Positions 1 to 64,000 of a stretch of DNA of 64,000 bases are shown here, piece after piece. This DNA comes from Terasakiispira papahanaumokuakeensis (GTDB lineage Bacteria; Pseudomonadota; Gammaproteobacteria; Pseudomonadales; Halomonadaceae). Position 1 is the stretch's first letter. Every line of letters starts with the position of its first letter. Under the pieces are notes generated by a model that was given only the letters and a program-made list of their open reading frames with translations, had not been told where the DNA came from and searched no databases. The stretch lies in contig NZ_MDTQ01000001.1 in assembly GCF_001709345.1 (NCBI RefSeq), positions 2,455,202-2,519,201 of the forward strand, written 5' to 3'. Made by a program: the position numbers and the translations under genes.

Positions 1-1198
1 TTCCATACCCGGAAACTCACTGGTTGCCCAATCAGTCACAGATTGACCCGCATTAGCAGCACCATTATAAATATTCCCTGGTATACTTTTTATACCATCC
101 CAAGCATCAGACGCCATTTGGGCCGGTCCATCAACGAGTTGGCTACCCCATTTACTTAGCTGGTCGGCCATATCATTACCCGTCTTCCTGATCCCTCGAA
201 AGAATTCTCGTCTTTGGTAATCAGAATCGTATGCAGGCTCATAGTCTGGCAGCACATCTTCTGCCGGGTTAAGGTGCTGATCACTCCAATAGCGGTTCAT
301 CTCTTCGACCATTCGCTCGTGACTCCACCCCTCTTCTGCAGTTTGGATCAAGACTTTTTCACTGTAATTGAAAAGATCCTCATCTTGTGCATCACTGATC
401 ACACGAATTTGTCGAGTGATCGTATCTTTTAGCTCTTGATCATCAGTTGACGCACGAGCTTGATCAGCAGCATCGTTCATCTCCTTAGTGATCCAGTTAT
501 TATCCAACGATGAGACGGCGCTGTTCATGGCGGTGCCGGGGTCGAGGTTGGTCCCTAGGGCCATGGCGGTGGTGAGGCCGACGATGATGTCGCGTTTGGT
601 TTCTTTCTCTGCAAAGGTTTCGTTGGGTTGGTCGGTGAAGAGGTTGGTCAGTAAGCTGCTGGTCGCCGCGCCCATGCCACCGGCACCGCAGTCACCACCG
701 CCTGCAGCGGCACCTAAGCACCCTACGGCACCGTGAAGGGCGGCATGCAGGGGGCTGCCTTCGGTGAGCTTGCCTTCATGGGTCCATCGACCCAGTAGGC
801 TGGCGCCTTCTTGTTGCAGGTAGTTGGCGATGCCCATTTGCACAAATTGTGTGGCGCCTGCGCTGAGGTTACCGCCGACAGCCGCATTCAGTGCATTCAC
901 CACTTTGCGCCCGGTACCGCCGGGTAACCAGGTTTCGTTTTCGATTAAGGCGGTTTTATATTGTTGCTCTAACTGAGCGACCAGGGCGTCATCACGTTCG
1001 TCGGCTGTTTTTTCTTTTTCGGTATCCAGAGCTTTTTTCGCCCGATCCACTTCTTTGCCGCGGTTGGTAATATAAGTCGCCCGGCTTGATCGGTGATGGT
1101 GATCTGGCCATCGCTGATGCCGCTGCGGATTGAGCTGGTATCACGCTGGCTGTCATGCAGGGCCACCGGCATGCCACCACCGGGGGCGGCGTCAGTAC
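1..1198 (-). pseudogene. CdiA/FHA-type exoprotein, 3' fragment, frameshifted
   Basis: Read leftwards from about 1198, this encodes the pre-toxin part of a large two-partner-secretion exoprotein (contact-dependent inhibition/hemagglutinin type). The segment RSGISDGQITITDQAG is typical of the region before the toxin in such proteins. After it come a charged helical stretch, a glycine/alanine-rich segment containing GAVGCLGAAAGG, and SSLDNNWIT at the place where relatives carry VENN. From there to the left edge (about 1-510) the sequence is AT-richer and more acidic, as expected of a variable toxin tip. There is no start codon. Just upstream of 1198 an in-frame stop and unrelated sequence appear, and near 1080 one base is missing, so two frames must be joined. 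From 1075 to 1 the frame is fully open and leaves the window. It is therefore a 5'-truncated remnant or an orphan CT cassette. The family call is good; the toxin activity is unknown. Confidence 0.75.
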
Positions 1199-1205
1199 GC
1201 TAACC

Positions 1206-1245
1206 CCAGGACCTTCTGTGGGAGCTTGCTTGCAAGCGAATATAT
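1206..1245. repeat. REP-like imperfect palindrome
   Basis: A short imperfect palindrome centred on CTTGCTTGCAAG, preceded by TGTGGGAG. It resembles repetitive extragenic palindromes of pseudomonad-like genomes. A related sequence lies at 4382-4413 and a degenerate one near 4998-5025. It sits at the breakpoint upstream of the exoprotein fragment. Confidence 0.5.
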
Positions 1246-1295
1246 CGTGAACCCCGGACGGCCAAACACACCCCTTCGCGGCCTTGGCCGCTCCA

Positions 1296-1429
1296 CACCT
1301 TGGTACTTTCAAGGGTGGCAGGAAGTCGTAGCCGAGATGGCGATCAGACACAGCATCTACGTAGCCACTGCCAAGGCCGTGCAATAGCTACGTGAACCTC
1401 TAAGAACCGAGTGACACAGAAATATGAAC
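1296..1429. repeat. 134-bp direct repeat, copy A
   Basis: This segment recurs in the same orientation at 2513-2644 with roughly 85-90 percent identity by eye; the middle, around 1377-1395, is the most diverged part. The two copies flank the toxin/immunity pair and the IS110 remnant. No coding function is recognised in either copy, although both give short open frames. Confidence 0.8.
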
Positions 1430-1511
1430 ACTCTCTGGCGCGGGCAAAGTTGAGCTTAATTGATAATAAGAACGAGAATTAACCTAATGGAACACTAGGG
1501 TCTTGCCACAA

Positions 1512-1919
1512 CTATATCTCAGACAAGTAATTTTGAGCCAAATTCTGAATAGCACTAATATCAGATTTTAAAAAAGACGTAAGGATCTCCTTTTTCTCTT
1601 CTAAATTAGACTCAGAAACAATTGATAATGCATGCACTAATGAGCCTGAATTTGACCCTTGAATATAGCCCAAGATATAATTATCTATTTCGCGAACACC
1701 AAGACCTGATGGATAAACTCCGCTGAGCAGATTTAATATACTTTCATGAACAGACAAATCAGTCTCATTCGGTAGAAGCATTAATAATTTAAGCACAATC
1801 GAAAGTTTTTCCTTATCGCTGTATACTTCCGTCTCAATTTCATCATTAAGTTCATCAACCAGCATGTCTCTACCATTACATCGGGTATTACAAATCTGTG
1901 AAATGAGGCTATTGCTCAC
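1512..1919 (-). CDS. Putative immunity protein of orphan toxin module
   Basis: A protein of 135 residues that I do not recognise. It is acidic and probably all-helical, with leucine-rich segments and no signal peptide or membrane helix, so it is expected to be cytoplasmic. The GTG at 1919 was chosen because a GGAGG lies five bases before it, whereas an ATG at 1931 has none. The start lies one base after the stop of the upstream toxin-like frame (stop at 1921-1923). This tight toxin-then-small-gene arrangement, with low GC, is the normal layout of a toxin C-terminus followed by its immunity gene. The immunity role is inferred from position and size only. The reading frame is intact although the adjacent toxin is broken, which fits selection to keep protection against relatives. 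Confidence 0.6.
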   Translation of the reverse strand: MSNSLISQICNTRCNGRDMLVDELNDEIETEVYSDKEKLSIVLKLLMLLPNETDLSVHESILNLLSGVYPSGLGVREIDNYILGYIQGSNSGSLVHALSIVSESNLEEKKEILTSFLKSDISAIQNLAQNYLSEI

Positions 1920-1920
1920 G

Positions 1921-2240
1921 TCAACCTCCATTAGAATTAATTTTCATAAAATCCATTAACCAAATTTCAGGCATCTCAATAGGTATATGAGTGTTATTTG
2001 CCGCAGAAGGATCATAATGGGGACTCTCTGGTTTGTGCGCATTCTTATGCGCAAAGCTATCAGTAGCAGGTGTAGTCCCCCCCATCTGCCCTATGTGCAA
2101 TCCATCCGTTTGCAACGTTTGAACCGTAATGGATTGGATCAGAGTCATCGATTCGCAGCCTATTGGTTATTCCGTTTTCATCGACCCATTTGTATTCCAA
2201 ACCCATTTGGCTTTTATCTTCAACAGGCAGTAGTGTTAAT
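1921..2240 (-). pseudogene. Polymorphic toxin C-terminal domain remnant (Ntox30-like?)
   Basis: Reading leftwards from about 2240, one frame gives EYKWVDENG, then RLRIDDSDP and GSNVANGWIAHRADGG. After a run of seven G (plus strand 2077-2083) the other frame continues with HKPESPHYDPSAANNTHIPI and ends at 1921. The series xGSNxAxGW ... SPHYDPxxxNxTHIPI is familiar from polymorphic toxin domains at the ends of Rhs and CDI proteins; I tentatively place it with toxin type 30. One G fewer would restore a continuous frame. The upstream side is cut by the IS110 remnant, so there is no delivery protein and no start codon. The next gene (1512-1919) sits as its immunity gene. The remnant character is clear; the exact toxin class is tentative. 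Confidence 0.6.
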
Positions 2241-2512
2241 CGACCGGCTCGTTTGAGTAAAGCAGGGAATGCCTACTTACGCTCTGCACTTTATATGCCA
2301 GTCATGAGTGCTGTGCGTTACGATCCGCGAGCTAAGGCATTTTATGAAGCGCTTATTGCGCGAGGGAAGAAAAAAATTCAGACCCAATGCGCCGTCATGA
2401 GGCAGTATCTGACTGTTTTATGGGCCTGCATTCAAACAAAAACTGCGTTTGACTCAACACCTTTATTCAGTGATGAGCATATGAAAACTTGAGGCTCAAC
2501 AGAGTATCTACC
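2238..2512 (+). mobile_element. IS110-family transposase remnant (C-terminal part)
   Basis: The frame ending at 2492 gives RLSKAGNAYLRSALYMP, AVRYDPRAKAFYE and ARGKKKIQTQCAVMR, the C-terminal (transposase_20) part of IS110-family transposases. The N-terminal DEDD catalytic domain is missing, so the copy is inactive. About 20 bases follow the stop before direct-repeat copy B and may be the original right end of the element. The left break lies at about 2238, directly against the truncated toxin remnant on the other strand, which suggests that the insertion or a later deletion cut that toxin gene. Confidence 0.75.
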
Positions 2513-2644
2513 CACCTTGGTGCTTTCAAGGGCGGCAGGAAGTCGTTGCCGAGATGGCGATCAGACAAAGCATCCACGTAGCCACTGCCAAGGCTAAGGA
2601 CGCTACGCGGACCTCTAAGCACCGGGTGGCACAGAAATATGAAC
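2513..2644. repeat. 134-bp direct repeat, copy B
   Basis: Second copy of the segment at 1296-1429, in the same orientation. Its right edge cuts the colicin-D-like toxin fragment, and its left edge abuts the end of the IS110 remnant. Recombination between the copies would delete the toxin/immunity module between them. Confidence 0.8.
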
Positions 2645-2803
2645 CCCCTCCCATAAGTTCCTTTCTGTATAGTTGCAGCATCATCCAGGTGACTCGTAAC
2701 GGCATTTTGAAATTCAGCAAGAGTCTGAAGGTTCTTTTTTGTCGTATTAACTCCAAAATCTGAAGCATGTTAGAACTTCTTAGCCAATTCCCCCTCAATG
2801 AAG
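2645..2803 (-). pseudogene. Colicin D-like toxin domain fragment
   Basis: Leftward translation gives GELAKKF, a TAA stop, then HASDFGVNTTKKN, LAEFQNAVTSHL and TIQKGTYG, where direct-repeat copy B begins. The string K-F-x-H-A-x-D-F-G-V followed by TLAEF and KGTYG is characteristic of colicin-D-like C-terminal domains on CDI and Rhs-type toxins, a family that cuts the anticodon loop of tRNA(Arg). The stop replaces the lysine codon expected there (AAA to TAA would suffice), and the second half of the domain is absent. It starts directly downstream of the gene at 2808-3353. The domain assignment is by eye. Confidence 0.6.
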
Positions 2804-2807
2804 CTAA

Positions 2808-3353
2808 CTACACTCTTTGCAACGTTTTATCAGCGTGAGATAAAAGCTTTTTGTACGCAGCACCCTTAATTAGCTCTCGACTCCTACATGAGCCAAGAAC
2901 TAATCTCCAATCATCCCAAGGAAACACATCAGGCTCGATATAGATATTTTCGTTGATATCCAATGGCTCCTCCAGCGATAGGGATAAGTAACTCAATCCC
3001 ATCGTAGTCGTAGACAGTTCGTTCATCTTAGACTCAGCTATAGAAAGTGAACTTTTAAAGTCACCTATGCATGAATATTCGCCTAGCCCTTCCCCGATAA
3101 ACTTTGGACGATAAATAGTAGCCAATTGAAGTTTATCATCGTTGGAAGTTATTTGAATGGCAGAGAACTTCCCCGACTCTAGTGCAGAGAATGCAGAGTC
3201 TAGACTCCCTTTCCAGCTTTCAAAATCAAATGATTCAGCCTTTTCTTTTTTTAATACCTGAATCTCGACCTGAATTTTTCCAAGCAGAAAGCAAATGACC
3301 TCAAAGATTAGCTTGATGCTCTTTGAAGCAAACTCAACTACAAACAGATTCAT
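2808..3353 (-). CDS. Putative immunity protein (unknown family)
   Basis: A protein of 181 residues with no recognised domain. The N-terminal 30 residues are hydrophobic; the rest is mixed alpha/beta with the acidic tail typical of small immunity proteins. A GGAGG lies six bases before the ATG. The start codon overlaps the stop of the short toxin-like tail upstream in the ATGA manner, so the two were probably translated in sequence. The frame is intact, low in GC, and flanked on both sides by broken toxin sequence. Its role as immunity protein is inferred from this context only. It has no sequence similarity visible by eye to the neighbours at 1512-1919 or 3545-3934. Confidence 0.55.
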   Translation of the reverse strand: MNLFVVEFASKSIKLIFEVICFLLGKIQVEIQVLKKEKAESFDFESWKGSLDSAFSALESGKFSAIQITSNDDKLQLATIYRPKFIGEGLGEYSCIGDFKSSLSIAESKMNELSTTTMGLSYLSLSLEEPLDINENIYIEPDVFPWDDWRLVLGSCRSRELIKGAAYKKLLSHADKTLQRV

Positions 3354-3469
3354 AGCTTGCCTCCTAAACGAACATGCTCATCAACAATTCCCCCCTGACT
3401 AGGATTAGCTACATAGCTCATGATTTGCCCACCTTGTTCAACCAAAAATTCGTTGCCACGCCCTATGTG
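3350..3469 (-). pseudogene. Toxin C-terminal tail fragment
   Basis: An open frame of 39 residues (GRGNEFLVEQGGQ, then NPSQGGIVDEHVR) ends in a TGA that overlaps the ATG of the next gene. In the +1 frame just upstream, DHVEDAAKTGDNYADT continues rightwards to about 3525, so a frameshift near 3465 appears to split one longer protein. It has no start codon or signal of its own. Position and overlap make it the last part of a toxin domain whose immunity gene is 2808-3353. The toxin class is not recognised. Confidence 0.45.
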
Positions 3470-3544
3470 TCAGCGTAGTTGTCGCCTGTTTTGGCAGCAT
3501 CTTCAACATGGTCTGAACAGTCTCTTGGAACAATCTAATCTCAT

Positions 3545-3934
3545 TTAAAAATCTTTACTCAAGTCGAGACCATTAGAGCCTTTCTTAGCATAGAGAGTCT
3601 CGTATTGAAATGATAAAGCAAACTCAAATGAAGTCTGATTTGATAGATTAAAAACAATCTTCTTTACATCATCAAACAGGTTAGGCACTGTAATATCAAC
3701 GTCAAAATATGCACGTAATCCAACAGACCAGCCTGTATCTTCCAGGTTTTCAGTTAATACTGTCGAATCTTCGAGATTCGTCTTAGCTGACATTGACGCA
3801 TTTGTATTAGGTAATACGACAGAAAGCTCAGATTCCATCTCAGATAGGTCCGAATACTCAACACCCATTAAAGCGTTTTTTATATCCTGAAGTCTAATCC
3901 CCTTCGCAATCTCCAAATTGAGAGTCATAGCCAT
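3545..3934 (-). CDS. Hypothetical small protein, possible immunity gene
   Basis: A protein of 129 residues, acidic, with alternating hydrophobic residues suggesting a beta-rich fold, including IVFNLSNQTSFEFALSFQYE near the C-terminus. There is no signal peptide or membrane segment. GAGGAAG lies seven bases before the ATG at 3934. It belongs to the same leftward, AT-rich run of small genes between toxin fragments, so an immunity role is possible, but no cognate toxin can be assigned with confidence. The nearest toxin-like remnant upstream is at 4094-4219. Confidence 0.5.
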   Translation of the reverse strand: MAMTLNLEIAKGIRLQDIKNALMGVEYSDLSEMESELSVVLPNTNASMSAKTNLEDSTVLTENLEDTGWSVGLRAYFDVDITVPNLFDDVKKIVFNLSNQTSFEFALSFQYETLYAKKGSNGLDLSKDF

Positions 3935-3949
3935 CCTAAAACTTCCTCA

Positions 3950-4054
3950 TTAAACGCTTTCACCATCAATTAAATAAAGTTTTTCAAGAAATTCACCGAC
4001 TTTTGTCCAAAAAACTTTAATATATCGACTTAACTCAACAGGAGTCATCAACAT
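3950..4054 (-). pseudogene. Short decayed ORF between toxin tail and next gene
   Basis: A frame of 34 residues (ELSRYIKVFWTKVGEFLEKLY) ends 16 bases before the ATG at 3934. It may be the remaining end of an immunity gene whose 5' half has suffered frameshifts, because a possible start (ATGA overlap at about 4097) reads only a few codons before a stop. It is too short to be certain that it was ever translated. Confidence 0.3.
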
Positions 4055-4093
4055 TCAAGACTATATCCTGAGCTCAATGCAAAACTTTACAAG

Positions 4094-4219
4094 TCATATC
4101 ACCTCTAATTGTGTTCTGTTTTTATACTCTGGAGAATACACATCAGCGGATCTTTTATTAAAATCCAGATCAGAATCACCTCCCTTCCTTCCCATATTAG
4201 TTAAATCCGGCGACCCACT
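4094..4219 (-). pseudogene. Toxin-like C-terminal tail remnant
   Basis: An open frame of 41 residues with the composition of a real protein end (GRKGGDSDLDFNKRSADVYS, then PEYKNRTQLEV) closes with a TGA that overlaps an ATG in the ATGA manner, the same junction as at 3350. Upstream the frame is closed at about 4222 and the sequence becomes A/T-rich with no protein-like frame. I read it as the final piece of another toxin module of the island. The family is not recognised. Confidence 0.4.
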
Positions 4220-4381
4220 TCATTTAAAAAAACTTTAAAACAAAACTCTACTAAAAAATCCACATAACCTTTCAGTTAATTCAAACAATAAAGTACTTTT
4301 CACTTTAACCATCATATACATCTAATATTATATCGAGTAATGAGCTTAACTCATTTTCAATCTCGCGGAAGTCAATATTGC

Positions 4382-4413
4382 TGTAGGGGTTTGCCTGCTC
4401 GCAAGCCCCTACA
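4382..4413. repeat. REP-like palindrome
   Basis: The arms GTAGGGGTTTGC and GCAAGCCCCTAC surround CTGCTC, a near-perfect stem. The sequence matches the general form of repetitive extragenic palindromes and resembles the elements at 1206-1245 and about 4998-5025. It lies between the accessory island and the first housekeeping gene. Confidence 0.6.
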
Positions 4414-4456
4414 AATGATCCCTACAGCGGGTGTTAATTTATCGAAAGAGGTTCAA

Positions 4457-4993
4457 TTAAACCCCTTCACGTCGGAAGACTCGGCTATCACAGCGGTGGC
4501 AGGCTTCCAAGCGTTGGGTAAAGGGCACGGTGATGGCTTTGCCACATTCAGTACAAACGAAGCGACCGGCCATGGCGAGTTCTCCTGCATGGTAGAGGAT
4601 GGCATCATTACGGGCTTCGAGGTCTTGAAAGAGCGTTTGCTGGCCGAGGTAGGTGGGATCGGCGACGTTGCGTAGGCCGTGCATAAATTGTTCCCCCAGT
4701 AACCCGGTTTCTTCCGCCAACCAGGCGCGCACATCATGGCCTGTCTCTTCCATATATTGTTTGAGGTCAGCCAGATCCCGTTTGAGCCAAGCAGACAATA
4801 AAGCCACTTCATCACGGGTCAGGCGTTCCAGTTCGCCTTCTTCTTCAACCAAGTGGTCGATTTCTTCACGCAGGCCTTCTTGGCCTTTGTTTTTCCATTC
4901 TTCTCGCCGTTCATCCAACCGCTTCAATAAGCGATCATACAGGCGCGCATTGGGTTCTTGCTGGTCTTGATCATGATCATGAGGGTCTGTCAT
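4457..4993 (-). CDS. Zinc-ribbon-containing protein, DUF1451 (YbeL-like)
   Basis: A protein of 178 residues. The first 130 are strongly charged and helical, probably coiled coil. The C-terminus holds a zinc ribbon made of CTECGK and CHRCDS. This is the pattern of the DUF1451/YbeL family, whose function is unknown. In many gammaproteobacteria the gene lies next to leuS, divergently as here. The ATG at 4993 was preferred over an upstream codon at 5044 because AAGGAG precedes it at normal spacing and homologues begin near this point. It is probably cytoplasmic. Confidence 0.85.
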   Translation of the reverse strand: MTDPHDHDQDQQEPNARLYDRLLKRLDERREEWKNKGQEGLREEIDHLVEEEGELERLTRDEVALLSAWLKRDLADLKQYMEETGHDVRAWLAEETGLLGEQFMHGLRNVADPTYLGQQTLFQDLEARNDAILYHAGELAMAGRFVCTECGKAITVPFTQRLEACHRCDSRVFRREGV

Positions 4994-5134
4994 GCGATTT
5001 CTCCTTGCGAGCCTGCTCGCGGGCCTACATGGGCACCGCTGCATCGTGTATGCTTGTCTGCCAAGTTATTTTCACGAGACAGACGCTGTGAGTCCAGCGA
5101 AGCGCAAAAGCGACAACGCTGCATGACTCCATGA

Positions 5135-7779
<2,645 letters not shown>

Positions 7780-7780
<1 letters not shown>

Positions 7781-8325
7781 TGAATCTATCCTTCTTGCGC
7801 TTTGAACCACGCGGGATATCACACCGGGGCCTGATGGCCCTGGTGTGGGTCATGGTGGTGGCGTCATTTTTAACGCTGACGGGCTGTGGCTATCATCTAC
7901 GCGGCACCTTGAACCTGCCTGAAGGCTTGACCCCGGTTGTGGTTGACGCTAGCAGTGGCGCTCAAGGTGTGGCCCAACGACTGCAACGACGATTAGGCGA
8001 GGATCTGGCTCAATCCGGTGATCAGCCCGGGCTCAGAATACGCCTGTCGAACCTGCGTCGTGATGAGCAGCAAACCTTATATGTGGGTGATGATGGCAGC
8101 CAATTTAGCCAAACATTGAGTGTTCGTGCTGATGCGATGGATGCCTCCGGCTCTGCCATTTGGGTTAACCAAAGGGTCAGTGCCACAACGGATTATGTTC
8201 GAAACGAAGACACCTTGACCCGACCTCAACAACAGCAACAGCTACAAACACAGCTGGAGCAAGAGTTGGCCGAGCAACTGTTGAATCGGATTGCGGCGTT
8301 GAAAACCGCTGATCCCAGTCAATAA
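7780..8325 (+). CDS. lptE: LPS-assembly lipoprotein LptE
   Basis: Outer-membrane lipoprotein that plugs and helps assemble the LptD translocon, which inserts lipopolysaccharide into the outer leaflet. It has 181 residues. A hydrophobic signal segment ends in the lipobox LTGC with the lipidated cysteine at residue 36, followed by GYHLRG, the hallmark of the family. The signal region is a little longer than usual, and an internal start at the methionine of residue 19 is possible. The C-terminus has a glutamine-rich stretch (residues about 148-165). Its start overlaps the leuS stop in TGATG, which implies translational coupling. Confidence 0.93.
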
Positions 8326-8350
8326 TAAGCCGTCAGTCATCGCCAACCGA

Positions 8351-8385
8351 AGCGCCTTGGAAGAGTCTCTCTAAGGCGTTTCTCC
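8351..8385 (+). terminator. Possible weak hairpin between lptE and holA
   Basis: The stem AGCGCCTT / AAGGCGTT with a 14-base loop is followed by a short pyrimidine run (TCTCCC). The T-tract is poor, so read-through into holA is likely and it may act only as an attenuator. Confidence 0.3.
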
Positions 8386-8424
8386 CAGCAACCCCCTTTC
8401 TCCATGAGTTGATTGCCCACCGGT

Positions 8425-9459
8425 ATGAAACTACCCGCTTATAAACTGAATGGTCAGCTTCAACAAGGGCTGGCGCCCATTTACTGGATCAGCGGTGATG
8501 AACCGCTGCAACACCAGGAAGCCTGTGATGCCATCCGAGCCCGCTGTCGGGCCGCCGGTATTGAAGAGCGAGAAGTGATGGCCGTAGAGCCGGGGTTCCA
8601 ATGGCAGCAGCTATTGGATGCCGGCGCCAGCTTGTCATTATTCGCGTCACAGCGGCTGTTAGAACTGCGGATTACCGGCAATAAACTGGGCCGAGAGGGC
8701 TCCGAAGTCATCCGTCAGTATTGTCAACGGCTGACACAGCATCCTGAAGAGGGTGATGTGCTGCTGGTGACCAGTGGCAAGCTGGATGCCAGCCAAATGA
8801 AAAGTGCCTGGATGAAAGCGGTCGATCAAGCCGGTGTCACCGTACAAGTATGGCCGATTGAGGCGGCACGCCTGCCGCGCTGGGTTGCTGAGCGCGCTCA
8901 ACAAGCGGGCTTGCAGATAGACCCTCAAGCCTGCCAACTACTGGCTGAAAGGGTTGAAGGCAATATGCTCGCCGCCGCCCAAGAAGTTGAAAAGTTGGCC
9001 TTGCTGACCCCTGCAGGTGAGCGCTTGGATGCGGATACGCTGTTAAGTCGGGTTCAGGATGCCAGTCGTCACACCGTATTTGACCTGGCCGATACACTCC
9101 TTCAAGGCGATGCCAATAAGGCGGCGCGCGTGTTACGTGGGCTTCGTGCTGAAGGCACTGAGCCCCCCATTATCTTATGGGCCATCACCCGGGAGTTACG
9201 CCAAATCATCAGCCTTGTTCATCGACTCGATGAGGGGCAACCATTAGCAACCATTTGTCAGCAATTGAAAATCTGGGAAAAGCGTCGCCCCTTATATCAA
9301 AAAGCCAGTCAGCGCTTGAGGCTACCTCAGCTGCATCAGTTACTGGCCCAAGCGGGGCGTTTGGATGACACTCTGAAAGGGGGTGGCACGCGCCAGGATG
9401 TTGAGGAAGGCTTGCTCAGTCTTTGTATGGGGTTATGCGATATACGGCTGGCAGGATAA
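8425..9459 (+). CDS. holA: DNA polymerase III delta subunit
   Basis: Clamp-loader delta subunit, which opens the beta sliding clamp during DNA replication. It has 344 residues, normal for the family. The N-terminus KLPAYKLNGQLQ...PIYWISGDEPL is the typical start of HolA. It is followed by an AAA-like fold without a Walker A motif and a C-terminal helical collar domain. The ATG at 8425 was chosen over an in-frame TTG at 8413. It is encoded downstream of lptE with a gap of 99 bases, the standard order leuS-lptE-holA. Its 3' end faces the convergent lipoprotein gene with only 6 bases between. Confidence 0.95.
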   Translation: MKLPAYKLNGQLQQGLAPIYWISGDEPLQHQEACDAIRARCRAAGIEEREVMAVEPGFQWQQLLDAGASLSLFASQRLLELRITGNKLGREGSEVIRQYCQRLTQHPEEGDVLLVTSGKLDASQMKSAWMKAVDQAGVTVQVWPIEAARLPRWVAERAQQAGLQIDPQACQLLAERVEGNMLAAAQEVEKLALLTPAGERLDADTLLSRVQDASRHTVFDLADTLLQGDANKAARVLRGLRAEGTEPPIILWAITRELRQIISLVHRLDEGQPLATICQQLKIWEKRRPLYQKASQRLRLPQLHQLLAQAGRLDDTLKGGGTRQDVEEGLLSLCMGLCDIRLAG

Positions 9460-9465
9460 ATCAGC

Positions 9466-9936
9466 TTAATTCGATGGGCTCGGCGGATTCAAATGAAACT
9501 GAATCGGTAGCCGGATACGACTACGAATGGGATGACCATCCTTGATCGCCGGTTTGAAGGTCAGTGATTTCACGACTCTCAGCGCCTCGGCGTCTAACTC
9601 AGGAGAGACGGACATCACCACCCGTGGACGCTCTAACCCGCCCGTTTTGTTAACGACGCCCTGAATCATCACCACACCTTGCTGCTGCTTGGATCTTGCC
9701 GCAGCCGGATATTCAATGGCCTCATACAAAGCGCCCCAACCCTCTGCGGGCTCAGGGGGGCGATCTTCAAGTGCCCGAGGCTCAGCATCATTCGCCTGCT
9801 CCAAAGGAGCAGACGTATCCGAGGCCGGTGATGAGACGGACTCAGCAGGGGCCTGACATCCAGACAACAGCATCAAGCCCAGGCCGACTAAAACAGCTCG
9901 ACCACTGAAACCTTGCCTATAGCCGAGTATCATCAT
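9466..9936 (-). CDS. TonB C-terminal-domain lipoprotein
   Basis: A protein of 156 residues. The signal peptide ends in the lipobox LLSGC, lipidated cysteine at residue 27. A proline/glutamate-rich linker (28-65) leads to a TonB C-terminal domain (about 70-150) with YPAAARSKQQQGVV, GVVNKTGGLERPRVV and LTFKPA. A canonical TonB is anchored by an N-terminal membrane helix that pairs with ExbD; here a lipid anchor replaces it, and no exbB or exbD is nearby. A role in coupling energy is therefore doubtful, and a structural envelope role is equally possible. It is convergent with holA. Confidence 0.75.
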   Translation of the reverse strand: MMILGYRQGFSGRAVLVGLGLMLLSGCQAPAESVSSPASDTSAPLEQANDAEPRALEDRPPEPAEGWGALYEAIEYPAAARSKQQQGVVMIQGVVNKTGGLERPRVVMSVSPELDAEALRVVKSLTFKPAIKDGHPIRSRIRLPIQFHLNPPSPSN

Positions 9937-10005
9937 TCATGCCCCTGTTTGAATCATCGTCTTGATCAACAATGCTGCCCAAATGAACAGCACTGATCAC
10001 CAAGT

Positions 10006-11091
10006 TTAGCGCACCGTTTTGCCATGCGCCTGTTGATCAGCATGATACGATGAGCGCACCAAGGGGCCAGAAGCCACATGGACAAAGCCCATTTCACGGG
10101 CACGCTCGCCCAGCCATTCGAAATCTTCCGGCGTCACCCAACGGTCAATCGCCAAGTGATGTCGTGAAGGCTGCATATACTGACCTAAGGTCAACATATC
10201 AACACCATGAGCCCGCAGATCCTTCAGTACTTCCAGCACTTGCTCGTTGGTTTCGCCGACGCCTAGCATCAAGCCAGATTTGGTTTTCACCTCCGGACGT
10301 AATGCCTTATAGCCTTGCAGCAGTTTAAGCGAACCTTCATAGCTGGCGCCGGGACGCACCTTACGATAAAGCGAAGGCACCGTTTCCAGATTATGGTTAA
10401 ACACATCCGGCGGGGTATCTTTTAAGATCTCAAGCGCCACATCAGCCCGTCCACGGAAATCCGGTACCAGCACTTCAATTTCTGTTTTCGGGTGATGCTG
10501 GCGAATTTCCGTAATACATTGGCCAATATGATCGGCACCACCGTCACGAAGGTCATCCCGGTCGACTGAGGTGATCACCACATAATTCAGGCGCATATCG
10601 GCAATGGCTTCGGCCAATTCACGCGGTTCATCCGCATTCAGCGCATTGGGACGCCCATGGGCGACATCGCAGAAGGGACAACGACGCGTACAAATATCCC
10701 CCATGATCATGAAGGTCGCCGTACCACCGTGAAAACACTCCCCTAGGTTCGGGCAAGAGGCTTCTTCGCAAACGGTATGCAAATTATGCTTGCGCAGCGT
10801 TTTTTTAATCCGTGTGATTTCCGGAGAAATCGGCATGCGGACTTTCAGCCAAGACGGTTTTTTAGGCAGTTCTTCGGTCGGTAGAATTTTGACCGGAATA
10901 CGATCCGTTTTATCGGCACCACGCAGTTTGATGCCCTGCTGTGGTTTCTGGGCCCGGCGTGCAGCGGCACGGGCAGCAGCAATCGCAATCGCTTCAGCCC
11001 CACTACTCGACGCTGCCTCCGTATCTGCTGCGGGGATGTGTGTGGCCGCAGCGGCGTCGACCACTTCGATACCAGTTGTGGATTGGCTCAT
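10006..11091 (-). CDS. lipA: Lipoyl synthase
   Basis: Radical-SAM enzyme that inserts two sulfur atoms into octanoyl groups on lipoyl domains. It has 361 residues. The auxiliary cluster motif [12 protein letters not shown] and the radical-SAM motif CTRRCPFC are both intact, and the C-terminal RSSYHAD is present. The N-terminus carries an extra alanine-rich stretch (about residues 10-45) before the conserved core, which makes it longer than the 320-340 residues common in the family. It lies one base downstream of lipB, so the two are coupled and act in sequence in lipoate synthesis. Confidence 0.97.
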
Positions 11092-11092
11092 C

Positions 11093-11761
11093 TCAGGACC
11101 ACCCCTGTCGAGTCTCTAAAGAAGTATGACCGAGCCGCTCAACCAAATGGTCAATCAGATGGGCTCGGGCGTCAGCTACGGTAACATCCGGACATACATC
11201 ACATAATTGGGTGACCGGTAAGCCGGCATAACCGCAGGGATTAATGCGATCAAAAGGCGTTAGATCCATATCCAGATTAAAACTGAGCCCATGCATGCTG
11301 CGCCCATTACGAATACGAAGACCTAACGCTGCAATCTTGGCCCCGTCAACACGATGGCCTTTATACATCACCTGATCCAAATACACCCCTGGCGCATCCG
11401 GTTTGGCATAAGCATCCAAACCAAAATCGGCCAGCGTGTGAATCAAACTGTGCTCAATCAGGTTCACCAGATCACGTACCCCGTAACTGAGACGGCGAAG
11501 ATCCAGCATGGGGTAAATCACCAACTGGCCTGGGCCATGGTAAGTCACCTGCCCGCCCCGATTAATCTTCACAACGGGGATATCGCCAGGCATCAACAGG
11601 TGCTCGTCTTTACCTGCTTGCCCTTGCGTGAATACGGGAGGGTGCTCCAGCACCCAGAGTTCATCTGGGGTCTCTGCGGTACGTGCGTCTGTAAAGCGCT
11701 GCATGCGCTCGTAAGTGGGCTCATAAGGTTGTTGGCCCAAGTCACGAATGATCAAGTCCAT
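11093..11761 (-). CDS. lipB: Octanoyltransferase
   Basis: Transfers octanoyl from acyl carrier protein to lipoyl domains, the step before LipA. It has 222 residues and contains [14 protein letters not shown], the lysine segment [12 protein letters not shown], and the catalytic cysteine in [13 protein letters not shown]. All expected residues of the family are present. It follows the DUF493 gene by 11 bases and precedes lipA by one, giving an operon ybeD-lipB-lipA. Confidence 0.97.
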
Positions 11762-11772
11762 AGCATGCCCAC

Positions 11773-12081
11773 TTACAGGACAATTTGAACGCGGCCAGTC
11801 GCCTTTAATGCGGCATGTACCTGGTTCAGGTGATCGCGACTCTCAGCAGTAATCGTGATACGAACAGACTGAAAACGCCCATTACGACTATCGACGATAC
11901 TAATAGACTCTTCGTGGTAATGCGTCCCTTCAGCCGTCATTACATCGAGAATACAACGTTTAAAATCGGGGTCTCCCCGCCCAACCACTTTAAGGGGGTA
12001 GGCACATGGAAACTCAACTTCAGCTTCTCCAGTCTGGGGATCAGCTTGCACTTGGAGGGGCGCAGCGGCAGGTTTACTCAT
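11773..12081 (-). CDS. ybeD: DUF493 family protein YbeD
   Basis: A protein of 102 residues of the YbeD/DUF493 family, with an ACT-like alpha-beta fold. Recognisable segments are VEFPCAYPLKVVGR and VRITITAESRDHLNQVHAALKA. The biochemical role is unknown, but the gene is found almost always between dacA and lipB, as here, which suggests a link to lipoate or envelope metabolism. It is cytoplasmic. A start ATG at 12081 fits the family. Confidence 0.92.
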   Translation of the reverse strand: MSKPAAAPLQVQADPQTGEAEVEFPCAYPLKVVGRGDPDFKRCILDVMTAEGTHYHEESISIVDSRNGRFQSVRITITAESRDHLNQVHAALKATGRVQIVL

Positions 12082-12289
12082 GGCATGATCTCATCAAACA
12101 GTCTGATCAAATGTAGTCGCCTGACATATGGCAGACCGGCAATATTCAAGATAAAGCCAGCCTGCATGAGGCCGTTGAGACGATACGTTAGGACTATACT
12201 TTAAGACTATTATGCCACAAATTATACGACCGTGATCGATAACCTAGTATTTTAGTCGGCTATTGTTTTGGCTATGTTGGCCACTCATC

Positions 12290-12321
12290 ATAGCGTTAAC
12301 CTCAAATAGCGTTAACTCACA
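12290..12321. repeat. Two-copy 16-bp tandem duplication
   Basis: ATAGCGTTAACCTCAA is followed directly by ATAGCGTTAACTCACA. It lies in the spacer between dacA and ybeD and is one of several such short duplications in intergenic spaces of this window. Confidence 0.6.
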
Positions 12322-12374
12322 AGAGGCCATGTCATCCCTGACAAGCCGCAAGCCGGTAGCACACACCGACTCGA

Positions 12375-13550
12375 TCAGTTAAATAATCCCATCACAAAAA
12401 GCACGATACTGTCCCAGATGCGCTTAAAGAAGCCACCTTGTTCAACATTCTGCAATGCCACCAACGGTTTCTCGGCGACTTCTTTATCATCCAGTCGAAT
12501 CACTAAGCGCCCATAAGACTGACCGGCCTGTACGGGTGCTTTGATCACCGGATCAATTTCCAGCGAGGCTTTCAAATCACCCTCGCGACCCCGTGGAATC
12601 GTGACAGACAGATCATGCTCTAAACCGAGTTGAACTTCATCTTGAGCACCAGACCATACTTTGCTGGTATTCAAAGGCTCATACTTTTCATAGAGTTTGC
12701 GGGTATCAAAGTAACGGAACCCATAAGCCAGCAGTTTCTGACTTTCCTGAGTGCGGGCCTCATCACTTTTGGTGCCCATGACGACAGAAATCAAGCGCAT
12801 GTCATTGCGTTTGGCTGAAGCCACCAGACAGTAACCCGCTTCATCAGTGTGACCCGTTTTCAAACCATCGACCGAGTTATCACGCCACAGCAGACGGTTT
12901 CGGTTAGCCTGACGGATATCGTTGTAAGTGAAATAACGCTGAGAGTAGATCTGGTAGTGATCGGGATAGTCTTCAATGATATGACGGGCCAGAATGGCCA
13001 GATCATGTGCCGTTGAGTGATGGCCTTCAGCAGGCAACCCAGTGGCATTCATGTAATGAGTGTTGGTCATACCCAAACGCTGAGCAAACTGGTTCATTAA
13101 ATCTGCAAATGAAGATTCACTGCCCGCCAAATGCTCCGCCAATGCAGTTGAAGCATCATTGCCGGATTGAATAATCACCCCATGCAACAATTTCTCAACT
13201 TCAACAAAAGTCCCTTCACGAATAAACATGCGAGACCCTGGCGCGCGCCAAGCTTTTTCACTGATACGGACTTTATCCGTCGGATTCAGGTTGCCCTTAT
13301 CAATTTCATGCTCAACAAGATAAGCCGTCATCATTTTGGTCAAGCTGGCCGGTGGGAGCTTCTCATCGGCATTATGCTCTGCCAAAATCTTACCACTTTC
13401 CGCATCCATCAGAATCCAGGATGACGCCGCCAACTCAGGCGCCGCCGGAATCAGCGTTTCAGCTTGGGCAGACAGCGGCAGTCCTATGGCCAACAAGGCA
13501 GTGGCCCCCAACACCCGGATAGACCGTATCAGGCTTGGCGTTGAAGTCAT
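12375..13550 (-). CDS. dacA: D-alanyl-D-alanine carboxypeptidase (PBP5/6 type)
   Basis: Penicillin-binding protein that trims the terminal D-alanine of peptidoglycan stem peptides in the periplasm. From the ATG at 13550 it has 391 residues. A signal peptide ends at LSAQA (residue 30). The active-site motifs are SLTK (S69, K72), SGN and KTG. A beta-rich domain follows, and the end is an amphipathic helix (FKRIWDSIVLFVMGLFN) for membrane attachment. The frame stays open to 13670, which would add 40 charged residues before the signal peptide. I prefer the shorter start because it gives a normal signal peptide, though no strong ribosome-binding site supports either. Confidence 0.93.
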   Translation of the reverse strand: MTSTPSLIRSIRVLGATALLAIGLPLSAQAETLIPAAPELAASSWILMDAESGKILAEHNADEKLPPASLTKMMTAYLVEHEIDKGNLNPTDKVRISEKAWRAPGSRMFIREGTFVEVEKLLHGVIIQSGNDASTALAEHLAGSESSFADLMNQFAQRLGMTNTHYMNATGLPAEGHHSTAHDLAILARHIIEDYPDHYQIYSQRYFTYNDIRQANRNRLLWRDNSVDGLKTGHTDEAGYCLVASAKRNDMRLISVVMGTKSDEARTQESQKLLAYGFRYFDTRKLYEKYEPLNTSKVWSGAQDEVQLGLEHDLSVTIPRGREGDLKASLEIDPVIKAPVQAGQSYGRLVIRLDDKEVAEKPLVALQNVEQGGFFKRIWDSIVLFVMGLFN

Positions 13551-13900
13551 TCGAGCCGACGCGAGAGCTTCCTGCGCCTTGGCTTGATGTTGGACTAGAG
13601 TGTTTTTATATCGGGTTCTGTTTAACACAGCCTTGAACTTGGCGTTTATCTTCAGCATGGTCGTCAACATCGCTCACATCGCTTGTCGTTGGAATCGAAG
13701 TCCATTCGAGGCAGGGTTAGCATCTCTCAACATGTAACTTTTTAGAGACACTCAAAAGACATTTACGCAGTATATCATTGCCAGTGTCGCCACCTAAACG
13801 TCGTTTCTTCACGACAAATTGAGATGGTGTGCTCACGGCAGCCTTGATCATCGCCGGCCCATGTCATCAAGATGTGCTGACCAAGAGCCTCTGCGAATGA
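13551..13900. other. Spacer between dacA and rlpA
   Basis: The part up to 13670 may be an alternative N-terminus of dacA. From 13671 to 13900 I see no gene, no strong terminator for rlpA and no clear promoter pair, although dacA transcription should start here. Confidence 0.4.
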
Positions 13901-14812
13901 TCAAGAATCACTGCGGACCACCAGCGGGTCACCAAGTTCCGTATCGGCTATCGCTTGGCTGGCTCGTTCAATACTCTCAGTATCTTTTAAAGGTCCAATA
14001 CGGACTCGATACCAGGTTTTTACGCCATAACTCGGCATGACTTTGACGGGTAAATTCAGCATTCGTTGCATACGCGTTTTCAAGCGCTGGGCCGCTTGTG
14101 CATTGCTCAGGGAAGCTACTTGCAGATAGACCGGTTGGTGCTCATTGGCAGAGGCCTGTCGCTGTTCCCGCCGACGAGCTTCGAGCCAACGCTGAGGATC
14201 AATCGCTTCAATCCTCACATGGGCGGTACCCTTGTGCAAATAGCCTAATTTGGACGCAGCGGCATAGGATAAGTCAATCAGGCGATTGCCATGAAAGGGG
14301 CCGCGATCATTAACCCGAACAATGGCGGTACGGCCATTATCCAAGTTCGTCACTTTCAAATACGTCGGCAACGGTAAAGTTTTATGCGCTGCCGTCATTT
14401 TGTACATGTCATAGACCTCACCATTGGAAGTCTTATGACCATGAAACTTAGTGCCATACCAGGAGGCCAGCCCTTCAGCGGCGTAACCTCGGCTACTGCT
14501 CATTACGGCGTAGCTTTGACCCCGCACGGTATACCGCCGCGGATTACCGTAACGGCTCGGTGATTCAACTCGCGGCACCGCATTGGGCACACCCGAAACA
14601 TCCGGCGGATCATCGGGATGAGCATCATAGCGCTGGCTATAACGACCGCCTCCGGTTTGGTCAACACTGCCAAAGACCCCATCACCGCCAATCCCAGCAC
14701 AGCCGCTGAGCAGGACCGATAAGAGGCATAACCCACCCATCACCCGGTAACGCCGCAGCGCTACCGGGAACCCAACAGGTAGGGCTCTAAACCACGAGTT
14801 AGCCCTGATCAC
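13901..14812 (-). CDS. rlpA: Septal-ring lytic transglycosylase RlpA, lipoprotein
   Basis: A protein of 303 residues. A hydrophobic segment ends in the lipobox LLSGC (cysteine 38). The double-psi beta-barrel domain has GLASWYGTKFHGHKTSNGEVYD and VRVNDRGPF, and a SPOR domain that binds denuded septal peptidoglycan ends the protein. The GTG at 14812 was chosen because AGGAGG lies six bases upstream; longer and shorter starts at 14836 and 14740 are possible. The start lies inside the last codons of mltB, so the two murein enzymes are translationally coupled. Confidence 0.92.
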   Translation of the reverse strand: MIRANSWFRALPVGFPVALRRYRVMGGLCLLSVLLSGCAGIGGDGVFGSVDQTGGGRYSQRYDAHPDDPPDVSGVPNAVPRVESPSRYGNPRRYTVRGQSYAVMSSSRGYAAEGLASWYGTKFHGHKTSNGEVYDMYKMTAAHKTLPLPTYLKVTNLDNGRTAIVRVNDRGPFHGNRLIDLSYAAASKLGYLHKGTAHVRIEAIDPQRWLEARRREQRQASANEHQPVYLQVASLSNAQAAQRLKTRMQRMLNLPVKVMPSYGVKTWYRVRIGPLKDTESIERASQAIADTELGDPLVVRSDS

Positions 14813-15842
14813 GAGCGGCCTCCTGGTCGGAGGCACCCTGATCAGAGGCTTTTAGGGCTTTAGCAAGTTCATTAACGGCCATGGCATAGAGTCGACTGTG
14901 GTTATAGCGCGTAATCACATAAAAATTATGCAGCCCCAGCATCATTTGCTCCTGGTCATCATCCAGGCTCAACGCCATGGGGAGCACCCGAGTATCGGCC
15001 GTCAGAGAAGCGGATTTAGCCGTCATGCCGGCTGCGGCCACTTGACTGTAATCCTGCATATCAAAGCGATTTTTGCGCAGATTCTCAAGTTTTGTACCAT
15101 CGCCTTCTAATACCGCATCCACGGCAACCGGCGCGTCTTTCTTCCAACCATGGGCTTCAAAATAATGCGCGACAGAACCAATGGCATCCACCGGATTGGT
15201 CCAGATATCGCGGAAACCATCACCATTGAAGTCGACCGCATAAGCCTGATAACTGGTCGGAATAAACTGCGGGAAGCCCATAGCCCCTGCATATGACCCC
15301 ATCGGCAATAAGGGGTTCAAGCCCTCTTGCTTGACCAGTTCAAGATAAGCGACCAATTGCTTACGGAAAAAAGCACTTCGTGGCGGGTAATCAAACGACA
15401 AAGTGGACAGCGCATCAATAACGCGATGACGTCCTTTATGTCGACCATAAAAGGTTTCAACACCAATAATCGCGGTGATCACCGTCGGATCGACCCCATA
15501 TTGTTCATGAGCTCGATTGAGTGCATCGCGATGCTGTGCCATAAATTCATGGCCAGCTTTAATTCGCGCATCGGTAATAAATAATCGGCGATACTCCGCC
15601 CAAGTCAGCACCCGTTCAGCGGGTTTAGAAATCAGCTTAATAATATCGTCACGCCGTTCGGCCTGACTAAAAAGATGATTCAACTGCTCAGGCTGCCAAT
15701 CACTGTCTTGACTGACTTCCTGAATCAATTGTTTCACCTGCTCATTTGATGCAGGGTCGTAATGGGGTCGATCTGCCGCCAGTGAAGGTCCGGCCAGCAG
15801 TAGGCAGGCAACGCCCAAACCACGTTTTACAGTGTGTTTCAT
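14799..15842 (-). CDS. mltB: Lytic murein transglycosylase B
   Basis: Family GH103 transglycosylase cutting the MurNAc-GlcNAc bond of peptidoglycan in the periplasm. It has 347 residues. The cleavable signal peptide ends near SLAAD; the cysteine within it is not in a lipobox, so this is a soluble rather than a lipidated form. The catalytic glutamate is in IIGVETFYG, followed by ALSTLSFDYPPR, SYAGAMGFPQF and the calcium-site-like DFNGDGFRDI. The C-terminus has a repetitive tail (SDQGASDQEAARDQG). It precedes rlpA in an overlapping pair. Confidence 0.94.
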   Translation of the reverse strand: MKHTVKRGLGVACLLLAGPSLAADRPHYDPASNEQVKQLIQEVSQDSDWQPEQLNHLFSQAERRDDIIKLISKPAERVLTWAEYRRLFITDARIKAGHEFMAQHRDALNRAHEQYGVDPTVITAIIGVETFYGRHKGRHRVIDALSTLSFDYPPRSAFFRKQLVAYLELVKQEGLNPLLPMGSYAGAMGFPQFIPTSYQAYAVDFNGDGFRDIWTNPVDAIGSVAHYFEAHGWKKDAPVAVDAVLEGDGTKLENLRKNRFDMQDYSQVAAAGMTAKSASLTADTRVLPMALSLDDDQEQMMLGLHNFYVITRYNHSRLYAMAVNELAKALKASDQGASDQEAARDQG

Positions 15843-15993
15843 GCTTTCCCCTGTCTACCTTAGTTCGTCATCAAGCTTGCTTTGTACAGCCAGCCTGATA
15901 GCAGCACTCTTCGACATCATCGCAAAAGGCTGCAGTGATTGAGGCGTGATATTGACATCATGGTATTAGAATAAGCGATGCCATTGTCACGCA

Positions 15994-17139
15994 TTAAGCG
16001 CGCTTGATCAGATCCCGGTGCGTATGAATCGACATTAAAATACCAAACCCCGCCAAGAGGGTAACGCTTGAAGTCCCCCCATAGCTGACCAGAGGAAGAG
16101 GCACCCCAACAACTGGCAAAATACCACTGACCATGCCGATATTGACAAAGACATAAACAAAAAAGGTGAGCGAAATGGTACCGGCCAATAATCGACTGAA
16201 AGTGTCTTGCGCATTGATTGCAATCTGGATTCCTCGCCAGATCAGCAATAGATAAACCACCATCAGTATCGACATACCAATCAGACCAAACTCTTCACCC
16301 AAGACGGCAATAATAAAATCGGTATGTCGCTCAGGCAGAAACTCTAACTGGGACTGAGTTCCATGTAGCCAGCCTTTACCATAGATGCCTCCTGAACCAA
16401 TCGCCGTTTTCGACTGGATAATATTCCAGCCCGCCCCCAGCGGATCTCGTTCAGGGTTTAAAAAAGTCAGTACCCGATTACGCTGATAATCATGCATCAC
16501 CATCCACAGTGCCGGTAGCCCCGCCATTGCTAGGGCTGAAAAGAAGCCGACTAAACGCCAGCTAAGCCCTGCCAACAGCACGACAAAAATGCCTGCCGCC
16601 CCGACCAGTAGCGAGGTGCCCAAATCCGGTTGTTTGGCAATCAGGAGAATCGGCACGGCCAGGATCACAGCACAACTTAGCAATTCTTTCCAGCGCGGAG
16701 GCAGAGGTCGACCCGATAACCAAGCGGCCAATGTCAACGGCATCGCCAATTTCATAATTTCAGACGGCTGAAAGCGGAATACACCAGGAATCACAAGCCA
16801 ACGTTGTGCTCCTTTGGCATGAACACCTTCAATCAACACAACAATTAACATCAACACAGTAACCCCATACGCAAACGGGGCCAAACGGCGATAATGACGC
16901 GGGTGCACTTGTGCCAGCATGACCATCACCCCCATGGCAAACAACAGGCGATAGACTTGGCTTAGCGTCTCATCCAGATCAGCTCCGGAGGCGCTATAGA
17001 GCACAAACAGGCCGCCCGCCATCAGCAGCAACAGGATACTGAGCAACCAAACATCCAGATGTAGACGAAAGATCAGACCGGGCCGCCGACTCAAATGATG
17101 CTCAGCATCCGGCATCTGTCGCATAAAATCCTGTGACAT
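15994..17139 (-). CDS. rodA: Rod-shape SEDS glycosyltransferase RodA
   Basis: Integral membrane peptidoglycan polymerase of the elongation complex (SEDS family). It has 381 residues and about ten membrane helices. Signature segments are KQPDLGTSLLVGAAGIFV, FLNPERDPLGAGWNIIQSKTAIGSGG and GVPLPLVSYGGTS. Its start overlaps the stop of mrdA in TGATG, matching the functional pairing of RodA with PBP2. Confidence 0.96.
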   Translation of the reverse strand: MSQDFMRQMPDAEHHLSRRPGLIFRLHLDVWLLSILLLLMAGGLFVLYSASGADLDETLSQVYRLLFAMGVMVMLAQVHPRHYRRLAPFAYGVTVLMLIVVLIEGVHAKGAQRWLVIPGVFRFQPSEIMKLAMPLTLAAWLSGRPLPPRWKELLSCAVILAVPILLIAKQPDLGTSLLVGAAGIFVVLLAGLSWRLVGFFSALAMAGLPALWMVMHDYQRNRVLTFLNPERDPLGAGWNIIQSKTAIGSGGIYGKGWLHGTQSQLEFLPERHTDFIIAVLGEEFGLIGMSILMVVYLLLIWRGIQIAINAQDTFSRLLAGTISLTFFVYVFVNIGMVSGILPVVGVPLPLVSYGGTSSVTLLAGFGILMSIHTHRDLIKRA

Positions 17140-19031
17140 CAGGGCGTCTCACCATCGGTTGAGCCCTCTTTTTCGGCTTGCTGAGCCTTCAGACGGGGCA
17201 GTAAATAGAAATCAGATAAATGACGCGCAATCGGTCCTGCCACACCACTGCCGCCGCCGCTATTCTCGGCTAAGACGGAAATCGCAATTTGCGGATCGTC
17301 AGCAGGTGCAAAACTGATGAATAAGGCATGATCATGCAGATGTTCGGGCAGCTTATCCGCATCGTACTCCTGATCTTTGGCGAGACTGAACACCTGTGCG
17401 GTACCTGATTTACCCGCCATTTTATAAGTCAGACCGCGCCCGGCACGGCGGCCAGTCCCTTCAGGCCCACTCATCACATCGACCAAAGCATTCACCACAA
17501 AATCCCAGTACTCGGGATTATGTAGTTGAATATCTGGTGGCGTATCTGGCGTAATCAGAGGCAGCTCTTTGCCATTGATTGATTTCGCCAAACGCGGTTG
17601 CACCCAACGTCCATGTTCAGCCAGTACGGCCGTTGCTGTCGCCAGCTGAAGCGGCGTTGAAAGCCAATACCCTTGACCGATGCCCACACTTAATGTTTCG
17701 CCGGGGTACCAAGGTTGATTATGAGCACGACGCTTCCAAGCACGGCTAGGCATTAAACCGGGGCGAGCGCCTTCAACATCTAGACTGGTGTCAGAGCCAA
17801 ACCCAAAACGCTGCATGGTTTGCGAAAGATCATCGATGCCCATGATGTAAGCCATATGATAAAAGTAGGTATCATTAGAGACTTCGATCGCGCGATGCAG
17901 ATCGACTCGACCATGCCCCCAGCGCTTCCAGTTACGGTAACGGCGACTATCATTAGGCAGCTGGAAGTAACCCGGATCATTCACCACCGTATCCAGTGTC
18001 ACCGACCCCGTTTCCAGGCCTGCCAAAGCGAGAAAGGGCTTGACCGTTGAGCCGGGCGGATAACGCCCATGGGTCACCCGATTAAACAAAGGAAGATCAG
18101 GGTCTTGGCGCAAGGCTTGATAAGTTTTTCGGTCGATACCACTGACAAACAGGTTGGGGTCAAAAGAGGGCATACTGGCCATGGCCAAAATACCGCCTGT
18201 TTTGGGCTCAATCGCAACCACAGCACCGCGGTAATCACCTAACGCTTTATTGGCCTCTTTCTGAAGTTTGGCATCAATCTGTAAGACAATATCGCTTCCC
18301 GGTTGAGGGGGCTGCCGTTCAAGCACCCTCAGCACTCGGCCTCGCGCATTGGTCTCAACTTTACGATAGCCCACTTGGCCGTGTAGCTGATCCTCATAAA
18401 AACGCTCCACACCACTTTTGCCAACATAGTGGGTGCCGCTGTACTGAGTGGGATCAAGCCGCTTCAATTCTTTCTCATTAATCCGACCGACATACCCCAG
18501 CACATGAGTAAGATCTTCACCCATCGGGTAATAGCGGCGTAACTGGGCTTCGATTTCAACCCCAGGCAGGAGGTAACGATTCACCGACAATTTAGCCATC
18601 TGATCATCAGTGAGCTGATCCACCAATAATGCCGGTTCAAAGGGACGCCGACGGGTCATGGCGCGTTGGTGCATTTCATCAACACAGCCCGGCCCCATCT
18701 CTAACAAATCGCAGATGCGTCGTAGCACCAAGTCCAGATTTCCAGCGCGCTCGCGCACAATGGTCAGGCTATGGCTCGGTAAGTTTTCCGCCAATAGTCG
18801 ACCTTCACGGTCATAAATCAGGCCGCGAGTCGGGGGAACCGCTTCAACGTGGATACGGTTGCGCTCAGAACGGGCAGCATGGGCATCGTATTGCCAGACC
18901 TGTAGCCAGACCATCCGCGCAAAGAGCCCAAGAATCATGAGAACGACTAGCACCAACGCCAGTCGCGCCCGGAACTGAAAAATATGCTTTTCCAGATCCG
19001 AGTCTTTTATGTCGTGCCGAAATTCCGCCAT
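17139..19031 (-). CDS. mrdA: Penicillin-binding protein 2
   Basis: Transpeptidase of the rod-shape elongation complex. It has 630 residues. An N-terminal membrane helix (about 26-46) is followed by the pedestal domain with TRGLIYDREGRLLAENLPS. The transpeptidase domain has STVK with the active serine near residue 340, then SND and KSGT. It is anchored in the inner membrane and faces the periplasm. It lies six bases downstream of rlmH and overlaps rodA, giving the conserved order rsfS-rlmH-mrdA-rodA. Confidence 0.97.
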   Translation of the reverse strand: MAEFRHDIKDSDLEKHIFQFRARLALVLVVLMILGLFARMVWLQVWQYDAHAARSERNRIHVEAVPPTRGLIYDREGRLLAENLPSHSLTIVRERAGNLDLVLRRICDLLEMGPGCVDEMHQRAMTRRRPFEPALLVDQLTDDQMAKLSVNRYLLPGVEIEAQLRRYYPMGEDLTHVLGYVGRINEKELKRLDPTQYSGTHYVGKSGVERFYEDQLHGQVGYRKVETNARGRVLRVLERQPPQPGSDIVLQIDAKLQKEANKALGDYRGAVVAIEPKTGGILAMASMPSFDPNLFVSGIDRKTYQALRQDPDLPLFNRVTHGRYPPGSTVKPFLALAGLETGSVTLDTVVNDPGYFQLPNDSRRYRNWKRWGHGRVDLHRAIEVSNDTYFYHMAYIMGIDDLSQTMQRFGFGSDTSLDVEGARPGLMPSRAWKRRAHNQPWYPGETLSVGIGQGYWLSTPLQLATATAVLAEHGRWVQPRLAKSINGKELPLITPDTPPDIQLHNPEYWDFVVNALVDVMSGPEGTGRRAGRGLTYKMAGKSGTAQVFSLAKDQEYDADKLPEHLHDHALFISFAPADDPQIAISVLAENSGGGSGVAGPIARHLSDFYLLPRLKAQQAEKEGSTDGETP

Positions 19032-19037
19032 GCCGCC

Positions 19038-19505
19038 TCAACGATGGTAGGGGTGCCCTTGCAACAGCGTCCAAGCCCGATAGAGTTGCTCAGCCAGCAG
19101 CACACGCACCAACGGATGAGGTAATGTCAAAGGCGACAAAGACCAGCGTTGTTCTGCCTTGTCCAAGCAGGCAGAGGCCAAACCATCTGGCCCACCCACC
19201 AACAAAGCCACATCTCGGCCTTCCATACGCCAAGCATCGGCTTGCTGTGCTAACTGCTCAGTACTCCAGGGTTTTCCTTTGACATCGAGTGCAACAACCC
19301 GTTCCCCACCTTTAAGGCGAGACAGCATCTGTTCACCTTCCTGAGCGACGGTACGACGGATATCCGCAGATTTGAGCCGACTACCCGGCGCAATTTCGTC
19401 TAATTCCAGACGGAAGTCATGGGGTAAGCGTTTGGCATACTCCGTATAACCCGCCTCAACCCAAGCAGGCATACGTTGGCCAACCGCCAATAAGCGAATT
19501 TTCAC
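19038..19505 (-). CDS. rlmH: 23S rRNA (pseudouridine1915-N3)-methyltransferase
   Basis: SPOUT-class methyltransferase acting on helix 69 of 23S rRNA in the assembled ribosome. It has 155 residues, the normal size. Key segments are [14 protein letters not shown] at the start, LLVGGPDGL (SAM-binding knot) and [18 protein letters not shown]. The start is a GTG at 19505 with GAGGTG before it. The frame is open far upstream into rsfS, but the family begins here. It lies 22 bases after rsfS. Confidence 0.96.
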
Positions 19506-19527
19506 AGTCACCTCATCAAAGGATGCT

Positions 19528-19884
19528 TTACGAGCTGGCGGCTTGATCTTCCGCATTACGCGGGAGGTCGCCCCATAAACGCTCCAGGTCGTAAAACTCA
19601 CGAGTCTGCGGCAACATGACATGGACGACGACGTCACCGGCATCGACCAGCACCCATTCGGCACTGTTTTTCCCTTCAACACCCAGTGTTTTGATACCCG
19701 CTTCCTTAAAAGCATCGGTCACATTTTGCGCCATCGCCGCCACCTGCCGGGTCGAAGTGCCGCTGGCAATGACCATAAAGTCCGTCACACTGGTATGCCC
19801 GCGTACATCCAGGGACACAATATCTTTCGCTTTCAGGTCTTCAAGGGCTTGAATAGCGACCTGTTTGATCTCTTCAGATTGCAT
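19528..19884 (-). CDS. rsfS: Ribosomal silencing factor RsfS
   Basis: Binds ribosomal protein uL14 and blocks subunit joining when nutrients are scarce. It has 118 residues with the family segments [52 protein letters not shown] and [10 protein letters not shown]. The first gene of the rsfS-rlmH-mrdA-rodA run, it is separated from nadD by a 371-base spacer, so it probably has its own promoter. Confidence 0.96.
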
Positions 19885-19914
19885 TGGGTGCTCTGTGTCG
19901 ATTAATCACTGGCG

Positions 19915-19956
19915 ATGAACCACTTACTATGAACCACTTACCATGAATCACTGACT
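19915..19956. repeat. Three-copy 14-bp tandem repeat
   Basis: Units ATGAACCACTTACT, ATGAACCACTTACC and ATGAATCACTGACT stand head to tail, with three to four differences in the third. They lie just upstream of rsfS. Confidence 0.75.
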
Positions 19957-20098
19957 AAAACTCAATGACTAGGCGCCATAACGAAGGATCGGACAGGCCC
20001 ACCCCACGTGATAAGATATTCATCGCTGCTTATTTTGAGATGTCGAGTCGTTGTGCATCAATTCTAGTTTATGTACCAGTCCTCGCTCATGCATCACC

Positions 20099-20136
20099 TA
20101 TCGCTCGCTAGATCACTTATCGCTAGCGAGATCGCA
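20099..20136. repeat. Two-copy 19-bp tandem duplication
   Basis: TATCGCTCGCTAGATCACT is followed by TATCGCTAGCGAGATCGCA. The CGCTAGCG core of the second unit also makes a small palindrome. Confidence 0.5.
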
Positions 20137-20163
20137 CAAACACCGGGACTTCCCCTAGACTGA

Positions 20164-20191
20164 TTGTCACAAACACTTTGTCACAAACATC
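20164..20191. repeat. Two-copy 14-bp tandem duplication
   Basis: TTGTCACAAACACT is followed directly by TTGTCACAAACATC, 12 of 14 bases the same. It lies about 65 bases beyond the nadD stop. Confidence 0.6.
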
Positions 20192-20255
20192 GCCATTTAA
20201 CCATTATTCTAACCGATTTGGCTCACTACGGGCAGAGGTTTGCTCACCGCCATTA

Positions 20256-20927
20256 CTATCGATATAACTGATGCTGTTGGATGTAATCGATCACCTGATC
20301 GGGAAGCAAATATCGCACCGAGCGAGACGTCTGTAGCTGTCGGCGAATATAGGTCGCCGAAATGGTCAATGCTGAAGGTAAGGCCAAAGGTAAAATACCC
20401 CCATGGGTCGGCCATGAAGATAACGGTTTTGTCCAGCTACGCTCGGCCAAAGTTTGTGTCAACACTTCAGGTAAAGACGCTCGTTCACCGGGTCGATCCA
20501 ATACGATGATATGTGCAACATCAAACAAAGCTTCCCAGCGCGACCAACTGGAGAGCCCAGCAAAAGCATCCCACCCCATCATAAAAGCCAGCGGCTGGTC
20601 ATGACCATACTGTTCACGCAGCGCCATCAGGGTATCTAGAGAATACGAAGGGCCATCACGACGCAGTTCACGATCATCAATCACCCAGGATGGCATCCCC
20701 TTGGCAGCGGTCCTTAACATCGCCAAGCGTTGCTCTGGCGTCGCACCAGGCTCAGCCCGGTGCGGCGGTAAAGCACAAGGAACCAAATGCAGTGCCTTGA
20801 GTGGCAGCCACTGCTCTAACTCTACTGCACTGCGCAAATGGCCATTGTGAATGGGGTCAAACGTTCCCCCGTACATCACGACCCAAGGCACCATACCTGC
20901 CGTTTCCGGAGGATGATCAAGCATCAT
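20256..20927 (-). CDS. nadD: Nicotinate-nucleotide adenylyltransferase
   Basis: Adenylates nicotinate mononucleotide in NAD synthesis. It has 223 residues. The nucleotide-binding motif is [13 protein letters not shown], followed by GPSYSLDTL and [10 protein letters not shown], the variant of the family's ISxTxxR. The ATG at 20927 overlaps the proA stop (ATGATG), implying coupling; a shorter start at residue 12 is possible because many homologues begin just before the GGTFDP loop. Confidence 0.95.
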
Positions 20928-22186
20928 TGCCTCACCTGACCATCACCCAAGACAATATATTTCTGGCTAGTCAGGCCTTCCAGCCCCACAGGGCCGCGCG
21001 CATGAAGCTTGTCAGTAGAAATGCCAATTTCAGCACCAAGGCCATATTCAAACCCATCTGCGAATCGGGTTGATGCATTGACCATGACAGAACTTGAATC
21101 CACTTCACGGAGAAAGCGACGGGCCAGCGTATAATTCTCGGTGACGATACTGTCCGTATGGTGGGAGCCATGCTGATTAATATGCTCAATCGCTTCATTC
21201 ATATCAGCCACCACACGGATTGCTAATATCGGGGCCAGGTATTCAGTATCCCAGTCTTCACTTGTCGCCGGTTTCGCCTGAGACAGAATAGACAGCGTAC
21301 GCGGACACCCTCTCAGCTCAACTTGATGTTCAGCATAGGCTTCAGCCAACTGCGGCAAGATCGTAGCGGCCTTAGTCTCATGAACCAACAGCGTTTCCAT
21401 GGTATTACAAGTACCATAACGATGCGTCTTGGCATTCAACGCAATCGCGATGGCTTTATCATCGTCAGCCATCGCATCAATATAGACATGGCAAATACCA
21501 TCAAGATGCTTAATGACAGGCACACGTGCCTCACGGCTGACACGTTCAATCAGGCTCTTACCACCGCGCGGCACAATGACATCAACATACTCCGTCATCG
21601 TGATCAATTCTCCCACCGCCGCTCGATCAGTCGTTTCCACCACCTGAACCAATGACTCAGGCAGTCCCGCCTGAACTAAGCCTTGCTTGAGGCAGGCGGC
21701 AATCGCACGATTGGACTCAATGGCCTCAGACCCGCCACGCAAAATAGAGGCATTGCCAGATTTAAGACATAAACTGGCCGCTTCAACCGTGACATTGGGC
21801 CGGGATTCATAAATGATCCCAATCACACCCAACGGCACCCGCATTTTGCCCACTTCGATACCACTATTCAGACGGTGCAAATCCGTGACTTCGCCGACAG
21901 GATCAGGCAACGCCGCCACCTGCCGAACCCCTTCAATCATGCTATCAATACGAGCGGGGGTCAGCGCTAAGCGATCCAGCAAAGCGGCATCCAAACCTTT
22001 AGCCCGGCCGGCATCCAAATCACGCTGATTGGCACTGACTAACGTTTCACGCGCAGCATCCAAAATATCAGCAGTGAGCATCAGAGCACGGTTTTTGTCT
22101 GCCGTGTCTAACTTCGTCAGCAACCGAGAAGCGCGACGCGCCTCCTCGCCTAGCTGACGCATATAATCTTCCACTGTATCCATCAT
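20924..22186 (-). CDS. proA: Gamma-glutamyl phosphate reductase
   Basis: NADPH-dependent reductase of proline synthesis, making glutamate semialdehyde. It has 420 residues. The aldehyde-dehydrogenase fold shows [25 protein letters not shown], the catalytic cysteine in [13 protein letters not shown], and [14 protein letters not shown] at the end. The partner gene proB is not adjacent. It is coupled to nadD by overlapping stop and start codons. Confidence 0.97.
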
Positions 22187-22413
22187 TTGATCTCGACTGA
22201 ATTGAATCTCGACGGTCTTTCAACACATCCATCCATATGCAAGCTGCTCAGTGTGCCGTTTTTTTGGGCTCATCCCAAGAGGCTTGATGGATTAACTCTT
22301 AACGCTGTCAAAACCAACCGTATGGTCGCCGCTTTGAAATTGATTTGCCAGTTGCAACAAGGGCGTGCAATATAGCGAACAGTTTTCACAGAAGAATCAT
22401 CTATAACATAAAG

Positions 22414-22457
22414 CGTCATGCAATTAACATACAGTGTTGTATGTTAATTGCATGACG
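22414..22457. repeat. Perfect 20-bp inverted repeat, 4-base loop
   Basis: The left arm CGTCATGCAATTAACATACA and its exact reverse complement are separated by GTGT. No T-run follows on either strand, so it is not a standard terminator. It stands between divergent genes, where an operator, a cruciform or the relic of a mobile element are possible. Confidence 0.85.
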
Positions 22458-22511
22458 GAGTGGCGATTCATCTAGATATTGAAAAGAGTAGATAAATTCA
22501 GATAATGCAGC

Positions 22512-22548
22512 TTAATATGTCCCTTGGAATGGGCCAAGGGCATATTAA
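22512..22548. repeat. Imperfect hairpin in the proA upstream spacer
   Basis: TTAATATG-T-CCCTTGG pairs with CCAAGGG-CATATTAA around the loop AATGGG, one bulged base. An A-run follows on the plus strand. The orientation does not fit a terminator for either neighbour. Confidence 0.6.
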
Positions 22549-22880
22549 AAAAGGTCTCTAGAATGCTGAGAAAAAGCGCTAGGCATACTGAGATCAATAA
22601 CATTAGCGCTTAAAAGCCTTAACCTAAAAATTAGGCACAGTGTTCAGAGCAACTCTAGAGTGTCAAAAAAGCAGCAATCCCTGTTATTTTGGACTATAAA
22701 GACCCTAGTTGGCGCGAGATCTGAACTACAAAATTGTGCAAGAACAACGAACTCTTTACAATGTGGCAAGTGATCCAAGGAATAGGTCTGCTCTGGTAGC
22801 TGAATCGATTCCCTTAGCCGTACACTGGCCCCAGGTAAGCGTAATATTTCATCATTCGGGGAGTATAGGGCTTGTGCCTT

Positions 22881-23894
22881 ATGGCGAAATCGACTACCCA
22901 ATACTCCAAAAGGAAATGCCCAGAGCAAGGCCTCAGTGCGATGGGACAGCATGGACTCATGCGTTTGAAAATGTGGTTGCTCATGAGCGCAGGCTTATGT
23001 CTGATAGCCATGGCACCTTTTTATTGGTCAGATCAGGTCTACGGTGGCACTTTTATCGCCATCATTGGTGCAGGCCTTTTATTATGGCGTAGCTCGACGG
23101 GCACTTCCCCTTTACCCCGCCATTTACGTTATACGTTATACACACTAGTCGCCGTGTTCTCAGTGAGTACACTCTGGCAGGCTTATCAGATTACCCAGCA
23201 CTCACCTTCTGATCCCCTTTATTTAATTTTCACCCTGGCGCTTCTTTTTTTATATCCCTTTATTGTTTCGATCGTGACGCCTTTTCATGAAGGGCTCTGC
23301 TGGATCAGCCTGCATTCACTGATCATCAACATCATATGGATGCTCAACCTCTCGGGCAGCTTTAGAGCCCATTCACTGATCCTTTACTGGCTGGCCACCT
23401 TAATGTGCGTCTTGTATCGCCTACATTATCAACAGCGCCAGCATCAATTACATCGCCAGTTAAGCCGTGATCCAGAAACCCGGCTATTTAACCGGGAGCA
23501 GCTGTACGACGATATACTACGCGAACAAAAAAGAGCGATTCGAGAAGATACAACACTCGGCTTTGTCATGCTGGAGTTCTCAACACAAACACTTAGCCAA
23601 ATCATTGAGACTAGCCTGAAGCTTAGCCAACAAGTGGCCCCCTTCGAACCGCTTTATCGGGCCAGCCCCAATGCCATGGCCATTTTATTGCCAACAGCCA
23701 CACGCCAAACATTAAATGAACGCGTTAACAGTCTCTGCTTTCCAGACCATATTCGCCACACACACTTTATGCTGGCTCATGACATGACATTACAAGAAGT
23801 ATTCGCGCTGGCCCGACAGCAGCTGGACGACAGCCCATCGAATACGACTGACGACTCAAGCAGCGAGCACCAAGGCTGGGGTAAAGCACCATGA
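22881..23894 (+). CDS. Membrane protein with degenerate GGDEF-like domain (first of pair)
   Basis: About 337 residues. Five to six membrane helices (about 27-185) are followed by a cytoplasmic domain of GGDEF type. The domain opens with RDPETRLFNREQLYDDIL, which matches the usual DxLTGLxNR start, but the signature loop is replaced by EPLYRASPNAMAILLP, so no diguanylate cyclase activity is expected. A sensory or structural role is inferred. The start is uncertain: ATG at 22881, 22941 or 22959. The stop overlaps the start of the next gene (ATGA), so the two are made together. Confidence 0.65.
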   Translation: MAKSTTQYSKRKCPEQGLSAMGQHGLMRLKMWLLMSAGLCLIAMAPFYWSDQVYGGTFIAIIGAGLLLWRSSTGTSPLPRHLRYTLYTLVAVFSVSTLWQAYQITQHSPSDPLYLIFTLALLFLYPFIVSIVTPFHEGLCWISLHSLIINIIWMLNLSGSFRAHSLILYWLATLMCVLYRLHYQQRQHQLHRQLSRDPETRLFNREQLYDDILREQKRAIREDTTLGFVMLEFSTQTLSQIIETSLKLSQQVAPFEPLYRASPNAMAILLPTATRQTLNERVNSLCFPDHIRHTHFMLAHDMTLQEVFALARQQLDDSPSNTTDDSSSEHQGWGKAP

Positions 23895-24889
23895 TATGCA
23901 GCCAGCCCAGACGATTTGTCGCCTTGTTATATGCCGCCACCAGCTTACTGCTGCTGTTATTGGCAGCGAACCATTATATGGCCGGGTTTTATCAGGCTAT
24001 TTTACTCCCAGCCGTATTGGCCCCCATATTTTTAGGTCTAGCCTTATTACGCTGGCACCTTGATAGTGCCTACTCACATGACCCAGCAGCCATTGTTGCA
24101 CTCATCTGTATGGGGCTGCTCATCGTGCTACAGCCTTCAACCGATGCGATACCATGGCGTTTTGTCCCGATGTTTTTTTTTCCACTACTGGCCTGCCTAT
24201 TATTGCCCAAGCTAGGGGCCACCTTGCTCAGCGTCTCACTCGGCATCGCCGTGCTGGCCGTGCATCCAGAAGAGTTGAAACAAGGAGAGTTTTTACTCTT
24301 AATGCTGCAATACGGGCTAGGTCTAATCATTGCCATCACCTTCGCTTCCTTACCTGCCCTGCAGCTGAGGCAACTGGCCTCGCTTAGCGATCGTGACAAC
24401 ACCACAGATTGTTATAACGATCGCCACCTAAAAGCCCGCCTAAAAGCGGAAATCGCCCGTTCTCGCGCCACTCGCCGCCCACTTGGACTGCTGCTGATTG
24501 AGCTACATCAGTATGAGAGTCTGCGCCATGACTTTGGCTTAAGCAGCAGTGAACAACTGATGCGCGATATTGTCATTGTATTAAGACGTAATAGCCGTGC
24601 AGGTGATGAGTTGTATCGTTTTGATGACCAAACCCTCTTATTATTGCTGCCCAATACCACCTTGAATGGTGCTCTGGTATTGAGAGAGCGCTTACACCGG
24701 CTCATACAAATGGAAAGCGAGTGTGAGCTCGGCCCCATTGATATGTCGGTAACCCCGCTCACGCTACAACCCGGAGAGCAAATCGGCGGGCTTTGGCAGC
24801 GCTTGCGCCATAGCTGTTACCACACACTATCAGAACGCTTAGACCAACCGACGGATACGCCAACCCGACATGACTTCAGCCCTAACTGA
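23891..24889 (+). CDS. Membrane protein with degenerate GGDEF-like domain (second of pair)
   Basis: A protein of 332 residues. About six membrane helices (10-165) precede a GGDEF-type domain. After LSDRDNTTDCYNDRHLKARL comes the typical core, and the signature reads RAGDELYRFDDQTLLLLLP, where GGDEF has become AGDEL. Cyclase activity is doubtful but not excluded, since a few divergent signatures are active. Layout and length mirror the preceding gene, suggesting an old duplication. It overlaps its upstream neighbour by four bases and its downstream neighbour by twenty, in one operon with the DedA-PAP2 gene. Confidence 0.7.
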   Translation: MICSQPRRFVALLYAATSLLLLLLAANHYMAGFYQAILLPAVLAPIFLGLALLRWHLDSAYSHDPAAIVALICMGLLIVLQPSTDAIPWRFVPMFFFPLLACLLLPKLGATLLSVSLGIAVLAVHPEELKQGEFLLLMLQYGLGLIIAITFASLPALQLRQLASLSDRDNTTDCYNDRHLKARLKAEIARSRATRRPLGLLLIELHQYESLRHDFGLSSSEQLMRDIVIVLRRNSRAGDELYRFDDQTLLLLLPNTTLNGALVLRERLHRLIQMESECELGPIDMSVTPLTLQPGEQIGGLWQRLRHSCYHTLSERLDQPTDTPTRHDFSPN

Positions 24890-26264
24890 TTGGTTGAACC
24901 AGTGGCCACTGCTGCTACCTTGGGCAATTTTGCTGGTCGCACTCCTTGAATCACTGGCCATTGCAGGGTTGATCCTCCCCGGAGTGGTATTACTCACAGC
25001 TTTAAGCGCTTTGGCAGGCCAACAGCAACTCGCCTGGTATTGGCTCTTACTGAGTGGATTTATCGGCGCGGTAATGGGCGATGGATTGAGCTTCTGGTTG
25101 GGCCATCACTTCAAAGATAACGTCAAGCACTGGTGGCCTTTCTCGCGCCACCCTCAATGGCTCAGCAAAGGCCAACGCTTCTTTCATCGCTATGGTGGAT
25201 TCAGTATTTTTATTGGCCGTTTTGTCGGGCCAGTCAGACCCGTGATTCCACTGGTGGCGGGAATGCTGAAGATGAGCACCCAACGTTTCACCTTAATCAA
25301 CCTAGTTTCTGCCCTACTCTGGGCACCAGCTTACTTATTACCCGGCTACTTACTCGGCAAACACCTTCATGAGCTGAACTGGCCTGAGGGGAGCGCCGAA
25401 ATGCTGACCGTGATTGTCTTGGTCCTGGCCGTCATCGTGACACTAGTGCTCCTCGGACAAAGATATCTTGTCGCCCATAGCCGCTGTTACCAACACCTAC
25501 AGCGTCAGTGGCAACACACTACTTTATGGCAAGCGCTACAGCGCCCTCGCGGGGAAAATGAGTTTCCGTTGGCATCATTACTGCTCGTTATCTTTGCCGT
25601 CTTGGGGTTTGCTTGTTGGAGTTTACTGCTCTCAGAAGGCGTTTTGGATCAGATGAATGAACGCCTCAACATCTTAGCCGGTACCCTGGCGACTCCTTGG
25701 CTGGTGACCAGTATGAAGGCTCTATCTCGTTTAGCCGATACCCCAGGTATCCTGATGCTAGGGTTGCCTTGGCTGGTCTTATTAGCGAGGCGTCGAGCCT
25801 GGATGCTACTGCTACATATCGGCGCCACATTAGCAGCGACAGCTGCAGTCACCACCGCTTTTAAATTCCTCTTCGCACGCCCGCGTCCTAATGTGGCCGA
25901 TCACTTGGAGGGCTCTTTTGCCTATCCCAGTGCACATACCAGCATCGCGGTTGTTGCGTTTGGCATGATGGCGCTATGGTGCACTTGGGAACACCCTCAT
26001 ACCCGGCGTCGCTGGGCCTACGCTATCAGCAGCTTACCGATTCTGGCCATTGCCTTATCCCGCTGGCTGCAACAAGTCCATTGGGTCGGTGATTTAATCG
26101 GCGGGCTGCTCTTGGGGTTAGTCATGCTCGGATTGGTACGCGTGAGCTACTGCCGTTTCGATCAAACGCCGTTAAATGGTGGCCAGGATGTCCGCGATGC
26201 TGTCGTTGTGATGCTGATCATGGCGACCAGCCGTATTATCGGCTGGCCTTTCACCGAGTATTAG
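24870..26264 (+). CDS. DedA-family/PAP2 phosphatase fusion protein
   Basis: A protein of 464 residues joining two membrane domains. The N-terminal half (about 10-205) is a DedA/SNARE-associated domain with [22 protein letters not shown] and [19 protein letters not shown], as in transporters that flip polyprenyl phosphate or phospholipid. The C-terminal half (about 235-450) is a PAP2 phosphatase with the full triad: [16 protein letters not shown] and [12 protein letters not shown]. Such fusions may dephosphorylate and flip undecaprenyl pyrophosphate or lipid phosphates. It is the last gene of the operon with the GGDEF-like pair and converges with ubiX, the ends overlapping by 14 bases. Confidence 0.88.
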
Positions 26265-26868
26265 CCCCCCAAGAGGCGATCAATGACTGCTCAACACCCA
26301 GTTGATCCAAAATTCGCGCCACAATGAAATCCACTAGATCCGCCACCGATTGCGGCTGATGATAAAAGCCAGGCGCCGCTGGCATAATCACCGCACCCAT
26401 TCGCGTGAGCGTTAACATATGCTCTAGATGAACCGCGTGAAGCGGTGTTTCTCTAGGCACAATAATCAATTGGCGTCGCTCTTTCAGCGCCACATCCCCA
26501 GCACGTTCAATCAAATTGTTACTGGCGCCAGTCGCTAAAGCCGATAAGGTGCCGCCAGAACAGGGACAAATCACCATCGCAGCTGGCGCACCTGATCCGG
26601 AAGCCACTGGCGCAAACCAGTCTTCTTTGCCATACACTTTAATTTGCTCAGGAGCCGCGGCAAATCGCTCAACCAACTCAGCAGCTAACTTGGCAGGGGC
26701 TGCCGGTAATTTAAAGCTGGTTTCTGTAGCAATCACCACATGTGCGGCTTTGGAAATCAACACACTGACTTCAACTTCCGCGGCGACCAGGCATTCAATT
26801 AAGCGTAATCCATATTGCACCCCTGATGCCCCAGTCAGCGCAACGGTCACTCGACGCGGTGTTGTCAT
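26251..26868 (-). CDS. ubiX: Flavin prenyltransferase UbiX
   Basis: Makes prenylated FMN, the cofactor for the UbiD decarboxylase of ubiquinone synthesis. It has 205 residues. The flavoprotein fold is shown by [17 protein letters not shown], the phosphate-binding [14 protein letters not shown], and [14 protein letters not shown], followed by [19 protein letters not shown]. All key segments are intact. Its ATG overlaps the stop of mpl (ATGA). Confidence 0.96.
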
Positions 26869-28253
26869 ACCTGTATCTCCCGCGCTCGTAATGCATCAAG
26901 TAACTGCTGATGCACGCCGCCAAAACCACCATTACTCATGATCACAACACGATCCCCTGGGACTAAAGTCTCCACCAGCTGCTTCACTAAATCCGACAGG
27001 TCCGTCATCACATGTCCAACCCCCAATTGCTGCACATCCCAGTCAACCCCAGGCCCCTGAAACCAATACACCTGATCAGCAGCAGCCACACTTGCGGGTA
27101 ACTGCGCCTGATGAGTCCCCAGCTTCATCGTATTCGAACGGGGCTCAATTACCGCGATCAAACGCCCTTTAGCGCCAGGGCATGCCCCTGCGAGGGTCGT
27201 CGCAATCGCCGTCGGATGATGGGCGAAATCATCAAACACCTCAATCCCATCAACTTCGCCACGTAATTCCATCCGCCGCTTCACACCACGAAACTGATTC
27301 AACGCGGCCACGGCAGCATCCGGCGCCACCCCCACATGACGCGCCGCCGCTAACGCGGCCAATGCATTACGCATGTTATGCGTGCCCGTTTGTGTCCATT
27401 GCACCGTACCCAAGTGCCGATCGGCCAACCAAACATCAAAATGCTGACCGGCTTCATCTTGTGCTCGCGCTTGCCACTGACCAAATGCCACTTCATCCAA
27501 GGGGGCAATGGCAAAGGTTTCTACTTCACTCCAACACCCTTGCGCACGCACCCGAGCAAGGGCCTCATCCCCTTCGGGCATAATCACCCGACCGGATCCG
27601 GGAACCAGTCTCAACAAATGCTGGAATTGACGCTCAATCGCGGCTAAATCGGGAAAAATATCCGCATGATCATATTCCAGGTTATTCAAAATCAGCGTGC
27701 GGGGGGCATAGTGGACAAATTTCGAACGCTTATCGAAAAAAGCCGTATCATATTCATCCGCTTCCACGACAAAAAAAGGCGTGTCACCCAGCCGCGCAGA
27801 CACCTCGAAATTACCGGGAACACCGCCAATCAAAAACCCCGGGCTCATCCCTGCCCACTCAAGAATCCAGGCTAATAGGCTCGCCGTACTGGTCTTGCCA
27901 TGGGTCCCCGCAACCGCCAAGACCCATCGCCCAGGCAACACGTGATCATGCAGCCACTGAGGTCCAGAGATATAAGCGACCTGTGATTCCAGCAATGCTT
28001 CCACACAAGGCTTGCCTCGGCTCATCGCATTACCCACGACCACCTGATCAGGCAGTGCGCCACTGGGGCCTCGAAATTGGGAGGGGTCATAATCATACCC
28101 TTCATGCAAGACAATACCGGCGGCTTCTAATTGATCACTCATCGGCGGATAGACCTGAGCATCAGAACCGGTCACCTCATGTCCCAATGCCTTGGCCAAT
28201 TGGGCCAGAGATCCCATAAAAGTGCCGCAAATGCCCAGAAAGTGCAGGTGCAT
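26865..28253 (-). CDS. mpl: UDP-MurNAc:tripeptide ligase Mpl
   Basis: Murein-peptide ligase that joins recycled L-Ala-D-Glu-meso-DAP to UDP-N-acetylmuramate. It has 462 residues. It begins with [16 protein letters not shown], has the ATP loop [30 protein letters not shown] and [11 protein letters not shown]. The ATG at 28253 with GGGAGAGG before it is preferred over an upstream codon at 28283. It is translationally coupled to ubiX downstream. Confidence 0.96.
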
Positions 28254-28688
28254 GATACCTCTCCCAAAAGCAGCTGCTCTCAAATCAACAGCTGATGCCT
28301 AAAAATACCAGTGTAACATGGGGTTGAGGCCAGACTGGGTCCGTAGACGGACAGCAACACTCCCCTCACTCAGCCCGCCTCACTAAGCAAGCAAGCGCCG
28401 AAGCCCATCAGTGATCTTTTATCCGGCATCCTCTCCAATCCCCCAATCGAATTTCAAGCGCGATCTAAAGCAAGAAAATCGTCTTTTTACGGCCACACTT
28501 GTGCAAAACAAACGTCAATCGACTACAATTGGGCCGCCTTTTCATCCCGGCAATGGGCCAGCGCTGACAGTCGGCGCCACATGGGCCTACAAGCTTTACA
28601 TTGAACTTACAAAAATCTAAATCAATTTCAGCTGCTTACCTATTGCCTAGTCTAATCCAGCCACTTCCAGCAGGAGTTTCTCAGCGTC
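28254..28688. other. Divergent spacer mpl / phosphofructokinase
   Basis: No gene is seen. A TACAAT at 28524-28529 with TTGTGC at 28499-28504 (spacing 19) could be a weak rightward promoter for the kinase gene, though the spacing is longer than ideal. Confidence 0.35.
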
Positions 28689-29948
28689 ATGGCGAAGAAG
28701 AATGCCTTTTACGCCCAGTCCGGTGGGGTTACCGCCGTCATCAATGCCAGTGCCTGTGGTGTCATCGAGGCGGCACGCCGCCACTCAGACCAGATTGGCA
28801 CCGTCTACGCCGGACGTAACGGTATCATTGGGGCGCTGACAGAAGCCCTGATCGATACTTCTACTCTGAGCGATGAAGATGTTGCCGCTCTACGCCATAC
28901 GCCAGGGGGCGCCTTTGGCTCCTGCCGTTATAAATTAAAAGATATTGACGCGCACCGGGCACAATATGAACGCCTGATTGAAGTCTTCAAAGCCCACAAT
29001 ATCGGCTACTTCTTTTATAACGGGGGCAATGACTCTGCCGACACCTGCCTGAAGGTGTCAAAACTGGCGGAAACCATGGGCTATCCACTGCAAGCCATCC
29101 ATGTCCCGAAAACAGTGGATAACGACTTGCCGGTGACGGATAACTGCCCAGGTTTTGGCTCAGTGGCCAAATATATTGCCATCTCTACCCGCGAAGCAGC
29201 ACTGGATATCGCCTCCATGTGCGCGACCTCAACCAAGGTGTTTATCCTTGAAGTGATGGGGCGTCACGCGGGCTGGATTGCCGGTGCCGGTGGTCTTGCC
29301 GCCGAGAAAGAAGGCGATGCGCCACACCTGATCATTTTTCCGGAAATCGCGTTTGATCGCCAAAAAGTCATGGCGAAAATTGACCAAAGCGTTAAAGATC
29401 ATGGCTACTGCGTCATCGTCGTTTCGGAAGGCGCTCGCTATGAAGAGGGCACTTTCCTCGCCGATGCAGGATCAGTCGATGCCTTCGGCCATAAGCAACT
29501 CGGTGGCGTCGCGCCGACCTTAGCGGGCATGGTCCGTGAAGACCTCGGTTATAAATATCACTGGGCGGTTGCCGATTACCTGCAACGCGCCGCACGACAC
29601 ATCGCCTCTGAAACTGACGTTCAACAGGCTTATGCCGTAGGTCAAAAAGCCGTTGAACTGGCACTGGCAGGCCGTAACTCCGTCATGCCGACCATTGTTC
29701 GAGAAGAAAGCGAAACCTATCAATGGCACGTCGGTGAGGTTGCACTATCAGATGTAGCCAACGTGGAAAAATTTATGCCGCGTGATTACATCACTGAAGA
29801 TGGTTTCGGCATTTCCGACGCGGGCCGGGCTTACCTGCAACCGCTAATTCAAGGCGAGTGCATTCCGCCGTTTAAAAACGGCATGCCTGTCTATGTTGAG
29901 TTAGAACACCAATTGGTCGAGCGCAAACTGCCTGATTTTGAGGTTTAA
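28689..29948 (+). CDS. PPi-dependent 6-phosphofructokinase
   Basis: Phosphofructokinase using pyrophosphate, a reversible step of glycolysis. It has 419 residues. The substrate loop is PKTVDNDLPVTD, with catalytic aspartates and the lysine seen in PPi-type enzymes, followed by EVMGRHAGW. The nucleotide-site loop reads GGNDSADT, where ATP enzymes have GGDGS; aspartate/asparagine here is a mark of the PPi type. The final residues form VYVELEHQLVERKLP. It is cytoplasmic and alone in its transcription unit, with a strong terminator at 30083-30118. Confidence 0.88.
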   Translation: MAKKNAFYAQSGGVTAVINASACGVIEAARRHSDQIGTVYAGRNGIIGALTEALIDTSTLSDEDVAALRHTPGGAFGSCRYKLKDIDAHRAQYERLIEVFKAHNIGYFFYNGGNDSADTCLKVSKLAETMGYPLQAIHVPKTVDNDLPVTDNCPGFGSVAKYIAISTREAALDIASMCATSTKVFILEVMGRHAGWIAGAGGLAAEKEGDAPHLIIFPEIAFDRQKVMAKIDQSVKDHGYCVIVVSEGARYEEGTFLADAGSVDAFGHKQLGGVAPTLAGMVREDLGYKYHWAVADYLQRAARHIASETDVQQAYAVGQKAVELALAGRNSVMPTIVREESETYQWHVGEVALSDVANVEKFMPRDYITEDGFGISDAGRAYLQPLIQGECIPPFKNGMPVYVELEHQLVERKLPDFEV

Positions 29949-30007
29949 AGACTCACAAGCTTAAAGACTCACAAGCTTAAAGAGCCACAGCTTAAAAGCT
30001 CACGGGC
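29945..30007. repeat. Four-copy tandem repeat beginning at a stop codon
   Basis: TTAAAGACTCACAAGC occurs twice exactly, then as a 15-base TTAAAGAGCCACAGC and as TTAAAAGCTCACGGGC. The first unit contains the TAA stop of the phosphofructokinase gene, so later units look like copies of the gene's 3' end. Confidence 0.85.
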
Positions 30008-30051
30008 TTAAAACTTACGATAAATAAGCCCGAGATCAGCGCACAAAGATC

Positions 30052-30081
30052 AAAAGCAGAAAAATTAAGAGCAGAAAAATT
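30052..30081. repeat. Two-copy 15-bp tandem duplication
   Basis: AAAAGCAGAAAAATT is followed by AAGAGCAGAAAAATT, immediately before the terminator stem. Confidence 0.7.
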
Positions 30082-30082
30082 A

Positions 30083-30118
30083 AAAGCCCGTTGAGTTCAG
30101 TACTCAACGGGCTTTTTT
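30083..30118 (+). terminator. Rho-independent terminator
   Basis: Stem AGCCCGTTGAGT / ACTCAACGGGCT with loop TCAGT, followed by TTTTTT. It ends the phosphofructokinase transcript. The A-run before the stem means it could also serve the convergent MFS gene. Confidence 0.93.
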
Positions 30119-30170
30119 GACTGCCGACGGCTTAACTGAAAGCCATCAGACACCATTGAACTAGATACCC

Positions 30171-31391
30171 TCAAGAAACGTCATGACATCCCGCGCGGTC
30201 ATCACGGTGGTCGGGCAACTTAACACGACGTTCAGCCGCTTGAGAAGCGAAGAAGATCAGCATCCCTAGCAAGGCCAAACCCGCGCCCACCCAACCCGTA
30301 GAAGACCATTCAAACCCCGCTTTAACCGTCAAACCCGCCAACCAAGCACCTAACGCATTCGCCATATTAAAGGCCGCATGATTCAGTGACGCAGCCATGG
30401 TTTGGGCATCTTCGGCCACATCCATCAAACGTGTTTGCATCGCAGGCGCCACCCCGATACAAGTACCGACTAACGCCACAAATAAAAGGCCGCTCCACAA
30501 GGCATTCGCAGCAAAGAAGAAACCACTTTGTACCAGAATGCACCAGCCTAACATCAGAGGAATCGCTTTCAGCAAATTCCAATCAGTCAGTCGCCCACCC
30601 AACAAGTTACCGATAATGGTTCCCACACCAAACACGGCAAGCACGATAGGACCCAGCGATTGAGGCATACCGGCTTGCGCCGTTAAGGTCGGCACCACAT
30701 AACTGAAGACAGCAAAGACACCGCCACATCCCATGCAGGCAATGGCTAACGTCGACAGTACGCGCGGTTTAATTAACGCCGTCATTTCCCGTTTAGGGCT
30801 GGCCTGGTGATCAATCGGCTGGCGCAACACCCAAAAGTGCACCATCACCATGGTCATTAAAGCGATCACGCCGACACCCGCAAATGCCACCTGCCAGCCC
30901 ATTAAATTACCAGCCCAAGTCGCCAAGGGGGCACCCAGCAAGATGGCGACCGATAGGCCGCTCATCACACGGCCAATGGCCCGGCCTCGCTCCTGTACCG
31001 GCACGGCAGCGGCGGCCACCAAAGCGGCAACACCAAAATAAGCCCCATGCGGCAAACCGGCAATAAACCGTAACGCCACAAAAGACCAAAACCCTGGGGC
31101 CATAATGCTGGCAAAGTTGCCGATCGCAAAAAGCAACATCAGCGTGATCAACAACCCCTTACGAGGCACTCGGGCGGCGAGAGCCGAAATAATCGGTGCT
31201 CCCACGACCACCCCAAGAGCATAGCTGCTGATGGCATACCCCACATCGGGGACGTCAATCGCGAAATCATGGGCAACCCGCTCCATCAGCCCCATGATGA
31301 CAAACTCTCCAGTACCGATACCAAACCCGCCCAGCGCAAGCGCTAACTCAGCCCAGCGAGGCGATCGACGCGGCATGCCAGTCGACGACAT
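30171..31391 (-). CDS. MFS transporter, AraJ/sugar-efflux-like
   Basis: A protein of 406 residues with twelve predicted membrane helices. It belongs to the DHA1-type drug and sugar efflux group, shown by GGFGIGTGEFVIMGLMERVA, SSYALGVVVGAP and LPHGAYFGVAALVAA with RGRAIGRVMSGLS after it. The substrate cannot be told from sequence; arabinose/sugar efflux and chloramphenicol export occur in the family. The ATG at 31391 was taken because GGGAG precedes it. It probably works as a proton-driven exporter in the inner membrane and stands alone. Confidence 0.85.
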   Translation of the reverse strand: MSSTGMPRRSPRWAELALALGGFGIGTGEFVIMGLMERVAHDFAIDVPDVGYAISSYALGVVVGAPIISALAARVPRKGLLITLMLLFAIGNFASIMAPGFWSFVALRFIAGLPHGAYFGVAALVAAAAVPVQERGRAIGRVMSGLSVAILLGAPLATWAGNLMGWQVAFAGVGVIALMTMVMVHFWVLRQPIDHQASPKREMTALIKPRVLSTLAIACMGCGGVFAVFSYVVPTLTAQAGMPQSLGPIVLAVFGVGTIIGNLLGGRLTDWNLLKAIPLMLGWCILVQSGFFFAANALWSGLLFVALVGTCIGVAPAMQTRLMDVAEDAQTMAASLNHAAFNMANALGAWLAGLTVKAGFEWSSTGWVGAGLALLGMLIFFASQAAERRVKLPDHRDDRAGCHDVS

Positions 31392-31539
31392 AAAACACTC
31401 CCGAACAAAAACGATCCGCCCAACAGGCGCTACATTCAACGCCTATCGGGCAGATCGCATAATCAGTCACAATAATGACCGAGTAGAATACTCAGATTTT
31501 AGACTTTCGTCTAGTTGAACCCCACCTTCTCGCCACAAT

Positions 31540-31590
31540 CAGTCATTAAGACCACCCAGTCATTAAGACCACCCAGCCGTTAAGACCACC
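31540..31590. repeat. Three-copy 17-bp tandem repeat across a stop codon
   Basis: CAGTCATTAAGACCACC occurs twice exactly and once as CAGCCGTTAAGACCACC. The third copy includes the stop and last codons (WWS) of the leftward gene at 31580-33316, so the other copies look like outward duplications of that 3' end. Confidence 0.85.
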
Positions 31591-33316
31591 AAGTCACCAG
31601 CAACAAAATCAACAACAGTGCACTCAGGATTTTCCAAAAGGCTAAAGGATTGCGCTCCAGCAAAGGCGCATCCGCCGGTGCGGTAAAATCTGGATTGGGC
31701 TTTTTCAAGTCATAAATAAACTCAGAAAGACGCCGATAGCGTAACTCAGGGTTAGGCTGTAGCGCCTTACGCAGTGCGCCATCCATCCAGGCTGGAATCA
31801 TGGGATTATATTGGCAACTAGGTTCGTAATGTAAACGCGTAAAATCCACTTTGCTCTGCATATTTTCCAATTGGCCGGCATAAGGCTTGTGTCCACACAA
31901 GACTTCATAGGCAATCGCGGCAATCGAAAACTGATCACTACGCGGCCCGGGTTCACGGCCCAAACGATATTCCGGTGCCGAATAAGGGGTCAGTCCCGCA
32001 CTTCTGACCAAGGTTAAAGGTGCAGGCAAGTCAGGCAAACTGGGCACAGTCGCGACAGCAAAATCAATGAGCTTTAACATGCCTTGACCATCCACCAGCA
32101 GATTATCTGGCGTCAGTCGTTGATGCAGCACATCACGCCGATGGAGTGCACGCACGGCTTTAACTAACTGCTCAATCAAATCCAACCGCGTTTTTAAATC
32201 CGCTTGCGGATGCTCTGCACACCACTGCTCCAACGGAATGCCATGGACCCGCTCCATTAAGAAATACAAGCAACTCCGGGGACGAGACACATCGACCGCT
32301 TTAGCCACATAAGGGGACTGCACTCGCTCCAGCAGCCACTGTTGCATAATAAAATGGGCGAGGAAATCACGCCGCTGAGATAGCTGAGGCGCTGGGGCTT
32401 TTAACACCATTTCACGCCCGCTGGACATATCTGTGACGGCATAAATACGACTGGTTTGGCTACGCGATAAAACTTCATTAATGCGATAACCATCGACTTC
32501 CTCGCCCTCAGACAGCTCAACCGGCAAAGGCAGTGAGGAGTAAACCTCACCTAGCGTATTATCGGTTTCTGCAGGTAATTGATCGACCCGCACCAACTGA
32601 AAGCAGAAGTTCTGACTCGAATAGCCCCGAGCACTGGCTTTTTCAACCGCTTTTTCCAAAATCATGTCACAGGCTTGGTGTAAATCCTGTGAGTATTGCC
32701 GGATCAACTGAACAAAATCACTGGGCATCAGCGTCCCCTTGACCGACTGAGTGGTCATCAAGAAGATGTCGCCCTGCTTTAGGTTAAATTCCATAAAGTC
32801 GATATCGAGACTAGGGTCCATCCCCAAGGCTCGAGAAGGATAACGATAGCCGCCTAAAAGGGTGGTGTGCTCTCGGTTTAACTGTTCAAACTCAGCACCG
32901 CGCAGACGAAAGACCAGCGTATCCCCCATATGAAAAAGGTGTCCGACTCTTCCCCGCAGCACCAGCCCTGAAAAAGAGCTGATATAGTTGCCTTGCACCA
33001 TCTGACGGCTTTGCGCGTAGAGCCAGCCATTCAAGGCACCCAAGACTCGGTTTGCAGAGGTTTTGACATCCCAATTATCCGGTGTCGCAAAGTAATCGGC
33101 CATAAACCCGCGGACACAGGTTTCACCAGCCTGTTTCGCTTTCACATTGCGCCAAGTCGAATCGGCCATCGCTGCCGCCACCCCTTTGGTCGCCAATAAC
33201 GAATCTTCGGGCATCTGCACCGCCATGGCAGACCGCGCACTACGATGATCCAGTGCTCGATAGGCCTGGCCAATACTGACCGCCAGATGTCCTAGTTGCA
33301 TGGTCATTTCAGTCAC
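31580..33316 (-). CDS. PP2C-like/protein-kinase-like fusion, both domains apparently inactive
   Basis: A protein of 578 residues: PP2C-type phosphatase domain (about 10-245), Ser/Thr-kinase domain (about 275-530) and a C-terminal membrane helix (559-577). The architecture matches the bifunctional kinase/phosphatase often found near nitrate transport genes. In the phosphatase, the first metal motif is absent, DG reads DS at 52-53, TDG reads TQS at 189-191 and DN reads QN at 235-236. In the kinase, the lysine is kept (K306), but HRD reads HQR at 398-400 and DFG reads DFA. I infer a scaffold or sensor protein. The start is a GTG with GAGG before it; ATGs lie three and five codons later. It is divergent from ppa. 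Confidence 0.85.
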   Translation of the reverse strand: MTEMTMQLGHLAVSIGQAYRALDHRSARSAMAVQMPEDSLLATKGVAAAMADSTWRNVKAKQAGETCVRGFMADYFATPDNWDVKTSANRVLGALNGWLYAQSRQMVQGNYISSFSGLVLRGRVGHLFHMGDTLVFRLRGAEFEQLNREHTTLLGGYRYPSRALGMDPSLDIDFMEFNLKQGDIFLMTTQSVKGTLMPSDFVQLIRQYSQDLHQACDMILEKAVEKASARGYSSQNFCFQLVRVDQLPAETDNTLGEVYSSLPLPVELSEGEEVDGYRINEVLSRSQTSRIYAVTDMSSGREMVLKAPAPQLSQRRDFLAHFIMQQWLLERVQSPYVAKAVDVSRPRSCLYFLMERVHGIPLEQWCAEHPQADLKTRLDLIEQLVKAVRALHRRDVLHQRLTPDNLLVDGQGMLKLIDFAVATVPSLPDLPAPLTLVRSAGLTPYSAPEYRLGREPGPRSDQFSIAAIAYEVLCGHKPYAGQLENMQSKVDFTRLHYEPSCQYNPMIPAWMDGALRKALQPNPELRYRRLSEFIYDLKKPNPDFTAPADAPLLERNPLAFWKILSALLLILLLVTWWS

Positions 33317-33600
33317 GCAGGCGCCTCGACTTTGCTGGTCCAGTAAAAGTATTGATCAGAAAAAACATTCGTCCGTCTTTGCAAAGAACACGTCATATCC
33401 CCCTCCTTCAAGCAAAGGATATGCCAGTGATTAAAGCAGGCTGATCATCACGGTTAATTGTCCCACTTTGACAAGCATCCTGCCAGCCGTCTGCGCGGCT
33501 TTGGTTGGATTGGTCAAGCCTTACGATGATCCGTATAATCAGAACGTTTTGTACCGGCAACCGCCGACCTCTCAGTCAACCCAAATCAAGGTTTGCACTC

Positions 33601-34128
33601 ATGAGCTACAACCAAGTACCGGCAGGACGCGCCCTGCCTGATGATCTGAATGTCATTATCGAAATCCCGGCGAACCACGCGCCGATTAAATATGAAATCG
33701 ACAAGGATATGGATGCCTTGGTGGTTGACCGTTTCATGGCCACCCCCATGTTCTACCCCGCTAACTATGGATTCATTCCGCAAACCCTAGGCGACGACGG
33801 CGACCCACTGGATGTCCTGGTCGTCACCCCCTACCCGGTTGAACCCGGTTCAGTCATTCGCTGCCGCCCGGTCGGTGTCCTCAACATGACCGACGAAGCC
33901 GGTGAAGATGCCAAACTGGTTGCCGTTCCCCATAGCAAACTGACGCCAATCTATGACGACATCAAAGACGTGGAAGACCTGCCGCAATTACTGCGCGATC
34001 AGATCACCCACTTCTTCGAGCGCTACAAAGATCTAGAAAAAGGCAAATGGGTCAAAATCGAAAGCTGGGCAAATGCTGAAGCGGCTCGTGAAGCGATCAA
34101 AAAAGCGGAAGCGGCTTACCATCAGTAA
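33601..34128 (+). CDS. ppa: Inorganic pyrophosphatase
   Basis: Family I pyrophosphatase, hydrolysing PPi to phosphate in the cytoplasm. It has 175 residues, the E. coli-type size. The metal-binding signature is DGDPLDVLV, preceded by [12 protein letters not shown] and followed by [13 protein letters not shown]. The start at 33601 agrees with the family; upstream sequence in the same frame has no relatives. A clear terminator follows at 34174-34207. With a PPi-type phosphofructokinase 3.6 kb away, this cell has two users of pyrophosphate. Confidence 0.97.
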
Positions 34129-34173
34129 GATTCCCGCTGCGTAAGCCGGTCATTCCACAGGCTTGCTGCAAAC

Positions 34174-34207
34174 AAAATGGCAAGGGCTTTCGCCCTTGCC
34201 ATTTTTT
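34174..34207 (+). terminator. Rho-independent terminator of ppa
   Basis: Stem AAAATGGCAAGGGC / GCCCTTGCCATTTT with loop TTTC and a closing T-run. The symmetric A/T ends let it also stop the convergent chemoreceptor transcript. Confidence 0.93.
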
Positions 34208-34222
34208 ATTGATGCCCTTTGA

Positions 34223-35851
34223 TCAAGCCTTGTGATCATGGCTGCGCCCTTTGGTCGCATCAAAACGCTCAATCATCCCCTCAAGCTCTTGTGACATTTG
34301 CTCGAGCGACTGCGCTGACGATAAACCTTGCGCTCCCGTACTCATCAGCGCCTCAGCAGCTTCATGCACATCATGAATATACTGAGACATCTGCGTCACT
34401 TCTTCTTGCTGTTGCGTCACTGCCGTTGAAATAGACCGATTCATTTCATCCAGCGTTTCATTCGATGCCGCCATGGTCTCCACTTGTTCACTGAGCTGAG
34501 ACATTTGCTCAATCCCAGTGCGCAGTTGCTGCTGTGTCTGATTCATACGATGGGTCAGTTGGGCCGCCACTTGCTGAAAACCCGATACCCGCTGCTCAAT
34601 TCCCGCAGCAGATTCATGTGAGCGCTGGGCCAATTGCCTCACTTCATCGGCAACAACTGCAAACCCACGACCATGTTCACCCGCACGTGCGGCCTCAATC
34701 GCAGCATTCAAGGCCAGCAAGTTGGTCTGATCCGAAAGGCCCGTAATCAGTTCAACCATATGGTGGATGGTCTCGACGTGACCATCCAATGTTTGGGTCA
34801 ACTCATCCACTTCGTCCAGCTGCACCGCACTATCGGTAAAGGCTTGCTGGGTTTCACTCAGCACTTGCAAACTATTGCGTTGAATGTGGCGTGTCTGCTG
34901 CGACATTTCCGCGGCCTGAGCACACCGTTCATCCATTTCCAAAAAAGTCCCCTGTAACGTGCCCATCGCCTGAGAGACTTGCTGCGTCTGCTGCTGTTGA
35001 TGCTCCAACGCTTGTTGCACCTTGCCCAGATCACGCACGAGATCGGCGGCATGATCTTCAACCCGCCAAGCCGCATCCCCCACGCGGTCAATAATGGTCG
35101 CCTGTTGTAAACGTGCAAATTTAAGCGCTAACGCCAAGCTGCCCACGTCATCATCTCGTCCGGTATACAAACGCTGCAGCAAGGGATCATGGAAGTAGGC
35201 CTGGGATTGCTCCACGACATGTTGCAAAGGCAATGCCATTCGATAGGTCAAAGCCCACAAAAAAACAATGGTCGCCGGCAATAACACCGCAATATCCAGC
35301 CAACCAGGATCAACTCGCCAAGCCCAACCGGCCAATAGCGCTAAGACGGGCACCAGCAGCCCAATAAATAAGCGCGGCGCTAGAGACAAACGCCGCCACC
35401 AGCGCGGGCGATAACGCCAGTGACGCACATCCTGCTGCGCATGAAGCTGAGCATAAAGGACTTCGGCCTGAGCTTGATCTTGTGGCTCAACCGCATGACG
35501 CACAGACTGATAGCCGACCAGCTCACCTGACTCAATAATGGGCGAGATATGGGCATTCACCCAATAGTGGTCGCCGTTGGCACAGCGATTTTTGACCACC
35601 CCAATCCAGGTTTGACCTGCTTGCAATGTTCGCCAAAGGTGGGCAAATACCACACGCGGCATATCCGGATGACGGATCACGTTATGAGGCTGGCCAATCA
35701 GCTGGGCACGGTCATAGCCACTGATTTCACAGAAATAATCATTACAAGAAGTGATTTTACCGCGAACATCAGTATTAGAAATAATACAGCGCTGAGGGTC
35801 GACTTCGATATTACGCTGTGTTGTATGCTGCTGGTGATTAGGTGAGGCCAT
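34223..35851 (-). CDS. PAS-containing methyl-accepting chemoreceptor (Aer-like)
   Basis: A protein of 542 residues. A cytoplasmic N-terminal PAS domain (about 15-120) has [20 protein letters not shown], the Aer-type FAD or haem-binding form. A hydrophobic pair (about 165-210) anchors it in the inner membrane. The long coiled-coil signalling domain has the conserved hairpin [20 protein letters not shown], followed by [12 protein letters not shown]. There is no periplasmic sensor, so it should sense redox or energy state from inside, as Aer does. No CheR/CheB-binding pentapeptide is seen at the end. The gene stands alone and is convergent with ppa. Confidence 0.9.
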
Positions 35852-36240
35852 TGGAATAAAACTCTATTTTATATTTTATATTGCGCACCACAAAAACGCG
35901 CGAACACCACCAGGCCCAACCAGGCCATTTGCATGGTGAATCGTGTCAACACGCCAGTGACATATTGCCATCAACAAATCATAAACATGGCCATTATATT
36001 AATGGAATCAATACGTGGACCATTGTCACAATAAGTACAAAAGCATCACCATTGCGTAAATTAAGACGCAAATTGCGTAATATCTTAAAAAGCACCAACG
36101 AATATACTGAACAGATTGTTAACACGGCAGTACCAAAAATAGGCGCTTTGAGACAGTGTCTGTGGGCAAGCGCCGAGACTCATAAAACATAAAGATCTCG
36201 TAAGACATGAGAATCGGCGTTTTCAGAAGTGAAAGAAGGG
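35852..36240. other. AT-rich spacer between chemoreceptor and DUF2333 gene
   Basis: An open frame of 103 codons (35881-36192) lies on the plus strand but is rich in His, Thr and Asn, has no ribosome-binding site and no recognisable relatives, so I do not call it. No strong terminator is seen for the DUF2333 gene. Confidence 0.4.
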
Positions 36241-37299
36241 TTATCCGCGATTGAGCAGCTCTTGTAGATCGATCAGGGCAGCATTGGCACGAGCCAAATA
36301 AGACGCCATAACTAAAGAATGATTGGCAAAAATGCCAAAGCCACTGCCATTGAGAATGATGGGGCTGCCCAGCGGCTGCTGTGTAGATTCCAATTCACGG
36401 ATAATTTGCCGCAAGCTGACTCGTGCATTTTTATCATCCAGCACGCTACCAAAATCCTGCTCAACGGCCTTCAGTAGGTGGATCAAGGCCCATGCAGTCC
36501 CTCTCGCTTCGTAAAAAACATCATCGATCTGGGACCAACTGGTCTTGACCATCACTTCATCGGGTTCTTTTTTACTCGAAGTCGCGCTACGGTCATTCGC
36601 CAATGCAATATTGATACGTGATTGACCAACACTGGCCGCAAGACGCTGAGATAAGCTACCCAAACGGGTACCGACATCCGCTAGCCAGCGCTCAAGATTG
36701 TCTGCGCGCGCATAAAAACGCGCATTTTGCGGATCATCATCCTGCAAGCGAGTCAAATAATCACGTAGATCCTTACGTGCTTTGCTGTACTCCTGCTCAG
36801 CGGAAGGGAACATCCAGGCACTGGCATTCACAAACAATAGCGATTCGGCATCGGATAACGCCTTATCTTCCGCTGACTGAGTCTGAGAGCGACTGATATC
36901 TCGACGCATGGCTCGCGCCATATCACGCGTTTGTACTAATACGCCGTACTCCCAGGCGGGCATGTTGTCCAACCAAAGCCCAGGGGGAAACATGTCATTA
37001 CGCAGATAGCCGCCCGGCTTATCCAGTAATGAATCAATCAGATGAACTAATGTCGCGGTGGTGGTCACCCCTTGACGCAATTGCCCCTCTGGCCCAATGC
37101 CCACTTCTTTTCGAGCTTGAGTCTTCACATCAAATAAATCGGGCGTACTGCTCCACCACATCCCCACCCCTAAGGCACCGATGAGGTAAGCACCTACAAC
37201 CAACAGCACGACTCGGCTGATCCAACCCATCCGACTCAGAGCATGTCGGCCCTTAGACCAAAGCTTGCGCATCGTAACGATCTCCATGACATAACGCAT
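36241..37299 (-). CDS. DUF2333 family membrane-anchored protein
   Basis: A protein of 352 residues with one N-terminal membrane helix (about 25-48); the rest probably faces the periplasm. Segments GVTTTATLVHLIDSLLDKPGG, NDMFPPGLWLDNMPAWEYG and FGIFANHSLVMASYLARANA are typical of DUF2333, a gammaproteobacterial family of unknown function. AGAGGTGAT before the ATG at 37299 supports the longest start; methionines five and ten residues in are alternatives. It shows no enzyme motif. It stands alone between the chemoreceptor and the divergent dsbD. Confidence 0.87.
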   Translation of the reverse strand: MRYVMEIVTMRKLWSKGRHALSRMGWISRVVLLVVGAYLIGALGVGMWWSSTPDLFDVKTQARKEVGIGPEGQLRQGVTTTATLVHLIDSLLDKPGGYLRNDMFPPGLWLDNMPAWEYGVLVQTRDMARAMRRDISRSQTQSAEDKALSDAESLLFVNASAWMFPSAEQEYSKARKDLRDYLTRLQDDDPQNARFYARADNLERWLADVGTRLGSLSQRLAASVGQSRINIALANDRSATSSKKEPDEVMVKTSWSQIDDVFYEARGTAWALIHLLKAVEQDFGSVLDDKNARVSLRQIIRELESTQQPLGSPIILNGSGFGIFANHSLVMASYLARANAALIDLQELLNRG

Positions 37300-37730
37300 A
37301 TCACCTCTTGGCCTGAAAGCTTACCATGCCCCCTTGGATTGTTCGCCAATGATATAGGTGATCACGTTTCACAATCGGTGAGGCTTAGACTCGTGGCCGC
37401 TGTATCACACAGCACGACGATACCCGCTGAAAAATTTCCAATAAACTGAAATGCGTTCACTGACTCATGAACCATTGAAGCTATTCATAAACCCATAAAC
37501 ATCAGTATACAGATTTCAAAGTCTATAAGCTTAAGCAGGAAGACAGTGGATCACAAAGGCTAATCTATAGAGTTTCCATCGAGACCCATATAATTCAATA
37601 CCGGAAAAGGCCATGCTGAAAAGCATGAACGAGTTGCCCCCTTTTCGGTCAAAAGCGCCATTGCGATCGTAGTCTTTCATCATCAATGATGTTCACCAGT
37701 TACAATAGCAGCATGCACCAGGGCAACGGA
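37300..37730. other. Divergent spacer DUF2333 gene / dsbD
   Basis: It must contain promoters of both genes, but I see no strong -10/-35 pair, operator or repeat. In-frame ATGs at 37689 and 37713 could add up to 14 residues to DsbD but have no ribosome-binding site. Confidence 0.4.
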
Positions 37731-39761
37731 ATGGATAAAACGGTCACTCAGGTTCTCACTCCGCATTACGATGCACTCCCCTCACTCAAGCACCACAAAT
37801 GGATGGCGTTGCTGATGCTGTGGGCCATCACGCTGCTGCTTGCGGCAAGCGCTCACGCCAGCTTGTTTGATCAAGACAGTGGACAAACGTTCCGCTCCTG
37901 GCTCAGTAATGATGACAGTGAGTTCCTTTCGGTCGATGAGGCCTTTAAGCCTGAGCTCAACGTTTACGACAAACAATTAAGCATTGACTGGCACATTGCC
38001 GATGGCTATTACCTCTACCGTCCTCAAATTGAAGTCAAGATTGCCCCCGATCAAGGGCTCAGTGCAGGGCACTTAACGCTGCCACCGGGCCAAGAGAAAC
38101 AAGATCAATACCTCGGGCTCACTCGGGTTTTCACCCAACAAGTATCGGCGCAATTGCCCTTGAACGGCTCACCCACCCAGGATCAACTGGCCGTCACTTT
38201 ACGCTATCAAGGCTGTGCCGAAGCAGGGCTTTGTTACCCACCACGAACACGCACATTCAATGTTGATCTATCAGGATATGGTCAACCGGCACCAGAACGA
38301 TCTTCACCGGAACCAGCGTCACCGACAGTGCCAGCACCCGCCACAAAGTCAGAGAGTCCTTTATCAATAGCGAACACCGAAGGCTCGACCTCCTCGACGT
38401 TACAATCCCCCTCACCGGGTTTTGTCCCCAGCGAGGATGGCCGCTTGCAAAATGCACTGGCCGAGTTGCCGATGTGGGCCACCCTGGGCTTATTTTTCCT
38501 AGCCGGATTAGGGTTAACCTTCACCCCTTGTGTTTTGCCGATGTTACCCATCATCAGTGCGATCACCTTAGGCCAGCAGCGTCATAAAGGGCGAGCGGGT
38601 CTGCTATCACTGAGTTATGTCTTGGGCATGGCCCTGACCTATGCAGCGCTGGGCGCCTTGGTCGGGCTATTCGGCGCCCAACTTAACCTTCAAGCGGCAC
38701 TACAATCCCCTTATTGGCTCATTCCTTTCAGTCTATTGTTTGTCGTGCTGGCACTGTCCATGTTCGGTTTATTTGAGCTGAAAATGCCACAAGCCTGGCA
38801 AGACAGCATTGGGCAGGCTCAGTCGCAGTTAAAAGGCGGACAATTGCTGAACGTATTACTGCTCGGTGCGATGTCAACACTCGTCGTCTCCCCTTGCCTA
38901 TCAGCGCCGCTGGCAGGGGCGATGGCTTTTATCGCCAGCACCGGTGAAGTCGCCCGTGGGGCACTGGCGCTCTGGGTGATGGGGCTGGGAATGGGTATTC
39001 CGCTGATTTTGGTGGGCATCTTTGGCAATCAATGGCTCCCGCGGTCAGGCGCCTGGATGAGCCAAGTGAAACATCTCTTTGGCCTTTTGTTACTGGGGCT
39101 GGCGGTCTGGTTGTTAAGCCGCTTATACCCTGGCCCGATCACCCTGGCACTTTGGGGCTCTTTGGCAATTCTAAGCGCCTTGTTCTTGGGAACACTCCAG
39201 CGGCATGAACACCCCCATAATGGGCAACGCTTTGCCCAAGCGCTGGGGCTCATACTGCTCATTTATGGCATTGCGCTTTGGTGGGGAGCACTCTCCGGCC
39301 ACAAAAACCCATTACGTCCGTTAATGGAGCCCCCCGCAATATCATCGTCGATAACACCCGATGCGACAGCCCCCGAAGCGCGTTCATCTCAGCAGGCACG
39401 GTGGCGCCAAACCGATCACATTGCCACGCTTAAAAGTTGGATCGAAAAGGCAGAAAAACCTGTCATGATTGACCTTTACGCCGATTGGTGTATCGCTTGC
39501 CAAGTGATGGAGCATGAGGTGTTTCCTGATCCTAAGGTTGTTCAAGCCTTATCAAACTTCACACCAATACGCTTGGATATTACGAAAAATAACGCCGCCC
39601 AACAGCAGTGGCTCGCTCAACAACAGCTCTTTGGCCCCCCGTCACTGCTCTTTTTTGTCCAAGGGCAAGAGCAACGTCCGTGGCGCATCATGGGCGAAGT
39701 TGGGGTCGCAGAGCTGGCTGGGCACTTGAATGCGATCAAGGCGACGCCATCAGCTCAATGA
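37731..39761 (+). CDS. dsbD: Thiol:disulfide interchange protein DsbD
   Basis: Carries electrons from cytoplasmic thioredoxin to periplasmic DsbC and other reductases. It has 676 residues and three domains. A signal peptide (ending near SAHAS) leads to the periplasmic alpha domain with cysteines in GCAEAGLCYPP. Eight membrane helices form the beta domain with cysteines in FTPCVLPMLP and VSPCLSAPL. The periplasmic gamma thioredoxin domain has YADWCIACQVME. A low-complexity linker of Ser, Pro and Thr (about 195-240) joins the first two. All six catalytic cysteines are present. The start at 37731 has AGGG before it. Confidence 0.95.
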   Translation: MDKTVTQVLTPHYDALPSLKHHKWMALLMLWAITLLLAASAHASLFDQDSGQTFRSWLSNDDSEFLSVDEAFKPELNVYDKQLSIDWHIADGYYLYRPQIEVKIAPDQGLSAGHLTLPPGQEKQDQYLGLTRVFTQQVSAQLPLNGSPTQDQLAVTLRYQGCAEAGLCYPPRTRTFNVDLSGYGQPAPERSSPEPASPTVPAPATKSESPLSIANTEGSTSSTLQSPSPGFVPSEDGRLQNALAELPMWATLGLFFLAGLGLTFTPCVLPMLPIISAITLGQQRHKGRAGLLSLSYVLGMALTYAALGALVGLFGAQLNLQAALQSPYWLIPFSLLFVVLALSMFGLFELKMPQAWQDSIGQAQSQLKGGQLLNVLLLGAMSTLVVSPCLSAPLAGAMAFIASTGEVARGALALWVMGLGMGIPLILVGIFGNQWLPRSGAWMSQVKHLFGLLLLGLAVWLLSRLYPGPITLALWGSLAILSALFLGTLQRHEHPHNGQRFAQALGLILLIYGIALWWGALSGHKNPLRPLMEPPAISSSITPDATAPEARSSQQARWRQTDHIATLKSWIEKAEKPVMIDLYADWCIACQVMEHEVFPDPKVVQALSNFTPIRLDITKNNAAQQQWLAQQQLFGPPSLLFFVQGQEQRPWRIMGEVGVAELAGHLNAIKATPSAQ

Positions 39762-39986
39762 CTCAGTCGGTCATTGTTGATCAGCGCAAGAACATAAACG
39801 GGCGTTTAATTTCTGCGAAATAAAGCGAAACATCGCTGAACTGGACAATAACATTGAACTTCGGCAAACTTCCGCCCTAGTTTGCTAAGGGCAATTTGCC
39901 CTATAACGGGTCAGCCACTCGGCAGAGGCGGCCCAATGACGCTAACGCCCACTCAACTATTACGCTAACGGTAGGATCATTCTATT

Positions 39987-40427
39987 ATGGCTCAAGTTTT
40001 GGTGCTCCATGGCCCCAACCTCAACCTTCTCGGTCGCCGTGAGCCCCAAATCTATGGCCATACGACTCTGGCAGATATTAACCAGCAGCTACAGCAACTG
40101 GCTGAACAAAAAGGCCATAGATTGGAAGCCTTTCAAAGCAATGCTGAAGCCGACTTGGTTAATCGCATCCACCAAGCGTGGGATGACGGGGTGGATATCA
40201 TTCTGTTCAACCCGGCAGCGTTCACACATACCAGTGTTGCCTTGAGGGATGCCCTCCTGGGCGTTGCGATTCCCTTTATTGAAGTTCATCTGTCGAATGT
40301 GCATGCCCGTGAAGCATTCCGGCATCACTCTTATTTTTCCGATATTGCGATTGGCGTTATCTGCGGATTGGGCGCTCAGGGCTATGAACTGGCTCTGCAG
40401 GCGGCACTAACCCGGTTATCGTCATAG
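39987..40427 (+). CDS. aroQ: 3-dehydroquinate dehydratase, type II
   Basis: Third step of the shikimate pathway. It has 146 residues. It begins with [21 protein letters not shown], where the arginine and tyrosine belong to the active site, followed by [32 protein letters not shown] and [17 protein letters not shown]. The order aroQ-accB-accC-prmA is common in gammaproteobacteria. Confidence 0.97.
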
Positions 40428-40488
40428 CCATATCTCAAGGCATAAGCCAACCCCTATCCACAGAACCAGACCCAATAGAGACATCATC

Positions 40489-40962
40489 ATGGATATTCGC
40501 AAGGTCAAGAAGCTGATTGAATTGTTGGAAGAGTCCAATATCAGCGAAATTGAAATTCAAGAAGGCGAAGAGTCAGTGCGCATCAGCCGCCACGCCACCA
40601 ACGGCGTTGCAGTCAATGCCCCGATGATGTATCCGCCCATGGCCCCACAGGCTCCGATGGCTGCACCTGCAGCACCCGCGGCGGCAACACAAGACAACGT
40701 GGCAGAACAAGCCCCCGCTCAGCCTTCAGGGCACCAAGTAAAATCCCCCATGGTCGGCACTTTCTATAGCGCACCGGCGCCTGGCGCCAAGCCCTTTATC
40801 ACTGAAGGACAGCCGGTGAAGAAAGGCGACACGATCTGTATCGTCGAAGCCATGAAAATGATGAACCAAATCGAAGCCGATAAAGACGGTGTTGTTGAAG
40901 CCGTTCTTCTCGCCGATGGCGAACCAGTAGAATTCGATCAACCGTTGGTTATCATCAAATAA
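40489..40962 (+). CDS. accB: Biotin carboxyl carrier protein of acetyl-CoA carboxylase
   Basis: Carries biotin between the carboxylase and transferase of acetyl-CoA carboxylase, the first step of fatty acid synthesis. It has 157 residues. The N-terminal helices ([17 protein letters not shown]) are followed by an Ala/Pro/Met-rich flexible linker (about 45-85) and the biotinyl domain with the target lysine in [13 protein letters not shown]. It is in operon with accC, 64 bases downstream. Confidence 0.97.
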
Positions 40963-41026
40963 CCAGCCCTTCACGTCAGACGCAGTGATCACGCTTACCG
41001 GCTCGATCACTGCACGAGGAATTGCA

Positions 41027-42367
<1,341 letters not shown>

Positions 42368-42390
42368 TTGCAGACTGACATCAACTTCGC

Positions 42391-42417
42391 AACGGCGGCC
42401 TTAGGCCGCCGTTTTTA
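42391..42417 (+). terminator. Rho-independent terminator of accBC
   Basis: Stem CGGCGGCC / GGCCGCCG with loop TTA followed by TTTTT. It closes the accB-accC transcript before prmA. Confidence 0.93.
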
Positions 42418-42505
42418 ATTGTCAGTACTGCCATCATCACCCACAGCAACTGCCATTGCTAACAGTCATAGCCAACAGCAACGCTCTAAGCGCAAAAGGT
42501 GAATC

Positions 42506-43399
42506 ATGTCCTGGCTACAAATCAAAACCCAAGTCGCCCCCGAAGATGCTGAAGTCATCGAAGATCAGCTGCTAGAAGCCGGGGCCTGCGCCATTACCTT
42601 AAGTGATGCTCAGGATACCCCCGTTTTCGAACCGATCCGAGGCACAACCCCTTTATGGGCCACTACAGTGGTGACGGGACTTTATGATGGCAATGCCGAT
42701 GCTGCACAAATGCAACAGCAGATCCATCAATGGTGGACGACACATCGCCCTGAAGCGCCCGCTTTACAACTCAAGGTTGAGATCCTTGAAGACAAAGATT
42801 GGATTCGAGAGTGGATGGACAGCTTCGAGCCTTTAAAAATGGGCGACCGCCTCTGGGTGGTGCCGAGTTGGCTGGAACCACCCGAGCCTGAAGCCGTCAA
42901 CCTTCGCTTAGATCCAGGGTTAGCCTTTGGGACAGGGACTCACCCCACGACAGCACTTTGTCTTGAGTGGCTAGATCAACAAAGACTTCAAGGCCAAAAC
43001 GTGATCGATTTTGGCTGTGGTTCGGGCATTTTAGGGATTGCAGCCCTATTACTGGGAGCAAGTCAGGCCTGGGGCACCGATATTGACCCTCAAGCCTTGG
43101 AAGCCAGCCGAGAAAATGCACGCCGGAATCACCTCGACCCGGCACGCTTCCCCGTTTATTTTCCAGAGCAGTGCCCCGAGATCCAAGCCGATACCCTGGT
43201 GGCGAATATTTTGGCCGGGCCTTTAATTGACTTGGCCCCAACCTTAGCCCGCCTCGTTCGTAGCGGCGGTCAGCTGCTGTTATCAGGCATTCTGGCCCAT
43301 CAAGCCGAAGCGATCATTGAAGCCTATCAGCCTTGGTTTGAGATGCAGCCTCCCGTCCAGAGAGAGGATTGGGTCAGACTGACTGGACAAAAGCGGTAG
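42506..43399 (+). CDS. prmA: Ribosomal protein L11 methyltransferase
   Basis: SAM-dependent methyltransferase that trimethylates ribosomal protein uL11. It has 297 residues. The N-terminal substrate-binding domain begins MSWLQIKTQVAPEDAEVIED. The catalytic domain has LDPGLAFGTGTHPTTALCL, the SAM site VIDFGCGSGILGIAALLLGA and VANILAGPLIDLAPTL. AAAGGTGAATC precedes the ATG. It follows accC after a terminator, so it probably has its own promoter. Confidence 0.97.
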   Translation: MSWLQIKTQVAPEDAEVIEDQLLEAGACAITLSDAQDTPVFEPIRGTTPLWATTVVTGLYDGNADAAQMQQQIHQWWTTHRPEAPALQLKVEILEDKDWIREWMDSFEPLKMGDRLWVVPSWLEPPEPEAVNLRLDPGLAFGTGTHPTTALCLEWLDQQRLQGQNVIDFGCGSGILGIAALLLGASQAWGTDIDPQALEASRENARRNHLDPARFPVYFPEQCPEIQADTLVANILAGPLIDLAPTLARLVRSGGQLLLSGILAHQAEAIIEAYQPWFEMQPPVQREDWVRLTGQKR

Positions 43400-43532
43400 T
43401 TATTTCCTACATTGTCAATCGTCTCTGGCATGCAACAGCTCACTTACCAGATGCTACGTTTGAGCGCTTGGCCGATGCACCGCCAGGCGCTAATATCGAT
43501 CATGGATGAAGCCGATACTGTAGGGAATTGTT

Positions 43533-44729
43533 GTGAAACTGACCCGTTGTCCACACTGCGAGACCCTTTTTGAGGTCAGCCTGAATGAGCTTAAAACGGC
43601 TGAGGGCGCTGTACGCTGCGGCCAATGCCTACGTATCTTTAATGCGACATACCATATCAATAACCAAGAGACATCATGTGCATCTGACTCAATTGAACAA
43701 GATGCTGATGATTCCACTAGTGCACGAGACCAGACGGCAAACGCTAATCAGGCGAAAGATATAGAGAGAAATTCTGTCAACGCAACAATGGCCACCCCCT
43801 CACCTCACAACCAGTCGATTCCCACCATTACAGAGCGCTTGAATGCCCACTCGTTTGATGATCATGCGACAGCGCATCGCAGTACGGCTGAAGACCAGCA
43901 CGGTAGTGACACTGATGTCGCCCTAACATCCGAACCCCCCATAGGAACGCTGACCAAGACTGATCACACCGCGATTTCCATGGAGACGACGGCGCCAGTG
44001 ACGGAGCGTATCAATGCTCAATTATCGCCCACCCGCGAAGCCGCAACGATGAACTCAGCGTCAATAAAAGCACCGTTGCTAGAAACGCCATCATCATCCG
44101 CTTCTGAGGAAACGTTAGACTTCGAGAAGCTGCTTGGGCTTAAACCTGCACCAACATCAGGTTCAGACACATCATCCTCAAAACAGACTGACGACTTACA
44201 GGCGCTGCTACAACTGGCGCCAGAGCAGACAATATCAACCAGTGAGCCCGCCGCTTCAGCAGCAATAACGGATAACCATGATGAAGAGCCAATAGATGAC
44301 GACTATGACGCGTTAGCTGAATCATGGAGCGACTGGGTGCGTCAGCAATGGCAGTGGATAGGTGCAGCGATCATCCTTATGTTGGCCGGCACGATAGGGG
44401 TGCTGTCGATGACACCCTCGCCCTCCTCCAGCTTATCAAATTACCGCATTGAGTCCACTCAGGTGCAAACGGCACCGATTCAAAGCCGCTTGAACATTCG
44501 CTTTGAGTTACGCAATCTGACTGATCAACCCATGTCACTTAAAGGCATTGACATCAAGCTTAAAAATCTGACCGATAGCCTCTTAAGTGAGCATCATCTG
44601 GATCGCAGTCAACTTCAGGGCGACCTCGACCCCATCCCCCCTTTCAGCACAAGAACGCTAGAAGTAGAAGTTCCTCGACCAGGCACACTGGTCGCCAGCG
44701 TGGAAATCACACCGTTAGAAAACGACTAG
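43533..44729 (+). CDS. Zinc-ribbon and DUF3426 domain membrane protein
   Basis: A protein of 398 residues. It starts with an MJ0042-type zinc ribbon (CPHCETLFEV ... CGQCLRIFNA, residues 6-37). A long polar, low-complexity region (about 45-265, rich in Ser, Thr, Ala, Asp) follows, then a membrane helix (about 275-292) and a periplasmic DUF3426 domain with LNIRFELRNLTDQPMSLKG. The same arrangement is found between prmA and dusB in Pseudomonas and relatives; its function is unknown. The start is a GTG. The linker is unusually long. Confidence 0.85.
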   Translation: MKLTRCPHCETLFEVSLNELKTAEGAVRCGQCLRIFNATYHINNQETSCASDSIEQDADDSTSARDQTANANQAKDIERNSVNATMATPSPHNQSIPTITERLNAHSFDDHATAHRSTAEDQHGSDTDVALTSEPPIGTLTKTDHTAISMETTAPVTERINAQLSPTREAATMNSASIKAPLLETPSSSASEETLDFEKLLGLKPAPTSGSDTSSSKQTDDLQALLQLAPEQTISTSEPAASAAITDNHDEEPIDDDYDALAESWSDWVRQQWQWIGAAIILMLAGTIGVLSMTPSPSSSLSNYRIESTQVQTAPIQSRLNIRFELRNLTDQPMSLKGIDIKLKNLTDSLLSEHHLDRSQLQGDLDPIPPFSTRTLEVEVPRPGTLVASVEITPLEND

Positions 44730-45053
44730 GTAGGGTAACCCTATTGCACTCACGCAAAGAGTGAACATTTTTTCACCATTTATCCCTCTCTTAAGCCCGC
44801 TCAAACCTTTTACCCAGGCACCTGAACGGGTATCATACGTCGCTCTCAGGTCACAGCTATTTCTCTTCATCCGAGCTTGTAGGTTTTCAGGACGATAGGT
44901 TTTCAGAACGATCGCTTTTCAGAACGGTACGTTTTGGGAACGATAGATTTTCGGAAAGATAAGTTTTTGGAAAGATAGATTCTCGGAACGGATGGCGTTT
45001 GTCCTGTAACAACCCATTAACCATCAATCATCACCCCATCCAAGGCGATTTTC
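44730..45053. other. Spacer upstream of dusB with tandem repeat
   Basis: A hairpin is not evident after the DUF3426 gene. The second half is occupied by a seven-copy 16-bp repeat (44881-44992), and the dusB-fis promoter should lie here or within it. Confidence 0.6.
44881..44992. repeat. Seven-copy 16-bp tandem repeat
   Basis: Seven units of exactly 16 bases stand head to tail with a common form A-G-x-T-T-T-T-C-x-G-A-A-C-G-A-T (unit 1 AGGTTTTCAGGACGAT, unit 5 AGATTTTCGGAAAGAT). Neighbouring units resemble each other more than distant ones, as in stepwise duplication. It lies about 60 bases upstream of dusB. Confidence 0.92.
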
Positions 45054-46046
45054 GTGCTGCGTATTGGCCCCTATAATATTGACGTCCCTGTCGTACTGGC
45101 CCCAATGGCAGGCGTCACTGACCGCCCCTTCCGACGCTTATGCCGTCAGATGGGGGCCGGTTTGGTGGTCTCGGAAATGGTGACTGCTGATACCCGCTTA
45201 TGGCATACGCGGAAATCTCAACAGCGCCTTCCCCATGCCGACGAACCCGAACCCAGGGCGATTCAGATTGCCGGGGGAGAGCCAGAAATGCTGGCTGAAG
45301 CGGCCAAAGCCAATGTCGCACTGGGCGCACAAATTATTGATATCAATATGGGATGTCCGGCCAAAAAAGTCTGCAAAAAGGCGGCAGGCTCAGCCTTACT
45401 CAAGGATGAAGCCTTGGTGGCCGATATTTTAAAAGCGGTGGTGCAATCGGTAGATGTTCCCGTCACACTGAAGATCCGTACTGGCTGGGCACGACATGCC
45501 CAAAATGGCGTACATATTGCGCGCATGGCAGAAGATATCGGTATTCAGGCCCTGGCAGTGCATGGCCGCACTCGGGAAGACAAATTTCAGGGTGAAGCCG
45601 AATACGACACCATTGCCGAGATTTGTCAGGCGGTTTCGATCCCCGTATTGGCTAATGGGGACATTGACTCAGCAGAAAAAGCACGTGAAGTCCTAGACTA
45701 TACTGGCGCAAAAGGTGTGATGATTGGACGTGCAGCCCAAGGTCGGCCTTGGATTTTTCGCGAAATTCGAGACTATTTGACCCTAGGCATATTGCGTCCA
45801 GCGCCCGAAAATGACGAAATTTATGCACTAATGCAAGCGCATCTGCAGGGATTGCACGATTGCTACGGCGATTTTATGGGCGTACGGATTGCCCGCAAAC
45901 ATATTGGCTGGTATCTCCAGCAGCACCCGCAGTCCTTAAGTCATTGGCGAGCTGGCTTTAATCGCTTAGAAACACCTTCGAGTCAGCTCGAATGGCTTGA
46001 GCATCTGTTCCACTCAGGGGCACCAGAAGCAAGGGCACTGGCATGA
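45054..46046 (+). CDS. dusB: tRNA-dihydrouridine synthase B
   Basis: FMN enzyme that reduces uridine 17 of tRNAs. It has 330 residues. It opens with [18 protein letters not shown], has the catalytic cysteine in [20 protein letters not shown], then [21 protein letters not shown] and [13 protein letters not shown] with [15 protein letters not shown]. The start is a GTG with AAGG before it. It is coupled to fis by an ATGA overlap; the dusB-fis pair is conserved in gammaproteobacteria. Confidence 0.96.
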
Positions 46047-46363
46047 ACCAACCCATTACGACAACACCGGCGGAAGCAGCCGCCCAGACCCAAAAAGAAG
46101 GCGCACAAGGGCTGCATGATCATCATGCCCAGCGTCCATTACGAGAAAGTGTCGCAATGGCACTTGAACATTATTTCGAGCAACTTGAAGGCCAACCCGT
46201 CAGCGATCTCTACGCTATGGTATTAGGAGAAGTTGAAGGGCCTTTGCTGGAAACCGTCATGCGCCATACCCAGGATAATCAGACCCAGGCTTCGGCCATA
46301 CTGGGACTGAATCGAGGGACCCTGCGTAAAAAGCTCAAGCAGTACGGATTACTCGACTCATAA
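46043..46363 (+). CDS. fis: Nucleoid-associated regulator Fis
   Basis: DNA-bending protein that activates rRNA promoters and shapes the nucleoid. It has 106 residues. The core ([20 protein letters not shown]) and the C-terminal helix-turn-helix ([23 protein letters not shown]) are intact. The first 30 residues are an extra polar segment compared with the 98-residue E. coli protein. It is encoded in overlap with dusB. Confidence 0.95.
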
Positions 46364-46368
46364 TTGAT

Positions 46369-46395
46369 CATGGGGAGCCGACCGGGCTCCCCATG
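46369..46395 (+). terminator. Probable terminator after fis
   Basis: Stem CATGGGGAGCC / GGCTCCCCATG with loop GACCG. The T-run is imperfect (TATTTGATCCTCTTTT), so termination may be partial and some purH transcript could come from the dusB-fis promoter. Confidence 0.65.
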
Positions 46396-46467
46396 TATTT
46401 GATCCTCTTTTGATTCGCACTCACTCCTGTAACCGTCGGCCTCGCCGACACAAGAAAGGCTCTCATC

Positions 46468-48057
46468 ATGTCAGCACAGTCTGCGTCTCAGGGACTGCCC
46501 GTTCGCCGGGCTCTGATTAGCGTTTCCGATAAAACCGGTATCGTCGAATTTGCCCGTGCACTTGCCGCTCGGGACGTTGCCCTGCTCTCCACCGGAGGGA
46601 CTTACCGTTTGCTGCAAGAAAATGGTATTGAGGTCACGGAAGTCTCCGAACATACCGGCTTCCCGGAAATGATGGATGGTCGGGTCAAGACCCTACACCC
46701 GAAGATTCATGGTGGGATTCTGGGGCGTCGCGGTCAGGATGATGACGTTATGGCCGATCATGGCATAGACCCAATCGACATGGTGATCGTCAACCTCTAC
46801 CCCTTCACTGAAACCATCAGCCGAGATGATTGTACGCTGGAGATGGCGATTGAAAACATCGACATCGGTGGGCCGACCATGGTCCGCGCCTGTGCCAAAA
46901 ACCACGCACACACCAGCATCGTGGTCAACGCAGATGATTATCAGCGTGTGATCGACGCCATGGATACGTATGGCAATCAAGTGCCGAGCGAAATACGTTT
47001 TGATCTCGCCGTTAAAGCCTTTGAACATACCGCAGCTTACGATGGCGCCATCGCCAATTATCTAGGCCGCCTGGTAGAAGGTGGTAACGAAGATTTCCCG
47101 CGCACCTTCAACAGCCAGTATGTCAAACGTCAGGACATGCGATATGGCGAAAACCCGCATCAAAAAGCGGCGTTTTATGCTGAAGCCGCGCCGACTGAAG
47201 CCAGTGTGGCCACGGCCAAAGTGCTCCAGGGTAAAGCACTGTCTTATAACAATGTCGCCGATACGGATGCCGCTTTTGAGTGCGTCAAATCGTTTGCGGA
47301 AACCGCCTGTGTGATCGTCAAACACGCTAACCCCTGTGGCGTCGCCGTTGCACAAACACCGCTAGAAGCCTATGACAAAGCGTTTAAAACCGATCCCACC
47401 AGTGCCTTTGGCGGTATTATCGCGTTTAACCGTCCACTGGATCAGGTGACGGCTCAAGCCATCGTTGATCGTCAGTTTGTTGAAGTCATTATTGCCCCTG
47501 GCGTAGAAGCGGGCGTCTCAGACATTATTGCCACGAAAAAGAATGTACGCCTGCTGGATTGCGGCGAGCATTGGCCGGGAGACCGTGCGGCAGCGCTGGA
47601 CTATAAACGTGTCACAGGCGGGCTATTAGTTCAGGATCGAGATCAGGGCATGATTACCCGCGATGACCTGAAAGTGGTTACCGATCGCGCTCCCACCGAA
47701 CAAGAGTTGAAGGATCTGGCGTTCGCTTGGAAAGTGGCCAAATTCGTCAAATCCAATGCCATTGTTTACACCCGTGATGGCATGACCATCGGTGTCGGTG
47801 CTGGTCAAATGAGCCGCGTCTACTCGGCCAAAATAGCCGGCATTAAAGCCGCTGACGAAAGCCTAGAAGTCAAAGGCTCTGTCATGGCCAGCGATGCCTT
47901 CTTCCCCTTCCGCGATGGCATTGATGCCGCTGCCGCCGCCGGGATTACCGCAGTGATTCAACCGGGTGGGTCAGTCAGAGATGAAGAAGTCATCCAGGCG
48001 GCGAACGAAGCCGGCATCGCGATGGTCTTCACAGGTATGCGCCACTTCCGTCACTAA
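46468..48057 (+). CDS. purH: AICAR transformylase/IMP cyclohydrolase
   Basis: Bifunctional enzyme making the last two steps of IMP synthesis. It has 529 residues. The N-terminal cyclohydrolase domain (about 1-200) has [18 protein letters not shown] and [16 protein letters not shown]. The transformylase domain has [37 protein letters not shown] and [20 protein letters not shown]. There is no purD directly downstream. A strong terminator follows at 48091-48118. Confidence 0.97.
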
Positions 48058-48090
48058 GTAGGAGCTCGATTAACGGCCAACCGTGACGAC

Positions 48091-48118
48091 AAGCGCCCCG
48101 AATGAGGGGCGCTTTTTA
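48091..48118 (+). terminator. Rho-independent terminator of purH
   Basis: Stem AAGCGCCCC / GGGGCGCTT with loop GAATGA and TTTTT after it. Confidence 0.93.
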
Positions 48119-48137
48119 TCTCAAGCTCATCGTGTCA

Positions 48138-48398
48138 TCACACCTTGATTAGGCCCTTCATGGGGTCTTGAGGCGTGCTCGTGGTACGCCACTGCCACAG
48201 TTTTTCATGGATACTAAAGGCCACCGTATTAATGGCCGGTTCCACCATCGCCAACAGGCCACCCACCCACATATCCCCTGTCAGCCACCAAGCGACACAA
48301 AATGCGACGGTGAAATGTGTCATCGCAAAGGTCATCGTTTTGGCCAGGGTCACATGACGCCCCATCGCGGCCTTCAATCTTGTCAGTGAGCGATTCAT
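48138..48398 (-). CDS. DUF2061 family membrane protein
   Basis: A protein of 86 residues with two membrane helices. KTMTFAMTHFTVAFCVAWWLTG and VEPAINTVAFSIHEKLW match the DUF2061 family, a group of small inner-membrane proteins of unknown function. GAGGAGT before the ATG supports the start. Convergent with purH; it stands alone. Confidence 0.87.
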   Translation of the reverse strand: MNRSLTRLKAAMGRHVTLAKTMTFAMTHFTVAFCVAWWLTGDMWVGGLLAMVEPAINTVAFSIHEKLWQWRTTSTPQDPMKGLIKV

Positions 48399-48584
48399 GA
48401 GCCCAACTCCTCTGTAGGTATGGAATCAATATAATAAGAATCAATCTCACTTAAAAGCCAAAAAAATCAAACCTGCTGATTAATTAAGACTATTGAATTA
48501 AAACCCTAATGCACCTAAGCACTTGTGCTCAACATTTTAGATGTAGGCGCCAAAGTTAAAGTCGATGACGTGAGGCCTTCGTGT

Positions 48585-48612
48585 AAAAAAACCGGCTCAT
48601 GTGAGCCGGTCG
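48585..48612 (-). terminator. Rho-independent terminator of outer-membrane protein gene
   Basis: On the minus strand the stem ACCGGCTCA / TGAGCCGGT is followed by TTTTTTT. It lies about 50 bases beyond the stop of the gene at 48661-49419. Confidence 0.9.
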
Positions 48613-48660
48613 GGAAGTTTGATCAACAAAGATCAAAGGCAGGCACTGTTAAAGGCAAGC

Positions 48661-49419
48661 TTAAAAATGCAGGAAGACACCGGCGTACATGCCATCAACC
48701 GTCATATCCGCATCGATGTCATCAACATCGTCTAGTTCGGCATTAAAGCGACGATAACCAACTTCAAAGCCCGGTGACAAAATGGGCGTAATGTCCATCT
48801 CATAAGTCACTTTCGCGCTCACATCACTGACGTTATTGCCACTGTAACCGGCATAGTTAGCTTCAACCCCCGCCGATAAGCCAGAGAGCGGCAGGTGAAA
48901 TTGAGCATGGCCATACAGCATGGGCAAGGTTTTATCGAGCTTCAGCGTCGAGGATTGACCGACAATATTTTGTTTGACCGTCATTTCACCATCAAACATA
49001 CGGGCGGTCACGCCGAGATCCAGCGACATCCAGCCGAGGCCATCCAGCAACTCGTAATAGAGCGTGGCATCGGTGTGGGAAAGATCAGCTTTGGTATCAA
49101 CATCACCGGCAAACGTCGTGTCATTAAACTGACCGACATAGGTGCTATCCCCATTAATCGATAAGTCTGTACGCTGCACTTTCAGATTAGGCACCAAGGG
49201 AATGGGATGCTCAATCGCAATCCAGATCTGATTCGCTGTGTCATCATCCAGGCCAAAGTCGACTTCATCTTCTCCGGCATTGTTGGCACGTCCTGTGTCC
49301 GCACTGGCATCCCAAAGATTAGCGCCGGCGTAAACGCCTAACGTATCGGCTTGTGCTGGTAGTGTCATCAGCGCAAAGGGCAGGCTGGCCACTGCCGCGC
49401 ACATCATGGCCTTTTTCAT
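48661..49419 (-). CDS. Outer-membrane beta-barrel protein (TIGR04219-like)
   Basis: A protein of 252 residues. A signal peptide ends in PAQAD, and the mature protein begins TLGVYAGANLWDAS. Alternating beta strands fill the chain, which ends in aromatic phenylalanine (AGVFLHF), the mark of outer-membrane insertion. The pattern fits the TIGR04219 family of small barrels of unknown cargo. AGGAGTGATCGC precedes the ATG. Acidic extracellular loops (DEVDFGLDDDT, ELDDVDDIDADMT) suggest metal or salt exposure. It is in its own transcription unit. Confidence 0.85.
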   Translation of the reverse strand: MKKAMMCAAVASLPFALMTLPAQADTLGVYAGANLWDASADTGRANNAGEDEVDFGLDDDTANQIWIAIEHPIPLVPNLKVQRTDLSINGDSTYVGQFNDTTFAGDVDTKADLSHTDATLYYELLDGLGWMSLDLGVTARMFDGEMTVKQNIVGQSSTLKLDKTLPMLYGHAQFHLPLSGLSAGVEANYAGYSGNNVSDVSAKVTYEMDITPILSPGFEVGYRRFNAELDDVDDIDADMTVDGMYAGVFLHF

Positions 49420-49557
49420 GCGATCACTCCTGAAGGGTTATTCAAATCAGATCCAGATCAATCCAAAGCGGCATCAATCCAAAGCTGATGGGCATGGCAT
49501 TATGAACATCTCAACATGCCCCATCATAATGAGGGTTTATTGGTATCCCAAGTGTCA

Positions 49558-50031
49558 TTAAGGCGGCGACACCTGTTGCGGATCAACAGCCAAGGTCAAT
49601 CCTAATAGTAGCAGGCTCACGACTAGGGCAGCCCAGGCCAATAAGCGACTAGTCGCCGTGTAACGCTCGGGGCTCTGGCGCAACTGCAAAAGTGACCACA
49701 CTGCAAGTGGCGGCACCGGCAAGAGCACGATCCAACCAAAAGGAATCCCCAGAATTAACAAGACAAAAGCCACAATCGATAGATTCTGCGTTTGCTGACG
49801 AGGGGCTTGATCCGCTGAGGCAGTATGGCCAACGGCTCTCTGCTGCCCGATAGGCTGGCGAATAATACCCGTTAAACGCCCTTGATCCAGGTTTGCACTT
49901 ACGGCCATGCCGACATCAGGTAAACCACCGCTACGCCATTGAGCCAGCGAAAAAGGGTAACGAGCATGATCCTCAGCTTCAATGACGCCTTGCTGAGTCT
50001 CCAGATCAAACTCGACAATCGTGCCGTTCAT
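49558..50031 (-). CDS. Small beta-domain plus two-helix membrane protein
   Basis: A protein of 157 residues. The N-terminal 55 (MNGTIVEFDLETQQGVIEAE, then RYPFSLAQW) look like a cold-shock-type beta barrel, but the RNA-binding motifs KGFGF and VFVHF are missing. A polar linker leads to two or three membrane helices (about 84-108 and 125-148). Similar proteins with a TM2 or DUF805 tail are known in this group of bacteria, and no function is established. TAAGGATTGCATTC before the ATG supports the start. It stands between the outer-membrane gene and folX. Confidence 0.6.
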   Translation of the reverse strand: MNGTIVEFDLETQQGVIEAEDHARYPFSLAQWRSGGLPDVGMAVSANLDQGRLTGIIRQPIGQQRAVGHTASADQAPRQQTQNLSIVAFVLLILGIPFGWIVLLPVPPLAVWSLLQLRQSPERYTATSRLLAWAALVVSLLLLGLTLAVDPQQVSPP

Positions 50032-50117
50032 GAATGCAATCCTTACATGGCATGCCGCAATGACATGCCGGTGAGTCGATCGAGTTAACGTCGCTTAAAT
50101 TGCCTGAATCCCCGCAC

Positions 50118-50525
50118 TCAATCAAGTGAATGCTCTTCATCACCTCGGTGTGCATTGAGGGAGATCGAAACAGAGTCAGAAAATCTCAAGGCATGCGGTT
50201 TGTCCACCTCAACTTCGGCTTGCAATACCTGCTCATGCGACATAATGATTTCCAACACCTCACGGGTCAGCCGTTCCAATAACAAGAAACGGCCTTCTTC
50301 AACATATTGGATAATCTTCTTAGTGATCGTACGATAATTCAGCGCTTCATCAATAGTATTAAATTGAACGGCACGATCAGCGTGATAACGAATCACCGCA
50401 TTAATCACAACATCTTGTCGATTATTGATTTCTTCATCTTTGATGCCGATGAAAGTTCTTAGCCGCAGGTTCTTGATACGGATCGTGGCTATGTGTTGCG
50501 GGTCATGCTGAGGGGTCGCCATCAT
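50118..50525 (-). CDS. folX: Dihydroneopterin triphosphate 2'-epimerase
   Basis: Pterin-fold enzyme of the FolX/FolB group, 135 residues. [47 protein letters not shown] and [15 protein letters not shown] are closer to FolX than to dihydroneopterin aldolase FolB. FolX makes dihydromonapterin triphosphate, the first step toward tetrahydromonapterin, the phenylalanine-hydroxylase cofactor in Pseudomonas. It lies 66 bases downstream of folE, which makes its substrate. AAGGAGCTGCG precedes the start. Confidence 0.9.
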
Positions 50526-50591
50526 CGCAGCTCCTTAGTGTTCACCTGATATCCATCCAACCGTCGATTGTCACCTGGTCAAAACGTGCGA

Positions 50592-51164
50592 TTACAAACC
50601 GGCGAGCTTAAGAAATTCCTGGCGCGTATTTTGTGACTCACGGAACTGGCCCAACATGACAGAGGAACGCATTGAGGAGTTTTGCTTTTCAACACCTCTC
50701 ATCATCATACACATGTGCTGTGCTTCAATGATCACCCCGACCCCACGGGCCTGAGTCACCTCCTGCACGGCATTGGCGATCTGTCGAGTCAACTGCTCTT
50801 GAATCTGCAACCGTCGTGCAAACATATCGACGATACGTGCAAACTTTGATAACCCAAGCACTTGACCATTAGGGATATAACCAATGTGGCAGCGCCCAAT
50901 AAATGGCAACATATGATGTTCACACATTGAATAAAGCTCAATGTCGCGCACAATCACCATCTCATCGCAATCAGAAGAAAAGACCGCTCCATTCACGATC
51001 TCACTCAAATCCTGGCGATACCCTTGAGTCAGAAAGGTCATCGCTTTCGCAGCACGTTTAGGCGTATCCAGCAAGCCTTCGCGTTCAGGGTCTTCGCCCA
51101 CGGCTTCAAGGATCTGGCGATATAGAGGAATCATCGATTCAGTCATGTCAGCATGTTTAGTCAT
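50592..51164 (-). CDS. folE: GTP cyclohydrolase I
   Basis: Converts GTP to dihydroneopterin triphosphate, the entry to folate and monapterin. It has 190 residues. The zinc site [16 protein letters not shown] and the cysteine in [17 protein letters not shown] are intact, so it is the zinc-dependent type IA enzyme. It is in operon with folX. Confidence 0.97.
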
Positions 51165-51631
51165 GAATGGCAGCAGCTCAAGAAAAAGTGGAGGTTCAGG
51201 TCTAAGATGAATGAATGGCGCTATTGCATCAGCACATCATAGCACTACACAGGCTATACAACACTAGCAACTGTACAGCTATCGTACAATAAAATGAGTA
51301 TCGCTATCACCCGTCAAAAACCTATGCAAGCGCACTATTTTATCCTACTCCTACACTCAAGAATAAGCGGGTTTAAAATCAAGTTGCTATAAACACATGA
51401 CTCGCCAAGTTGTGCGACAAATGCGCACACCCCCGACACGGATCAATCCATTCTTATAAGCTTTTTGATATAGTCTTTGCAGCCCGTTCGATCATTGGAA
51501 CTGTTGAGCACACAAGGGGCGTTACGGAAGATTTGTGGCATACAAATTTGTGACATATCGATAGGTCACCGCGCCGGACGTCACCGAGTAATTCATGGAC
51601 CCTGACTCATTATCTGACGCGGATATATGGT
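51165..51631. other. Divergent spacer folE / periplasmic protein
   Basis: No gene is seen. A two-copy 15-bp duplication lies at 51531-51560 (ATTTGTGGCATACAA, ATTTGTGACATATCG). The rest is AT-rich and must contain both promoters, which I cannot place. Confidence 0.5.
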
Positions 51632-52132
51632 ATGAAACGACTGATCAGCGCTTGTTTTATTGCGGCTACTGCCTTCCCAATCATGGCCGCCGATACACTT
51701 ACCCTGCAAGCAGGGACTCAACTCAAAGCCACCGTCATTGGCAACCAACACTTAAATGAGGGCGATGTCAGCCCCTTTGTACAACTGCATGTGGATCCCA
51801 GCCAGATTGGCCACAACACTGAGAACTGTATTGTGTCCAGCGAATTGTCTCTAAAACAAGGCACACTGGCGTTAACCGCTCAGCGCTTGTGGTGTTTGCA
51901 ACCGGACGGCCACTTTTATCGTGGTGCTTTGGCTGCCACAGCAGTGAAAGGACTGACAGAGACATGCCAGCAAAAGCATGATGATCAATGCACGCAGGCA
52001 CAATTAGATGATCAGCATGATCTCACCTTGAAACTCACCGAAACGGCAGAGATTCCATTGGTCATCAACAGTTCAGAGCAAGTCAACAAAATGCGTCTTG
52101 AACAAGCACCCAGTACCCCCCCCGCAGAATAA
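51632..52132 (+). CDS. Hypothetical periplasmic protein
   Basis: A protein of 166 residues with a signal peptide (cleavage near IMAAD) and no membrane anchor. TLQAGTQLKATVIGNQHLNEG resembles the beta-rich start of conjugation and pilus proteins of the TraB/IcmE type, which often have QLxATVxxxLxS, but the match is loose. Four cysteines (in NCIVSSE, LWCLQP, ETCQQ, QCTQ) could form two disulfides. Ends in a Pro-rich tail. It stands alone; function unknown. Confidence 0.6.
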   Translation: MKRLISACFIAATAFPIMAADTLTLQAGTQLKATVIGNQHLNEGDVSPFVQLHVDPSQIGHNTENCIVSSELSLKQGTLALTAQRLWCLQPDGHFYRGALAATAVKGLTETCQQKHDDQCTQAQLDDQHDLTLKLTETAEIPLVINSSEQVNKMRLEQAPSTPPAE

Positions 52133-52147
52133 TGCCGGGGTGAAGTG

Positions 52148-52170
52148 ATAAGCCGCACCCTGCGGCTTAT
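52148..52170. terminator. Hairpin after the periplasmic protein gene
   Basis: Perfect stem ATAAGCCGCA / TGCGGCTTAT with loop CCC. No T-run follows, because a tandem repeat begins at once, so termination is uncertain; the repeat may have pushed the original T-run away. Confidence 0.5.
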
Positions 52171-52245
52171 CTCAATCTGACCTCACTCAATCTGACCTCA
52201 CTCAATCTGACCTCACTCAATCTGACCTCACTCAATCTGACCTCA
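52171..52245. repeat. Five identical 15-bp tandem copies
   Basis: CTCAATCTGACCTCA occurs five times head to tail without a single change, then decays (CTCGACTCGCTTCACTCG). Perfect identity points to recent expansion and likely length variation between strains. Confidence 0.95.
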
Positions 52246-52296
52246 CTCGACTCGCTTCACTCGATTGAACTTCATGGCTAACATCCGAGCCAGTAT

Positions 52297-52545
52297 TCAG
52301 CCCAGCATCAGCATCACATTGAAAAAGCGTGCGATCACGCCCAGCAGCAATAAAATAATACCAATTCGGTTCAACCAAAATTCGGTGGGATTTAACCGCA
52401 TTTTAACTGACCAAAAAAACACCACGCCCCTCAAATCACGGGTACGGCCTAGGTACAAGCCGATTGAAAGCAAATAAATCCCGGCACCAAGGGCCAAAAA
52501 GAGGGTTTCTGCTGTAGGTAACATGGCATAAATCCAAGCCATCAT
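52297..52545 (-). CDS. Small inner-membrane protein, unknown
   Basis: A protein of 82 residues with two membrane helices (about 8-30 and 58-80) and a basic loop between them (YLGRTRDLRG ... KMRLNPTEFW). AAGGAGTCG before the ATG is a strong ribosome-binding site, which favours a real gene. I do not recognise the family. It lies 55 bases downstream of the exonuclease gene and may be in its operon. Confidence 0.6.
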   Translation of the reverse strand: MMAWIYAMLPTAETLFLALGAGIYLLSIGLYLGRTRDLRGVVFFWSVKMRLNPTEFWLNRIGIILLLLGVIARFFNVMLMLG

Positions 52546-52600
52546 CGACTCCTTATTAGCGCTTTCCTAAAACTGATGATCACCATAGACGGTTTCGGCG

Positions 52601-53221
52601 CTAGACCGGTATTGCACCTTTGTTGAGTCTGACGTACATCAAAGCCGTCGTGATGGCATCACCCAAAGCAGTATGGCGTTCTAGTAGAGGCACCCCCAGC
52701 TTCTTCGCCATCTGGTCAAAATGCAGATCGGGCTGAAGTTCAGGGTTCACCTGTTGCATTTTACGTTGATAAAGACGCGATAGTTCGATGGTTGTATTTG
52801 GTAAATCAAAACCAAAACGAGGCCGTAAATGGCGATTCAGTACCGCAATATCCAAATCAATGTAATAGCCCAAGATGGGACGATTTTGAATAAAGTTCAG
52901 TAACTGCGCCAGAGCATCACCCACCACTTCGCCACCATGTAAATCAACACCGCGCAAATGATGAATTTTGATGGAATCCGCATCTAAGCTATCGGGTTTT
53001 TGCAGTTTCACATCAAACCGCTGACTGGTCAGCACCTGGTCGCCCTTGACTTTCACCGCCGCAATCGATACCAGCTCCGCTTTTTGGGGGTCTAACCCGG
53101 TTAGCTCACAATCCAGCGCCACGACTTCATCGCCCTGGTAAGGCTCAAATAATGCCGCATATTGCCCTTCACGGTGCTGGCGCCGATCACGCGCCATACG
53201 CAATGCCTTCAGTACCATCAT
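52601..53221 (-). CDS. DnaQ-like 3'-5' exonuclease
   Basis: A protein of 206 residues with a DEDDh exonuclease fold. Exo I is LDCELTGLDP (D37, E39), Exo II is YIDLDIAVLNR, and Exo III is ERHTALGDA with the catalytic histidine. It is not the replicative epsilon subunit, since the clamp-binding tail is absent; it resembles the PolC-like exonuclease that accompanies DUF294 and symporter genes in Vibrio and marine relatives. GAGGAGGGC precedes the ATG. It follows the DUF294 gene by 99 bases in the same direction. Confidence 0.87.
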   Translation of the reverse strand: MMVLKALRMARDRRQHREGQYAALFEPYQGDEVVALDCELTGLDPQKAELVSIAAVKVKGDQVLTSQRFDVKLQKPDSLDADSIKIHHLRGVDLHGGEVVGDALAQLLNFIQNRPILGYYIDLDIAVLNRHLRPRFGFDLPNTTIELSRLYQRKMQQVNPELQPDLHFDQMAKKLGVPLLERHTALGDAITTALMYVRLNKGAIPV

Positions 53222-53320
53222 GCCCTCCTCAGGATGTCCGTATCCTTGCGCGACAACCGTCGCTCAGACGCGAATGAACACTCTAAATTCAGTGCTCTAC
53301 ATTCAACCAGTACGCTAAAT

Positions 53321-55156
53321 TTAACGCTCTAAATGATAGTGGTGCTCCATGAAGGCCTTAAACTCTTTAACGAGGTGCAAGGCCTCGCGTAGCAAATCGC
53401 GATCCAATTTATTCAGTTCGGGAATCACCAGCCGGTTGCCATCACGCTCAGGGACTCGTCCAGCCTGCACCTTAAGTTGCTGACGCAAGCGCAGCATACT
53501 CATCACTGCAAGCGCTTCGGCCAAATTATCGGCAAAGTCTCGGCTTAATAATCGCCGTTCGGCCAAAACTTTCAGTCGCTCGAAGGTATTGGTGATCTTA
53601 ATCCCATTCTCCAATGCCAGTGCACGAACACCATGCACAATAGGAAAAATACCGCCTTTTTTGATATCCAGCCCTTCACTACCTTTTAACCCCCCAAATA
53701 AATTGAGCGGCGTTGCGAAATGCAAAATGGGGCGGGCAAAATGCGAGAAGAACACACTGTTACCTTTAAAGCGATCAAACATAAAATCCCGAATAGGCGT
53801 AAACAGTTCAACCGCGCCAGCAACCGGGTGCGCATCCTGCACAATCGCCAGCTTCATCAGGCTTTCCCCTTCAACCGATGCCGCCCAACGCGCTAATTGG
53901 CCGTGCCACTGAGAAGCCGTCATGACCCATTCAGGGTTTGATACCATAATATTGCCCGGACATGGCGGGTAGCCATATGACAAGAGTGTCTCGGTGAACT
54001 GTTGCATCACCTGATGGCATTCAGGCCACTCCACGCCATCATCAATAATCAGCGCATTATCCTGATCCGTTTTCAGAACCTGCTCACCACGACCTTCACT
54101 GCCCATCACTAATAGACAGACATGCTGTTGATAGGCTTCAGGTACCAATAAGTTAAAAGCCTTCACCATCACGCGCGCATTCAAGGCCGCCAATAGGTCC
54201 ATCGCAAATTGAATTTTGACACCTTGCGCGACCAAACTCTGGACCAACTCATCCATTGCACGCGCCGCACGTCCCAGCGAATCTAACGATTGAGCCCGTT
54301 CAATCTGCAACCCAATCACATGAGATTGACTTGAGAAAAAGCTCAGAATATCCGTCAGCTCGACTAAACCCACCAAGGTTTGATCATTCAACACCACCAG
54401 ACGCTGTACACGATGTCGCGTCATCAAAATCAACGCATTGAATAGAAAATCACCGAGTTGAACGCTGAACAAGTTATAACTGGCCAAAGGCCCAACAGGG
54501 CTCGACAAAGTTTTATGCTGCATCACAACAGCATCAAGCAGATCGGTCCGCGTTAACATGCCTAGTTGCGTATCATGACGAACCAATAAACTATCGGCCT
54601 GCTCCTGCCGCAATTGCCCCGTTGCGGTTTCGATACTGCAATCAGCATTCACGACTACGGCTTCACGCAAAATCGTGTCACTGACGCGAGCCAGCATGAA
54701 ACTCGACAGATCTAGACCCTCTTCACGCGGAGCATGGCGCGCAATGAGGCGCGATTTCTCAATCAAACTATGCCGAAAATAGTCTGCAAAGGCCGTGTTC
54801 TCTTCCATTAACTGAAGAAAGATCGCTTTGGGCAAAAGCCACACAATGGTTTCTTCTAGAGTACGAAACCGATAGCGACTTCGACCGTTGATAATACTAA
54901 TCGCACCGAAAACATCTTCAGCAGTGTAGTGTCCAATCACACCCGCGTCTGGGTTGTCCGATTGCAGCTCATCCGGATCCAGCTCAACAACCACACCCTT
55001 CATGACGATAAACACCGCATCACTTTGTTGGCCAGCGTCGAGGACGATATCCCCTTGGCCGTAATACGCCAGATCAAGGCTTTGACTCAAGGTATGGGCC
55101 TGAGACTCCGACAGCTGATTAAAAGGTGGCTGCTGACAATCAAACTCATGACGCAT
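53321..55156 (-). CDS. cNMP-binding/CBS/DUF294 nucleotidyltransferase-like protein
   Basis: A protein of 611 residues in four parts: a cyclic-nucleotide-binding domain (about 10-125), a CBS pair (about 155-280), a DUF294 nucleotidyltransferase domain (about 310-440) and a DUF294 C-terminal helical domain (about 460-605). The transferase part has MGSEGRGEQVLKTDQDNAL, the GS and paired aspartates of GlnD-like enzymes. The likely role is sensing of a nucleotide and modification of a partner protein, by analogy only. The gene regularly accompanies the acetate-type symporter, as here. Confidence 0.87.
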   Translation of the reverse strand: MRHEFDCQQPPFNQLSESQAHTLSQSLDLAYYGQGDIVLDAGQQSDAVFIVMKGVVVELDPDELQSDNPDAGVIGHYTAEDVFGAISIINGRSRYRFRTLEETIVWLLPKAIFLQLMEENTAFADYFRHSLIEKSRLIARHAPREEGLDLSSFMLARVSDTILREAVVVNADCSIETATGQLRQEQADSLLVRHDTQLGMLTRTDLLDAVVMQHKTLSSPVGPLASYNLFSVQLGDFLFNALILMTRHRVQRLVVLNDQTLVGLVELTDILSFFSSQSHVIGLQIERAQSLDSLGRAARAMDELVQSLVAQGVKIQFAMDLLAALNARVMVKAFNLLVPEAYQQHVCLLVMGSEGRGEQVLKTDQDNALIIDDGVEWPECHQVMQQFTETLLSYGYPPCPGNIMVSNPEWVMTASQWHGQLARWAASVEGESLMKLAIVQDAHPVAGAVELFTPIRDFMFDRFKGNSVFFSHFARPILHFATPLNLFGGLKGSEGLDIKKGGIFPIVHGVRALALENGIKITNTFERLKVLAERRLLSRDFADNLAEALAVMSMLRLRQQLKVQAGRVPERDGNRLVIPELNKLDRDLLREALHLVKEFKAFMEHHYHLER

Positions 55157-55216
55157 GATGGCTCTCCCTGACCGTTGCTTCGTAGCGCAGATCGCGGCTT
55201 TTCATCTGGAGGGTCA

Positions 55217-55240
55217 CAAAAAGCGGGCCCGCAGGCCCGC
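55217..55240 (-). terminator. Rho-independent terminator of the symporter operon
   Basis: On the minus strand, stem GCGGGCC / GGCCCGC with a TTTTTGTG run behind it. It separates the DUF4212-symporter transcript from the DUF294 gene, so the latter probably has its own promoter or receives read-through. Confidence 0.85.
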
Positions 55241-55321
55241 CCTGTGCTCACTGATCAAAAACTTGATCAGATTGTCTATGCCCGCCTCAAAAGGTAGGGC
55301 GCTTCTTGAGTCATCGATAGA

Positions 55322-57115
55322 TCAATGGTCGATCGCCTCACCCGCTCCTCGGGGAATGCGAATGCTTTCTACCAGCGCTTGAATTTCAGCTGGCGGTGGC
55401 GGTGTGAAGCGGGATACCGCAAAAGCCACCACGAAGTTCAAGATCATGCCCAGAGAACCGATCCCTTCAGGTGAAATACCGAACCACCAAATAGACGGAT
55501 CAGGGTTGATGAACTTGGTATAAACAATATAGCTGAAGGTGAAGACCAGACCGACGACCATACCGGCAATGGCACCTTCACGGTTCATGCGCTTATAGAA
55601 GATCCCCATAATGATGACCGGGAAGAAGGAAGCAGCAGCCAGACCAAAGGCAAATGCCACCACCTGTGCGACGAAGCCGGGAGGGTTGATACCAAAATAG
55701 CCCGCCACCAGAATGGCCACAGCCTGAGCCAGACGCGCGACATTCAGCTCTGCTTTCTCACTGATATTCGGATTGATGGTTTTCTTCACCAAATCATGCG
55801 AAATGGCCGATGCGATCACCAACAATAGACCGGCAGCAGTCGACAGGGCCGCAGCCACCCCACCGGCCGCCATCAAAGCGATCACCCAGCCGGGCAAATT
55901 GCCAATTTCAGGGTTCGCCAAGACCAGAATATCGCGATCGACATACACTTCAGAGGCATTATCAGTCAGCGCATTCGTGACCGTACGCTCACCCCACTGG
56001 CCTTTCACCTCACCGCCTTCTAAGGTGCCACCAGCAAAAATTGGCTTCCCTACGAAAGGCGCACCACCTCGCATTTGAATCTTGCCATCGCCATTTTTAT
56101 CGACCCAAGCAATCAGGCCGGTAGCTTCCCAGTTATGGAACCAAGCAGGCGCGTCCTTATAGGCGACTTCATTGACAGACTCAATGATATTGGTCCGTGC
56201 AAAGACCCCAATAGCGGGTGCGGTGGTGTACAACAGGGCAATGAAGAAGAGGGCATAACCTGCAGAAATACGGGCATCTCGTACTTTCGGCACAGTAAAG
56301 AAACGCACAATCACGTGAGGCAAGCCGGCGGTACCACACATCAACGCGGCGGTAATAAAGAACACATCGATAGTGGCTTTTTTGCCTTCGGTATACTCAC
56401 CAAAACCCAGCTCAGTCAACAGGCCATCCAAGCGATCCAGAATAAACTGACCGCTATCCGCTCCATCGACAACCGCGGTCGCGCCAAGCCCGGTCTGTGG
56501 CAAGATATGCCCAGTCATCATAATGGACAAGAAGATAGCCGGTACCAGATAAGCCACAATCAATACGCAATATTGAGCCACCTGAGTATAAGTAATGCCT
56601 TTCATGCCGCCCATAACGGAGTAAACAAATACAATCGCCATCCCAATGATGACGCCCATATTGATGTCCACTTCCAGAAAGCGCGAAAAGACGATCCCCA
56701 CGCCACGCATCTGACCGGCGACATAGGTGAAAGAGACGAAGATAACGCAGATGACGGCAACCGTACGTGCCACATTGGAGTAATAACGATCCCCGACAAA
56801 GTCCGGTACGGTAAATTTACCAAATTTGCGCAGATAAGGCGCCAGCAACATTGCCAGTAGCAGATAGCCCCCAGTCCACCCCATCAAGTAAACAGAGCCG
56901 TCATAACCGAGATAAGCCAACAAACCGGCCATTGAGATAAATGATGCCGCGGACATCCAGTCGGCCGCCGTGGCCATACCATTGGCCATCGGCGGTACAC
57001 CCCCTCCGGCGACATAGAACTCCTTTGTGGAGCCCGCTCTAGACCAAATTGCGATCCCGATGTAAAGCGCAAAGGAGGCCCCAACAAATAAGTATGTGAG
57101 TACTTGTACGTCCAT
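55322..57115 (-). CDS. Sodium:solute symporter, VC_2705/ActP-like
   Basis: A protein of 597 residues with about thirteen membrane helices, of the SSS family. GGVPPMANGMATAADWMSAA, ALMCGTAGLPHVIVRFFTV and ALSTAAGLLLVIASAISHDL are typical of acetate-type permeases. A soluble insert (about 325-385) contains DKNGDGKIQM, an EF-hand-like loop, as in the VC_2705 subfamily. The substrate is probably acetate or a similar short acid, inferred from the neighbours crbS, crbR and acs. It follows the DUF4212 gene, its small subunit, by 45 bases. Confidence 0.9.
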   Translation of the reverse strand: MDVQVLTYLFVGASFALYIGIAIWSRAGSTKEFYVAGGGVPPMANGMATAADWMSAASFISMAGLLAYLGYDGSVYLMGWTGGYLLLAMLLAPYLRKFGKFTVPDFVGDRYYSNVARTVAVICVIFVSFTYVAGQMRGVGIVFSRFLEVDINMGVIIGMAIVFVYSVMGGMKGITYTQVAQYCVLIVAYLVPAIFLSIMMTGHILPQTGLGATAVVDGADSGQFILDRLDGLLTELGFGEYTEGKKATIDVFFITAALMCGTAGLPHVIVRFFTVPKVRDARISAGYALFFIALLYTTAPAIGVFARTNIIESVNEVAYKDAPAWFHNWEATGLIAWVDKNGDGKIQMRGGAPFVGKPIFAGGTLEGGEVKGQWGERTVTNALTDNASEVYVDRDILVLANPEIGNLPGWVIALMAAGGVAAALSTAAGLLLVIASAISHDLVKKTINPNISEKAELNVARLAQAVAILVAGYFGINPPGFVAQVVAFAFGLAAASFFPVIIMGIFYKRMNREGAIAGMVVGLVFTFSYIVYTKFINPDPSIWWFGISPEGIGSLGMILNFVVAFAVSRFTPPPPAEIQALVESIRIPRGAGEAIDH

Positions 57116-57160
57116 ATTAAAACCCTGTGTTGTCGTTATAATGCGCGGGATAAGTCGTCG

Positions 57161-57445
57161 TTACTCGTGCACGTCATATTTTTCATCTAATTTATTCATT
57201 GAGCGTGCATACATAATGATGAGAATAAGGAAAGTGTAGATGGACCCCTGCTGGGCAAACCAAAAGCCCAGTTTGAAACCAAAAAAGCGGATTTCATTGA
57301 GCTGATCGACAAACAAAATGCCGGCGCCGTAAGACGCCAAAAACCAGACCACAAGATAACCCGCAATCAATCTCAGGTTTTCTTTCCAGTAGGCTGTCGC
57401 CTGTTGTTGCTGTGTATCACTTTGATGGGTACTCATACGCTTCAC
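57161..57445 (-). CDS. DUF4212 small subunit of sodium:solute symporter
   Basis: A protein of 94 residues with two membrane helices. YWKENLRLIAGYLVVWFLAS, FGFKLGFWFAQQGSI and ARSMNKLDEKYDV match the DUF4212/TIGR03647 family, always encoded just before a VC_2705-type symporter. It probably forms a complex with it. AGGTGAAGCGT before the ATG is a good ribosome-binding site, and it is the first gene of the operon. Confidence 0.92.
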   Translation of the reverse strand: MKRMSTHQSDTQQQQATAYWKENLRLIAGYLVVWFLASYGAGILFVDQLNEIRFFGFKLGFWFAQQGSIYTFLILIIMYARSMNKLDEKYDVHE

Positions 57446-58024
57446 CTGTTACTGTTACCGTTATTGTTTGAGGCTTAACGCGCTAAAGCTGGGCTTAACG
57501 TTTTCGATCTAACTATTTATGGTCTAACTATTCTCGCTCTAACGGCCTTGATCTCACGCTTTCAATTTCACGATCACTGATCTCGCGTTCAATCACGGCT
57601 TAAGCTCACTCCTTTTGGCCTAAGGGGCCTTCCGGATTCCACCCCACATCAAACGACATGATGCAAACTGATTGAGTGGCTTGAGTGTCGCCCATTCAAT
57701 GTCGCCAATTGAATGCGGTTAATTGAATGTGGCTAATTGAATGTAGCAAGCCACCGCCCAGCTCACGCCTGTACATTAGTCTTAAGACGAAGGACTAGCA
57801 GGATCAAACACTTAGACCATTGTTTAATGATTCACCCTACAATGAGTCAGGAATTATTCTGAGGCTTTTGGCTTGAGCCTAAAGCGCCATCACAAGACAA
57901 TAGGGCCATCAAGAACACACGCTTGGATGAAAAGCCTCATCACACTCGCTCAAAGCGCCAAGCGAAAAGGTCAGACTAAGGTCAGGAATGTTCCCGGCCA
58001 TCAGATTGAAATAAGGACACATGC
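57446..58024. other. Divergent regulatory spacer symporter operon / hybrid kinase
   Basis: A 579-base spacer without a gene. It holds a three-copy 14-bp repeat (57707-57748) and degenerate repeats around 57490-57600 (CTAACTAT, CTAACGGC and similar). Both transcription units must start here; I see no clear sigma-54 or sigma-70 motif. Confidence 0.5.
57707..57748. repeat. Three-copy 14-bp tandem repeat
   Basis: AATTGAATGCGGTT, AATTGAATGTGGCT and AATTGAATGTAGCA stand head to tail; related CATTCAATGTCGCC precedes them in the opposite sense. Confidence 0.8.
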
Positions 58025-61000
58025 ATGTTTGCGGGCTGGCAATTAATCCTGGTAGCACTGAGTTACCTCATGCTTTTATTTGGCATTGCCTGGTGGGGCG
58101 ATCGTCGTGCTCTGGGCCGCAATAGCCAGAAACCTCGCCCTTTTGTCTACAGTTTAGCCTTGGCCATTTACTGTACCTCATGGACTTTCTTCGGTGCGGT
58201 CGGTCAGGCGGCAGAAGGGGGCTGGGTCTATCTCGGCATCTTCCTTGGGCCGATTTTGGCTTATGTGCTGGGTTGGCGCCTGATTCGCAAAACACTGCGT
58301 GCCAGCAAGGCGCAGAACATCACCTCGATTGCTGATTTTATTGCCTCACGCTATGGCAAATGGCAGGTATTGGCCGTCGTCGTCACCTTGGTCGCGCTGA
58401 TAGGTTCCTTGCCTTACATTGCGCTTCAGCTGAAAGCCGTGGCGATGGCCTATGACATGCTAATTCATTACCCGGCTCCGCCACCGGATCACAAGCAACT
58501 GCCCGCAGTCGCAGACACCGCATTTCATGTCGCCATCGTGATGGCGATTTTTGCGATCTTATTTGGTACCCGCAGTATTAATGCCACCGAACATCATAAC
58601 GGCCTCGTCAAAGCTATCGCCTTTGAAGGGGTCGTTAAACTATTGGCTTTTCTGGCCGTTGGCAGCTTTATTACTTACGGCGTTTTTTCAGGCTTTAACG
58701 ACCTGATGAGCAAAGCACAGATCTATTTTGACCTGCAAAAAACACTCGGCTCGGGCGATGTCCCTCGCGGTTTAATTGCCCAAACACTGGTGTCGATGTT
58801 TGCCATTTTGATGTTGCCCCGACAGTTTCACGTCACCGTTGTCGAAAATACTCACCAGGATGACCTGAAGGTTTCACGCTGGCTGCTACCGTTATATCTC
58901 GTACTGATTGCGCTGTTTGTCATGCCGATTGCAGCGGCAGGCTTAATTCTATTCAGTGATGGTAGCGTTGAACCCGACGTTTTCATGCTAGCGCTCCCCC
59001 TATCACTACACTCCAAAGAGCTAGCGCTGGTCGCCTTTTTTGGCGGTTTCTCGGCCGCCACCAGCATGTCCATTATGGCGACCGTGGCCATCAGTATTAT
59101 GGTGTCTAATGAGATCGTGATCCCGTTTCTGCTGAAATCACGCTGGAACAACAACACCTCTCATCACGATTTCGGCCGAGTCGTGCTGCGTATTCGTCGC
59201 CTGACCATGCTGGCGGTCATGCTGCTGAGCTACCTCACTTATCGACTGGTGGCTGAGTTCAATTCACTGGCCGCCACCGGCTTACTCTCTTTTGCGGCCA
59301 TTGCACAGCTAGCACCCGCTGTTATCGGGGGACTGATCTGGAAACGTGGTAACCGCTGGGGAGCCTTGGCTGGGCTCGTCATGGGGATGTGGTTCTGGGC
59401 TTATACCCTGCTCATCCCAAGTCTACAGGCCGCCGGGCTGATTGATGCCCGCCTGATGAGCCATGGTCCTTGGGATATTCAATGGTTGCGCCCTGATGCC
59501 CTGCTGGGCACAGGCCATCTGGACTTCTTCACACACGGTGTCTTCTGGAGTTTAGGGGTTAACCTCCTGGCCTATATCAGCATTTCTCGACTAACACGTC
59601 AGCGGGTGATTGATCGTATCCAGGCTTCGGCCTTTGTCGATAACATTGAAGCGCGCCCCGCCAAAATTCGTCGCCCTTGGCAGGGCGTCACCACCGTGGG
59701 TGACTTAAAACTGCTAGGTCAGCGTTTTATCGGTCATGACGCGACCAATCAAGCCTTTGATCACTATGCCCACCAGCGTCACCTACCGCCGTTACGCCCC
59801 GAAGAGAAAGCCAGCATTGAACTGATTCAATTCACCGAACGATTATTAGCCGGGGTCTTGGGCGCCTCATCCGCACGTATCGTGATCAGCTCGACACTAC
59901 AGGGCAAAGAGATCCAGATTGCCGATGTGATTTCCATCGTCGACGAAGCCTCTCAGGTACTGGAATTCAGCCGTGGATTATTGCAATCGACAGTCGAACA
60001 CTTAAGCCAAGGCATCAGTGTTGTCGATCAGCACCAACGACTGGTGGTCTGGAATCAACGCTACCTGGAGCTGTTTCACTTTCCCGACGGCTTTGTCCAA
60101 GTCGGCTGCCCCATGGTCGATGTTTTTCGTTATAACGCTGAAAATGGCGAGTATGGCCCAGGCGATCCTGAAGCACATGTCCAGCAGCTGATGGATAATA
60201 TCAGGCAGGGAGAGCCCCACCGTTATACTCGCTACCGCCAGGATGGCACCGTGCTCGATGTTCAGGGTAACCCCATGCCTGGAGGCGGCTTTGTCTTCAG
60301 TTATCAAGACATCACGCAACAGAAACAAACCGAAGAAGCCCTCATCCAATCGGAAAATAATATTCGGATATACACCGACAATGTCCCCGCATTAATCGCC
60401 TACTTTGATACTGAAAAGCGTTATTTATTTACCAATCGCGCTTATGAGGAAGCCATGGGGATCGATCGCACTGAAGTGATCGGTCAGCCCATCTATAAAG
60501 TGCTCTCAGAAGCGCAATATGAGCACCGTAAGCCGTATATGAAAGCGGCTTTGGAAGGCAAGCTGCAAAGCTTCGAACTAGAGCTACCCAGCCGCAACAA
60601 AGGCATGCGTTATGCTTTGGTCACCTATACGCCTCATCATGCCGAGAATGGCGATGTACTGGGCTTTTTTGCCCTTTATCAAGATATTACCGAACGCCGT
60701 TTGGTCGAAATTGCGCTGCAAGAAACCAATGAACACCTGGAAGAACGCGTCCGCGAACGTACGTTGGCTTTATCGGAACTGAATGCGGCGCTGCTCACTG
60801 AAAATCAGGTGCGAGCCAAAGCCGAAGAGGCCATGCGTCAGGCGAAACAACAGGCAGAAGATGCCAATGCCTCCAAAACACGCTTCCTAGCAGCCGCCAG
60901 TCACGATTTATTGCAACCCCTGAATGCGGCACGACTGTTCACTTCCGCCTTGGCACAGCGCACTCATGATGACAATACCCGCGCCACCACGGAGAATATT

Positions 61001-61972
61001 GATAACTCACTGAAAGCCGCAGAAGAGCTGCTGAGCACCCTGCTGGATATTTCCAAGCTGGATGCCGGAGCGATGCAGCCCAAAATCAGTCATTTTGCCC
61101 TCACCGATATTCTCCACCCGTTAAAGGCCGAATTTAGCATCATGGCCAGCCAACGCGATCTCGAATTAGACGTTATCGATAGCCGGAGCTGGGTTAAAAG
61201 CGATCCTCAAATGTTACGCCGCATCGTGCAAAACTTTCTTTCCAATGCAATGCGCTACACCCGAGAAGGACGAGTATTGCTGGGCTGTCGTCGAGAAGGA
61301 CCGCACCACCTGCGCATTGAGGTCTGGGATACAGGTCCCGGTATTCCAGAGGCTAAACAGCTGGAAATTTTCCAAGAATTCCGCCGCTTGGATACACCGG
61401 ACAAACACAACGAAAAAGGTCTGGGGCTAGGACTATCGATTGCCGAGCGCATGAGCCGCGTGATGGGTCATGATCTTCGTGTTCGTTCTTGGCCAGGGCA
61501 AGGCACCGTATTTTCCATTACGGTGGAGAAAGGTGAGGTTCAGCAAGAGCAGCCTGTGTCCACCTCACCTCGTGCTCGCATGAACAAACTCGACGGTGTC
61601 ACTGTCTTGTGTATCGACAATGAACCGATGATTTTGGAAGGTATGTCGGCCATGCTATCGGGTTGGCACTGTGAAGTCTTTACCGCCACCACCATCGGTG
61701 GTGCCAAATCAATCTTGCGGAGTCAATCGGAGCCTCCTCAAGTCTTTCTTGCTGATTATCATCTGGATAACGAAGTCACCGGCATTATGGCGCTGAAAGC
61801 CCTGGAAGAAGCGCTGGGCGAGCCGGTACCCGGCATCGTGATTACGGCTGATCGTACCGATGAAATTGCCGAAGAAGTTCAACAAGCGGGCTATCAGCTG
61901 CTGCACAAACCGGTCAAGCCTGCGGCACTGCGTGCCCTGATGACTCGAACATTGCAGCGCAATAAGCCTTAA
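58025..61972 (+). CDS. crbS: SSS-type hybrid sensor histidine kinase (CrbS/MxtR-like)
   Basis: A protein of 1315 residues. A sodium:solute-symporter-like domain of about thirteen helices (1-520) is followed by a linker, two PAS domains (about 655-765 and 775-895), a coiled coil, and a HisKA domain with the phosphorylated histidine at residue 960 (AASHDLLQPLNAAR). The ATPase domain has NFLSNAMRYT, DTGPGIP and KGLGLGLSI. A receiver domain closes the protein, with D1244 in LADYH and the lysine in LHKPVKP. CrbS/MxtR kinases with this layout sense acetate or related uptake and control acs. A short-chain acid signal is therefore inferred. AAGGA precedes the start. It is divergent from the symporter operon. 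Confidence 0.9.
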   Translation: MFAGWQLILVALSYLMLLFGIAWWGDRRALGRNSQKPRPFVYSLALAIYCTSWTFFGAVGQAAEGGWVYLGIFLGPILAYVLGWRLIRKTLRASKAQNITSIADFIASRYGKWQVLAVVVTLVALIGSLPYIALQLKAVAMAYDMLIHYPAPPPDHKQLPAVADTAFHVAIVMAIFAILFGTRSINATEHHNGLVKAIAFEGVVKLLAFLAVGSFITYGVFSGFNDLMSKAQIYFDLQKTLGSGDVPRGLIAQTLVSMFAILMLPRQFHVTVVENTHQDDLKVSRWLLPLYLVLIALFVMPIAAAGLILFSDGSVEPDVFMLALPLSLHSKELALVAFFGGFSAATSMSIMATVAISIMVSNEIVIPFLLKSRWNNNTSHHDFGRVVLRIRRLTMLAVMLLSYLTYRLVAEFNSLAATGLLSFAAIAQLAPAVIGGLIWKRGNRWGALAGLVMGMWFWAYTLLIPSLQAAGLIDARLMSHGPWDIQWLRPDALLGTGHLDFFTHGVFWSLGVNLLAYISISRLTRQRVIDRIQASAFVDNIEARPAKIRRPWQGVTTVGDLKLLGQRFIGHDATNQAFDHYAHQRHLPPLRPEEKASIELIQFTERLLAGVLGASSARIVISSTLQGKEIQIADVISIVDEASQVLEFSRGLLQSTVEHLSQGISVVDQHQRLVVWNQRYLELFHFPDGFVQVGCPMVDVFRYNAENGEYGPGDPEAHVQQLMDNIRQGEPHRYTRYRQDGTVLDVQGNPMPGGGFVFSYQDITQQKQTEEALIQSENNIRIYTDNVPALIAYFDTEKRYLFTNRAYEEAMGIDRTEVIGQPIYKVLSEAQYEHRKPYMKAALEGKLQSFELELPSRNKGMRYALVTYTPHHAENGDVLGFFALYQDITERRLVEIALQETNEHLEERVRERTLALSELNAALLTENQVRAKAEEAMRQAKQQAEDANASKTRFLAAASHDLLQPLNAARLFTSALAQRTHDDNTRATTENIDNSLKAAEELLSTLLDISKLDAGAMQPKISHFALTDILHPLKAEFSIMASQRDLELDVIDSRSWVKSDPQMLRRIVQNFLSNAMRYTREGRVLLGCRREGPHHLRIEVWDTGPGIPEAKQLEIFQEFRRLDTPDKHNEKGLGLGLSIAERMSRVMGHDLRVRSWPGQGTVFSITVEKGEVQQEQPVSTSPRARMNKLDGVTVLCIDNEPMILEGMSAMLSGWHCEVFTATTIGGAKSILRSQSEPPQVFLADYHLDNEVTGIMALKALEEALGEPVPGIVITADRTDEIAEEVQQAGYQLLHKPVKPAALRALMTRTLQRNKP

Positions 61973-62005
61973 GAATCAGTAGAGAGAAGAGGTCAGACAG
62001 ACGGA

Positions 62006-62044
62006 TAAAAACAACCCCCGGATGGTGATCCATACGGGGGTTGT
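62006..62044 (-). terminator. Terminator for the response regulator gene
   Basis: Stem ACAACCCCCG / CGGGGGTTGT with a 14-base loop; on the minus strand TTTTTATCC follows. It stops the leftward crbR transcript, and the stem may also block read-through from crbS. Confidence 0.8.
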
Positions 62045-62092
62045 CTAGTGTCCGCTTTTGGCCGTCGTCTATTCACTTGTGTCTTTCAGTGA

Positions 62093-62755
62093 TTAGCTTT
62101 CGACTTTAGGTGGTTCAACTTCCAGGCGCTGAGCTGCAATGACCGCTTGAGTCCGGGAATGCACATTCAGCTTACGCAGAATAGCCGTCACGTGAGCCTT
62201 GATCGTCGCTTCTGAAACATTCAATTCATACGCAATCTGTTTGTTGAGCAAACCTTCAGTTAACATGCTCAACACCCTAAACTGCTGTGGTGTCAGTGAG
62301 GTCAGAGCCTCAGCAAAACGGGCTTCCTCTTCAGAAATGGCCTCCATATTGTCAGCCATCGCCGGGGGGAGCCAGATTTCACCATCCAGGACTTCACTGA
62401 TCGCTTCTGCGATCATTTCCAGCGAGGATGATTTGGGAATAAAACCAGACGCCCCATAATCAATCGCACGGCGCACAACACTCGGCTCTTCACTCCCGGA
62501 CACCACAACAACGGGAATACCCGGAGATTGGCCTCGCAAAAAGACTAAGCCAGAAAAGCCATGCGCGCCCGGCATATGCAAATCCAGCAAAATAAGATCA
62601 GCATCCGCATGCTCCTGAGCGACCTGCTGTACCCCCTCTAGAGTATCGGCTTCTACAATCTCAACCGATGAAACGGCTTGATGAACAGCTTGTTGTAAGG
62701 CTGCACGAAATAACGGGTGATCGTCAGCAATGATAATTTTTTGGCGCAGTGCCAT
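62093..62755 (-). CDS. crbR: LuxR-family response regulator (CrbR/ErdR-like)
   Basis: A protein of 220 residues with a receiver domain (1-122) and a LuxR-type helix-turn-helix (about 145-205). Phosphorylation site D58 in LILLDLHMPG, acidic pair DD at 11-12 and K108 in FIPKSS are intact. The DNA-binding part has LTPQQFRVLSMLTEGLLNKQ and SEATIKAHVTAILRKL. It is the expected partner of the hybrid kinase next door and in relatives activates acs. The ATG at 62755 is preferred over a TTG at 62770; AGGA lies nine bases upstream. Confidence 0.9.
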   Translation of the reverse strand: MALRQKIIIADDHPLFRAALQQAVHQAVSSVEIVEADTLEGVQQVAQEHADADLILLDLHMPGAHGFSGLVFLRGQSPGIPVVVVSGSEEPSVVRRAIDYGASGFIPKSSSLEMIAEAISEVLDGEIWLPPAMADNMEAISEEEARFAEALTSLTPQQFRVLSMLTEGLLNKQIAYELNVSEATIKAHVTAILRKLNVHSRTQAVIAAQRLEVEPPKVES

Positions 62756-62966
62756 CGGGTTATCCTCCAAGTCCCTGCATGGGGCCCGATGCCCCTATCT
62801 CGTCAAGCATGCCAGAAAGCGCCTGTCGCGAAAAGGTTTCGCACTGTAACTCTAGATCACTCAACGTCATCAAACCTCCTTTTAGTTTTGAGTCAGGTCG
62901 GAATTAAGAGCATTAAACCCCGCCATTACGGCTTATCGACGAAGATCACCATAGCTCAAGCCTAAA

Positions 62967-63003
62967 ACAAAAAACCAGGCCTTAGCGATAGCTAAAGCCT
63001 GGG
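62967..63003 (-). terminator. Rho-independent terminator of acs
   Basis: On the minus strand the stem CCAGGCTTTAGC / GCTAAGGCCTGG (one mismatch) is followed by TTTTTTGTTTT. It lies about 50 bases beyond the acs stop and separates it from crbR. Confidence 0.9.
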
Positions 63004-63050
63004 TGACATCTGTCACGACAGGGTGACTGACCCTAAAATCAACTTAAATG

Positions 63051-64000
63051 TTATCGATTCAAGCGCTGATCAATCAGCTCATCGACCACAGAAGGATCAG
63101 CTAACGTTGAAGTATCGCCCAGACCATCGGTCTCATTGGCGGCAATCTTACGCAGAATGCGGCGCATGATTTTGCCTGAACGCGTTTTCGGAAGGCCCGG
63201 CGTAAACTGCACCAAATCCGGTGAGGCAATCGGGCCAATCTCTTTGCGTACCCATTTCACCAATTCTTTTTGCAGATCTTCTTCCGGTTCATAGCCATCG
63301 GCCAGAATCACGTAGACATAAATCCCCTGACCTTTGATATCGTGCGGGAAGCCGACCACCGCCGCTTCGGCAACCGCTGGGTGAGCCACCATGGCCGACT
63401 CAATCTCAGCGGTCCCCATTCGGTGGCCAGAGACATTCAATACATCGTCTACACGGCCGGTGATCCAGTAATAACCATCATCGTCACGACGACAGCCGTC
63501 ACCAGTAAAATACATGCCTTTGTAAGTAGAGAAGTAGGTCTGTACAAACCGGTCATGATCTCCCCAAATAGAGCGGCCTTGGCCTGGCCATGAATCCAGC
63601 AGCACCAAGTTACCTTCAGTTGCCCCTTCAAGAATATGGCCTTCGTTATCCACCAACGCAGGTTGGACACCAAAGAAAGGCAAGGTCGCAGAGCCAGGTT
63701 TTTGAGCAATCGCACCGGGCAGTGGAGCAATCAGAATGCCTCCGGTTTCAGTCTGCCACCAGGTATCCACAATCGGGCAACGGCCATTGCCGATCACACG
63801 GTGGAACCATTCCCACGCTTCTGGGTTAATCGGCTCACCCACAGAGCCCAGAATCCTCAGGCTATCGCGTTTGGAGCTGTCCATGACATGCTCGCCCTGA
63901 GCCATCAAGGCACGCACCGCCGTTGGCGCCGTATACAGAATTGAGACCTGATGCTTGTCACATACTTCACCCATCCGGCCCGAGGTCGGATAACTGGGCA
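63051..64000 (-). CDS. acs: Acetyl-CoA synthetase, C-terminal part (runs off window)
   Basis: AMP-forming enzyme that activates acetate to acetyl-CoA. About 316 residues of the C-terminal half are present; the 5' end lies beyond the right edge and the frame is open to it. [51 protein letters not shown] and the acetylation-site region [17 protein letters not shown] are all intact, so activity is probably regulated by lysine acetylation. In relatives it is controlled by the CrbS/CrbR pair next to it. Confidence 0.96.

Follow-up and report, generated by a model that had tools for sequence, protein, structure and literature searches.

A PP2C-kinase fusion beside ppa has very probably lost both of its catalytic activities and is retained throughout a gammaproteobacterial family

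The stretch of DNA analysed here (the window) comprises 64,000 nucleotides of contig NZ_MDTQ01000001.1 of Terasakiispira papahanaumokuakeensis, and the features of the locus under study are collected in Table 1. A reverse-strand frame of 578 codons is open from a GTG at 33316 to the stop at 31580, with a stop-to-stop length of 591 aa, and translation could instead start at an ATG at residue 4 or 6. A preliminary description, made from the letters of the window, had read this frame as an intact fusion of a PP2C phosphatase and a protein kinase in which both catalytic centres were lost; the intact fusion is borne out by the open frame and by a structure model in which both folds are found.

Table 1. 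Features of the locus, with positions counted from the first nucleotide of the window
Feature	Position	Strand	Remarks
Gene of the predicted dual pseudoenzyme (PP2C-like domain, Hanks kinase-like domain, membrane helix at the C-terminus)	31580..33316	(-)	578 aa, GTG start
PP2C-fold domain, predicted pseudophosphatase, residues 12-245	32582..33283	(-)	structure-model match to PP2C phosphatases
PP2C motif 1, N-E/Q-D to A27-R28-S29, lost	33230..33238	(-)	Arg28 invariant in clade
DG to D52-S53, Asp kept	33158..33163	(-)	D52 = tPphA D34 by alignment
GDS to G131-D132-T133, kept	32918..32926	(-)	D132 in 97/97
TDG to T189-Q190-S191, metal Asp lost	32744..32752	(-)	D190 in 0/97 of clade, 91/91 outside
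DN to Q235-N236 in window	32609..32614	(-)	position D or E in 68/97 clade members
Hanks kinase-fold domain, predicted pseudokinase, residues 267-542	31691..32518	(-)	PF00069 8e-25; PknB Z 19.5
beta3 Lys306, kept	32399..32401	(-)	92/97
alphaC Glu to Gln325	32342..32344	(-)	Gln in 97/97
Catalytic loop H398-Q399-R400-L-T-P-D-N405	32102..32125	(-)	catalytic Asp lost (D400 in 0/97 vs 91/91), Asn kept
DFG to D418-F419-A420	32057..32065	(-)	Mg-binding Asp kept
C-terminal membrane helix, residues 557-577	31586..31648	(-)	block pLDDT about 85-91
ppa, inorganic diphosphatase, divergent neighbour	33601..34128	(+)	NF002317 2e-87
pfp, diphosphate-fructose-6-phosphate phosphotransferase, ancestral neighbourhood	28689..29948	(+)	NF010675

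The structure of the window protein was taken from an AlphaFold model built on an eight-sequence alignment, which is of moderate quality (mean pLDDT 65.7). Its N-terminal domain resembles the solved PP2C phosphatases 2pk0 (Z 23.0), PppA (6jkv, Z 22.3) and tPphA (Z 22), and the domain that follows resembles PknB-type kinases, with Z values reaching 19.5. Because the model matches solved structures in this way, we conclude that a PP2C fold and a Hanks kinase fold are both present, in this order, with the membrane helix after them; the helix is hydrophobic in 93 of 97 orthologues. The Pkinase match (PF00069) spans residues 280-527. In contrast to active homologues, in which PP2C_2 was matched at 5e-15 and 1e-14, no Pfam PP2C model matched the PP2C half of the window protein, even at E<=0.1.

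Homologues were collected from the GTDB family of the window (Halomonadaceae, to which Marinospirillum also belongs) and from its order, and the catalytic positions were tabulated in an alignment of 188 distinct full-length proteins. The dead set consists of 97 distinct orthologues from the window's family, and the comparison set of 91 homologues from outside this clade, a number that includes the second copies carried by about a dozen of the family genomes. Identity to the window protein divides the two sets by a gap (at least 43% in the dead set, at most 41% in the active set). N27 and D29 of motif 1, G53 of DG, D190 of TDG, the alphaC Glu at 325 and the catalytic Asp at 400 are absent from every member of the dead set (97/97), and each is kept in 91/91 homologues outside the clade. 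This pattern rules out chance or alignment artefact as the source of the losses, and it rules out a loss peculiar to the genome of the window, being common to the whole family.

In place of the PP2C metal-site motifs N-E/Q-D, DG, TDG and DN, the window protein has ARS, DS, TQS and QN. The preliminary description counted three of the four motifs as changed (DG to DS, TDG to TQS and DN to QN); these residues are as it stated, but motif 1 is lost as well, so that all four classical motifs are altered, and the Asp of DG is kept. By alignment, D52, D132, Q190 and Q235 correspond to D34, D119, D193 and D231 of tPphA, which we take to be the metal ligands of that enzyme. Within the dead clade, D52 is kept in 96/97 sequences and D132 of GD[ST] in all, and the residue that replaces D190 is Gln, Arg or Pro. 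The change of DN to QN does not hold clade-wide, since the position is D or E in most members. Judging from these residues, D52, D132 and, where it is acidic (68/97), position 235 could retain metal. The domain thus combines a PP2C fold (Z 22-23) with missing metal-coordinating residues (D190 and motif 1), as expected of a pseudophosphatase, and keeps the equivalents of tPphA D34 and D119.

The kinase half of the window protein likewise lacks residues of the active enzyme, with R400 for the catalytic Asp and Q325 for the alphaC Glu. The replacement of the HRD Asp by Arg was correctly described; however, the usual motif of the active homologues is HQD rather than HRD (79/91), so Gln399 is ancestral and only the change from Asp to Arg at position 400 is a loss. 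Similarly, DFA is found in place of DFG in the window, but the Gly of this motif is kept in 39/97 orthologues, with Ser or Ala in most of the others. Since both positions vary, the changes of DFG to DFA and of DN to QN are rejected as signatures of the clade. Lys306, the PDN triplet (P403-D404-N405) and the membrane anchor, which the preliminary description listed as remaining, are all seen in the window, and across the dead clade K306 is kept in 92, N405 in 89 and D418 in 94 of the 97 sequences. A pseudokinase is a kinase fold from which at least one of the VAIK Lys, the HRD Asp and the DFG Asp is absent, and the Asp at the HRD position is missing in 97/97. At the same time, two replacements never vary within the dead clade, Arg28 in place of Glu/Gln and Gln325 in place of Glu, suggesting that some portions of the two former active sites are still important.

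All 24 genera and 100 of the 101 genomes of the family have an orthologue; the sole genome without one is 88% complete, and one of the matches is a fragment from a genome that is 77% complete. No internal stops were seen in the orthologous matches from these 100 genomes. The median dN/dS of the dead clade is 0.088 over 200 pairs, as estimated by a counting method with which distant pairs are saturated; by domain, the values are 0.043 for the dead PP2C domain, 0.076 for the kinase domain and 0.27 for the C-terminal tail. In matched pairs, dN/dS is 0.094 for the pseudoenzyme gene versus 0.040 for the neighbouring ppa. Since dN/dS is low and the gene is retained, purifying selection rather than decay is indicated. 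The many lost catalytic residues and the poorly conserved tail are what a gene on its way out would show, but the open frames, the low dN/dS in both domains, the invariant replacements Arg28 and Gln325 and the retention in every sampled genus argue against this explanation, which we regard as extremely improbable; random decay in particular is ruled out by dN/dS and retention. The alignment with active relatives and the dN/dS measurement that the preliminary description had proposed therefore both agree with its suggestion of a retained pseudoenzyme: the same residues are lost throughout one monophyletic clade and kept outside it, and both domains have a dN/dS far below 1. On the sequences compared, the protein is very probably a retained double pseudoenzyme.

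In 107 of 110 clade loci (a few of which repeat a genome already counted), ppa adjoins the gene divergently, and a frequent gene order in the clade is mpl-pfp-gene-ppa-DUF2333-dsbD. The DUF2333 protein, encoded in the window at 36241-37299 (2e-145), belongs in many relatives to the conserved surroundings of ppa. In the genome of the window, the mpl-pfp-gene-ppa-DUF2333 order is broken by an MFS transporter gene (30171-31391) and by a PAS/methyl-accepting chemotaxis gene (34223-35851). The pfp gene stands next to the pseudoenzyme gene in many relatives and is absent from the locus in many others, in which the pseudoenzyme gene is still there.

Parts of the same neighbourhood recur around some active homologues from other families of this order: L138 lies by ppa, L140, L116 and L036 lie by pfp, and L022 and L023 adjoin DUF2333. 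Because some active homologues share it, the ppa/pfp neighbourhood is older than the loss. In the phylogeny, the 97 dead proteins form one monophyletic clade with full support and a long stem, and omitting the catalytic columns does not change this. A grouping of this clade with the ppa/pfp-linked active homologues is absent from the free tree and is not rejected by the AU test (p 0.34); as the trees leave it unsettled, the case for loss in place rests on the shared neighbourhood, and catalytic loss in place at the ppa locus is the simplest history. Many other active PP2C-kinase fusions, for example L136 and L167, are encoded immediately downstream of a gene for a nitrate/nitrite transporter of the MFS or FNT type. 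As annotated by eye, an MFS transporter is upstream of 25/41 active homologues in the sister set and of 14/50 in the rest, and an FNT transporter is upstream of 21/50 in the rest, outside the sister set, suggesting an ancestral role of the active fusions in the control of nitrate/nitrite uptake.

The preliminary description further proposed a new signalling role next to ppa. The adjacency is confirmed; the signalling role is not, and the neighbourhood predates the loss. The protein may be linked to pyrophosphate metabolism, and the ppa neighbourhood may also be inherited and functionally neutral. A more specific version holds that an anionic metabolite (phosphate, pyrophosphate or a phosphopeptide) binds in the former PP2C cleft and is thereby coupled to the PPi-dependent metabolism next door (ppa, pfp). 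The replacement of acidic metal-site residues by the invariant Arg28 and by Gln, Arg or Pro at 190 would suit such a cleft, as would the divergent ppa and the pfp found alongside in many loci; against it stand the greater age of the neighbourhood, which active homologues share, and the persistence of the gene in many relatives whose locus lacks pfp. We consider this version, which is drawn from the residues and gene order, quite unlikely.

Whether the kinase-like domain still handles nucleotide bears on the function as well. The full set of Lys306, Asn405 and Asp418 is present in 87/97 orthologues, and the other ten have lost one or more of these residues. All three are lost in two sequences, L093 and L190 (K306R, N405T and D418H/F), and L086 has K306A and N405S; in these proteins the nucleotide-binding residues are gone and the frame is open. 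Since the ten orthologues are retained, nucleotide binding is not required everywhere, and the residue pattern makes it likely in the majority of lineages, with some lineages able to do without it. Position 400 is occupied by eight different residues across the dead clade, as would be expected of an abandoned catalytic site.

These residues also bear on the idea that the kinase-like domain is an ATP-using transferase of a different chemistry and hence no true pseudoenzyme. Activities such as the AMPylation by SelO and the glutamylation by SidJ are known for pseudokinases that have no HRD Asp (PMC12599244), and some other catalysis may therefore persist here; the retention of Lys, Asn and DFG Asp in most orthologues would fit a transferase. 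However, orthologues in which Lys, Asn and/or the DFG Asp is gone (R/T/H in L093, A/S/D in L086) are nonetheless retained, the variety of residues at position 400 implies that no new catalytic residue was fixed there, and the alphaC Glu is missing in all orthologues. A transferase is accordingly an unlikely reading.

The other kinases and phosphatases of the family are relevant to a further possibility, namely that the protein acts on an active Hanks kinase or PP2C, either as an allosteric partner or as a decoy, as pseudokinases and pseudophosphatases of eukaryotes often do. Pseudoenzymes are known to work by allosteric regulation and by competitive inhibition (PMC10211241), and roughly a dozen genomes of the family encode an active paralogue in addition. 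The pseudoenzyme is, however, the only PF00069 match at E<=1e-8 in 16 of 61 family genomes, and 41 of 61 have no PP2C_2 match at E<=0.001 (a search outside which SpoIIE-type and PF00481 phosphatases fall). In the genome of the window, PP2C_2 has no match, and a single further kinase-like protein passes the cut-off. As no other PF00069 match exists in the 16 genomes, the pseudoenzyme does not steer another detected Hanks kinase there and a role independent of one is required; with 41 genomes lacking a detected PP2C_2 as well, modulation of another Hanks kinase or PP2C cannot be the general role, and we judge this explanation improbable. The other kinase-like protein of the window's genome (L209, C1:2074912-2075508) has 651 aa with the motifs VHGDIKPSN and VDWGSS, and its gene directly follows a dihydrolipoamide-acyltransferase-like gene; many genomes of the family have PF00069 matches with a similar frame size, about 600-660 aa.

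The explanation that we favour, with moderate confidence for the account as a whole, is that the double pseudoenzyme is kept as a non-catalytic membrane scaffold or sensor. Both catalytic centres of a membrane-anchored PP2C-kinase fusion would have been lost once, in the family's ancestor; the gene probably already had its chromosomal place beside ppa at that time, and it would since have been retained for a non-catalytic job. The protein may be a tail-anchored cytoplasmic scaffold or sensor, in which the kinase-like domain would still hold nucleotide in most lineages, by way of Lys306, Asn405 and Asp418, and switch shape, and in which the tightly conserved PP2C-like domain, with its metal site made more basic by Arg28, would serve as a surface for binding a ligand or partner. 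A bolder extension makes the protein purely a binding device: the basic dead PP2C cleft would read phosphate, pyrophosphate or a phosphorylated partner, the dead kinase would report the nucleotide state, and the pair would regulate PPi-linked metabolism or a membrane partner. This extension is speculative and unlikely; if true, it would mean regulation by binding only, by a protein that can be the sole Hanks-fold protein detected.

The family is a clean natural experiment, in which opposing kinase and phosphatase activities very probably vanish at its base and the protein stays near-universal and constrained. In genomes with no other detected Hanks kinase, the non-catalytic function of a bacterial pseudokinase is directly testable. 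There is also a caution for annotators. The PP2C-kinase fusions of Pseudomonas and relatives are often annotated as bifunctional kinase/phosphatase. As Pfam does not recognise the dead PP2C half of the window protein, fusions like it risk being labelled as active protein kinases.

Fusions of PP2C and Ser/Thr kinase domains in Pseudomonas and relatives were first reported in 2005 (PMC1262709). They have the same order of PP2C and kinase in one polypeptide, the 2005 protein being likened to ours by domain order only. The fusion itself is therefore known; in a literature search that subscription papers mostly lay beyond, we found no earlier account of a doubly inactivated PP2C-kinase fusion conserved across a bacterial family, and it is this family-wide inactivation of both halves that appears to be new. 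The active homologues are 30-41% identical to the window protein, and most share its C-terminal membrane helix. They differ in having all catalytic residues (91/91) and in lying, in many cases, after a nitrate/nitrite transporter, whereas the dead clade has lost these residues and lies beside ppa.

A 2025 review describes seven bacterial pseudokinase families, ActPs1-3, GLW, CP1, DYD and DLHK (PMC12599244), which are also Hanks-fold domains predicted to be inactive; its text makes no mention of PP2C or Halomonas. Compared by the review's descriptions only, the divergence in those families affects either all three motifs or the motifs for ATP and metal binding, whereas the dead clade has lost the HRD Asp and the alphaC Glu, mostly keeps the Lys, the Asn and the DFG Asp, and is fused to a PP2C domain that is dead too. 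EssB/YukC of type VIIb secretion (PMC9600267) differs in that it does not bind ATP, is part of a secretion machine and has no PP2C domain described; it is likewise a membrane-anchored bacterial pseudokinase with a scaffold role, and it offers a possible working model. For the phosphatase half, a precedent is the pseudophosphatase PHLPP2 (PMC12002173), which is eukaryotic, fused to PH and LRR domains and without a kinase domain, but in which a PP2C-family domain was likewise inactivated once in an ancestor and retained, with a proposed role as a membrane scaffold.
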